From Agathobaculum sp. (GTDB lineage: Bacteria; Bacillota; Clostridia; Oscillospirales; Butyricicoccaceae), in assembly GCF_022775115.1 (NCBI RefSeq), contig NZ_JALFLA010000039.1, forward strand, positions 1-40,426: a stretch of 40,426 bases of DNA, written 5' to 3'. The notes beneath the pieces were generated by a model that ran no database searches, had not been told where the DNA came from, and worked only from the letters and a program-made list of their open reading frames with translations. Positions 1-40,426 of this stretch are shown one piece after another. Made by a program: the position numbers and the translations under genes. Numbering within the stretch: position 1 is the first letter of the stretch; each line of letters opens with the position of its first letter.

Positions 1-48
1 GCCAGCTATAGAGGAAGTATTTCAATGTATCGCTGACAGATTTGATTA

Positions 49-300
49 TCAGTCGAAATCCAACTGCGGAATATTCGTTACGGTTCGCAAGTATTCTTCT
101 GGGTCAGCATTCAAAATCAATTCCGCATAGGACAGCGGATCATTGTAGATGAGCCAGTCCAGTTCAGACCGCTGGAAACGGCTGTTTGCCACCTCATCCT
201 CAACAGCGGTACAGTTAATGGAAATTATGCTTCCGTCAGAATATTTCAGTTCCACACAGGCGGTGTCGATATTAAACTCACAGGAAATCAGTTTTTTCAT
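49..300 (-). CDS. Small acidic hypothetical protein (DUF6061-like)
   Basis: An 83-residue acidic soluble protein with no signal peptide or membrane segment. It begins MKKLISCEFN and contains a QRSELDWLIYNDPL segment typical of the small Firmicute proteins grouped as DUF6061 (recalled from family knowledge, not searched). The ATG at 300 is chosen because GGAGG lies eight bases upstream; a TTG five codons further upstream would lie inside that ribosome site. Function is unknown. Such proteins are often met in accessory or conjugative regions of gut Clostridia, which fits the truncated regulator next to it. The 48 bases to its left at the window edge show nothing recognisable. Confidence 0.65.
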   Translation of the reverse strand: MKKLISCEFNIDTACVELKYSDGSIISINCTAVEDEVANSRFQRSELDWLIYNDPLSYAELILNADPEEYLRTVTNIPQLDFD

Positions 301-365
301 GGGGAATACCTCCAAAATTTGATATTCTGGAAGTAGTGTAAGCGTGGGTTTGTGGTGTGGTATCC

Positions 366-503
366 TTAACTATGGGAAACTCCGCGCTCCCACTTGGACA
401 CGGCCTTGTCGCTGACGTGCAGGCGCTCGGCCAACGCGCGCTGGGTCAGTCCCTGCTCGGTGCGCAGCTGGCGGATCAGCCCACCGGTCTTTGCATGATC
501 CAT
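366..503 (-). pseudogene. Truncated XRE-family HTH regulator fragment
   Basis: ATG at 503, preceded by a GAGGTG ribosome site, opens 45 codons reading MDHAKTGGLIRQLRTEQGL, then TQRALAERLHVSDKAVSKWERG, and stops at TAA 366-368 right after the helix-turn-helix. Full-length relatives continue with GCPDVSLL and a long C-terminal region. No such continuation is visible in any frame beyond the stop. The HTH itself looks intact, so this may be a remnant left by recombination at about position 380, or a very short DNA-binding protein that is still made. The call as pseudogene is inference. Confidence 0.6.
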
Positions 504-676
504 TGTTTTTCACCTCACAGAGCTATTATACCGGGTTTGTGCCGCGCGCGCAATCAACGCGCCGTAGAGCTTGCACCGGCGCGCCTGCCTCGCATACAGT
601 GCCATAGGCAGTATGCCGCAAAATCTGCTAAAAATGGTTTTTTATTCCAGAAAATCATCTTTTGTGTTAAAGTAGG

Positions 677-705
677 TTGATTTTCCAGCGCCAATCTGTT
701 ATTCT
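677..705 (+). promoter_or_regulatory. Sigma-A promoter for SLH gene
   Basis: TTGATT (677-682), a 17-base spacer, then TATTCT (700-705), in an AT-rich stretch. It would start RNA near 712 and give a leader of about 165 bases before the SLH start. The rest of the 504-877 gap holds the upstream ORF and stem-loops listed separately. Confidence 0.5.
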
Positions 706-761
706 ATAACAAATATAAGCGCCCGCATGGAACGGCTTTGCAGCTTTGCGGAGGGGAGGCG

Positions 762-881
762 ATGGCAAAATCGTACGGCGGCAAGGCACGCGGCGCGCCA
801 CAAGGGGGTATCCCCTTGTGGGAGACAGGATATCTGTCTCCCACCAATCTTTCTGCTGACAGAAAAAAGGAGGCACTATGA
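762..881 (+). CDS. 39-codon upstream ORF coupled to SLH gene
   Basis: ATG at 762 is preceded by a strong GGAGG/GGGGAGG site. It opens 39 codons (start MAKSYGGKARGAP, end NLSADRKKEAL) and ends in a TGA that overlaps the ATG of the SLH gene by four bases (ATGA), the classic arrangement for translational coupling. The second half of the ORF coincides with three perfect stem-loops at 800-865, so part of its sequence may be dictated by RNA structure. Glycine- and lysine-rich N-terminus; no recognised domain. Alternatives: a translated leader that couples or attenuates S-layer synthesis, or a structured RNA that happens to be open. No protein evidence. Confidence 0.45.
   Translation: MAKSYGGKARGAPQGGIPLWETGYLSPTNLSADRKKEAL
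800..865 (+). promoter_or_regulatory. Three tandem stem-loops in SLH leader
   Basis: Hairpin 1: ACAAGGGG 800-807 with CCCCTTGT 812-819. Hairpin 2: GGGAGACAG 820-828 with CTGTCTCCC 834-842. Hairpin 3: TTTCTG 850-855 with CAGAAA 860-865. All three stems are perfect, with loops of 4-5 bases. They stack almost end to end, and the third ends just before the GGAGG at 869-873 that serves the SLH start. Likely a structured 5' leader that controls stability or translation; the mechanism is inference. Confidence 0.6.
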
Positions 882-3800
882 GAAAACGAATCGTAAGCAT
901 CATCACAGCCTTGGCGCTGTGTCTGAATCTGCTGCCCGCCATGGCGCTGGCTGCACCGGGTCTGACCGTCTCGATCGGTGGGACGGCCTTGCAGTCCGGC
1001 AAGGAATATGTTGCCGCACCAGGCGGCGGCGTGGCGGAGCGAACAGATACTACGCCAAATTACATTGCATACGATGCGAATACCGCCGTGCTGACCGTGT
1101 ACGGCAAGGTTGAGATAACGGCGGCAGGCATGCAGGTTGCCGGTGGGACGCTGACCGTCACCGGCGAGGAAAAGACTGCGCTGACGCTGACGGACAACCG
1201 GGATCAGCCCACAGTTCATCTGGAAAACAGCACGCTGACGCTCGCGGGCCATGTGGACTTCACCGCCACGTCCAGCGCAAGCGCTGCCGCGCAGGGCGGT
1301 GCGATGGACACCGTCACGGACTACACCGGCAGCATCACGCTGTCCAATAACAGCAAGGGCAGCGTTGTGCAGGGCGTAAGCTTGAACCTGCGCACCATGG
1401 GGGATATCACCATCCAACACACCGGAACCGTGTACTCCCTCGGCTCTTCGTATTATGCCATTGAGTATACCGCCGACAGTCCGGCTACGCTTTCCGCCAA
1501 GACCGTGACGGTCAAGAGCAATATCAGTGCGGCGGTCAAGGGCGACGGCCTGCTGACCATCATCGACACCACAAAGGCCTCTATCAGCGGCTACGGCAGC
1601 GAGCCGGTGGTGGGAAAAGCGCGCTTTGAGTACTGCGGCGAGGTAGAGGTCAAGGAGAACGAATACGACAACGAGGGCGTTGTCGTGCAGGAGCTGACGA
1701 GCGTTGAATGCGGCAGCGTAACGCTTGTGCGCACGGCGCTTAACGCGACGCCGTTTTACGATAAGGTAACGAGCGATAAGCTGGTCATGCTGCAGGGCGG
1801 CGTGGGTACACCGCTCCTTGTCGCGCTGGAGGACGGTACGCTCTGGTTCTACGGCGGCGATATCACAAATACGGGCATCAGATACACCAACAGCGGCGAG
1901 GTGCCCAAGGGGCAGACCTATTACGAGGCGGGCGAGGGCAGCGTGCGCTTCGTCCCCATGATGTATGGCGCACCCGCACGGCTGACGCTGAATAACGCAA
2001 TATTGCATGGTGAACTGAATATGTGGGGCGTCACCAGCGACCTCATCCTTACGATAGAGGGCAGCAACCGGGCAAGTTATATCGGCGGAATGCAGAACAA
2101 AGATTTACTGTTCACGCTGGCCGGCAGCGGTGAGCTGACGTTCGACAGGTTGGCGTGGGGGCAGGTGCCTGCGGGGCTTGACAAGGTGCGGCTGAATGGA
2201 CTGGTGGCGAGGTATGATACCAGTCAAGATAGTCTGGTTACCGCCTATGGAAACGCGACGATGACAGCAACAGGTGGCGGCACCTTCACAGTGGGCAGTG
2301 TTGAGGAGAAGCCTGGCACATATGCGAATGTCCGGCTTGCCCTCGCGCCCGGCGCGACGCTCACCATCCCCGACGGTCTTACGCTTGAGGTCAACCGCAT
2401 GGACTGGCTGGAAAACAACGGCAGCATGGTCAACAACGGCATCGTCAAGCTGACGGATAACAGTGTACAGGATGTGAAAGCTGCCATCCGCAGTCTGAAA
2501 CTGACAGGCGCCGGTCTGGTCAGGGCGGTGAACGCGGGTGGCCAGCAGACGACCTATGCGAACAATGGCTCGGTGTGTATCGAGGGCACGCTCGACCTCA
2601 CCAACGCCGGAACGGAGGGCGAACTGGATGCCAACGGATACCACTGGGACAACGCCGCGAACACGCTGCAGCTGAAGGATATCACCTTAATGGACAGCGT
2701 AACGCTGCCGGCCGGTGACGCGGTGACCATTGTCACCACAGAGGAGAGCTTTATCAACGATATCGCCTTCGCGGGCGGAGATGCCGCGAATGTGACCTTC
2801 TCGGGCGCGGCGCGGCTGCTCGTCGGCAGCATTGCGGATACGCAGGCATCCAGCCTGACCGTGGACACGGATACCGAGGTAGTTGTGCAAAGAGGCGGCA
2901 TCAGCTTGGGCAGCGATGCAGACGGCAAGGATGCCGTGGTCACGGTAAAGGGCAAGCTGACCGCGAACGGTGATACGCCAACTCTTATAAAAGATGGGCT
3001 GCGGCTGAACGGCGGCGTGTATAACCGCGCAAATCTGTCGAGGGCACCTGTGAAGAATGTCCCGGCGGTCAACGTCGGGCAGGTGGTCGTTGGCAGCGGC
3101 GGCGTGCTGACCGTTTCCGGCGCGCAGGGCGTGCAGATCAACGGCATGAGCGCCCCGGATGGGCTGCTCGGCGCGTTCCAAGTGGAGGAGGGCGGACAGT
3201 TCATTGCGGACTGCACCGACTACAACCTCATGGTGCGCGCGGACGGCGCGGCCATCACCGCTGAGCAGGCAGAGCAGATTGTCAAGCTGCCGCAAGGCTA
3301 TCTGCCGGACGGGTATGCCGTGCGGCTGGTCAACAGCGCGGATGGCTCGCAGCAGGCGGTCACTATCGCACCGGAGAACGCGGCGCTCACGCTGTATCTG
3401 GGCAAGCTCACCGGTGCGGCCGGTCAGTTGAGTGTCACCAAGCAGGATGCCCCGAATGGCGGCGGCGATATCCCGCCCAGCAGCGGCGATGTGCCTGATG
3501 GCGGTGGGGATACCCCGAGCGGCGGCAATAACGGTGGCAATAACAGCGGCGCCACGTCCGGCGGCGGCTCGAACACTGGCGCTGCGACCCGCGCAGTCAG
3601 CGTGGGCAGCAGCCAAAACGGCACGGTGACACTCAGCCACAAAAACGCCGCCCCGGGCACGGCTGTTATCATCACCGCGACCCCGGATAAGGGTTATCGG
3701 CTGAGCGGTATCACCGTTACCGACAAGAACGGCAAGCAGCTGGCGGTCACCCGCAAGAGCGACAGTGTGTACACCTTTACGATGCCTGCGGGCGAGGTGG

Positions 3801-4384
3801 AAATCAAGGCCGTGTTTGAAAAGGCCGATGCCGAGACCGAGCGCCCGATGCTGCAATTTGGCGATCTGGATACAGGCGCGTGGTATTACGAGGCGGTGGA
3901 CTATGTGCTGCAGAACGGCCTGATGAGTGGCTACGGCGACGGGAGCTTTGGCCCGGATGACAGTCTCTCCCGCGCGATGCTGGCGCAGATCCTGTACAAC
4001 AAGGAGGGCAAGCCCGCCGTGTCCGGCACAGGCAGCTTTGCCGATGTGCCGCGCGGCGCGTGGTATGCCGGCGCGGTCAGCTGGGCAAGCGAGAGAGGCA
4101 TCGTTAGCGGCTACGGCGACGGCGGCTTTGGGCCGGATGATCCCATCACCCGGGAGCAGCTGGTCGTCATGCTGTGGCGCTATCAGGGCAGCCCTGCCCC
4201 CACCGGAACAATGCCGGACTTCACGGACGCGCAGCAGATCAGCGGCTACGCCAAGGATGCTGTGACATGGGCGGCGGAAAACGGCATTGTCAGCGGAAAC
4301 GGCGGCGGCGTACTGGTGCCGAGCGGCATTGCCACGCGCGCGCAGGTAGCGCAGATGCTCAAGAACTTTATGGAAAACGCCTGA
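878..4384 (+). CDS. SLH-domain surface protein, 1168 aa
   Basis: A secreted cell-wall protein. Residues 1-25 are a signal peptide with an ALA cleavage site. Residues 26 to about 855 are Thr/Gly/Val-rich short repeats of beta-helix or adhesin character with no recognised catalytic motif. A Gly/Ser/Asn linker covers about 859-903. Residues about 904-982 match an InlB-type B-repeat (SSQNGTVTLS, then TPDKGYRLSGITV and TMPAGEVEIKAVF). Three SLH domains follow at about 992-1035, 1052-1095 and 1112-1160 (WYYEAVDYVLQNGLMSGYGDG, ITREQLVVML). SLH triplets bind pyruvylated secondary cell-wall polymer, so the protein should be displayed on the surface; what it binds is not evident. ATG 878 has GGAGG five bases upstream. 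Terminator at 4445-4483. Two other SLH genes, one decayed, lie at 14-16.7 kb. Confidence 0.93.
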   Translation: MRKRIVSIITALALCLNLLPAMALAAPGLTVSIGGTALQSGKEYVAAPGGGVAERTDTTPNYIAYDANTAVLTVYGKVEITAAGMQVAGGTLTVTGEEKTALTLTDNRDQPTVHLENSTLTLAGHVDFTATSSASAAAQGGAMDTVTDYTGSITLSNNSKGSVVQGVSLNLRTMGDITIQHTGTVYSLGSSYYAIEYTADSPATLSAKTVTVKSNISAAVKGDGLLTIIDTTKASISGYGSEPVVGKARFEYCGEVEVKENEYDNEGVVVQELTSVECGSVTLVRTALNATPFYDKVTSDKLVMLQGGVGTPLLVALEDGTLWFYGGDITNTGIRYTNSGEVPKGQTYYEAGEGSVRFVPMMYGAPARLTLNNAILHGELNMWGVTSDLILTIEGSNRASYIGGMQNKDLLFTLAGSGELTFDRLAWGQVPAGLDKVRLNGLVARYDTSQDSLVTAYGNATMTATGGGTFTVGSVEEKPGTYANVRLALAPGATLTIPDGLTLEVNRMDWLENNGSMVNNGIVKLTDNSVQDVKAAIRSLKLTGAGLVRAVNAGGQQTTYANNGSVCIEGTLDLTNAGTEGELDANGYHWDNAANTLQLKDITLMDSVTLPAGDAVTIVTTEESFINDIAFAGGDAANVTFSGAARLLVGSIADTQASSLTVDTDTEVVVQRGGISLGSDADGKDAVVTVKGKLTANGDTPTLIKDGLRLNGGVYNRANLSRAPVKNVPAVNVGQVVVGSGGVLTVSGAQGVQINGMSAPDGLLGAFQVEEGGQFIADCTDYNLMVRADGAAITAEQAEQIVKLPQGYLPDGYAVRLVNSADGSQQAVTIAPENAALTLYLGKLTGAAGQLSVTKQDAPNGGGDIPPSSGDVPDGGGDTPSGGNNGGNNSGATSGGGSNTGAATRAVSVGSSQNGTVTLSHKNAAPGTAVIITATPDKGYRLSGITVTDKNGKQLAVTRKSDSVYTFTMPAGEVEIKAVFEKADAETERPMLQFGDLDTGAWYYEAVDYVLQNGLMSGYGDGSFGPDDSLSRAMLAQILYNKEGKPAVSGTGSFADVPRGAWYAGAVSWASERGIVSGYGDGGFGPDDPITREQLVVMLWRYQGSPAPTGTMPDFTDAQQISGYAKDAVTWAAENGIVSGNGGGVLVPSGIATRAQVAQMLKNFMENA

Positions 4385-4444
4385 AAAAACGGGAATGGCG
4401 CGCATTCGCGCGCGGCGGCATACCGGAAAACGGCGTTTGACGAA

Positions 4445-4483
4445 AACAGCGGTCTCCTTGCGTTGAGCAGGGAGACCGCTGTT
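4445..4483. terminator. Bidirectional terminator between convergent genes
   Basis: A 13-bp perfect stem (AACAGCGGTCTCC 4445-4457 with 4471-4483) with a 13-base loop. T-rich on both sides: GATTTTG on the plus strand, TTTTCG on the minus strand. It sits between the converging SLH and TetR genes. Confidence 0.75.
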
Positions 4484-4505
4484 GATTTTGCCGGTGCGCT
4501 TGCGC

Positions 4506-5105
4506 CTAACTGCCGGGCGGTGCTTCCCGTTCAGTCATGCCGTACAGCATGGTTTGCAGCAGCGCTTCGGACTGCTGCTCGCTATCCTTGGCCGGGCTTT
4601 CGCGGAGATAGACACCAAGGAAATTGACAAACACGCGAAACTGCTGAATGGCCTGCTCCATAGATAGCTGCGGCCGCAGCCGCTCTTGCTGCAGGACAGT
4701 GCGCAGCAGGTCATCGTTGAGTGCGTCAAAAGCCGCGCGGCAAGCGTGCAGCGCCTCGGATAAGTGCGTCGGCGGCTCGATCAGAATGTCGTAAAACAAC
4801 TGGCGATAGGCGGGATGGCTGCGGAAAAACTGCATCCGCACGGCAAAATACTGAGCGACTGTCACGCTGGCGGGGTCGATCTCGCTGCGCAGGTAATCGG
4901 TCAGCTCGTCAAACATCTGCTGCACGCAGGCCAGATAGAGCGTATCCTTGCTGTCGTAATAATGGTATAGCTGCCCTTTGGAGATGCCGCCGTGCGCACA
5001 GAGCAGGTTGAGCGAGCTGCCTGCGTACCCGTTCGCCGCAAATTCGGCAAGGGCGTGCGACAGGATGCGCGCGCGCCCTTTGCGGTTTCGTTCTGCCTGC
5101 TTCAT
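4506..5105 (-). CDS. TetR/AcrR-family transcriptional regulator
   Basis: A 199-residue one-component repressor. The N-terminal TetR HTH is at residues about 10-52 (RARILSHALAEFAANGYAGSS, ISKGQLYHYYDSKDTLY). The ligand-binding C-terminal half is diverged, so the ligand cannot be guessed. ATG 5105 is chosen because AGGAGG lies eight bases upstream; the GTG at 5114 falls inside that site. It is divergent from the transglutaminase-like gene, and a near-perfect 20-bp palindrome overlaps that gene's promoter. The likely role is autoregulation and repression of the 5233-6984 pair. Confidence 0.9.
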   Translation of the reverse strand: MKQAERNRKGRARILSHALAEFAANGYAGSSLNLLCAHGGISKGQLYHYYDSKDTLYLACVQQMFDELTDYLRSEIDPASVTVAQYFAVRMQFFRSHPAYRQLFYDILIEPPTHLSEALHACRAAFDALNDDLLRTVLQQERLRPQLSMEQAIQQFRVFVNFLGVYLRESPAKDSEQQSEALLQTMLYGMTEREAPPGS

Positions 5106-5164
5106 CCATTTCACCTCCTCCGGTTACAGTATAACAAAAGCCGCGTTTTGTGTCTATATGATGC

Positions 5165-5193
5165 TTGACTGGCAAAGACTTGTGTGATAATAT
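5165..5193 (+). promoter_or_regulatory. Promoter of transglutaminase-like operon
   Basis: TTGACT (5165-5170), a 17-base spacer and TAATAT (5188-5193). RNA would start near 5200, inside the palindromic operator at 5196-5215. Confidence 0.6.
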
Positions 5194-5195
5194 AT

Positions 5196-5215
5196 AACAA
5201 ACCATATAGTCTGTT
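5196..5215. promoter_or_regulatory. Probable TetR operator palindrome
   Basis: AACAAACCATATAGTCTGTT matches its own reverse complement at 16 of 20 positions (AACA-AC-ATAT-GT-TGTT). It begins two bases after the -10 element of the plus-strand promoter, so a bound dimer would block initiation. Assignment to the neighbouring TetR protein is inference from position and divergence. Confidence 0.6.
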
Positions 5216-5232
5216 TTTTGAGGAGGGGCATT

Positions 5233-6411
5233 ATGCTGCGTAAATGGACAGCGGGACTGCTTGCAGTATCGGTGCTGTGCCCTGCCGCGCTGGCGGCCGA
5301 ACCGGCGCGCGTGGAGCAAGGTGTTGTCTCCGCGTGGACGGCGGTCAGAAGCATGGCGCGGCAGAGCTGGCAGGAGATGTGTCAGTTCGTCATCGGGCAA
5401 ATACGCGAACAGTCCGCCGCACCGGACGGGCAGCCGGTTGCCGTTGCCAGCTTGCAGGAGCTGGGAGAGCAGCTGCAAACGGCGATCGCTGCGGTGCGTC
5501 AGCCGCCGGTGTTTGACGTTTCCGCGCTATCTGCGCAGGCAGCGTTGGAGTTAGACGTGAAAAACCTGTATTACGGCGTGATCTCCGCCCATCCGGACTA
5601 TAAATACGCCTATGATCTGCAAGCTGAGCGAAACGGTGAGCTGCTGCGCTGCACGATCCGGTACATGCCCTATCGCAGCGGGGATTACCCGGAGGGCTTT
5701 GCGGGCGCGCCGGTCGGCAGCCTGCCGGAGCTGATGCAGCTGGCGCGGGAAAATATAGCACGGCAAAGCGTCGATATCCGCATCACGAACACCGCGATGA
5801 CGGTGGATGACATGAACAAAGCATTTCAGCAGGTGGGCGGTGGGTATATCCTGTGCCAGCTTGGCCGGGATGGCACGACCATCACCTTTACCCCGCAAAA
5901 CCAGCTGACGCATGCGGCTGCGGCGGCGCGGCTGGACGAGATCGACCGGCTGGCCGAGACGATGCTGGCGCGCACGGTCACGGCGGACGGGAGCGCGGCG
6001 CAAAAGGCCGAGGCGCTGTACACCGAATTGACCAAAACTGTCGTTTACGACCATCGGTACTATGCCGACCGTGCGGCGATGCCCTATGATTCGACAACGG
6101 CCTACGGTGCGCTGCATGACCGGATGGCGATCTGCGGCGGCTACGCGCAGGCGCTGCAGGTGCTCTTTGACAAGGCGGGCATTCCGTGCTATACCGTCAG
6201 CGGCAAGGCAAATGGAGAATATCATATGTGGAATATCGCTTATCTGGACGATGTCTGGCAGTATTTTGATCCCACCTATGACCGCGGCCGCGCGGCATAT
6301 GGCTTTTACCGCTTTGCCGTGCCCGCCGAGCAGTTGACAGGCTACCAATGGGATCAGTCGTGGGTGGAACGGTTGACACAGGCAGCCGTTTTGGCATACA
6401 CCACACAATAA
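5233..6411 (+). CDS. Secreted transglutaminase-like protein
   Basis: 392 residues with a signal peptide at 1-21 (MLRKWTAGLLAVSVLCPAALA). The C-terminal half carries a transglutaminase/cysteine-protease core with the expected triad in order: Cys301 in AICGGYA, His331 in GEYHMWN and Asp346 in YFDPTYD. The N-terminal 250 residues show no recognised domain. Prokaryotic members are mostly peptidases or peptide-processing enzymes of the envelope rather than protein crosslinkers; the substrate is unknown. ATG 5233 has GAGGAGGGG upstream. It is followed 12 bases later by a lipoprotein gene, and the two probably act together outside the membrane under the TetR operator. Confidence 0.85.
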   Translation: MLRKWTAGLLAVSVLCPAALAAEPARVEQGVVSAWTAVRSMARQSWQEMCQFVIGQIREQSAAPDGQPVAVASLQELGEQLQTAIAAVRQPPVFDVSALSAQAALELDVKNLYYGVISAHPDYKYAYDLQAERNGELLRCTIRYMPYRSGDYPEGFAGAPVGSLPELMQLARENIARQSVDIRITNTAMTVDDMNKAFQQVGGGYILCQLGRDGTTITFTPQNQLTHAAAAARLDEIDRLAETMLARTVTADGSAAQKAEALYTELTKTVVYDHRYYADRAAMPYDSTTAYGALHDRMAICGGYAQALQVLFDKAGIPCYTVSGKANGEYHMWNIAYLDDVWQYFDPTYDRGRAAYGFYRFAVPAEQLTGYQWDQSWVERLTQAAVLAYTTQ

Positions 6412-6423
6412 AAGGAGGAGAAC

Positions 6424-6984
6424 ATGATGGACAAGAAGTGGATGGTGCTCGTGGCGCTTGCCATGGGTGTACTGCTGGCCGGCTGCACACCGGCGGCGCA
6501 AACGACAGATGAGGGTACGGCCGGCAACGGTGCGTCGCAAACGGCGGATGAGGGAGTAGCCGGAGACGGTCTGGCGCAGGTGGCCTCTCTGCTCGGGCAG
6601 CAGGATGCCGATACGGCTGATCTGTTTGGCGGCGGCACGGAAAACTGGACGGCGGACAAGTCCGTCTATATCGGTCGCGTATTTGAAACCAAGCTGTATG
6701 GCGAGCCGGTAACCATCTACACCTCCTGCGGACAGGATGATGTGGTGGAATCGGTGTCGGTCTGGATAGCGGACGGCACGGGCGAGGTATCCGATCAGCA
6801 GGTGGGGGACTGGCAGATGCGCGTCTCCGAGGCCACCGGCGTGCAGATGGAGGATATGGGTCAGGCATCCGAATCCGGTACATACGCTTGGCGCTGGCAG
6901 ACGAATGATACATTCTACACGCTGCGCCCGCTGGAAAATATCCTATCGCTGGACATCATTCCGGCCGTGGGTGAGCTGCAATAA
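6424..6984 (+). CDS. Hypothetical lipoprotein
   Basis: 186 residues. A lipoprotein signal ends in LLAGC with the lipidated cysteine at position 21. A Thr/Asp/Gly/Ala spacer with a duplicated TDEG/ADEG motif follows, then a compact domain from about residue 75 (NWTADKSVYIGRVF, SCGQDDVVESVSVWIADG) of no recognised family. A second ATG one codon downstream is an equally good start for the same AGGAGG site. It is the second gene of the transglutaminase-like operon and ends before a strong terminator. Confidence 0.75.
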   Translation: MMDKKWMVLVALAMGVLLAGCTPAAQTTDEGTAGNGASQTADEGVAGDGLAQVASLLGQQDADTADLFGGGTENWTADKSVYIGRVFETKLYGEPVTIYTSCGQDDVVESVSVWIADGTGEVSDQQVGDWQMRVSEATGVQMEDMGQASESGTYAWRWQTNDTFYTLRPLENILSLDIIPAVGELQ

Positions 6985-7017
6985 TATGGCTTTTAGCCAT
7001 AGAAAAACTGAGAGAGT

Positions 7018-7058
7018 GCGAGCGGAGCGGTGCGCGGGTAGCCGCTCCGCTCGCTTTT
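7018..7058 (+). terminator. Intrinsic terminator
   Basis: A perfect 13-bp GC-rich stem (GCGAGCGGAGCGG 7018-7030 with 7042-7054) followed by TTTT. It closes the transglutaminase-like/lipoprotein operon. Confidence 0.85.
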
Positions 7059-7083
7059 GCGCCTGAATGGCTGGGGGAAGCAC

Positions 7084-7112
7084 TTGCCAATGCTTTTGCA
7101 CTGTGCTATAAT
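7084..7112 (+). promoter_or_regulatory. Strong promoter of aminotransferase gene
   Basis: TTGCCA (7084-7089), 17 bases, TATAAT (7107-7112) with an extended TGC just before the -10. RNA start near 7119. Confidence 0.75.
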
Positions 7113-7141
7113 AAACCGACAAATGAAAGGGGAATGCTGTT

Positions 7142-8329
7142 ATGCTCAATGAGACAATGACCGCGCTGGGCAAGCACCGCTCGACCATCCGCGAGATTTT
7201 TGAATACGGCAACCGCCGTGCGGTCGAGGTGGGCCGGGAGAACGTGTTTGACTTTTCTATCGGCAACCCGTCCGTGCCCGCGCCCGACGCGGTGCGGCAG
7301 GCCATGCTGGCTGAGGCTGCGGGCGACCCGGTGGCGCTGCACGGTTATACCTCGGCGCCGGGCGCGGCTGACGCGCGTCAAGCGCTGGCCGACGACCTCA
7401 ATCGCCGCTTCAGCACGGATTACACGGCGGATAACCTGTATCTGACCGCGGGCGCGGCTGCTGCGCTCTCCTGCGCGTTTAAGGCAATGGCCTGCCCGGG
7501 GGACGAGTTTGTCGTGCTTGCGCCGTATTTTCCTGAATATAAGATGTTCATCGAACAGGGCGCGGGGGGCAAATGCGTGGTCGTACCGCCGTCAGTTACG
7601 GATTTTCAGATCGACTTTGACGCCTTGGCGCAGCGCCTGAATCAAAAGACCAAGGCGGTCGTCATCAACTCACCCAACAATCCCTCGGGTGTGGTGTATA
7701 CCGAGGCGACCATCCAGCGTCTGGCCGCGCTGCTGCGGGACAAGGCGCGCGCCTTCGGCCACCCAATCTACCTGATCTCGGACGAGCCGTACCGCGAGAT
7801 CGTGTACGACGGCCTGACCGTGCCGTTCGTGCCGCACTATTATGAGGATACCGTGGTCTGCTATTCGTATTCTAAATCGCTTTCGCTGCCGGGTGAGCGC
7901 ATCGGCTATGTGCTGGTGCCGCCGCGGGCGACCGACAGCGGCGACCTGTACGCCGCAGTATGCGGCGCGGGGCGCGCGCTCGGCTACATCTGTGCGCCGA
8001 GCCTGTTCCAGCGTATCGCGGCGCGCTGCGCGAATATGACCAGTGATATCTCGGTCTATCAGACCTGCCGCGATCTGCTGTATGACGGGCTGGTCGAAAT
8101 GGGTTACACCTGCGTCAAGCCTGAGGGCGCGTTCTACCTGTTCCCGCAGACGCTTGAGCCGGATGACCGCGCGTTCTGTGAGCGCGCCAAGCAGTATGAT
8201 CTGCTGCTTGTGCCCGGCGTTGACTTCGGCGCGCCGGGGCATATGCGCATCTCCTACTGCGTGCAGCCGGATACCATTCGCCGCGCGCTGCCGCTGTTTG
8301 GCAAGCTGGCGGAGGATTACCGCAAATAA
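7142..8329 (+). CDS. PLP-dependent class I/II aminotransferase
   Basis: 395 residues, the usual length for fold-type I aspartate/aromatic aminotransferases. Landmarks in order: FDFSIGNPSVPAP near the N-terminus, NSPNNPSGVVY, SDEPYREIVYDG (PLP-pyridine Asp and Tyr), and the Schiff-base Lys245 in YSYSKSLSLPGERIGY. It transfers the amino group from an amino acid to a 2-oxo acid in the cytoplasm. Substrate choice is not readable; relatives are annotated as aspartate aminotransferases. Monocistronic with its own near-consensus promoter; no T-rich terminator follows, only a long palindrome at 8364-8400. Confidence 0.92.
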   Translation: MLNETMTALGKHRSTIREIFEYGNRRAVEVGRENVFDFSIGNPSVPAPDAVRQAMLAEAAGDPVALHGYTSAPGAADARQALADDLNRRFSTDYTADNLYLTAGAAAALSCAFKAMACPGDEFVVLAPYFPEYKMFIEQGAGGKCVVVPPSVTDFQIDFDALAQRLNQKTKAVVINSPNNPSGVVYTEATIQRLAALLRDKARAFGHPIYLISDEPYREIVYDGLTVPFVPHYYEDTVVCYSYSKSLSLPGERIGYVLVPPRATDSGDLYAAVCGAGRALGYICAPSLFQRIAARCANMTSDISVYQTCRDLLYDGLVEMGYTCVKPEGAFYLFPQTLEPDDRAFCERAKQYDLLLVPGVDFGAPGHMRISYCVQPDTIRRALPLFGKLAEDYRK

Positions 8330-8363
8330 TTTGTGAATAGATTACAACAAAATGGAAAATAAA

Positions 8364-8400
8364 TTGTGCACAAAACATATTTTATATGTTCATTGCACAA
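8364..8400. repeat. 37-bp symmetric double palindrome
   Basis: Outer arms TTGTGCA (8364-8370) and TGCACAA (8394-8400); inner arms AACATAT (8374-8380) and ATATGTT (8384-8390). All gaps are exactly three bases, so the block reads 7-3-7-3-7-3-7 around a TTT centre. It lies in an AT-rich stretch after the aminotransferase and 44 bases before the next promoter. No T-run follows; it could be a factor-independent RNA end, a protein-binding site or a recombination site. Confidence 0.7.
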
Positions 8401-8443
8401 ATATATAGATAGACAGTTAGATAATATTCATAAAAAACGCCGC

Positions 8444-8472
8444 TTGCTTTTGCAGGCCGCAATGTATATGAT
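8444..8472 (+). promoter_or_regulatory. Promoter of short transcription unit
   Basis: TTGCTT (8444-8449), 17 bases, TATGAT (8467-8472). The predicted RNA start, near 8479, falls within the hairpin at 8476-8503. Confidence 0.6.
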
Positions 8473-8475
8473 AAT

Positions 8476-8513
8476 GGCAGAGAGCCGAAAAACGGCCTCT
8501 GCCACTTTTATTT
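8476..8513 (+). terminator. Terminator-like hairpin at RNA 5' end
   Basis: GGCAGAG-A-GCCG pairs with CGGCCTCTGCC (11 bp, one bulged A, AAAAA loop, 8476-8503), followed by ACTTTTATTT. It could end RNA arriving from upstream, or act as an attenuator or 5' stabiliser for the promoter just before it. Confidence 0.55.
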
Positions 8514-8532
8514 GGAAGGGAGAGAGCAAAGG

Positions 8533-8628
8533 ATGAAGGGCTTTTTCGATGGTCTGGTGGCCGTTCGCACGTTGGATATGGAGCCGCGCCGCGCTGTGGC
8601 GCGTAAGCTGCGCCGACAGGCGAAGTAA
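8533..8628 (+). CDS. Possible 31-aa basic small protein
   Basis: ATG 8533 opens 31 codons. The protein starts MKGFFDGLVAVRTLDMEP and ends in a strongly basic tail with seven Arg/Lys in the last thirteen residues. It lies inside a compact unit that has its own promoter (8444-8472), 5' hairpin and terminator (8691-8720). The ribosome site is weak (GGGAGAG is ten or more bases away; AAAGG abuts the ATG). It may be a genuine small protein or a short ORF within a small RNA. No family recognised. Confidence 0.35.
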   Translation: MKGFFDGLVAVRTLDMEPRRAVARKLRRQAK

Positions 8629-8690
8629 TCTGCGCGGACGCGTGCAGCGCAGGAGCGTGAAAAAATGGCGATCGAACATGAAAGCTGAAA

Positions 8691-8720
8691 GACCTTCCGG
8701 ACGATGCCGGAAGGTCTTTT
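8691..8720. terminator. Bidirectional terminator
   Basis: A perfect 10-bp stem (GACCTTCCGG 8691-8700 with 8707-8716) and a 6-base loop, followed by TTTT on the plus strand and TTTC on the minus strand. It serves the short plus unit and the converging zinc-ribbon gene. Confidence 0.8.
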
Positions 8721-8724
8721 GCGC

Positions 8725-8898
8725 TTACCCGAGACGCTGCTTGCCGGTCAGCAGGGCGGTCTGCCGCCGGAAGTACGCGGCGCGTTCCGCAGGAGTCGCG
8801 GGGCGGATGTGTTTTTTGCCGCAGTCCGGGCAGGCGGTTTGCTGTTCGCTGCCGATGAACACATAGTGGCAGCATTTGGTTTGGCAGGTATAGAGCAT
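8725..8898 (-). CDS. Small zinc-ribbon protein, 57 aa
   Basis: 57 residues with a four-cysteine zinc ribbon: YTCQTKCCHYVF supplies one knuckle and ACPDCGKKHIRPAT the second. A basic C-terminal helix follows (AERAAYFRRQ). The ATG at 8898 has AGGAGG nine bases upstream, so the longer reading from 8946 is not needed. Cytoplasmic, function unknown; probably metal-binding. It ends against the shared terminator at 8691-8716. Confidence 0.65.
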   Translation of the reverse strand: MLYTCQTKCCHYVFIGSEQQTACPDCGKKHIRPATPAERAAYFRRQTALLTGKQRLG

Positions 8899-8974
8899 AT
8901 GGCTGCACCTCCTTTGTGCTGACAGGATAGCATAAAAACCGTCCAATAAAACTCCCTTTTGCCGGAGGCGCCGG

Positions 8975-9003
8975 TTGACTTTAGCTGGGAGATGCGCTAT
9001 GCT
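8975..9003 (+). promoter_or_regulatory. Promoter of DMT/MBOAT operon
   Basis: TTGACT (8975-8980), 17 bases, TATGCT (8998-9003). Because this overlaps the most upstream possible reading, the first gene must start downstream, at ATG 9041. Confidence 0.7.
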
Positions 9004-9040
9004 TCATAGCGGAAAGATATGCTGCAAAGGAGCTGACAAA

Positions 9041-9970
9041 ATGCGGGAACAAGGGGCGGGACTGGCGCGTCAATTATACATACCGGCGGTGCTGTGCACC
9101 GCGCTGTGGGGCAGCGCTGCGCCCTGCATCAAGAAAGGTTATCTGCTGTTTGGAATCGGAGCGGGGCAGGCGTTCTCCCAGTTGTTGTTCGCGGGCTGGC
9201 GCTTTGCGCTGGCCGGACTGCTGGTGCTGTTGGTCGCCCGCTGTAAGGGGCGGCGCATCGTGCCCCGGCGCACGGAATGGCGGCCGATCCTATGGCTCAG
9301 CCTGTTTCAGAGTATGATACAGTATGTGTGCTACTATATCGGCCTGTCCGCGACCACAGGGACAAAGGGCGCGGTGCTCTCGGGTACGCAGAGCTTTTTC
9401 GCGCTGATCCTGGCGCATTTGTGCCTGAAAAATGACAAGCTCGACCGAAACAAGGCGTTGGGCTGTGCGCTCGGCTTTGCGGGCGTACTGGTGCTCGGCA
9501 TGGGCGGGCTGAACAGCTTTTCCCTTGTGGGGGACGGCCTTGTGCTGCTGTCGGCGGCATCGGCGGGCGCGGGCGCGCTGGTGTCGCGCATCTTCACGCC
9601 CGGGCGCGATCCTATGCTGCTCACCGGTTGGCAGCTGCTGATTGGCGGTTTGTTCCTGCTCGCGGTCGGCACGGCAGGCGGGGGCAGGCTGACGGCGGTC
9701 ACACTGCCGGGTGTGCTGCTGCTGGGGTATATGATCGTGCTCTCGGCTGCGGCGTTCACCATCTGGACGGCGCTGCTCGGCAAATTCCCGGTCGGCAAGG
9801 TCAGCTTGTTCGGCTTTTTGATCCCGGTGTTCGGCACGGTGTTTTCCGCCCTTGTGCTGCGGGAGAACGTGTTCACGCCGCGCAACATGGCCGCGCTCGC
9901 GCTGGTCAGCGGCGGTATCGCCCTGTCCAACACCGTGCGGGGGAGTAAAGCGGGCGGCGAGCAGGCATAA
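9041..9970 (+). CDS. EamA/DMT-superfamily transporter
   Basis: 309 residues with about ten hydrophobic helices in two EamA repeats. The first contains WGSAAPCIKKGYLLFG and a GTKGAVLSGTQSFFALILAH helix; the second contains LIPVFGTVFSALVLRENVF, the typical EamA end. It is an inner-membrane metabolite exporter or importer; the substrate is not readable. ATG 9041 follows AAGGAG and a promoter that rules out earlier starts. It leads a set of four same-strand genes (gaps 79, 11 and 53 bases), though the first gap is large enough for MBOAT to have its own start. Confidence 0.85.
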   Translation: MREQGAGLARQLYIPAVLCTALWGSAAPCIKKGYLLFGIGAGQAFSQLLFAGWRFALAGLLVLLVARCKGRRIVPRRTEWRPILWLSLFQSMIQYVCYYIGLSATTGTKGAVLSGTQSFFALILAHLCLKNDKLDRNKALGCALGFAGVLVLGMGGLNSFSLVGDGLVLLSAASAGAGALVSRIFTPGRDPMLLTGWQLLIGGLFLLAVGTAGGGRLTAVTLPGVLLLGYMIVLSAAAFTIWTALLGKFPVGKVSLFGFLIPVFGTVFSALVLRENVFTPRNMAALALVSGGIALSNTVRGSKAGGEQA

Positions 9971-10049
9971 TAAGGGCAACGCCGCGTGCGCAGCGCATTG
10001 CCAAGTCGGCTCGCGTGGTGCGGGCGGAGAAAGAAAAGGGATCGTACAC

Positions 10050-11423
10050 ATGGTTTTCAGCTCGGCTATTTTTTTATTTTTCTTTTTACCGGCTGTGCTG
10101 CTGCTCGACCGGCTGCTGCGTGGCATCAAGGCCAAAAACGCGCTGCTGCTGCTGGCCAGCCTGCTGTTTTACGCTTTCGGCCAGTGGCAGTATCTGCCGC
10201 TGCTGCTGGCATCGGTCGCGCTCAACTACTGCTGCGGCCTGCTGGCCGCCGGGAGGCATCCCAAGCTGGGTGTGGCGCTGGCCGCAATTGGCGGGTTGGG
10301 GCTGCTGGGCGTGTTCAAGTACGCCGACTTTGCGATCGGTGTGGTAAACGGCCTGACCGGTCTTGCACTGCCGCCGGTCGGTCTGGCGCTGCCGATCGGC
10401 ATCTCGTTCTTCACCTTTCAGGGGCTGTCCTATGTGGTGGATGTATACCGGGACCGCGCGGTGGTCTCCCGCTCCTTTGCCAAGGTGCTGCTGTATATCG
10501 CGCTGTTTCCGCAGCTGATCGCCGGTCCGATCGTCAAATATCACGACATCGAGCGGGAGCTGCGCGAGCGCCGCACCGATTCGGAGCAGACCGCGCTGGG
10601 CATTCGGCGCTTTATCTGCGGCATGGCCAAAAAGCTGCTGCTTGCCAACACGATGGGACGCATGGCCGACGTGGTATACGCCCTGCCCGCCGGGCAGGTG
10701 GGCGCGGCGGCGGCATGGCTGGGCGCGGTGTGTTATATGCTGCAAATATATTTTGACTTTTCCGGTTACAGTGACATGGCAATCGGCATGGGACGGATGT
10801 TCGGCTTTCATTTTTTGGAGAATTTCGACCACCCCTATGCCGCGACGACCATCAAGGAATTCTGGCGGCGGTGGCATATCTCGCTGTCGACTTGGTTTCG
10901 GGACTATTTATACATCCCGCTGGGTGGCAATCGCCGTGGGCGTGCACGGACATGGCACAACCGCTTCTTTGTGTTTTTCGCCACCGGCCTGTGGCACGGG
11001 GCAAGCTGGAATTTCGTGCTTTGGGGGCTGTGGCATGGGCTGTTCTCCGTGCTGGAGGATTGCGGCGCGCTGCCCGTGCGCCGTCTGGCGGGGAGGTGGA
11101 GCGGCAGGGTGTATACGCTGCTGGTTGTGCTCGCCGGGTTTGTGCTGTTTCGGGCGGAGACGCTGCCGCAGGCGGGCGCGATGCTCGGCGCGCTATGCGG
11201 CGCGGGCGGGCTGACGGCGGGGCTGCCCGCAGTTTGCGCGCTGCTCACGCCCGCGTTTGTGCTGACGCTTGCGCTGGCGCTGCTGCTGTCGTTCCCCGTC
11301 GCGGCGCGGCTGCGGCCGAAAAACGACGGCTGGACGCTTGCCGGGGCGTTTGCGCTGCTCGTGCTATGTATGCTCGACCTGTCGGCAGGCACGTTCAACC
11401 CGTTCATCTATTTCCGCTTTTAA
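10050..11423 (+). CDS. MBOAT-family membrane O-acyltransferase
   Basis: 457 residues, polytopic, AlgI/DltB-like. The N-terminus is hydrophobic (FLFFFLPAVLLLDRLL). The family core is complete: PIGISFFTFQGLSYVVDVYR, LFPQLIAGPIVKYHDI, FDFSGYSDMAIGMGRMFGF, FWRRWHISLSTWFRDYLYIP with His276, and the invariant His316 in TGLWHGASWNFVLWG. It transfers an acyl group, usually acetyl, to an extracellular polymer or wall component. The next gene, 11 bases downstream, encodes a DHHW protein, the usual extracellular partner of such enzymes. ATG 10050 is preceded by AAAAGGGA. Confidence 0.93.
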   Translation: MVFSSAIFLFFFLPAVLLLDRLLRGIKAKNALLLLASLLFYAFGQWQYLPLLLASVALNYCCGLLAAGRHPKLGVALAAIGGLGLLGVFKYADFAIGVVNGLTGLALPPVGLALPIGISFFTFQGLSYVVDVYRDRAVVSRSFAKVLLYIALFPQLIAGPIVKYHDIERELRERRTDSEQTALGIRRFICGMAKKLLLANTMGRMADVVYALPAGQVGAAAAWLGAVCYMLQIYFDFSGYSDMAIGMGRMFGFHFLENFDHPYAATTIKEFWRRWHISLSTWFRDYLYIPLGGNRRGRARTWHNRFFVFFATGLWHGASWNFVLWGLWHGLFSVLEDCGALPVRRLAGRWSGRVYTLLVVLAGFVLFRAETLPQAGAMLGALCGAGGLTAGLPAVCALLTPAFVLTLALALLLSFPVAARLRPKNDGWTLAGAFALLVLCMLDLSAGTFNPFIYFRF

Positions 11424-11434
11424 GGAGGGCCGCG

Positions 11435-12493
11435 ATGAAATACAAGCTCTTTACAGCGGCCTTCGTGCTGGCCTGCCTGCTGCCCTCGGCCGGGATGCTG
11501 TTTGTGCCGCCCACCCAAGCGGCGGCGAACGAGCGGCTGTCGCCCGCGCCGGTGCTGCGTCTGGAAAGCGGCGCATGGAATCCCGCCGTGTTTGACGAGA
11601 CGACGGCCTATGTGGCCGACCATTTCGCGCTGCGGCAGCAGCTCGTGACGATAAACGCCGCGCTGCGCACCGGGCTGCTCGCCTCCTCGCCGGCGGAGGA
11701 TGTGATCTACGGGCGGGATGGCTGGCTGTACTATGCAAAGACGCTGGACGATTATCAGAACCGCGCCACGCTGTCGCAGGATGAGGCGCGGCAGCTCGCG
11801 CAGACCGTGCGGGCGATGCAGGATTACTGTCAGGCGCGGGGCGCGCGGTTTGTGTTCACCATTGCGCCCAACAAGAACTCACTCTATCCGGAAAAGATGC
11901 CCGCGCGCTATCTGCGGGCGGATTCCCCGGGCAATTATGCGCTGCTGCGGCCGTTTTTGCAGGAATTTGGTGTAAACTACGCCGATTTGTTCACCTATTT
12001 GTCCGGCTGGGACGAAACGCTGTATTACAAGACCGACTCGCACTGGACAAACCGGGGCGCGGCGCTGGCGCACGATTTGCTGATGGATACGCTCGGTCTG
12101 CCGCATACGGTGTCCGGTCAGGCAGACTATACGGTCGAGCGCGCCCATCGCGGCGACCTGTACGAGATGCTGTACCCAAAGGGCGCGGCGTATGAGGAGC
12201 AGCAGGTCTATGCCCACCGCTTTGCGCATGTGCGTGAGCCGCGCTCGGCCGAGGATATTCTGATCGAGACAATGTGCGTAGACGCGCCGAACGGGCGGCT
12301 GCTGTTCTGCCGTGACTCGTTCGGCAACGCGCTCTATCCCTTTTTGGCCGATTCCTTTTCCGCCGCCACGGTCACGCGCGCCATGCCGTATCCGCTGGCT
12401 GATGTGCAGCCGGGCGACACGGTGATTGTCGAGATCGTCGAGCGGAATTTGCCCAACCTGCTCAAATATCCGCCCAATTTGGGGAACGAATGA
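11435..12493 (+). CDS. DHHW-family (AlgX/AlgJ-like) exported protein
   Basis: 352 residues with an N-terminal signal/anchor (KYKLFTAAFVLACLLPSAGMLF). The body has the SGNH-like AlgX/AlgJ fold. IYGRDGWLYYAKTLDDYQN and FVFTIAPNKNSLYPEKMP lead to the DHHW motif, here TDSHWTNRGA, then LLFCRDSFGNALYPFL with the nucleophile-type Ser, and an IVEIVERNL end. It works with the MBOAT protein encoded just upstream to O-acylate an extracellular polymer. AAGGAGGG lies directly after the MBOAT stop. Confidence 0.9.
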   Translation: MKYKLFTAAFVLACLLPSAGMLFVPPTQAAANERLSPAPVLRLESGAWNPAVFDETTAYVADHFALRQQLVTINAALRTGLLASSPAEDVIYGRDGWLYYAKTLDDYQNRATLSQDEARQLAQTVRAMQDYCQARGARFVFTIAPNKNSLYPEKMPARYLRADSPGNYALLRPFLQEFGVNYADLFTYLSGWDETLYYKTDSHWTNRGAALAHDLLMDTLGLPHTVSGQADYTVERAHRGDLYEMLYPKGAAYEEQQVYAHRFAHVREPRSAEDILIETMCVDAPNGRLLFCRDSFGNALYPFLADSFSAATVTRAMPYPLADVQPGDTVIVEIVERNLPNLLKYPPNLGNE

Positions 12494-12546
12494 GGGATAC
12501 GCCCCGTCCAACAGGATATATGACAAAAAACACGGAGGGATGTAGC

Positions 12547-13050
12547 ATGAGAAAGAAAATAAACGCGCTTATGCTGGCGCTGCTGCTGTGCGGCGCGCTG
12601 ACCGCCTGCGGCGGCGGCGCGGACAAGCGGCCGGCCGAGCCGGACAAGGCGGAGCAGTCGGTCGCGGATGACACCACGCCGGTGGAGGCAGGGGAGGAGG
12701 GCGTGCAGGCGGACATCGAGACGCAGCCCGCCGATGGCGCTGCGGATGAGCTGCCGACTGCGCCGCCGGATACCGGCGCGCCTGCGCCTGAACCCGCGCC
12801 GGCCCCCGCGCCCGCGCCGGCACCGACACCCGTGCCGGAACCCGCACCGTCTGCGCCGACCGCGTCGCAGGCCTCGGGTTACATCGGCTCGTCCGCCTCG
12901 GCGCTGGAGGCCGCGCTCGGCGCGCCGAGCGCCAAGGCCTATTCGCCCAGCTGCATGGGCGAAGGGGAGGACGGCGTGTGGACGTACAGCGGCTTTACGG
13001 TGTACACCTACCGCGAAGGCAGCACGGAGACCGTCGAAGCCGTGCAGTGA
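12547..13050 (+). CDS. Proline-rich lipoprotein
   Basis: 167 residues. Lipobox LTAC with lipidated Cys21, an acidic spacer, then a PAPAP-type linker (about residues 78-100), and a small C-terminal domain of about 55 residues (ASGYIGSSASALEAALGAP, WTYSGFTVYTYREGS) that resembles SmpA/BLIP-like folds only loosely. ATG 12547 has GGAGGGA upstream. It is the last gene of the MBOAT set, and a strong terminator follows 14 bases after the stop. The linker would let the domain reach through the wall; its role is unknown. Confidence 0.7.
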   Translation: MRKKINALMLALLLCGALTACGGGADKRPAEPDKAEQSVADDTTPVEAGEEGVQADIETQPADGAADELPTAPPDTGAPAPEPAPAPAPAPAPTPVPEPAPSAPTASQASGYIGSSASALEAALGAPSAKAYSPSCMGEGEDGVWTYSGFTVYTYREGSTETVEAVQ

Positions 13051-13064
13051 TGCAGCAGAAAAAA

Positions 13065-13095
13065 GCCGTCCCGCATTAAGCGGGACGGCCTTTTT
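13065..13095. terminator. Bidirectional terminator
   Basis: A perfect 10-bp stem GCCGTCCCGC (13065-13074) with 13080-13089, followed by CTTTTT; on the minus strand the run is TTTTTTCTG. It ends the lipoprotein gene and the converging acetyltransferase gene. Confidence 0.9.
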
Positions 13096-13099
13096 GGGT

Positions 13100-13681
13100 T
13101 TACAGGATGACGCGGCGCGGCTTGTCCGCGATTTGGCGGACGACGCGGCAGGGATTGCCCACGGCGAGTACGCCCGCGGGGATATCGCGGGTGACCACGC
13201 TGCCCGCGCCGATGACGGTGTTGTCCCCAATGGTCACGCCGGGGAGCACACACACCTGCGCACCTATCCAGACGTGATGGCCGACCGTGATGGGCTTTGC
13301 GTATTCCAGCCCGGCGCTGCGCTGCGCCACATCAAGCGGATGTCCGGCCGTGTAAAAGCCGCAGCTTGGGCCGATGAACACATGGTCGCCAAAGGTGACG
13401 GGTGCGCTGTCGAGCACGGTCAGGTTATAATTGGCGTAAAAATGCTTGCCCACACGCATATGATAGCCGTAGTCGACAAAAAACGGCGGTTCTATCACGG
13501 TCTGCTCCCCGCAGGCGGCGAGCAGCGCTTGCAGCAGGCGCAGGCGCTCGGCCGGGCGGGAAGGACGGAGCTGGTTGTACTCCATGCACAGCTCCTGCGC
13601 ACGGGCGCGCGCCGCGAGGAGCTGGGGGTCATGGTTTGGGTCGTACAGCAGCCCGGCGGCGGCTTTTTCTTGTTCGGTCAT
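13100..13681 (-). CDS. Sugar O-acetyltransferase (Maa/LacA type)
   Basis: 193 residues, the normal size for maltose/galactoside acetyltransferases. An N-terminal Maa domain (AGLLYDPNHDPQLLAARARA) precedes left-handed beta-helix hexapeptide repeats. The catalytic His is in FYTAGHPLDV, and acetyl-CoA-binding repeats VWIGAQVCVLPGVTIGDNTVIG and GAGSVVTRDIPAGVLAVGNPCR follow. It acetylates sugars using acetyl-CoA in the cytoplasm, often regarded as detoxification. The start at 13681 follows AAGGAG; it lies 12 bases after the DUF6472 gene, probably one operon. Confidence 0.92.
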   Translation of the reverse strand: MTEQEKAAAGLLYDPNHDPQLLAARARAQELCMEYNQLRPSRPAERLRLLQALLAACGEQTVIEPPFFVDYGYHMRVGKHFYANYNLTVLDSAPVTFGDHVFIGPSCGFYTAGHPLDVAQRSAGLEYAKPITVGHHVWIGAQVCVLPGVTIGDNTVIGAGSVVTRDIPAGVLAVGNPCRVVRQIADKPRRVIL

Positions 13682-13693
13682 TGGGGTCTCTCC

Positions 13694-13867
13694 TTAGTTT
13701 TGGCGGCGCACGAGCGCGTAATCATCACCCGGGCGGTAATAGGGGCAGGGGCCGGTGCGCTGGGTCAGACGGTAGAACTCGTCTTCGTCAAGATAGGCCG
13801 TGCAGAGGTATTCGTCCAGCACGCTGTCGTAGGTGTAATAGAGACAGCCGTCGCAGTTGCTGGTCAT
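13694..13867 (-). CDS. DUF6472-like small Cys protein
   Basis: 57 residues: TSNCDGCLYYTYDSVLDEY, LCTAYLDEDEF, GPCPYYRPGDDY. Four cysteines (5, 8, 22, 41) are spaced like a small metal site, and the PCPYYRPGDDY ending is characteristic of the clostridial family DUF6472 (recalled, not searched). It has an excellent AAGGAGGG ribosome site. Function unknown. First gene of a two-gene unit with the acetyltransferase. Confidence 0.8.
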   Translation of the reverse strand: MTSNCDGCLYYTYDSVLDEYLCTAYLDEDEFYRLTQRTGPCPYYRPGDDYALVRRQN

Positions 13868-13971
13868 ATCGTTCTCCCTCCTTCATAAGCTGTAAGGAGC
13901 ATACCATATTCGCAGGGAAAACGCAAGGTACCCGCGTCTCTTATGTCAAACGATACGCCTCGTGGCACATG

Positions 13972-14005
13972 AAAAAACGCACGATTGTCAACATCGTGCG
14001 TTTTT
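13972..14005. terminator. Terminator of second SLH gene
   Basis: AACGCACGAT (13976-13985) pairs with ATCGTGCGTT (13993-14002), flanked by A and T runs on both strands. The only gene ending towards it is the minus-strand SLH gene. A second small hairpin (GTGTCC 14022-14027 with GGACAC 14031-14036) lies between the two. Confidence 0.8.
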
Positions 14006-14112
14006 CCGAGGGGACTCGCCTGTGTCCTTTGGACACGGTTGGCGTACCTTATCCTTGTAGGAGTGGTCTTGTGTGGGATCGACCGCGCGGGCGGCGATCC
14101 TTGTTGTTGATA

Positions 14113-15834
14113 TTACTTTGCTACGTTCTCGCAGAAGCGCATCAGGATGGTGGCAACTTCTGCACGCGTTGCGTTGCCCTTGGGGTTGAGCGCCATGCCG
14201 GTGCTGCCGGTGATAAGGCCCTCAGCGTTGGCCCACTGCATTGCAGTGGTCGCGTAAGAGCTGATTTGAGCAGCATCGGTGTAGTTGTCCAGCGCGTTCG
14301 AGGCGGTCACGGCATAGCCCTTGAACGAAGCATAGCGGTACAGGATCGTAGCCAGCTGCTCGCGGGTGATCGCGGTGTTCGGCGCAAAGCTGGACGAGCT
14401 GATGCCGTTGACGATATTGTTGGACGCCGCCCAGCTGACCGCGTTTGCATAGTACGAGCCGGAGGCGACATCCGCAAAGTCGGAGGCCGAAGCCGCCGGC
14501 TCCAGCTCCAGACGATGCAGGATGGTGACGATCATCGCGCGGGTGGTGGTTGCGTTCGGGCTGAACTGGCCATCGCCCGTGCCGTTCATCATGCCGTTTT
14601 CATAGACGTACTTGACCGCTTCGCTGTACCATGCGGTAGAGGCAACATCGCCGAACGGCAGAGCGGACGAGCCGGTTTCGCCGGTGGAGCCGCCCGGCAC
14701 AGTCGAGCCGCCCGTAGAACCGGAGCCGCCCGTGGCGTTGCCGGAGCCGCCGCTGGAGCTGCCCGTGCTGGTGAAGCTGACCGCTACGGTCGCGTCAGCG
14801 GCAGGCATGCCAAAGCTGTATACGTTGCCGTTTACAGCCTTTTGGGCTACGGTCGAGCCGTCCTTGTTAGTGACGGTGACACCGCTGGTCTGATAGCCCG
14901 AAGCGGGATTGACCGTGACCAGCAGGGTGTCGCCATGGACAACATAGGTGTTATTGCCGATGTCGACAGCTTCGACAGCCGCGCCGCCATCAGATGCCGA
15001 CAGGACAGCCGTGCCGCCTGCGGTGGTCGTCAGCGTGACCGGGATGCTGGTGATGGGTGCGCCGCCCTGAGCGGGGATGGTTTGATAGTTTGTGACCATA
15101 ACACCCTCGGCAACCTCAATGTTGAGGTTCTGGGCATTTGCCGGCACTTGCAGCGTGGTGATGTTGCTGTTGATGGCAACCGTAGCGCCATCCTCAACCA
15201 CAACCGTGCCTGTGACCGCAGCGGTCACATCGAGGCTTCCGCCTTCCTTGACGGTGATGGCTTTATCAGCGCCAAGGGTGACGGGAGCGGTTACCTCGGC
15301 CTTGACGCCGCTGTCAATGCTCACGTCATCATAAGTGCCGCCCGCAATGGTAACCGTGCCGTCGGCGCTGAGCGTGTTCAGACCGGTGGCTGCACGAGCC
15401 AGCAGCATCACCGAACGCACCGGCGCGGGCAGGCTGTCAATCACTACCGGGCTTTCAAAGGTCACATACGGCCCAAGGCCGAGCGCGCCGCCTACCTGGA
15501 AGGTGATGTTACCGCCATCGGTAGCCGCCCGCATGACGCCGCCCTTGGCATTCGAGCCGCTGACATTGAGCTGGCTGCCCTTGTTGACCACGATGGTGTC
15601 TGCCCGCAGCACATAGGTGTCCGGGTCGATGACGTACACGCTCTTGGTGTCCGCTGCGATGGTGTACACTTGCTTGAGAGTGGTGTCCTTGCTCAGCTTA
15701 TAAGTATAGAAAGCCGGGTCAGCACCAGTTTGCGTCCAGTCCAAGCTGACATCACTGTCTGCCGCAAATGCGGCGGGTACCATTGTGAGCACCATGCACA
15801 TAGCAAGCAGTGCCGACAAGATTCTTCGCTTCAT
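14113..15834 (-). CDS. SLH-domain surface protein, 573 aa
   Basis: Signal peptide at residues 1-25 (ending PAAFAA). The middle is a Val/Thr/Gly-rich region of about 250 residues (DTIVVNKGSQLNVSG) and a domain with GYQTSGVTVTNKDGS and FGMPAADATVAVSF, like the InlB-type repeat of the 878-4384 protein. A Gly/Ser linker is followed by three SLH domains at about 390-432, 451-495 and 512-560. It should bind cell-wall polymer at the surface. The ATG at 15834 is the only start next to the signal peptide; GAGGAGG sits 12 bases upstream, slightly far. It has a consensus promoter and a leader of about 135 bases. Confidence 0.92.
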   Translation of the reverse strand: MKRRILSALLAMCMVLTMVPAAFAADSDVSLDWTQTGADPAFYTYKLSKDTTLKQVYTIAADTKSVYVIDPDTYVLRADTIVVNKGSQLNVSGSNAKGGVMRAATDGGNITFQVGGALGLGPYVTFESPVVIDSLPAPVRSVMLLARAATGLNTLSADGTVTIAGGTYDDVSIDSGVKAEVTAPVTLGADKAITVKEGGSLDVTAAVTGTVVVEDGATVAINSNITTLQVPANAQNLNIEVAEGVMVTNYQTIPAQGGAPITSIPVTLTTTAGGTAVLSASDGGAAVEAVDIGNNTYVVHGDTLLVTVNPASGYQTSGVTVTNKDGSTVAQKAVNGNVYSFGMPAADATVAVSFTSTGSSSGGSGNATGGSGSTGGSTVPGGSTGETGSSALPFGDVASTAWYSEAVKYVYENGMMNGTGDGQFSPNATTTRAMIVTILHRLELEPAASASDFADVASGSYYANAVSWAASNNIVNGISSSSFAPNTAITREQLATILYRYASFKGYAVTASNALDNYTDAAQISSYATTAMQWANAEGLITGSTGMALNPKGNATRAEVATILMRFCENVAK

Positions 15835-15975
15835 AATTGGGGGTTTCCTCCTCATAAAATGGAGTTTGAGATGTTGCGAGCTGTTGGGATAAGACCATTC
15901 CTCCTTTATCTTACACATACACAGCGTGATTGCGGCGTACTTTATCCGATTTTAACAAGGATAAGGATGGGAAAT

Positions 15976-16004
15976 ATTATACCATTGCAAACATACTTTT
16001 GCAA
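15976..16004 (-). promoter_or_regulatory. Consensus promoter of second SLH gene
   Basis: Minus strand TTGCAA (16004-15999), 17 bases, TATAAT (15981-15976). RNA start near 15969. The leader contains a small hairpin, TTATCC with GGATAA (about 15942-15963). Confidence 0.8.
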
Positions 16005-16114
16005 GTACCCCATATATAGGCAGGGAAATATTTCCTGATATGGGAATGGCAGAGGTATTAGGCCGTTGAAAAATATTGGGATAAATTTTTGTTAGAATTT
16101 TTTTGTATAAAGGC

Positions 16115-16143
16115 TTGACTTTTTGTAATGATATAGATATAAT
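16115..16143 (+). promoter_or_regulatory. Very strong tRNA promoter
   Basis: TTGACT (16115-16120), 17 bases, TATAAT (16138-16143), preceded by an A/T-rich UP-like stretch from about 16070. It drives the tRNA 34 bases downstream and is divergent from the SLH promoter. Confidence 0.85.
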
Positions 16144-16176
16144 AATTTTTGTCAGTTTCACTGATACCAGCCAAAT

Positions 16177-16250
16177 AGCCGAATTGTGTAAAGGTAGCAC
16201 GACAGACTCTGACTCTGTTTGTGAGGGTTCGAATCCTTCTTCGGCTGCCA
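16177..16250 (+). tRNA. tRNA-Gln (anticodon CUG)
   Basis: 74 bases with CCA encoded. Acceptor AGCCGAA (16177-16183) pairs with TTCGGCT. The D arm closes with GTG/CAC around AAAGGTAG. The anticodon arm is ACAGA-CTCTGAC-TCTGT, which puts CTG at the anticodon and so reads CAG glutamine codons. The T arm is GAGGG-TTCGAAT-CCTTC, and the discriminator base G is as expected for Gln. A single tRNA with its own promoter and terminator. Confidence 0.93.
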
Positions 16251-16258
16251 CCGAAAAA

Positions 16259-16289
16259 GCAGCTTTTCACTTGGAAAGGCTGCTTTTTT
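16259..16289 (+). terminator. tRNA terminator
   Basis: GCAGCTTTTC (16259-16268) pairs with GAAAGGCTGC (16274-16283, one G-U), followed by six T. Confidence 0.9.
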
Positions 16290-16342
16290 CATTATTTGCG
16301 GTTGTCCGCATATCTTGCCTTTCACATCTAACACAACGGCAG

Positions 16343-16391
16343 CCCCCATTTGTCAGGCAGTAGGGTACATCATCGGCAAATGGGGGATTTT
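16343..16391 (+). terminator. Second terminator-like hairpin
   Basis: CCCCCATTTG (16343-16352) and CAAATGGGGG (16377-16386) form a perfect 10-bp stem around a 24-base loop, followed by ATTTT. It may back up the tRNA terminator, or be a leftover of whatever once stood upstream of the decayed SLH gene. Confidence 0.5.
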
Positions 16392-16430
16392 CTGATTTCG
16401 TGCCCAATACGACTTGATATTGTCAACATC

Positions 16431-16726
16431 ATAAAGTGGGTCAAGGCAAACGGTGTGTCTGACGGCAGGCTCTGATGGCGGCATCACCCGTGAGCAACTG
16501 GCAACCATGCTGTAGCGCTATGCGGGCAAGCCCGGTGAGCGGCCACAGTTTGGTGCATTTTGCCGACGCACAGCAGGTCGGTGGCTTTGCACAGCAGGCG
16601 CTGGCATGGGCGAACGAGAACGGCATCATGAGTGGTAAGGGCGATGGCATCTTCGTCCCGCAGGTCATGGCTACACGGGCGCAGGTGGCGCAGATGCCCA
16701 AGAATTTTGTCGAGAAGGCGCAGTAA
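16431..16726 (+). pseudogene. Decayed SLH-domain gene remnant
   Basis: Pieces of two SLH domains can be read in three frames. IKWVKANGVSDG (frame from 16431) is followed by a shift. Then GGITREQLATML (from 16477) meets an in-frame TAG and continues as RYAGKPGERPQ. After a further shift comes HFADAQQVGGFAQQALAWANENG, then IMSGKGDGIFVPQ and TRAQVAQM to a TAA at 16724-16726. The last stretch is very like the third SLH domain of the 878-4384 protein (TRAQVAQMLKNFME). At least two frameshifts and one nonsense codon make it non-functional; the 5' part is missing. A weak hairpin with CCACCGCTTTACC follows at about 16764-16798. Confidence 0.8.
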
Positions 16727-16859
16727 GGAGAATAGGACACATAAAAATAACTGCGGTGGGCACTGGATCGTACAGCGACCCAGTCTCCACCGCTTTACCT
16801 ACAGCAAGGCATTTGGACGGACGGGAGGGGAAAACCGTTTTCTCGTTCGGCCGCGCGTG

Positions 16860-17555
16860 TCAAAGCTGTTCCATGGAGGCGCGCAGCTTTTCGAGCGCGC
16901 GCTTTTCGATGCGCGATACATACGAGCGCGATATCCCAAGCTGCGCGGCGATCTCGCGCTGGGGCAGCGGGGCGGGTAGGCCGAGGCCGTAGCGCAGGCG
17001 GATAATCTCGCGCTCACGGGGGGATAGGCAGTCTGCCAGCGCATGGTGCATGGCGTCGTAGCGGTCCTGATCGTCGACGGCGCGCAGGGCATCGTCCTCG
17101 CAGCAGATCACATCCTGTAGAGCGAGGGCGTTGCCGTCGCCGTCGGTCTCAAGCGCGTCCGAGAGTGACAGCTCACCCGCCGTTTTGCGCTTTTGCCGAA
17201 AATGCATGAGCAGCTCGTTCTGGATGCATTTGGAAGCGTAGGTTGCCAGCTTGATGTTCTTATCCGGGCGAAACGTGCTGACCGCCTTGATCAGTCCAAT
17301 GGTACCGATCGAGAGCAGGTCGTCCTGCTCGGCGCTTGCGGCGTAATATTTTTTCACGATATGCGCTACCAGACGCAGGTTGTGCTCGATGAGCAATCCA
17401 CGCGCCTGCTCGTCGCCCTGCTCGAGCATACGGCGTAGCAGCTCCTGCTCTTTTTCGGGCGAAAGCGGCTTGGGAAAGGATCCGTCCGTGCCCTGCACGC
17501 GCAGAACGAAGAAGAAAAACGCGCCGCCAAGCGCGAACAGCGCAGGGATCAACAT
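16860..17555 (-). CDS. sigK: Sporulation sigma factor SigK
   Basis: 231 residues: late mother-cell sigma factor. A hydrophobic N-terminal pro-sequence (LIPALFALGGAFFFFVLRV) precedes region 2 (LIEHNLRLVAHIVKKYY, DLLSIGTIGLIKAVSTF, LATYASKCIQNELLMHFR) and region 4 (LSPREREIIRLRYGLGL, QREIAAQLGISRSYVSRIEKRAL). It is made as an inactive membrane-bound precursor and cut by SpoIVFB in the family. The gene is continuous, with no skin-type insertion. ATG 17555 is chosen because GAGG lies eight bases upstream; the GTG at 17564 overlaps that site. It is divergent from yajC; no convincing sigma-E promoter was found. Confidence 0.93.
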   Translation of the reverse strand: MLIPALFALGGAFFFFVLRVQGTDGSFPKPLSPEKEQELLRRMLEQGDEQARGLLIEHNLRLVAHIVKKYYAASAEQDDLLSIGTIGLIKAVSTFRPDKNIKLATYASKCIQNELLMHFRQKRKTAGELSLSDALETDGDGNALALQDVICCEDDALRAVDDQDRYDAMHHALADCLSPREREIIRLRYGLGLPAPLPQREIAAQLGISRSYVSRIEKRALEKLRASMEQL

Positions 17556-17631
17556 AATACGCACCTCATTTTCTGTAGAGTACGGTCATCCTATGACGGC
17601 CGCAGGCTGTCCTATTCCACCAAAATAGGGC

Positions 17632-17660
17632 TTGTATTTTTCGGTCGTATCCGGTATAAT
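17632..17660 (+). promoter_or_regulatory. Promoter of yajC-SCIFF group
   Basis: TTGTAT (17632-17637), 17 bases, TATAAT (17655-17660), 37 bases before the yajC start. Confidence 0.75.
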
Positions 17661-17696
17661 AGCTATTATCGGTGAAATGAACGAGGAGGTGTAAAT

Positions 17697-18029
17697 ATGC
17701 TGAGTGGACAGGAGTATCTGACGGCGATCGGCCAGTTCGCGCCGTTTGTCATTCTGATCGTTCTGTTTTATTTCATGCTCATCCGTCCGCAGAAGAAGCG
17801 CGACAAAGCTGAGCGGGATATGCGCAACTCGATTGCGGTGGGCGATGAGATATCGACCATCGGCGGCTTCATCGGCCGCGTGGTCAACATCAAGGACGAT
17901 GTGCTGACCATCGAGTCTTCGAGCGACCGCACCAAGCTCAAAATCTATCGCTGGGCGATTCGCGGCAAGGAGGCCGAGCCGGTCGAGACGGTCGAAGCCC
18001 CCAAGGACGCGGACAAGGATGAGAAGTAA
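17697..18029 (+). CDS. yajC: Preprotein translocase subunit YajC
   Basis: 110 residues. One membrane helix (about 13-30, FAPFVILIVLFYFMLI) is followed by the family signature RPQKKR and a cytoplasmic domain (VGDEISTIGGFIGRVVNI) with an acidic tail. It is an accessory subunit of the Sec translocon with SecDF. AGGAGG lies upstream of ATG 17697. In Clostridia it is commonly followed by the TIGR04086 protein and the SCIFF locus, as here. Confidence 0.95.
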   Translation: MLSGQEYLTAIGQFAPFVILIVLFYFMLIRPQKKRDKAERDMRNSIAVGDEISTIGGFIGRVVNIKDDVLTIESSSDRTKLKIYRWAIRGKEAEPVETVEAPKDADKDEK

Positions 18030-18093
18030 AACCGGCATATCCCAGCCTCTTGCCGAATAGGATAGAACATCTTTTTCGGCGGGAGGATGCGCA

Positions 18094-18510
18094 ATGACAA
18101 GAAAAACCAATGAGGGTCGCTCTCCGGCCGGCATTCTTCTGCCGGCCGCGGCGGCCGGCATGATCCTGACCCTGCTGCTGTTACTGGCCGGCGCTTTGTT
18201 GGTGCGCAGCGGTATGCTGGGCGAGGGAATGACTACGCCGTGGGCGCTGGGCGCGCTGATGCTTGGCTGCGCGGTGGCCGCGCTGTTTGCGGCTGGCCGT
18301 GCTCCGGGCGGCAAATTTGTCTGGGCGGTCGGCGCAGGCGCGTTGGTTTTTCTGCTGCTGCTGGCGATCGGCGCCGCGCTGATCGACCAGCCGGTACATA
18401 TCGTCCGCATGGCGGTCAGCTTGCTCTGCGCGCTGGCGGCCTCGGCGCTCGGCGGTTTCGCCGGCGCAAATATGCGCAAGAAAAAAAGGTATCATCATGT
18501 GAAAAAGTAG
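18094..18510 (+). CDS. TIGR04086-type membrane protein
   Basis: 138 residues with four hydrophobic helices (AGMILTLLLLLAGALLV, PWALGALMLGCAVAALFAAG, VWAVGAGALVFLLLLAIGA, MAVSLLCALAASALGGFAG) and a basic C-terminal tail. Size, topology and position between yajC and the SCIFF gene match the clostridial family TIGR04086. Function unknown; the constant neighbourhood suggests a role in export or handling of the SCIFF peptide (inference). It ends 12 bases before the SCIFF start. Confidence 0.8.
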   Translation: MTRKTNEGRSPAGILLPAAAAGMILTLLLLLAGALLVRSGMLGEGMTTPWALGALMLGCAVAALFAAGRAPGGKFVWAVGAGALVFLLLLAIGAALIDQPVHIVRMAVSLLCALAASALGGFAGANMRKKKRYHHVKK

Positions 18511-18522
18511 GAGGGAATCACC

Positions 18523-18669
18523 ATGAAGCATGTATCCACCCTGACCTCTGCAACGCTGAAGCAGACTGCCGCCCACGGCGGCTGCGGCGAATGCCAGACA
18601 TCCTGCCAGTCCGCCTGCAAGACTTCCTGCACGGTGGCAAACCAGAAGTGCGAGCACACTGCTAAGTAA
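18523..18669 (+). CDS. SCIFF ranthipeptide precursor
   Basis: 48 residues, beginning MKHVSTLTSATLKQTAAHGG, with six cysteines at 21, 24, 28, 32, 36 and 43 (CGECQTSCQS, ACKTSC, QKCEH). This is the 'six cysteines in forty-five residues' ribosomal peptide conserved across Clostridia. The radical SAM maturase encoded downstream installs thioether bridges from Cys sulfur to non-alpha carbons of acceptor residues. The N-terminal half acts as leader. ATG 18523 follows AGGAGGG. The mature product's role is unknown in the family; a signalling role has been suggested. Confidence 0.95.
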   Translation: MKHVSTLTSATLKQTAAHGGCGECQTSCQSACKTSCTVANQKCEHTAK

Positions 18670-18673
18670 ACCA

Positions 18674-18791
18674 AGCCTGCTTGCTTGATGCCGCAGGCTG
18701 ACCGAGCCTACGGTTCGGAGCGCGTGTGGCCCGCTTGCGGCACACGGTTTCGGCGGCGCAAGGAAAAAGTCAGGCGACTGTCCTGATTTTT
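18674..18791 (+). promoter_or_regulatory. Structured spacer after SCIFF gene
   Basis: Four successive stem-loops. A: AGCCTGC 18674-18680 with GCAGGCT 18693-18699. B: CCGAGCC 18702-18708 with GGTTCGG 18712-18718 (one G-U). C: CGTGTG 18723-18728 with CACACG 18741-18746. D: TCAGG 18770-18774 with CCTGA 18782-18786, flanked by AAAAA and TTTTT, so it looks like a weak terminator. The set could stabilise the peptide mRNA and let only part of transcription reach the maturase gene, giving more peptide than enzyme. Confidence 0.55.
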
Positions 18792-18853
18792 ATCAAGCGG
18801 TGATTTGTGCCGCTTTGCTCAAAACCGCGCATAGCGCGCATATGGAAGAATCG

Positions 18854-18882
18854 GCAAAGGCGCGCGGTTTGCGCGCCTTTGC
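18854..18882 (+). promoter_or_regulatory. 12-bp hairpin before maturase RBS
   Basis: GCAAAGGCGCGC (18854-18865) pairs perfectly with 18871-18882 around a GGTTT loop. It ends nine bases before the GGAGG of the maturase gene. There is no T-run, so it is more likely an mRNA processing or stability element, or a repressor site, than a terminator. Confidence 0.5.
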
Positions 18883-18908
18883 TAACGTTTCGGAGGAAAT
18901 AGACAAAC

Positions 18909-20279
18909 ATGATCCATCGCTACACAAAAAATGGACTGAATTTCGTGCTGGATGTCAACTCCGGCGCGGTTCATGTGCTGGATGACATCGGCTACGCGGT
19001 TTCCGGCTTGATTGACGAAAAGATGGGCGAGCAGTGCCCGCCTCAGCTTGTCGAGGCGCTGCCGCAGTACAGTGCGGACGCAGTGCGCGAAGCGTATGAC
19101 GAGCTGTACGAGCTGAAAAAAGCAGGCCAGCTCTTTGCCGCGGACGATTATATTGATGTCGGCAGCTATATTCCGGTCGACGCACCGGTCAAGGCGCTGT
19201 GTTTGCACGTCGCACACGACTGCAACCTCAGATGCCAATACTGCTTCGCCGCGACCGGCGACTTCGGCCAAGGCCGCAAGATCATGCCGCCCGAGATCGC
19301 CCGTAAGGCGATCGACTTTGTCGTTGCCCGCTCCGGGCAGCGGCACAATATCGAGGTCGACTTCTTCGGCGGAGAGCCGCTGATGGCGTGGGACACAGTC
19401 GTGCAGACGGTCGATTACGCGCGCAGCATCGAGCAGGCGGCAGGTAAGAAGTTCCGCTTCACCATCACGACCAACGGTCTGCTGCTCGATGAAGACAAGC
19501 GCCGCTACATCAACGAGAATATGGACAACTGCGTGCTGTCGATTGACGGCCGGCCGGATACCAACGACGAGTTTCGCAAGACGGTTTCGGGCGCGGGCAG
19601 CTATGATGTGATCGTGCCCAATTTCAAGGCGTTGGTCGATGCGCGCGACCCCGCGCTCGACTACTATGCGCGCGGCACGTTCACCGCGCACAACCTTGAT
19701 TTTGCCGACGATGTTGTCCACATTGCTGACGCGGGTTTCGATCGTCTGTCGGTCGAGCCGGTCGCGGCCGATCCGGGCAGCGGCTATGAGTTGACCGAGG
19801 CCGACCTGCCGCGTATCAAAGCGGAATATGACCGCCTGACTGATATTATCGTCGAGCGCCGCAAGGCGGGCAAGCCGTTCAGCTTTTTCCACTTCATGGT
19901 CGATCTGGAGCAGGGGCCGTGCGTGGTCAAGCGGCTGCGCGGCTGCGGCGCAGGCTATGAGTATGTGGCCGTCACACCGGACGGAGATATTTATCCCTGC
20001 CATCAGTTCGTCGGCAAGGAGGAGTTTAAGCAGGGCAACATACTCGACCAGTCGTTTGACATGGATATTGCGCAAACATTTGCCGAGATGAACATTTACA
20101 CCCGTCCCAAATGCCAGACGTGCTGGGCAAAGTTTTACTGCTCGGGCGGCTGCTCGGCATCCAACTACAATGCCAACCGGGATATGAATGACTCCTACGA
20201 GCTGGGCTGTGAGCTGGAACGCAAGCGCTTGGAGTGTGCGATTTACCTAAAGGCGGTCGAAAAAGGCTGCGCGGATTGA
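18909..20279 (+). CDS. SCIFF radical SAM maturase (CteB-like)
   Basis: 456 residues. An N-terminal peptide-recognition domain (about 1-90, including NSGAVHVLDDIGYAVSGL) precedes the radical SAM core with Cys105, Cys109 and Cys112 (HDCNLRCQYCF). DFFGGEPLMAW and TTNGLLL are typical core motifs. The C-terminal SPASM region holds further cysteines for auxiliary clusters (LRGCGAGYEYVAVTPDG, IYPCHQF, CQTCWAKFYCSGGCSASNYN). It uses SAM to form thioether crosslinks in the SCIFF peptide; cytoplasmic, oxygen-sensitive iron-sulfur enzyme. The start with GGAGG seven to nine bases upstream is clear. Confidence 0.96.
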   Translation: MIHRYTKNGLNFVLDVNSGAVHVLDDIGYAVSGLIDEKMGEQCPPQLVEALPQYSADAVREAYDELYELKKAGQLFAADDYIDVGSYIPVDAPVKALCLHVAHDCNLRCQYCFAATGDFGQGRKIMPPEIARKAIDFVVARSGQRHNIEVDFFGGEPLMAWDTVVQTVDYARSIEQAAGKKFRFTITTNGLLLDEDKRRYINENMDNCVLSIDGRPDTNDEFRKTVSGAGSYDVIVPNFKALVDARDPALDYYARGTFTAHNLDFADDVVHIADAGFDRLSVEPVAADPGSGYELTEADLPRIKAEYDRLTDIIVERRKAGKPFSFFHFMVDLEQGPCVVKRLRGCGAGYEYVAVTPDGDIYPCHQFVGKEEFKQGNILDQSFDMDIAQTFAEMNIYTRPKCQTCWAKFYCSGGCSASNYNANRDMNDSYELGCELERKRLECAIYLKAVEKGCAD

Positions 20280-20318
20280 GCGATAGCAACAAATCTCATC
20301 CGCCGCGCCGGAAATGCA

Positions 20319-20348
20319 TTGCGGCTGTGGCATCCGATGTCGTATAAT
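20319..20348 (+). promoter_or_regulatory. Promoter of ProC-like gene
   Basis: TTGCGG (20319-20324), 18 bases, TATAAT (20343-20348). Confidence 0.55.
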
Positions 20349-20391
20349 GGAGACTGTATCTTCGATTTGCCCTATCAAAGGAGTGGATTCC

Positions 20392-20883
20392 ATGCCGCAG
20401 AACGTATTGGTATCGGTGCTGGGCGAGGGCGCGTATTTGCAGCCGCTGGTGCGCGCCATACTGAAGCGTGAGCCGATCCCGGCGCGCAATCTTTGCCTGT
20501 CGGCCAAAAACGCCGCGGCCTGTCAGGCGGCGGAGGGCTATGCCGCGCGCATCTGTGAGGATGCTGCTGCGGCCATCCTTAACAGCGAGATTGTGCTGGT
20601 CACCGCCTCCCGGCGTGAGATGCCGACCTGCCTTGCACAAATATCTGACTGCACCCAGAAGCGCGTGCTTGTCACCGTGTGCGACGATGCGCGCGTCAAC
20701 TTGGCCTATGTGGTTGAGCGCATTGCCGGTGCGACCGAGTTTGTCGCCGCGGTGCTGCACAAGGGCGAGGGCGGCCGCTTTTTCGCATCTTACGAAATCG
20801 CAGACAAAACGCGCCTGTTCCTGCATCAGCCCTGCCGTGATCTGGTGGACGCGCTGTGCGAGGAGCTGAACACGGCTGGCTGA
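20392..20883 (+). CDS. ProC-like Rossmann-domain protein
   Basis: 163 residues. The N-terminus VLVSVLGEGAYLQPLVRAIL has a degenerate glycine-rich loop, and the alternating pattern that follows (LCLSAKNAAACQAAEGYAAR, NSEIVLVTASRREMP, KRVLVTVCDDARV) resembles the NAD(P)-binding half of pyrroline-5-carboxylate reductase. The dimerising C-terminal domain of that enzyme is absent, so it is unlikely to be a working reductase. It might be a binding or regulatory paralogue. ATG 20392 follows AAAGGAG. Identification rests on pattern only. Confidence 0.55.
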   Translation: MPQNVLVSVLGEGAYLQPLVRAILKREPIPARNLCLSAKNAAACQAAEGYAARICEDAAAAILNSEIVLVTASRREMPTCLAQISDCTQKRVLVTVCDDARVNLAYVVERIAGATEFVAAVLHKGEGGRFFASYEIADKTRLFLHQPCRDLVDALCEELNTAG

Positions 20884-20900
20884 GCCGGTTCTAACAAATC

Positions 20901-20975
20901 AAAACCGAGAATATGCTGTATCATGACCTTCCGCAAGGGGGAAGAAGAATGAGAAAACGGCATATCCTCGGTTTT
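20901..20975 (+). repeat. Inverted repeat spanning a start codon
   Basis: AAAACCGAGAATATG (20901-20915) is complementary to CATATCCTCGGTTTT (20961-20975) at 14 of 15 positions. The 45-base loop contains the AGGGGGA ribosome site and ATG 20949 of the membrane-protein gene. The right arm, followed by more T, lies inside codons 5-9. Confidence 0.6.
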
Positions 20976-21488
20976 TTTGATGAGCTGTCGCGCACACCGG
21001 CTTTTTTGTTCCTGTGCGCGATGTTTTTGTGCGGCGCGGCGGCGGGCGCGCTGACCGGCCTGCGTGCCGCCGCGCAGGGCGGCGCACAGACGCTGGCATC
21101 CATGCTCGCCGCGCTGCCTGCCCACCTGTTGCGAAGCGCGCTCAGCGCCATGCTTTGGCTGGCGCTGCCGCTTGTGTGCGGCCTGCTGCGCCCGGCTTCG
21201 CTGTTTCTGGCAGCGCTGGCGGCGGCGCGCGGCTTTGTGCTGGCGCTGACAGCAGCCGTCGCCCTCGGTGATACAGACGGGCTGCTGCTTTCTCTCTGCG
21301 CCACCGGCCTGCCTGCCTTGCTGAGTGTGCCCGCGCTGCTCGCCGCGTGCGCTATGGTGTGGCAGGCGGGCGAGACAAGCGGACGGTATTCCCTGCGCAC
21401 CTGCCGCGCGCCGTATGTGGTCTGCCTTGCGCTGGCGGTGTGCAGCGCACTGCTGCGCGCCGCGCTCGCCGTGGTGTGCAAGCTGTAA
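20949..21488 (+). CDS. SpoIIM-like polytopic membrane protein
   Basis: 179 residues with a basic N-terminus and about five membrane helices. The helix pattern resembles stage II sporulation protein M: FLFLCAMFLCGAAAGALTGL, MLWLALPLVCGLL, an ARGFVLALTAAVALG helix in place of the family's LKGxxxGF, and LLLSLCATGLPALLSVPALL. SpoIIM acts in forespore engulfment with SpoIID and SpoIIP. The match is by topology and a few residues only, so another small membrane protein is possible. ATG 20949 follows AGGGGGA; an ATG at 20913 lacks a ribosome site. Confidence 0.5.
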   Translation: MRKRHILGFFDELSRTPAFLFLCAMFLCGAAAGALTGLRAAAQGGAQTLASMLAALPAHLLRSALSAMLWLALPLVCGLLRPASLFLAALAAARGFVLALTAAVALGDTDGLLLSLCATGLPALLSVPALLAACAMVWQAGETSGRYSLRTCRAPYVVCLALAVCSALLRAALAVVCKL

Positions 21489-21661
21489 GACAGGCGTTTT
21501 ACCCGGTGAACGGGAAAGGCAGCCGCATCCGACTTGTGGAATCGAGCAATCCTTGATAGCATCACCGCGCTTTGACGGGCGCGCGGTCGTTTTCGCGCAC
21601 ACGATTGGAAAAAGTGAGCAAAATAAGCCGAAAGGCTCGCAAAGCGCGGCGCTGCCGGGGC

Positions 21662-21698
21662 ATCAAAAAAGTCTGCCATGGGGCAGACTTTTTTTGAT
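21662..21698. terminator. Strong bidirectional terminator
   Basis: GTCTGCC (21671-21677) and GGCAGAC (21682-21688), extended by flanking A6 and T7 tracts. It sits between the converging membrane-protein gene and dnaJ. The 21489-21661 stretch before it shows nothing recognisable. Confidence 0.9.
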
Positions 21699-21742
21699 GT
21701 AGCAAGGACGGCGGATAAGCCGCTTTGCTCTGCGCCGCGCTG

Positions 21743-22885
21743 TTACCGCTCGCTGAAAGCGTCCTTTACCTTGTCCCAAAAACTCTTTCGCTGGCTCTGG
21801 TTGGTATCGGTGGCGCTGTCCTCAAACTCGCGCAGCAGCTTTTTCTGCTTGTCGGACAGGTGCTTGGGCACTTCGATGTTGACGCGCACGAACTGGTCAC
21901 CCCGGCCGCGCCCGTTTACATTTTGAATACCCTTGCCCTTCATGCGGAACATCGTGCCGGTCTGTGTGCCCTCGGGTATCTTGTATTCCACGCGGCCATC
22001 GACCGTCGGCACCTGCAGGGTGTCGCCCAGCGCGGCCTGCGCGAAGGAGATCGGGATGTCGATCAGCACATCCTGTCCCTTGCGTGTGAAGATGGGGTGC
22101 GGCCGAATGGACACGGTGACGATCAGGTCGCCAGCCGGGCCGCCGTTCACGCCCGCGCTGCCCTGCCCGCGCTGCTGAATGGACTGCCCTTCGTCGATAC
22201 CGGCGGGGATATTGACCTTAAACTTGCGCGTTTTGCGCACACGGCCCGCGCCGCCGCATTTGCTGCACGGCTTTTTGATGATCTTGCCGGTGCCGCGGCA
22301 GTTGGGGCAGGCCGCCTGCGTTTGGAACATGCCGAGCGGTGTGCGCTGGGTCTGGGTGACCGTGCCGGTGCCGCGGCAGTTCGCGCAGGTCTCGGCGCTT
22401 GTACCGGGTGCCGCGCCTGTGCCGCCGCATTCGTCGCAGGTTTCTATCCGCTCGATCGAAAGCTCTTTTTCGCAGCCGAAAGCGGCCTCCTCAAACGAGA
22501 GGATGATGTTCCGGTGGATGGATTCGCCGCGCTGCGGCGCGTTGCGGCGGGACGAGCGCCCGCTGCCAAAGCCGCCGAAGAACGAGCCGAAGATGTCACC
22601 CAGATCGCCAAAGTCCGCAAAGCTGCCGTCAAAGCCGCCTGCGCCGCCGTAGCTCGGGTCAACGCCGGCAAAGCCGAACTGGTCGTATTTGGCGCGCTTA
22701 TCCTTGTCCGAGAGCACCTCATACGCCTCGTTTACCTCTTTGAACTGCTCGGCAGCCTCAGGGTTATCCTTATTCAGATCAGGATGGTACTTGCGGGCAA
22801 GGCGGCGGTAGGCCTTTTTCAGATCGTCCTCACTTGCGCCCTTTTGTACGCCGAGCACCTCATAATAATCTCTTTTATCTGCCAT
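21743..22885 (-). CDS. dnaJ: Chaperone DnaJ
   Basis: 380 residues, full length. J domain with HPD at 34-36 ([12 protein letters not shown]), a Gly/Phe-rich segment ([17 protein letters not shown]), and four zinc repeats [24 protein letters not shown] and CSKCGGAG, then the C-terminal substrate-binding domains. Co-chaperone that delivers clients to DnaK and stimulates its ATPase. Start ATG 22885 is fixed by the [12 protein letters not shown] beginning, with GAGGGAATC upstream. Last gene of the hrcA operon, separated from dnaK by 91 bases that hold a folded inverted repeat. Confidence 0.98.
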
Positions 22886-22920
22886 TGTGATTCCCTCAAA
22901 TGGTAATAGAATTACAGCGC

Positions 22921-22965
22921 CGTAGGGCGCGACGCTCCGGCCAACCGGAGTCATCCCGCCCTACG
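22921..22965. repeat. Nested inverted repeat in dnaK-dnaJ gap
   Basis: Outer arms CGTAGGGCG (22921-22929) and CGCCCTACG (22957-22965); inner arms CTCCGG (22935-22940) and CCGGAG (22945-22950) with a CCAA loop. It looks like a mobile palindromic element or an mRNA processing site that lowers dnaJ relative to dnaK. Only one copy was seen in this window. Confidence 0.55.
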
Positions 22966-22976
22966 AAAGCGTTTGC

Positions 22977-24836
<1,860 letters not shown>

Positions 24837-24868
24837 TTAGTATGATAACTATATTTATTTAACGGTAG

Positions 24869-25414
24869 TCAGTTTGCGACCTTGACCATCGCGTGGCGGA
24901 TGACCTTGTCGCCAAAGCGAAAGCCCTGCTGGAACACCTCGGCGATCACATTCGCCTCGAGGTTTTCGTCCTCCACATGCATGACCGCATCGTGCAGGTT
25001 GGGGTCAAACGCCGTGCCGGGGGCGGCCTCGATGACCGTTACGCCCAGCCCCTTTAGGCTTTCGGTCAGCTGCGTCATGGTCAGCTCGACGCCCTTTTTA
25101 TATTCCGTGTCGGCCGTTTCAGCGCCAAGCGCGCGCGCAAGGTTGTCATAGGTTGGCAGCAGCGCCTTGACCGCGTGACCGACCGCCTCGCCGTAGGTCT
25201 GCTCGCGCTCGCGCTGGCTGCGCTTGCGGAAGTTGTCGTACTCAGCAGCCATGCGCAGGTAGCGGTCGTTCAGCTCGTCGTATTTGGACTTCCATTCATC
25301 CTGCGGCGGCTGCGGCTCGGCGGACTGCTCCCCGGCGGTTTGCTCGGCCGGGGCAGCTTCCTCCGCGGTCTGCTGCTCAGTCTCAGCCGCCTCAGGCTTG
25401 TTTTTCTTGCTCAT
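24869..25414 (-). CDS. grpE: Nucleotide exchange factor GrpE
   Basis: 181 residues. A Glu/Ala/Gln-rich disordered N-terminus, a long coiled-coil helix (WKSKYDELNDRYLRMAAEYDN), and the C-terminal beta domain with the signature ending at AFDPNLHDAVMHVED and VFQQGFRFGDKVIRHAMVKV. It releases ADP from DnaK. The ATG at 25414 has GGAGG 11 bases upstream; an ATG at 25435 overlapping the hrcA stop is possible but has no ribosome site. Confidence 0.96.
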   Translation of the reverse strand: MSKKNKPEAAETEQQTAEEAAPAEQTAGEQSAEPQPPQDEWKSKYDELNDRYLRMAAEYDNFRKRSQREREQTYGEAVGHAVKALLPTYDNLARALGAETADTEYKKGVELTMTQLTESLKGLGVTVIEAAPGTAFDPNLHDAVMHVEDENLEANVIAEVFQQGFRFGDKVIRHAMVKVAN

Positions 25415-25431
25415 GTCGTTTGATGCCTCCA

Positions 25432-26469
25432 TCATTCTTTTTCATCCAAAAAGGTCTCGGCGATCAGGGTATTCAGCTCCTTGGCAAAGCGGCTGAGCCG
25501 CGCGGACAGCTTGGCATAGTCCATGCGCGTCGGGCCGACGATACCGATCGCCCCCTGACCGATCTTGCCGATATCATATTTTGCGTAGATCACAGAGGTT
25601 TCACTCAAGGGGTTTTCGCCGTTTTCCGGGCCGATAAAGAACTGAATGCCGTCGATCTTGCGTGTGCTCGGCAGCAGGTGCTTGTGGTCGATCTCCATAT
25701 AGTCCAGCAGCGCGCGCGCCTTGTGCAGATCGCGGTATTCGGGAAAGCGGAGCAGCTTGCTCGTCCCCTCGAGATAGACCTTCTGGTCGCTCAGCTCCTC
25801 GATCAGCTCGGCAATGTACTCAGCCACCGGGGCGAGCAGTGCGGAAAGCCCCGCGGCGCGGCGCACGATGTCAAACCGCTCGGCGGTGATGCTGGTCAGC
25901 GGCAGGCCGGTCAGCGTTTGGTTGAGCACATAGGTGAGCAGCTCGGTCTCGTCCTTGCTGACCTCGGTCAGTGTGCGCACCAGCTTGTTTTTGACTGAGC
26001 CGGAATCGGTGACGACGACGATGACAAAGCTGGTCGGATCGACCGCGATGATCTCAAACCGGCGGATGGAGACCTGCGTCATCGCCGGGGTAATGGCGAC
26101 CGAAGCGTAGTCGGTCATGCTGGAGATCAGGCGGCCGGCCTCCTGTATCAAGCGGTCAAGCTCACGCACCTTGGTTTGCAGGATGTGCTGCAGCGGGGTG
26201 TCGTCGCCCTCGGTCTCATCCGGCTGCTCCATCAGCTCGTCAACATACAGGCGGTAGCCCTGCGGCGAGGGGATGCGGCCGGCCGAGGTGTGCGGCTTTT
26301 CCAGATAGCCCATCTCCTCCAGCTCGCTCATCTCATTGCGGATGGTGGCCGGAGAGAAAGGAAGCGCGTGCCCCTCGGTCAGCACCTTGGAGCCGACCGG
26401 CTCGGCGGTGCGGATATAGTCGCCGATGATGGCCTTGAGTATTTGCTTTTTGCGTTCCGAAAGCTCCAC
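25432..26469 (-). CDS. hrcA: Heat-shock repressor HrcA
   Basis: 345 residues. Winged-helix N-terminus (LSERKKQILKAIIGDYIRTA, GSKVLTEGHALPFSPATIRNEM) with ELEEMGYLEKPHTSAGRIPS, the family's most conserved stretch. The central and C-terminal parts end in MDYAKLSARLSRFAKELN. It binds CIRCE and represses its own operon; GroEL controls its folding in the family. The start is GTG 26469 with AAAGGAG eight bases upstream; CIRCE lies 27 bases before it. Confidence 0.97.
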   Translation of the reverse strand: MELSERKKQILKAIIGDYIRTAEPVGSKVLTEGHALPFSPATIRNEMSELEEMGYLEKPHTSAGRIPSPQGYRLYVDELMEQPDETEGDDTPLQHILQTKVRELDRLIQEAGRLISSMTDYASVAITPAMTQVSIRRFEIIAVDPTSFVIVVVTDSGSVKNKLVRTLTEVSKDETELLTYVLNQTLTGLPLTSITAERFDIVRRAAGLSALLAPVAEYIAELIEELSDQKVYLEGTSKLLRFPEYRDLHKARALLDYMEIDHKHLLPSTRKIDGIQFFIGPENGENPLSETSVIYAKYDIGKIGQGAIGIVGPTRMDYAKLSARLSRFAKELNTLIAETFLDEKE

Positions 26470-26495
26470 AGGTGTGGCTCCTTTCTCAAAACGGG

Positions 26496-26522
26496 TTAGC
26501 ACTCCGACTCTTTGAGTGCTAA
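26496..26522. promoter_or_regulatory. CIRCE operator
   Basis: Perfect TTAGCACTC (26496-26504), nine bases, GAGTGCTAA (26514-26522). It lies immediately downstream of the hrcA promoter -10 element, the standard position for HrcA repression. Confidence 0.99.
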
Positions 26523-26526
26523 AACT

Positions 26527-26555
26527 AATTTACCACCGAGCAGGGGCAAAGTCAA
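26527..26555 (-). promoter_or_regulatory. hrcA operon promoter
   Basis: Minus strand TTGACT (26555-26550), 17 bases, TAAATT (26532-26527). Confidence 0.8.
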
Positions 26556-26584
26556 GACTCGTTTATGAATATTTTGTTAAATGA

Positions 26585-26612
26585 GCTTGCGCGCCCGCCC
26601 TGCCGCGCAAGC
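26585..26612. repeat. Inverted repeat upstream of dehydrogenase promoter
   Basis: GCTTGCGCG (26585-26593) and CGCGCAAGC (26604-26612), perfect 9-bp arms ten bases apart, ending 21 bases before the -35 element at 26634. Possible regulator site. Confidence 0.45.
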
Positions 26613-26633
26613 GGTCGAAAGCTGCGGTTTCGC

Positions 26634-26662
26634 TTGCTTTTTGGGCGCGCCGGTGGTATAGT
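26634..26662 (+). promoter_or_regulatory. Promoter of first Gfo/Idh/MocA gene
   Basis: TTGCTT (26634-26639), 17 bases, TATAGT (26657-26662). A hairpin AGGCGGC (26675-26681) with GCCGCCT (26687-26693) follows in the leader. Confidence 0.75.
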
Positions 26663-26735
26663 AAAAGACGTGGGAGGCGGCGTTTTGCCGCCTGCAAAGA
26701 TAGGTAACGCAGCAAGCCGAAAAGGAGAAAACAGT

Positions 26736-27755
26736 ATGAAAGAAGTTAAAACCGGTATTGTTGGTTTGGGTCGTTTGGGTGCGGTGCACGCGGAAAATCT
26801 GGCATTCAAGATCCCGGGCTGCAAGCTCGTGGCCGCCTGCTCGCTCGAGCAGAAGGAGCTGGATTGGGCGCGGGACTACCTCAAGGTCGATTTCGTCACG
26901 ACCGACTATAAAAAGATGGTCGATGAGGCCGATATCGAGGCCGTCGTCATCGTGTCCTCCTCGCCCGAGCACTGCTGGATGATCGAGTACGCGCTCGATG
27001 CCGGCAAGCATGTATTCACTGACAAGCCGCTCGGCTGCTCGCTGGAGGAATGCAAGCGCGCCGAGGCCGCTGTTGAGCGCCATCCGGACAAGATATTCTT
27101 CCTCGGCTTCATGCGCCGCTACGATCCCTCCTATGCTGACGCTAAAGCGCAGATCGACGCGGGCAAGATAGGCAAGCCCTATCTGGTCAAGGCCACCGGC
27201 CTCGATCCCGAGGCGCTGGTCGAGAGCTGCATCAAGTTTTCCAAGACCTCGGGCGGTATCTTTATCGACGCCGCTTCGCATGACATTGACCTGATGCGCT
27301 GGTTCCTTGGCGGCGAAGTGACCGAGGTGTACGCCGCGGGCACGACCTTCAAGCACCCGGAGTTTACAGAGAACGGTGATACCGAGACCGGCATGGCCAT
27401 GCTTAAGTTCGACAACGGCACGGTAGCCTTTCTGCATGTCGGCCGCACCGCGCCGCATGGCTACCATACCGAGACCGAGATCGTCGCCACCGAAGGCCAC
27501 ATCCGTGTGGCCGGTGTGCCGTGGAAGGACCGCGTGATGGTATATGACCAGTACGGCGCGCGGCAGGAGATCATCGAGAACTTCCCGCAGCGCTTTGCCG
27601 AGGCCTATCTGCTCGAAATGGTCGATTTTATCGACTGTGTGCAGAATGACCGCAAGCCCGCGCTGACCGTGTACGACGGCACCAAGGCCACAGTCGTTAC
27701 TTATGCGATCACCGATTCGTTCCACAGCGGCAAGGCCGTGCAGGTCGAATATTAA
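26736..27755 (+). CDS. Gfo/Idh/MocA oxidoreductase (inositol/sugar type)
   Basis: 339 residues. The Rossmann domain starts TGIVGLGRLG (7-15). Catalytic Lys97 is in VFTDKPLG, a DKP variant of the usual EKP. The family stretch GFMRRYDPSYADAKAQI is followed by the catalytic His182 and neighbouring Asp in ASHDIDLMRWF. NAD(P)-dependent oxidation of an inositol, sugar or their keto forms; similar to inositol 2-dehydrogenases but clearly distinct from the IolG encoded beyond it. ATG 26736 follows AAAGGAG. It is convergent with iolG and has its own promoter, so it may be regulated separately. Substrate unknown. Confidence 0.88.
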   Translation: MKEVKTGIVGLGRLGAVHAENLAFKIPGCKLVAACSLEQKELDWARDYLKVDFVTTDYKKMVDEADIEAVVIVSSSPEHCWMIEYALDAGKHVFTDKPLGCSLEECKRAEAAVERHPDKIFFLGFMRRYDPSYADAKAQIDAGKIGKPYLVKATGLDPEALVESCIKFSKTSGGIFIDAASHDIDLMRWFLGGEVTEVYAAGTTFKHPEFTENGDTETGMAMLKFDNGTVAFLHVGRTAPHGYHTETEIVATEGHIRVAGVPWKDRVMVYDQYGARQEIIENFPQRFAEAYLLEMVDFIDCVQNDRKPALTVYDGTKATVVTYAITDSFHSGKAVQVEY

Positions 27756-27765
27756 GCGGCGCGGC

Positions 27766-27861
27766 GGCCTGCGCCCGGTTTGACGGGCGCAGGCCGTGTG
27801 CCGATGAAAGCACATAGATATAAAGCAAAGCCGCGCGGCGATATTCGCTGCGCGGCTTTGC
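27766..27861. terminator. Two strong hairpins between convergent genes
   Basis: Hairpin 1: GGCCTGCGCCCG (27766-27777) with 27784-27795, a perfect 12 bp without a T-run. Hairpin 2: GCAAAGCCGCGC (27825-27836) with 27850-27861, 12 bp, followed on the minus strand by TTTATAT, so it should terminate the iolG transcript. Confidence 0.7.
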
Positions 27862-27866
27862 CGTGT

Positions 27867-28871
27867 TCACTTATACAGCGCGGGCTTTTCCATCATCTCG
27901 ATCGGCGCCCACTGGCCGGTACCGCGCGAGCGGTTGAGCGCGTCCGCCGCAACGCACGCGGCATAGCCGTCCCAAGCCGAGGGGCCGGTCGGCGCGCCGG
28001 CTTCGAGCGCCTTGACCCACTCCTGAAACTCAATGTCATAGGCCTCGATAAAACGATCCTTCCAGTCGGTCAGCAGAGGGAAGGAGCGCGTCGCGTTGGC
28101 ACGCATGACGACCGCATATGGATCGGGCAGGTTGACCGTACCCTTTTCGCACACGACCTGACACTGGATATCATAGCCGTAGCCGTCCGCCACCTGCACC
28201 TCCACATCAATGCGCGCGCCCGACTGCGTCTCGAGCAGCACGATCTGCGGATTATCATAACCCTTGGTCGAAAGCGAGGACTGGCGCACCTTGAGCACCT
28301 GACCGCTCTTATATTCCTCGCCCAGCAGCCAGCGGCAGATGTCCAGCTCATGTATGGCGACGTTGGAGACGCCCATCTCGGTCTGGAAGCCGTCCGGCTG
28401 GGAGACATTGCGGTGCGCGGCATGGATCATCAGCGGCGCGCCCAGCTCACCGGAGGCGATGATGCGCTTCATCTCGGCGTAGCCGCGGTCATAGCGGCGC
28501 ATAAAGCCGACCTGTAGAAGCCGCTTGCCGCACGCCTGCTCGGCCTTGATGATTTGCTCGCAGTCGGCCGCGGTCTGGGCGAGCGGCTTTTCACAAAAGA
28601 CGAACTTGCCGTGCCGCAGGCTTTCGAGCACATAGCCCGCGTGCGAGGGGTCGGACGAGGCGATGACGACCGCATCCACCTCGGGCGCGGCGATGAGCGC
28701 TTCGCCGGTCGGATAGGCGGTGATGTGCGCATACTGCGCGGCCACCTGCTGCGCGGCCTGCTCAAAATAGTCCGCACAGGCGACGACCGTGCAGCCGGGC
28801 ACGAGGTCGGTCAGGCGGCGGATGTGATCGCGGCCGATCGCGCCGCAGCCGATGACACCGATTTTCAGCAT
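27867..28871 (-). CDS. iolG: Inositol 2-dehydrogenase IolG
   Basis: 334 residues, very close in layout to Bacillus IolG. KIGVIGCGAIGRDHI (NAD loop), VFCEKPL with Lys95, RLLQVGFMRRYDRGY, PLMIHAAHRN, and the catalytic pair Asp177/His174 in AIHELDICRWLL. DGYGYDIQCQVVCEKGTVNLP and GPSAWDGYAACVAAD are further IolG hallmarks. Oxidises myo-inositol to 2-keto-myo-inositol with NAD+. Same strand as and 41 bases behind the TIM-barrel gene, probably co-transcribed. Confidence 0.92.
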   Translation of the reverse strand: MLKIGVIGCGAIGRDHIRRLTDLVPGCTVVACADYFEQAAQQVAAQYAHITAYPTGEALIAAPEVDAVVIASSDPSHAGYVLESLRHGKFVFCEKPLAQTAADCEQIIKAEQACGKRLLQVGFMRRYDRGYAEMKRIIASGELGAPLMIHAAHRNVSQPDGFQTEMGVSNVAIHELDICRWLLGEEYKSGQVLKVRQSSLSTKGYDNPQIVLLETQSGARIDVEVQVADGYGYDIQCQVVCEKGTVNLPDPYAVVMRANATRSFPLLTDWKDRFIEAYDIEFQEWVKALEAGAPTGPSAWDGYAACVAADALNRSRGTGQWAPIEMMEKPALYK

Positions 28872-28912
28872 AGGGAATACTTCCTTTCCGTTATCATGAG
28901 GGGGAATATGAT

Positions 28913-29713
28913 TTACAGGCCGGCGCGCACCGCGTTGATGGCCTCGATCGCAGCCGACGAGCCGTGCTTGGGATACAGCTCAAAGGCGACCATCTGGTCG
29001 CAGCCGAGCGCCTGCATGTACTCCAGAACAGCACGGTAGTTGATGCAGCCGGTGCCCGGCTCGCCGCGGCCAGGCGCGTCGGCGATGTGTACCTGCGCGA
29101 TAAGCGGCTGGTATTTTTTGATCGTCTCGCAGATCTTGCCCTCGTTCAGATACATATGATAGGCGTCGTACAGAATCTTGACGTTCGGCGAGCCGACCAT
29201 CTGAACGATCTCGGCCGCGTCCTTGGTGTATTTGAGGAAGTTGCCGAGGTGGTCGGTCTCAACGTTGAGCGCCTCTAAGCAGAGGGTGATACCGGCCTTT
29301 TCGGCCATCGGCGCGACCTTGCACAGCGTGCGGTACATAGCCATGGTCTTTTGCGCGTCCGAATACTGGGGGAACAGGTCGGCGGCGTACTGCTGCGGCT
29401 CGGGCAGCAGCTCGTTGGAATGGACAGCCAGCCGCTTGCAGCCGACCTTCTGCGCGACCGCGAGCGATTTTTCGATGTAGGCAATGTATTCCTGCTCGTG
29501 CGCCGGGTCGCACAGCGAGATGGGACCGTCGCCGCCCATGCAGCTGATCTCGATCTCGTTTTCTTTGCACAGGCGAATCAGCTCGTCAAGATCCTTGCTG
29601 TCCCAGCCCCAGATCTCAACGTAGTCGAAGCCGTCCCGCTTAGCGGCCGCAAAGCGCTCGGCAAACGGCAGCTCCTTGTAGATCACTTCAATATTGACAG
29701 AAAATTTCATCAT
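28913..29713 (-). CDS. TIM-barrel isomerase (Hyi/IolE-like)
   Basis: 266 residues, xylose-isomerase-like TIM barrel. Starts KFSVNIEVIYKELPFAERF. Likely metal ligands lie in LCLEALN (Glu), ILYDAYHMYL (Asp, His), QVHIADAPGRGEPGTG and VAFELYP (Glu). The HIADAPGRGEPGTG motif is typical of hydroxypyruvate isomerase-type proteins; inositol-pathway isomerases and epimerases share the fold. First gene of the operon with iolG, so an isomerisation or dehydration step on a keto-inositol or keto-sugar is plausible (inference). Two adjacent ATGs (29713, 29710) both fit the AAGGAG site. Confidence 0.85.
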   Translation of the reverse strand: MMKFSVNIEVIYKELPFAERFAAAKRDGFDYVEIWGWDSKDLDELIRLCKENEIEISCMGGDGPISLCDPAHEQEYIAYIEKSLAVAQKVGCKRLAVHSNELLPEPQQYAADLFPQYSDAQKTMAMYRTLCKVAPMAEKAGITLCLEALNVETDHLGNFLKYTKDAAEIVQMVGSPNVKILYDAYHMYLNEGKICETIKKYQPLIAQVHIADAPGRGEPGTGCINYRAVLEYMQALGCDQMVAFELYPKHGSSAAIEAINAVRAGL

Positions 29714-29745
29714 GCTCGCTCCTTCTCTCTGGTTTTCTTGCCCCT

Positions 29746-29774
29746 ATCTTAATACGCAGGTGCGCGCCGGTCAA
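29746..29774 (-). promoter_or_regulatory. Promoter of TIM-barrel/iolG operon
   Basis: Minus strand TTGACC (29774-29769), 17 bases, TAAGAT (29751-29746). Confidence 0.75.
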
Positions 29775-29823
29775 TTTCCCGGCAAAAACATTGGTATCTT
29801 GCCCAAAAACCGTCCGCTGTTTT

Positions 29824-29881
29824 GCGCACAATGCGGGGCGTCGCACGGCTGTGGTCGGACTGTATGATTGTGCGCTGTGCG
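29824..29881. promoter_or_regulatory. Candidate LacI-type operator region
   Basis: Perfect inverted repeat GCGCACAAT (29824-29832) and ATTGTGCGC (29867-29875), centres 43 bases apart (about four helical turns), between the divergent promoters. The right half is part of TGATTGTGCGCTGTGCG (29865-29881), nearly repeated at 35419-35435 and partly at 34953. Confidence 0.5.
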
Positions 29882-29890
29882 CGGTTTGGC

Positions 29891-29920
29891 TTGACGGCAT
29901 CCGCGCGCACGTCCTATAAT
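29891..29920 (+). promoter_or_regulatory. Promoter of LacI-family gene
   Basis: TTGACG (29891-29896), 18 bases, TATAAT (29915-29920). Confidence 0.75.
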
Positions 29921-29945
29921 AAAAACAAGAGGGAGGTGCGCGAAA

Positions 29946-30962
29946 ATGGCGGTGACAATGCAGGATGTGGCCGCGCTGGCTGGGGTGTCGCGTGGGACAG
30001 TCGACCGGGTGCTGCACGGGCGGCCGAATGTTGATTCTTTGGTGCGGCAAAAGGTGCTCAAAGCCGCCGAAACGCTGGGCTACCGTGTTAAGATACCGGC
30101 GTCCGCGCCGGTCAAACGCGCGGCGATTCTGATCCCGACGTGGTCGGATGGGCACTTCAACCGCCAGATCGTCAGCGGTATCCGCCGCGCGATGCGATAT
30201 GTGGCCGATCCGGGCTTTGCGCTGGTCGAACAGCCGCTGCGCACAATGACCATGCAGGAGCTGCTGCGCGAGGCCGCGCGGCAGATAGACGTGGGCGTGG
30301 ACGGCCTGATTCTGCGCGGGGAGAACACCGCTGAGGTGCGTGCTGTCATCGAGCAGGCCGTGCGGCGGGGCCTCGCGGTGATCACCTATGACGCGGATGT
30401 GCCGGGCAGCGGACGGCTGTGCCATGTGGGGCAGGATCTGTGGCGCGCGGGCGCGATCGCGGCGGGTGTTATGGCGCGGCTGATCCGCCCGTCCGAGCAT
30501 GTGCTGGTCGTGACGGGCAACCTGCGCATGGAGGCGCACAAGGGCAGGGTGGATGGTTTTTGCCGCCGTCTGCGTGAGTTGGGCTTTGACGAGGATGCGT
30601 ACCGCATCGTGGAGACAGGAGAGATTCACGGGCTGACGAGCGAGGCCGTCGCCCGCGCGCTGGACAGCGACAGCCGTCTGCGCGCCGTGTATATGAGCAC
30701 GCAGCCTGTGTCCGCTTGCATCGAGGGCATCCGTCGCAGCCGGATGCGGCAGGCGCCGCCGCATGTTATTTGCAATGACCTGACGCCGACGGCTAAGCGC
30801 TATCTGCGGGAGGGAACAGTAGACTTTGTGGTTGGGCAGGCCTTCGATCAGGAATCCTTTCGCGCGGTCATTGCGATGTATCAAATATTGATGCGCAGCG
30901 AGCGCCCTAAGCGTGAGGTGTATTACACCGACCTGAGCCTGCTGACGCGCGAGATGCTCTAA
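29946..30962 (+). CDS. LacI-family transcriptional regulator
   Basis: 338 residues. N-terminal LacI HTH (TMQDVAALAGVSRGTVDRVL, HGRPNVDSLVRQKVLKAAE) and a periplasmic-binding-protein-like sensor (AAILIPTWSDGHFNRQIVSG, VDGLILRGEN, VLVVTGNLRMEAHKGRVDGF). The sensor is of the sugar-binding type 1 kind, like the 33813-34844 binding protein, so a related sugar or polyol should be the inducer. Divergent from the TIM-barrel/iolG operon and next to the ABC transporter; probably controls both. GGAGG nine bases before ATG 29946. Confidence 0.93.
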   Translation: MAVTMQDVAALAGVSRGTVDRVLHGRPNVDSLVRQKVLKAAETLGYRVKIPASAPVKRAAILIPTWSDGHFNRQIVSGIRRAMRYVADPGFALVEQPLRTMTMQELLREAARQIDVGVDGLILRGENTAEVRAVIEQAVRRGLAVITYDADVPGSGRLCHVGQDLWRAGAIAAGVMARLIRPSEHVLVVTGNLRMEAHKGRVDGFCRRLRELGFDEDAYRIVETGEIHGLTSEAVARALDSDSRLRAVYMSTQPVSACIEGIRRSRMRQAPPHVICNDLTPTAKRYLREGTVDFVVGQAFDQESFRAVIAMYQILMRSERPKREVYYTDLSLLTREML

Positions 30963-30997
30963 ACGCTTGTCATGGAGCAAGGCGGCGTTAAAATGCA

Positions 30998-31028
30998 AGA
31001 GGCGGTGGCTTAAGCCACCGCCTCTTTT
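30998..31028. terminator. Bidirectional terminator
   Basis: A perfect 12-bp stem (30998-31009 with 31014-31025, core GGCGGTGGC) with a TTAA loop, followed by TTTTGTTTTC. Between the converging lacI-type and permease genes. Confidence 0.9.
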
Positions 31029-31050
31029 GTTTTCTATGCAATGCGTGGGT

Positions 31051-32046
31051 TTACTTGGCGGCCAGACGGCGCGCCTTGGCTTCCATGCGCTCACGGGTTA
31101 CATCAATGAATACAGCGATGATGATAACCAGACCGAGCACGATGTTCTGAATGGCCGAGGAAGCGGCCAGCAGGGTAAAGCCGTTGCGGAGTACGCCGAT
31201 GATCAGCGCGCCAATTAGCGTGCCGAGCATGGTGCCCTTGCCGCCCATGAACGAAGCGCCACCGATGATGCAGGCCGCGATCGCGTCCGTATCCAGCGGC
31301 TGCACCGCGTTCGCGCCATTGGTGATGGACGAACGGCCAATGGAAACCAGACCGGCCAGACCGGCGCAGAAGCCCGATACCGTGTAGCAGAAGGTCAGCA
31401 CGTTATCCGAATGGATACCGGACAGACGCGCGGCCTCCGGGTTGCCGCCTACGCAGTAGATCGAGCGGCCGAGCGCGGAGCGGGTCAGGAAGATGTGCAT
31501 GATGACATACAGAATGATGACCAGAACAAAGCTGATCGGGATGCCGCCGCCGAGTGCGGGCAGCAGGCGCGCTTCACCCAGCCACATGGTGCCGGCCGGG
31601 AAGCCGGATACCATCTGCGAGCCGGTCACCAGCAGCGCCATGCCCCAGAGGAAGTTCTTCATACCGAGCGTGGATACGAAGGGGTGGGGCAGATGCAGAC
31701 GGGTGAGCAGCATACCGTTGATCCAGCCAACCAGCGTACCGGCGACCAACGCCAGCACGATCATCAAGAAAGAATTGGTCGAGCCGCGCTGCACCAGCAT
31801 ACCGGCCACACAGGCTGCAAACGTCGCATTCGCGCCTACCGACAGGTCGATACCGGCGGTGATCAGACACAGCAGCATACCGATGGACAGAATCGCGTTG
31901 AACGAGGTTTGGCTGAGCACGTTCATGATGTTGCGGATATCGAGGAATTTGCCCTTGGTCACGATCGCCAGCACAGCACACAGCAGAACCAGCGCGATCA
32001 ATACGCCGAGCTGATTAAATTTACCCTTGTTTTTCGTCTTAGTCAT
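31051..32046 (-). CDS. Sugar ABC transporter permease (RbsC-like)
   Basis: 331 residues, about ten membrane helices, BPD_transp_2/RbsC type. LISIG-like LSIGMLLCLITAGIDLSVGA, PHPFVSTLGMKNFLWG, LTRSALGRSIYCVGGNPEAARLSGI and IGGASFMGGKGTMLGTLIGAL are the family landmarks. It forms the homodimeric channel of a ribose/galactose/inositol-type importer. Its start overlaps the end of the ATPase gene by eight bases, which implies translational coupling. Confidence 0.95.
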   Translation of the reverse strand: MTKTKNKGKFNQLGVLIALVLLCAVLAIVTKGKFLDIRNIMNVLSQTSFNAILSIGMLLCLITAGIDLSVGANATFAACVAGMLVQRGSTNSFLMIVLALVAGTLVGWINGMLLTRLHLPHPFVSTLGMKNFLWGMALLVTGSQMVSGFPAGTMWLGEARLLPALGGGIPISFVLVIILYVIMHIFLTRSALGRSIYCVGGNPEAARLSGIHSDNVLTFCYTVSGFCAGLAGLVSIGRSSITNGANAVQPLDTDAIAACIIGGASFMGGKGTMLGTLIGALIIGVLRNGFTLLAASSAIQNIVLGLVIIIAVFIDVTRERMEAKARRLAAK

Positions 32047-33544
32047 CTAAAGTACCTCCCCATGCGGCCTTCATAATGTCTTCCTGATTGAAATGCTTGC
32101 TGTCACGGTCGACGGTGGCCATCACCTTGCCGCCGCGCATGACGATGACCCGGTCAGACATGCCGAGGATCTCCGGCATTTCAGAGGAGATCATAATGAC
32201 GCACTTGCCTTGCTTGACAAGGCTGTTCATTACATTGTAAACTTCTACCTTCGCGCCGACATCGATGCCGCGGGTCGGCTCATCAAAGATATAGATGTCA
32301 GCATCCGTGTTGACCCACTTGCCGATGACCACCTTTTGCTGGTTGCCGCCCGAAAGCTGGCCGACGATTTCGTCGATCGAGGGGGTCTTGATGCGCAGCG
32401 AGGAAATGTGCTTCTCGCCGCTTTCCAGAATACGCTTTTCATTCAGGAACGGGCCGTCACAGAAGCCCTTCAAATTGGCAAGGATCAGGTTGGTGCGGAT
32501 GGTCTGCGCCAGCACAAGACCCTGCCCCTTACGGTCCTCGGTCAGGAAAGCGATGCCGGCCTTGATCGCATCGCGCGGAGACTTGATGCTGACCTCTTTG
32601 CCGTGGATGTACACCTTGCCGCCGTCGATCGGATCGGCGCCGAAAATGGCGCGCATGGTCTCGGTGCGGCCCGCGCCGACCAGACCTGCAAAGCCCAGTA
32701 TCTGCCCGCCGTATGCCTCAAAGCTGACGTCGTACAGCACGCCGCCCTCCTCAAGATGCTCGACCTTGAGCGCGCAATCGCCCTTGGTACCAAACTCCTT
32801 CGGGAACTGGTTTTCCAGCGTGCGTCCGACCATGCCGGCGATCAGGTCATCATTGTCGGTCTCGGTCACTTTTTTGGTCCAGATGTGCTCGCCGTCGCGC
32901 ATGACGGTCACGCGGTCGCAAAGCTCGAACAGCTCCTCGAGCTTATGCGATACAAAGACGATGCCGATGCCGCGGTCGCGCAGCTCACGGCAGGTCTTCA
33001 TCAGCTGCTCTACCTCTTTTTCGCCAAGGGAGGAGGTCGGCTCGTCCATGATAATCATTTTCGCGTCGATCAGCACAGCCTTGGCGATCTCGATCATCTG
33101 CTGCACGCCCATGCCGAACGTGCCCGCCGCCTTGGTCGGGTCAACGTCCTGACCGAGCGAGGCCATGACCTCCTTGGCCTTTTTGTGCATCGCCGGGTAA
33201 TCGAGCAGGCCGGCAGGACCCTTGATCCACTTGTTGATAAAGATATTGTCCGTGATGCTCAGCAGTTTTTCGATGTTCAGCTCTTGGTATACACACGCGA
33301 TGCCTGCCGCCGCGGAGTCGTTCGGGTCTTTGAAGTGCTGCTCAACGCCGCTTACAAAGATCTGGCCTTCATCAGCCTGATGTACGCCGGTCAGCACCTT
33401 GATTAGCGTCGATTTGCCCGCGCCGTTTTCGCCGATCAGGCCGAGGATCTCACCCGGCTTTACCGCAAGGCTCATGTTCTTCAGCGCTACGACGCCCGGA
33501 AAGCGCTTGGTTGCGTTTTTCAGCTCTACTACATATTCACTCAT
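32039..33544 (-). CDS. Sugar ABC transporter ATP-binding protein (RbsA/MglA-like)
   Basis: 501 residues, two fused ABC domains. First domain: Walker A GENGAGKST, signature GMGVQQMIEIAKAVL and Walker B MIIMDEPTSSL. Second domain: degenerate Walker A GLVGAGRTETMRAIFG, canonical LSGGNQQKVVIGKW and IYIFDEPTRGIDVGAK. This duplicated layout is specific to the ribose/galactose/inositol importer class. Energises uptake with the permease. ATG 33544 follows AAAGGTGAT; the 268-base gap upstream holds a terminator-like hairpin. Confidence 0.96.
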   Translation of the reverse strand: MSEYVVELKNATKRFPGVVALKNMSLAVKPGEILGLIGENGAGKSTLIKVLTGVHQADEGQIFVSGVEQHFKDPNDSAAAGIACVYQELNIEKLLSITDNIFINKWIKGPAGLLDYPAMHKKAKEVMASLGQDVDPTKAAGTFGMGVQQMIEIAKAVLIDAKMIIMDEPTSSLGEKEVEQLMKTCRELRDRGIGIVFVSHKLEELFELCDRVTVMRDGEHIWTKKVTETDNDDLIAGMVGRTLENQFPKEFGTKGDCALKVEHLEEGGVLYDVSFEAYGGQILGFAGLVGAGRTETMRAIFGADPIDGGKVYIHGKEVSIKSPRDAIKAGIAFLTEDRKGQGLVLAQTIRTNLILANLKGFCDGPFLNEKRILESGEKHISSLRIKTPSIDEIVGQLSGGNQQKVVIGKWVNTDADIYIFDEPTRGIDVGAKVEVYNVMNSLVKQGKCVIMISSEMPEILGMSDRVIVMRGGKVMATVDRDSKHFNQEDIMKAAWGGTLDD

Positions 33545-33812
33545 TGCATAATCACCTTTTCTTCTCCGAGATGGGGGTTGACGCAAACCTCGGCTCCGGC
33601 CGCTCTCGGCGCGGCCGGCCCTGTGCAGATGAGCAATCGTATGCCGGAACGGTTTGCACGTCCTCCGGCCTTTTCGGAGACAACGCCGCGCAAGTCGATC
33701 CTGTCGAATTATGCGGTGCTGTCCTGAAAAAGAGACGCCCCTGTATGATTTTGGTAAAATCGGCACAGGGGCGTCGGTTTCAATTTCTACTTACACCCAA
33801 GTGAGGCGGTTA
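33545..33812 (-). promoter_or_regulatory. Attenuator region between binding protein and ATPase
   Basis: GACGCCCCTGT (33734-33744) pairs with ACAGGGGCGTC (33765-33775), with an inner GATTTT/AAAATC stem. On the minus strand it is followed by TCTCTTTTTC, making an intrinsic terminator. Further GC hairpins follow, e.g. CCGGCCGC 33596-33603 with 33611-33618. Partial termination here would give excess binding protein over transporter, a common arrangement. No promoter or gene seen in the gap. Confidence 0.65.
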
Positions 33813-34844
33813 TTACTTAACAGAATCCAGATAGCCCTGCAGGGTGTCCTTGCGCTGCTGCGCATTTTCCGGGGTAACAACGTCAGCGCCGGAGTTTACG
33901 AAAGCGTCGACCTCGCCGCCGTCGAGCTTGGTAACGACGGTCTCAACAGACTTGTAGCCCATCTCATACGCCATCTGCGCAACGGACATGGTCAGACGAC
34001 CCTCGAGGATCGCGTTGCAGGCAGACATGGTGCCGTCAAAGCCAAGGAATACGGTGTTCTTGTAGTTCTCGTTGTTCGCGGCAACCTTAGCAGCGGCCAT
34101 AGCCATATCATCGTTGTTGGCGCAGATGATGGCGATGCCTTCCGGATACTTGGAGATGATGCCTTCCATCGCGGTTACGGCCTTGTCGGCAACCGCGTCA
34201 GCGTACTGCACTTCGTTGTCGAGGAAAACGCCGCCCTCAGACTCAACGCCGGCCTTGTAGCCCGCCATACGGTCGGAGTTGGTGGTGTCGCCCTGTACGC
34301 CGGCGATCTCGATGCACTTGATCTCAGTCCAGCCCAGCTCCTTCGCCATCTTAGCAGCAGCCGCGCCGCCGAGCTTGCCGGCTTCCTGATTACCGGTACC
34401 TACGAAGGAGATGACCTCGGGCGCCTCGATCTTGGTGTCGCAAGCGACGATCGGCTTGGTCTGGCCCTTGATGAGGTTGGCTACCATGTCGGCCTGCAGC
34501 GGGGCGATGACAAAACCGTCATAGTCACCGGCGAGGTCGGTCTGGATCATGTTCAGCTGCTCATCGTAAGAGGTCTCGGACGGCGCGCCCTTGACTTCGA
34601 CGGTCACGTTGTCGTGCTCCTTGTCGTAAGCCTGTGCGCCGGCCATTACGTACTGCCAATACTCGGAAGCGGTGGTCTTGAGGATTACGTCGATCTTGTA
34701 GCTGCCGCCGGCGGCATCCGCGCCCGCGCCTGCGCCTGCATCCGCGCCGCCTGCGTTCGTGCCCGCATTCGTGTTCGTGCTGCAAGCAGCCATGCCTGCG
34801 CACAGGGCGCCTGTCAGTAACATTGCCAGTAATCTCTTCTTCAT
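33813..34844 (-). CDS. Sugar-binding lipoprotein of ABC transporter
   Basis: 343 residues. Lipobox AGMAAC with Cys21, a Gly/Ala/Asp spacer (about 25-46), then a periplasmic-binding-protein type 1 (RbsB-like) fold: YKIDVILKTTASEYWQYVMAG, AGDYDGFVIAPLQADMVANLI, PIVACDTKIEAP, GTGNQEAGKLGG, IICANNDDMAMAAAKVA, FLGFDGTMSACNAI. Captures a pentose, hexose or cyclitol outside the cell for the importer below. The inositol locus context favours an inositol or related polyol (inference). ATG 34844 has GAGAGG eight bases upstream. Confidence 0.94.
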   Translation of the reverse strand: MKKRLLAMLLTGALCAGMAACSTNTNAGTNAGGADAGAGAGADAAGGSYKIDVILKTTASEYWQYVMAGAQAYDKEHDNVTVEVKGAPSETSYDEQLNMIQTDLAGDYDGFVIAPLQADMVANLIKGQTKPIVACDTKIEAPEVISFVGTGNQEAGKLGGAAAAKMAKELGWTEIKCIEIAGVQGDTTNSDRMAGYKAGVESEGGVFLDNEVQYADAVADKAVTAMEGIISKYPEGIAIICANNDDMAMAAAKVAANNENYKNTVFLGFDGTMSACNAILEGRLTMSVAQMAYEMGYKSVETVVTKLDGGEVDAFVNSGADVVTPENAQQRKDTLQGYLDSVK

Positions 34845-34952
34845 GATGAAAACCTCTCTCCTTTTTGTTGCAGCGCGCACGCTGCGCCGCGCCGGAAAGC
34901 CCGACCGACAGCAGGGGGATCCTACCGTAAAGCGCATCGTCTGCCCCGCTCA

Positions 34953-35006
34953 TGATTGTGCGTTCTGTCAGCCATTTACAGAACGTTCAAACGCTTCTGC
35001 GTTCTG
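34953..35006. promoter_or_regulatory. Operator cluster in ABC transporter leader
   Basis: TGATTGTGCG (34953-34962) matches the motif at 29865. CGTTCTGT (34961-34968) and ACAGAACG (34978-34985) form an inverted repeat nine bases apart, and a third CGTTCTG lies at 35000-35006. TTCAAACGCTTCTG (34987-35000) has the AAxCGxTT core common in LacI/CcpA sites. All are just downstream of the predicted RNA start (about 35005), a repression position. Confidence 0.5.
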
Positions 35007-35011
35007 GTAAT

Positions 35012-35040
35012 ATTTTAATGCATCTGAATTGCTTTGACAA
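35012..35040 (-). promoter_or_regulatory. Promoter of ABC transporter operon
   Basis: Minus strand TTGTCA (35040-35035), 17 bases, TAAAAT (35017-35012). The 35041-35418 stretch beyond it shows no gene or structure that can be supported. Confidence 0.8.
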
Positions 35041-35418
35041 GAGTTTCTTGTTATTTTTGTCGCTAATGGCGAGGTTGCATTGGCGTTCTTTGTGCAGGTT
35101 CACAAGTCTTGGTAAGAGAAACAGAAGGGTAATGCTGTGCATTGTGCAATTTTGTAACTGTAAGGCAAGATTCATAAGAAAAAAGACCGGATACAGCGGC
35201 GGTTTTGGTCAATTTTTGGAAACATCAGTGGCGTGTGAAGGTTACAGTATGGTTAAATTCGGCCATGCAGCGGCAATCTGCGCGTGCCGGATGGCGCATC
35301 AGGCGGAAAGGTGGGGCAGGGGCACGGCAAAATTTTGTGAATTTCGCCAGTCCGCACAAGCAGGACGCGGGCGGATGAGGAAAAGCGACGGTGCGGATGG
35401 GCGCCGGCGGGCATTTGC

Positions 35419-35435
35419 TGATCGTGCACTGTGCG
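35419..35435. promoter_or_regulatory. Second copy of LacI-region motif
   Basis: TGATCGTGCACTGTGCG, 15 of 17 identical to 29865-29881, ending 50 bases before the -35 of the following TIM-barrel gene. Confidence 0.5.
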
Positions 35436-35485
35436 ATACCGGGGTGAAACCGCGCCGCATACGCCGCGCGGCGGAGGCAGGGCGC

Positions 35486-35514
35486 TTGCGAAACCGCGCC
35501 GCCTGTGGTACGAT
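35486..35514 (+). promoter_or_regulatory. Promoter of TIM-barrel gene
   Basis: TTGCGA (35486-35491), 17 bases, TACGAT (35509-35514). Confidence 0.6.
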
Positions 35515-35582
35515 GGACGAAAATACAGCGAGGGGCACGCGCTGCGGGGCGTGCCGGCCGGCGAATGAAGGAGCGTTATGCG

Positions 35583-36512
35583 ATGAAATTAGCGATCAAA
35601 ACCTGCACACTGGATATGCCGTATGAAAAAATGCTGGATTTTTGCGTCGAACAGCGGGTGGCTGCGCTCGAGATCGGCACGGGCAATTGGTCGGGTGCGC
35701 CGCATTGCGACCTTGCCTTGCTGCTGTCGGACAAAACCGCGCGTGAGCGTTGGCAGGACGCGATGCGCAAAAGGGGGCTTGCGCTGTGCGCGCTCAACTG
35801 CTCGGGCAATCCGCTGGCCTATGAAAAGGATATGGATGTGACCAAGCAGACCTTTGAACTGGCGCATATGCTGGGCGTGAAGAAGATCGTGATGATGAGC
35901 GGTCTGCCCGCGGGCTGCAAGGGCGACCGTACGCCGGTTTGGATCACGACCTCGTGGCCGCCCGAGACGCAGGAGATTTTGGACTACCAGTGGAATGAGG
36001 TCGCCATTCCGGCGTGGCGGGCGATGGTCAAGTTAGCGGCGGACTGCGGCATTGAAAAAATCGCACTGGAAAACCACGGGATGCAGCTGGTGTACAACCC
36101 GGAGACCTGTCTGCGGCTGCGCGCGGCGGTCGGCCCGATGGTGGGCATGAACCTTGACCCGTCGCACCTGTTCTGGATGGGCGGCGACCCGATCGAGGCG
36201 GCGCGTGTGCTGGGCGAGCACGGCGCACTCTATCACATCCATGGCAAGGATTCCCGTCCGGAGCGGCGCTTTTGGCAGCCTAACGGGATGCTGGATACTA
36301 AACCGATCGATGCATTCGCGCGCCGCGCGTGGAACTATGTCGCGGTTGGCGCGGGGCATGGCGCGCAGTGGTGGAAGGAGTTCTTCTCGGCCGCGCGCAT
36401 GGCGGGCTATGACGAGGAGGTCTCGCTGGAGATGGAGGACTTGACGCTGTCCATGCTCGATGGCCATCTGGCCAGCCTGTATGTGCTGCGCGAAGCGCTC
36501 AATATCGGCTGA
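35583..36512 (+). CDS. TIM-barrel sugar isomerase/epimerase-like
   Basis: 309 residues, xylose-isomerase-like TIM barrel. Starts KLAIKTCTLDMPYEKML. Likely metal ligands: Glu in IALENHG, Asp and His in GMNLDPSHLFWMGGD, His in LYHIHGKDSRP, Glu in VSLEMEDLTLS. The LDPSHLFWMGGD and HIHGKD motifs are typical of the 'sugar phosphate isomerase/epimerase' group used in inositol and 3-keto-sugar metabolism. Longer than the 28913 protein and only distantly alike. It has its own promoter, divergent from the ABC operon, and the shared motif upstream puts it in the same probable regulon. ATG 35583 has GGAG upstream. Confidence 0.85.
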   Translation: MKLAIKTCTLDMPYEKMLDFCVEQRVAALEIGTGNWSGAPHCDLALLLSDKTARERWQDAMRKRGLALCALNCSGNPLAYEKDMDVTKQTFELAHMLGVKKIVMMSGLPAGCKGDRTPVWITTSWPPETQEILDYQWNEVAIPAWRAMVKLAADCGIEKIALENHGMQLVYNPETCLRLRAAVGPMVGMNLDPSHLFWMGGDPIEAARVLGEHGALYHIHGKDSRPERRFWQPNGMLDTKPIDAFARRAWNYVAVGAGHGAQWWKEFFSAARMAGYDEEVSLEMEDLTLSMLDGHLASLYVLREALNIG

Positions 36513-36523
36513 ATCAAGGCGAG

Positions 36524-36563
36524 AAGACAAAAAAGCTGCACTGGTGTGCAGCTTTTTTGTCTT
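36524..36563. terminator. 18-bp bidirectional terminator
   Basis: 36524-36541 pairs perfectly with 36546-36563 around a TGGT loop, core AGCTGCAC with A6/T6 tracts. Serves the TIM-barrel gene and the converging riboflavin operon. Confidence 0.92.
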
Positions 36564-36646
36564 AGTATAACAGATGTTTTTATTAATTATGATTACAGTG
36601 GGCGGAATGTCAGATATGTCAACTCCGGAAAAGGCTGCGCCGGACG

Positions 36647-37108
36647 TTACAGGCGGGGCAGCAGGTCGGCCAGCTCGAGGGCGGTCATGGCCGCGTCGGC
36701 GCCCTTGTTGCCCGCCTTGGTGCCGGCGCGCTCGATGGCCTGTTCGATGTTCTCGGTCGTGACCAGACCGAAGGACACCGGCACACCGGTTTGCAGGCCG
36801 ACCTGCGCAATGCCCTTGGCGGCTTCGTTGCAGACCAGATCGTAATGGCTGGTCGAGCCGCGGATGACCGCGCCAAGGCAGATAACAGCCTTGTACTTGC
36901 CGGACTTCGCCGCCTGCATGGCGGCGAAGGGCAGCTCAAACGCACCGGGCACCCAGATGAGCGTGATGTCGTCCGTGTCAACGCCGTGGCGAACAAGCAT
37001 GTCCTCCGCGCCTGCAATCAGCTTGGATACGATAAATTCATTAAAGCGCGAGGCAACGATGGCGAATTGTCCCTTACCTGCGATTAGCTTTCCTTCCAGT
37101 ACCTTCAT
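36647..37108 (-). CDS. ribH: 6,7-dimethyl-8-ribityllumazine synthase
   Basis: 153 residues, standard length. [20 protein letters not shown], the [10 protein letters not shown] substrate loop, [20 protein letters not shown] with the catalytic His region, and [20 protein letters not shown]. Condenses the ribityl-pyrimidine with dihydroxybutanone phosphate to lumazine; forms icosahedral assemblies. Last gene of the rib operon. GGGAGG upstream of ATG 37108. Confidence 0.98.
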
Positions 37109-37166
37109 GGTATGTGTCCTCCCTTAATAATAATGATGGTAAATATAATTGATGGTGTTTGATCGG

Positions 37167-38375
37167 TCACAGCTTTTGCCGGAACAGATGCCCCATTTTG
37201 ACCTGCTTGGTGCGCAGGTAGAATGCGTCGTCCTCCTGCGGGGCGATCTCAATCGGCACACGCGCGGCGATCTCCACGCCAAAGCCGTCCAGTCCGTAAA
37301 TCTTTTCCGGATTGTTAGTCAAAAGGCGCAGCTCACGCGCGCCGAGATCCTGCAAAATCTGCGCGCCGATCCAGTATTCGCGCAGGTCGGGCGCAAAGCC
37401 CAGCTTGACGTTGGCCTCGACCGTGTCAAAGCCCTGCTCCTGCAGTTCATAGGCCTTGAGCTTGTTGATCAGGCCGATGCCGCGTCCCTCCTGCCGCATA
37501 TAAAGCAGCACGCCGCGCCCTTCTTGCTCGATCTGTCGCATGGCGGCGGCAAACTGCTGGCCGCAGTCGCAGCGGCGTGAGCCGAACACATCGCCGGTCA
37601 GGCATTCGGAATGCACGCGGCAGAGCAGGTTTTTGCCATCTCCGATCTCGCCCTTGACCAACGCGACATGGTGCTCGCCGGTCAGGTCGTTGACATAGCC
37701 GTAAATGCGGAATTCGCCAAAGCGGGTGGGCATTTTGGCGCTCGCCTCGCGCACGACATGCTTGTCATGCCGGCGGCAGTAGTCCTGCAAATCCTTGATG
37801 GTGATGACCGGCATGTCCCACTCGGCGGCCTTTTCCAGCAGCTCGGACGTGCGCATCATCGTGCCGTCATCGCGCATGATCTCGCAGCACAGGCCGCACG
37901 GCTCAAGCCCGGCCAAGCGGCATAGATCGACGGTCGCCTCAGTGTGACCCGGCCGGACGAGCACACCGCCGCGCTGCGCGACCAGCGGGAACACATGCCC
38001 GGGACGGCGCAGCTCCTCAGGCTTTGTTTGGCTGTCCGCGCATTTGCGGCAGGTCAGGCCGCGCTCCTCAGCCGAGATGCCGGTCGTTGTGTCCACATGG
38101 TCGATGGAGATGGTAAACGCCGTGCCATGGTTGTCGGTATTGACCTTGACCATCTGCTCCAGTCCCAGCCGCCGTGCGATCTGCTCGCTCATCGGCGTGC
38201 AAATCAGCCCTTTGGCGTATTTGGCCATAAAGTTTACGTTTTCGGTCGTGGCGAACTGGGCGGCGCAGATCATATCGCCCTCGTTTTCGCGGTCGGGGTC
38301 GTCGATGGTCAGGATGATGCGCCCGGCGCGCAGCGCTTCGAGCGCTTGTTCAATGGTGCTGTATGGATGAGACAT
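37167..38375 (-). CDS. ribBA: Bifunctional DHBP synthase / GTP cyclohydrolase II
   Basis: 402 residues. N-terminal RibB half: [46 protein letters not shown] and [12 protein letters not shown]-terminal RibA half: [22 protein letters not shown] with the three zinc cysteines, [19 protein letters not shown] and [12 protein letters not shown]. Supplies both precursors of the pathway, from ribulose 5-phosphate and from GTP. A CRKC pair after the GISAEERG motif ([17 protein letters not shown]) is unusual. ATG 38375 follows AAGGAG and lies 11 bases after ribE. Confidence 0.97.
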
Positions 38376-38386
38376 GAGAACACTCC

Positions 38387-39031
38387 TTAAAATCCGTATT
38401 TGGTGAGAACTTCCATCGTCAGGCCGCTCGCACGCGGCTGCGGCGCAGAGGCGAGCAGACGCCCAACATATTTTCCGATGATATCGCATTCGAGGTTGAC
38501 CGTGTCGCCCGGATGCCGGGTCAGCAGGGTGGTCTGTGCGCCCGTGTGCGGGATGATGGAGACAGCAAAGCCTGTGTCGGTCACGGCGGCGACGGTCAGG
38601 CTGACGCCGTCGATGGCGATCGAACCCTTTTCGACAAGGTAGCGCAGCAGCGCGGCGGGCGTTTTGACCGTCACCCAAACCGCGTTATCCTCGCGCCGAA
38701 GCGCGGTGACCGTGCCGGTGCCGTCGATATGGCCGGAGACGATATGTCCGCCGAAGCGGCCGTCCGCGGGCATGGCGCGCTCCAAATTTACCGCCGCGCC
38801 GCTTTGCAGGCCGCCGAGCGATGAGCGCCGCAGCGTTTCTGCCATCACGTCGGCTGTGAAGGCGTGCGCGGTGAGTGAGGTGACAGTCAGGCACACGCCG
38901 TTGGTGGCGATGCTGTCACCGGTTTTCGTACCCTCGAGCACGGTCTCAGCCTCGATGGTCAGGCGGGCGCTCCGGGCGCCGCGCTCAATGCGGGCGATGC
39001 GTCCTATTTCTTCGATGATGCCTGTGAACAT
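38387..39031 (-). CDS. ribE: Riboflavin synthase alpha chain
   Basis: 214 residues in two lumazine-binding barrels: [28 protein letters not shown] and [16 protein letters not shown] in the first, [29 protein letters not shown] and FAVSIIPHT in the second. Dismutates two lumazines to riboflavin. The start lies inside the end of ribD (28-base overlap), with its own AAGGAG site. Confidence 0.97.
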
Positions 39032-40110
39032 ACAAGGTCTCCTTCCAGCAGAAAATCGCTGCCGAGCGGGGTGACGGACAGCTCACGCAGGGCGAGCGCG
39101 TCAGCCATGCGGTCCAATCCCGCGCCGCCGACCGGCGTGGTAGCGGCTTGTCCGCCGATCAGCTTGGGCGCGATATAGGCCTGCACATGCTGCACGATCC
39201 CAGCGCGCAGCGCGGAGAATGCAAGCGCCGCGCCGCCTTCGAGCAGCAGGCTGTCGATGCCCAGCGCACCGAGCTGCCGCATCAGGTCGGCAAGGTCGAC
39301 GTGGCCGTTCTCCTCGGCGCAGATCAACGGGCGGATGCCGGCTCGCTCAAGCGAGACCAGTCGGTCATTTTTATCGATTGCAGCTAGAAAAGTGGGTGTT
39401 TCGTGCGCAGTGCGCACGATTTGGCTGTCGATTGGTGTGCGCGCGTGGCTGTCGCAAATGACGCGGACAGGGTCGCGCCCGCCCGGTATCCGGCAGGTCA
39501 GCAGCGGGTCGTCCGCTAGCACGGTGCCGATGCCGACCATGATGGCCGACAGGCGGCTGCGCGTTTCGTGCACATGGGCGCGGGCGGCTTCGCCCGTCAC
39601 CCAGCGGCTGTCGCCGGTGTGCGCGGCGGTTTTGCCATCGAGCGTCATCGCGTACTTGAGCACCACATAGGGGGTTTTGTGCGTAATGCAATGGAAGAAT
39701 ACCGCGTTTAAGCGCTCGCATTCGCGTCGGCACACACCGGTCTCGACCGTGACGCCTGCCGCGCGCAAAAGCTGCACACCCTTGCCCGCGACCAGCGGGT
39801 TGGGGTCAAGGCAGCCGACCACGACCCGCGCGAGCCTATGCTCGAGGATCGCGTCTGTGCAGGGCGGGGTGCGCCCCCAGTGGCAGCATGGCTCGAGCGT
39901 GACATACAGCGTCGCGCCTGCCGCGTCCTCGGTGCAGCGGCCGAGTGCATGACGCTCGGCGTGCAGGCCGCCGTACTGCTCATGCCAGCCCTCGCCGATG
40001 ACGCGGCCGTTCTTCACGATGACGCAGCCGACCATAGGGTTGGGGCTGACCCGCCCCGCGCCGCGCTCTGCCAGCGCGAGCGCACGGCGCATCCATTCCT
40101 GATCGTGCAA
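39004..40110 (-). CDS. ribD: Bifunctional RibD deaminase/reductase
   Basis: 368 residues. Deaminase domain with zinc ligands His50 (GLHAERHAL), Cys75 and Cys84 (LEPCCHWGRTPPC), then reductase domain (VVLKYAMTLDGKTAAHTGDS, RWVTGEAARAHVHETRS, GIDSLLLEGGAALAFSAL). Performs the second and third steps of pyrimidine processing. The start is taken as TTG 40110: GGAGG sits seven bases upstream, and the resulting numbering His50/Cys75/Cys84 equals that known for E. coli RibD. ATG 40092 would lack a ribosome site. Confidence 0.95.
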   Translation of the reverse strand: MHDQEWMRRALALAERGAGRVSPNPMVGCVIVKNGRVIGEGWHEQYGGLHAERHALGRCTEDAAGATLYVTLEPCCHWGRTPPCTDAILEHRLARVVVGCLDPNPLVAGKGVQLLRAAGVTVETGVCRRECERLNAVFFHCITHKTPYVVLKYAMTLDGKTAAHTGDSRWVTGEAARAHVHETRSRLSAIMVGIGTVLADDPLLTCRIPGGRDPVRVICDSHARTPIDSQIVRTAHETPTFLAAIDKNDRLVSLERAGIRPLICAEENGHVDLADLMRQLGALGIDSLLLEGGAALAFSALRAGIVQHVQAYIAPKLIGGQAATTPVGGAGLDRMADALALRELSVTPLGSDFLLEGDLVCSQASSKK

Positions 40111-40138
40111 AAGATCACCTCCACAAAGCAAAAGAAAA

Positions 40139-40169
40139 GCGTCCCGAAAGCCACAGACCTTCGGGACGC
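40139..40169 (-). terminator. Second terminator of riboflavin leader
   Basis: GCGTCCCGAA (40139-40148) pairs with TTCGGGACGC (40160-40169), 10 bp, followed on the minus strand by TTTTCTTTT just before the ribD ribosome site. Confidence 0.85.
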
Positions 40170-40205
40170 GCGCGCAAACACAGTAAAGCCCGCCGCAATA
40201 AAAAA

Positions 40206-40232
40206 TTCTGAAACACCAAAGGTGTTTCAGAA
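40206..40232 (-). terminator. First terminator of riboflavin leader
   Basis: TTCTGAAACACC (40206-40217) pairs perfectly with 40221-40232 around a 3-base loop, followed on the minus strand by six T. Lies between the FMN aptamer and the second terminator. Confidence 0.85.
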
Positions 40233-40274
40233 CAGCAAACAAACAAAAAGACGGACAAAAACCCGGTTTTCGCG

Positions 40275-40403
40275 TATTCTTCTTTCATCCAGACTATACT
40301 GTCGGCTTCGGAGTTTCACCGAATCATGCATTGGCCTCTGACACAGAGACCGCCGCTCGCGGGCTGTACCGCCGGTAGGGAATCGCACCCTGCCCTGAAG
40401 AAT
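40275..40403 (-). promoter_or_regulatory. FMN riboswitch (RFN element)
   Basis: Reading the minus strand: P1 arms ATTCTTC/GAAGAAT at the ends, then the conserved AGGGCAGGGTGCGATTCCC, ACCGGCGGTA, AGCCCGCGAGC, GCATGATTCGGTGAAACTCC and GAAGCCGACAGTATAGTCTG. These are the diagnostic blocks of the FMN aptamer. FMN binding is expected to favour the downstream terminators and switch off ribD-ribE-ribBA-ribH. The promoter must lie beyond the window's right edge. Confidence 0.97.
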
Positions 40404-40426
40404 CTGATATTCGGTTTTGGTAAAAC

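Follow-up and report, generated by a model that had tools for sequence, protein, structure and literature searches.

A tandem-hairpin leader, probably an RNA control element, upstream of an SLH surface-protein gene in a gut bacterium

Several described leader RNAs resemble the element reported here. The SLH motif, as presented in Fig. 3e of its source, is a riboswitch candidate found upstream of SLH-domain genes in groups that include Clostridia (Stav et al., 2019, PMC6429828). Hairpin-stabilised pauses have been reported in which 10-13 nt separate the hairpin from the paused end downstream of it (PMC12288461). ANTAR (EutV) RNAs are small hairpins with hexaloops that carry A1 and G4 (PMC3369931), the HK022 put RNA contains conserved bases that are essential for its activity (PMC9378689) and the LoaP-dfn element needs a UNCG hairpin (PMC12691694). 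Against Rfam, the leader that we describe gave no match at the gathering threshold and only chance-level matches at E up to 10, and the hairpins of its other copies gave no match. Because the same arrangement precedes other secreted-protein genes in relatives, the tandem hairpins are probably an RNA control element that Rfam does not list.

Two overlapping hairpins ahead of a large SLH gene

The window (the whole stretch of DNA analysed, 40,426 nt) carries the gene of a large secreted SLH protein, in whose leader a first-pass annotation had seen three consecutive perfect stem-loops reaching the SLH ribosome site, and a 39-codon open reading frame (uORF) that has a strong ribosome site and whose stop codon overlaps the SLH start (ATGA). 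The uORF is there as described, and so are the three stem-loops (Table 1), but hairpins 1 and 2 overlap rather than follow one another: they share 818-821, where GTGG pairs either with CCAC 798-801 or with CCAC 841-844 in an X-X'-X arrangement. The 120-nt segment 762-881 folds at -47.0 kcal/mol vs -34.4 +/- 3.3 kcal/mol for shuffled sequence (z -3.81), a value equalled by 0/200 shuffles. Among the copies described below, the loop-proximal AAGGGG/CCCCTT of hairpin 1 is conserved in part, the arms of hairpin 2 vary widely in sequence with their pairing retained, and hairpin 3, by inspection, has no consistent presence. A scan flagged hairpin 2 (818-844) together with CAATCTTTCT as terminator-like, with a U tract that is weak and begins 3 nt late. 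A promoter scan of the window leader found none, the weak promoter-like site of Table 1 included. Because of its palindromy, hairpin 1, taken with the adjoining 5' sequence, also matches the covariance model on the minus strand (782-819, 19.6 bits).

Table 1. Features of the SLH leader and other features of the window
Feature	Position	Strand	Remarks
ORF-like segment	366-503	-	45 aa, like the start of a helix-turn-helix regulator, early stop; possibly a truncated gene
Weak promoter-like site TTGATT-17-TATTCT	677-705	+	8/12, spotted by eye
39-codon uORF, ATG to TGA	762-881	+	stop overlaps SLH ATG (878); not conserved, probably incidental
Hairpin 1	798-821 (798-807/812-821)	+	CCACAAGGGG-GTAT-CCCCTTGTGG; 10 bp, loop 4
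5' X (CCAC)	798-801	+	competitor of 841-844 for the middle arm
X' (GTGG)	818-821	+	middle arm common to hairpins 1 and 2
Hairpin 2	818-844 (818-828/834-844)	+	GTGGGAGACAG-GATAT-CTGTCTCCCAC; 11 bp, loop 5
3' X (CCAC)	841-844	+	alternative partner of X'
U-rich tail CAATCTTTCT before G	845-855	+	T|G 10 nt past hairpin 2; pause-like geometry
Hairpin 3, TTTCTG/CAGAAA	850-865	+	6 bp; ends just 5' of AAGGAGG
Shine-Dalgarno AAGGAGG of the SLH gene	867-873	+	read from the sequence
Secreted SLH protein	878-4384	+	1168 aa; signal peptide MRKRIVSIITALALCLNLLPAMALA, Flg_new_2 domain, 3 SLH domains
tRNA gene	16177-16247	+	
FMN riboswitch	40273-40406	-	110.7 bits

The genome from which the window comes (G000) holds 90 SLH matches at about 35 loci, a very large SLH expansion in which some loci have the signal peptide in common and little else. 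The signal peptide of the window protein is also that of a paralogue in the same genome, C50, whose leader has a tandem pair of perfect hairpins too, built from different arms and lacking an overlapping ORF. The hairpin pair was not seen at the roughly 35 other SLH loci of this genome.

Copies and covariation in related genomes

A profile of the signal peptide, searched in the family and the order, led to further leaders with the same architecture in G054, G257 (four), G166/G687, G495, G613 and G449. Altogether, the hairpin 1-2 element is present in about 15 independent copies spread over two families of the same order; nearly every one lies upstream of a signal-peptide gene (surface, SLH, solute-binding). 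The arms share 4-6 nt in five sequence types (the window, both G257 types, G166/G687, G495 and G613) and 2 nt in G054; C50 and G449 share none, and in the first set the two copies with no arm overlap are C50 and L208. Three of the G257 copies are near-identical. Near one G257 copy, a sub-threshold match to the fluoride riboswitch (29 bits, gathering threshold 34) lies on the minus strand of L144 (186-283).

When about 1.49 Mb were searched for hairpin pairs overlapping by at least 2 nt, these leaders were returned together with two further places in G687, L262 and L261; two shuffles of 0.58 Mb gave none. L262 is the leader of a sugar-binding lipoprotein gene, which it precedes by 188 nt, and has a promoter-like site. 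At L261 (2468-2524), an X-X'-X arrangement (GAAGTAA/TTACTTC/GAAGTAA) and a long terminator-like hairpin stand before an aldolase-like gene. Overlapping hairpins occur in 10/77 leaders of genes with the window's signal peptide, meaning that most such leaders lack the element, and among 585 control leaders every match was to one of these loci or to an ORF divergent from it. The settings for detecting overlap were picked after the window had been seen, and an independent covariance model was therefore run too. A sequence pattern of the window and C50 hairpins, searched in the family, 394 genomes of the order and viral contigs, returned only its own two copies and chance-level matches.

Covariance models were bootstrapped from a single copy, with non-window copies used, since MAFFT gave no structural alignment of the hairpins. 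A model of four non-window copies from other species ranks the window leader (800-845) first in 40 kb (21.4 bits, E 0.0024), with E-values that are modest and dependent on the search space and a window score that is likewise modest in a larger search. Across 390 genomes, model R3 gave 8 matches at E up to 0.001, of which three were copies that the model had been trained on and five were new (L285, L287, L288, L289 and L291), at a sensitivity that is low given that a known copy in G166 (C12) was missed under strict filters. The new copies all precede signal-peptide genes (5/5), the proteins behind them having SLH, Flg_new, MucBP, LRR or solute-binding domains, with one showing no recognised domain. 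In alignment A9, which was fitted to the structure and thereby favours pairing, all cells are paired (100%) across seven distinct non-window rows and both sides have changed in 14/16 pairs, the perfect palindromes having been found without any alignment. The covariation score is 1.06 vs 0.31 +/- 0.06 when shuffled (0/500 shuffles as good), and sliding the partner by 1-3 columns leaves at most 55% paired. Taken at the level of sequence comparison, hairpins 1 and 2 are very probably a real, conserved structured leader element.

Other kinds of leader repeat came to light in these searches. Three leaders of the same signal-peptide class (L037, L188 and L198) are of a different type: TTCGTCCC recurs in them as direct repeats, and a hairpin rich in G and C (CCGGGCGG...CGCCCGG in L198) lies near GAATTGC and GACGAATC; the arrangement looks like sites of a regulator. 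A recurring hairpin, AGCGTGTCGA...TCGACACGCT, stands beside other hairpins at L158 and L165 in G257 and at L221 in G056, two genomes that belong to different families, and is possibly a dispersed repeat.

How the element might act

The first question is whether the element works as RNA or as DNA. At L285, a c-di-GMP-I riboswitch aptamer (1642-1726, 59.6 bits) lies about 100 nt downstream of the tandem hairpins on the same strand, between them and the gene of a MucBP-domain secreted protein, and this makes the region very likely a leader RNA. Promoter-like matches (9-11 of 12) occur in 8-9 copies, more than half, with the -10 lying at a variable distance of 3-32 nt ahead of hairpin 1; the window and C50 have no clear promoter. 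Together with arms that change under constant pairing, the riboswitch downstream and the promoter-like sites upstream lead us to favour RNA, and it is highly probable that the element acts in this form.

What it does as RNA is a more delicate matter. Three features favour pausing or attenuation: the U-rich tail with its T|G, the terminator flag on hairpin 2, and the two alternative pairings of X', whose energies are about 1 kcal/mol apart. In the tail 3' of hairpin 2, T makes up 40% of positions 3-10 and 15% beyond. T|G falls 8-10 nt past hairpin 2 in 11/15 copies where 2.8 are expected, a rule noticed post hoc, and in 3/5 of the new R3 copies. We therefore envisage, tentatively, that 798-855 is a structured 5'-leader element (X-X'-X hairpins, U-rich tail, U|G) operating as a co-transcriptional pause site or attenuator. 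During transcription, hairpin 1 would form first and take X', and hairpin 2 could complete its base only by displacing hairpin 1 from X'. The full hairpin 2, 8-10 nt behind U|G, would then be placed nearly as in a hairpin-stabilised pause or a weak terminator. RNA polymerase would be held back or attenuated not far from the 5' end, and the leader would thereby set the mRNA level for a large exported protein. As to the mechanism specifically, we favour pausing or attenuation over its rivals, at somewhat less than even odds. The element is used by a group of related gut bacteria, probably Oscillospirales, upstream of genes for secreted and surface proteins.

The main rival is mRNA stabilisation, with stem-loops at or near the 5' end guarding long surface-protein messages from 5'-end-dependent decay. 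The target messages are indeed long, arms that are locked in structure and free in sequence would suit a physical shield, and in L208, L289, G054 and G257 a -10-like site 3-16 nt ahead of hairpin 1 would place the hairpins at the 5' end. However, a shield leaves the shared X-X'-X arm and the tail unexplained, and in some copies the element lies at least 20-30 nt from the predicted start, the window itself having no close promoter. On balance we consider stabilisation rather unlikely.

An RNA switch bound by a protein, or a processive antiterminator of the LoaP, ANTAR or put kind, could promote read-through of long genes, and hairpin 2 is flagged as terminator-like. In HK022 put, what is recognised is a pair of hairpins in the 5' leader. 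ANTAR proteins also recognise dual leader hairpins (PMC3369931). Yet the element offers little conserved sequence to a recognising protein. The loops of the copies are variable and mostly of 4 nt (GTAT, GTAC, GCGC, GGCC, CGCG, CATG) and the ANTAR hexaloops with A1 and G4 are absent, a mismatch on which an ANTAR target RNA was rejected. LoaP antitermination was likewise rejected on the presence of one NusG per genome, and no LoaP paralogue, in the seven genomes examined, the window genome being about 96% complete. This leaves protein-directed switching or antitermination as an improbable reading.

The palindromes could alternatively act at the DNA level, as operator sites, recombination sites or a mobile palindromic repeat. 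Hairpin 1 has a perfect palindrome at its centre in 11/15 copies; an RNA hairpin has no need of one, and a role in DNA could be behind it. The three near-identical G257 copies would also suit a repeat. But an operator or recombinase site would retain its sequence, whereas here the arms differ among most copies and the pairing is kept; the element moreover goes with gene starts, several copies being preceded by a promoter-like site and one being followed by a riboswitch. A mobile DNA repeat was rejected: the leader DNA has no second copy in its own genome and no match in plasmids. A DNA-level element thus appears quite improbable.

Least probable of these readings is the coupling first proposed for this leader, in which the hairpins would be melted by ribosomes translating the uORF and initiation at the SLH start would be coupled in this way. 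In its favour, the uORF has a strong Shine-Dalgarno run (GGAGGGGAGG, 750-759), an ATGA overlap and a frame that stays open across the hairpins. Against it, the uORF has no conserved peptide and a poor coding score, and the hairpins of other copies come with no credible overlapping ORF. No relative of the peptide turned up in 87 family genomes (best non-self E 0.02), in the GTDB genome or viral collections, or in phage records, and a conserved peptide was rejected on these searches. Of dinucleotide-shuffled leaders, 2.5% yield a Shine-Dalgarno-preceded ORF that overlaps the start and runs for 39 codons or more. The codon score, -0.157 bits per codon, is higher than that of about 94% of wrong frames and falls at the 8th percentile when ranked among local gene windows (below about 92% of them). 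A credible overlapping ORF is absent from the other hairpin copies, that of C50 included, where the corresponding frame meets a stop codon five codons ahead of the start; the only other overlapping-ORF match, L289, starts upstream of that leader's own promoter-like -10. The uORF could be translated, but with no sign of selection on it we regard it as probably incidental, or at most a private feature of the window leader. The annotation had also suggested that coding and RNA structure share the same bases, and that leader and ORF be traced in relatives by covariance model. The part that endures is the RNA structure, which is selected, tied to a large surface-protein gene and found again in relatives with compensatory changes; the ORF is not kept there, and peptide, coding score and other copies give it no role.

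Relation to described leader RNAs

How bacteria with some 35 SLH loci, such as this one, select large surface proteins for expression is poorly known. If the proposal is right, a leader of fixed structure and free sequence before a subset of SLH genes would be a concrete handle on surface-protein control. The element also exemplifies a type of RNA that sequence-similarity searches overlook. We would go further only speculatively: judged from sequence, the copies might represent a new class of leader RNA, from gut bacteria that are probably Oscillospirales; in it, freely varying near-palindromic hairpins would make a nearly isoenergetic shared-arm switch that tunes pausing or attenuation of secreted and surface genes, self-complementarity being nearly the sole sequence need.

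This claim to novelty is lowered by the SLH motif, with which the window element may coincide. Compared by description only, both are structured RNAs upstream of SLH genes, Clostridia included, and they differ in that the motif is described as a proposed riboswitch candidate whereas our element has variable arms and little conserved sequence (PMC6429828). The other systems stand further apart: (i), LoaP-dfn is also a leader hairpin, one that controls very long transcription units in a Firmicute, but both its UNCG hairpin and a LoaP paralogue are required (PMC12691694) and neither is found here; (ii), HK022 put is likewise a two-stem RNA near the 5' end, one that acts on RNA polymerase (PMC9378689), and is set apart, by its description, by conserved sequence to which our element has nothing comparable; (iii), ANTAR (EutV) RNAs share the two tandem leader hairpins and an alternative pairing that includes a terminator stem (PMC3369931), but the stems here are of 7-13 bp and the loops mostly of 4 variable nt. 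With respect to pauses and intrinsic-terminator attenuators (PMC12288461), our element differs by its two shared-arm hairpins and by having no known antiterminator or ligand, and its 8-10 nt spacing is at the short end vs the 10-13 nt of reported pauses. It resembles them in its GC-rich hairpin, in the 8-10 nt that separate this hairpin from a U before G, in its location in 5' leaders and in its terminator-like tail.
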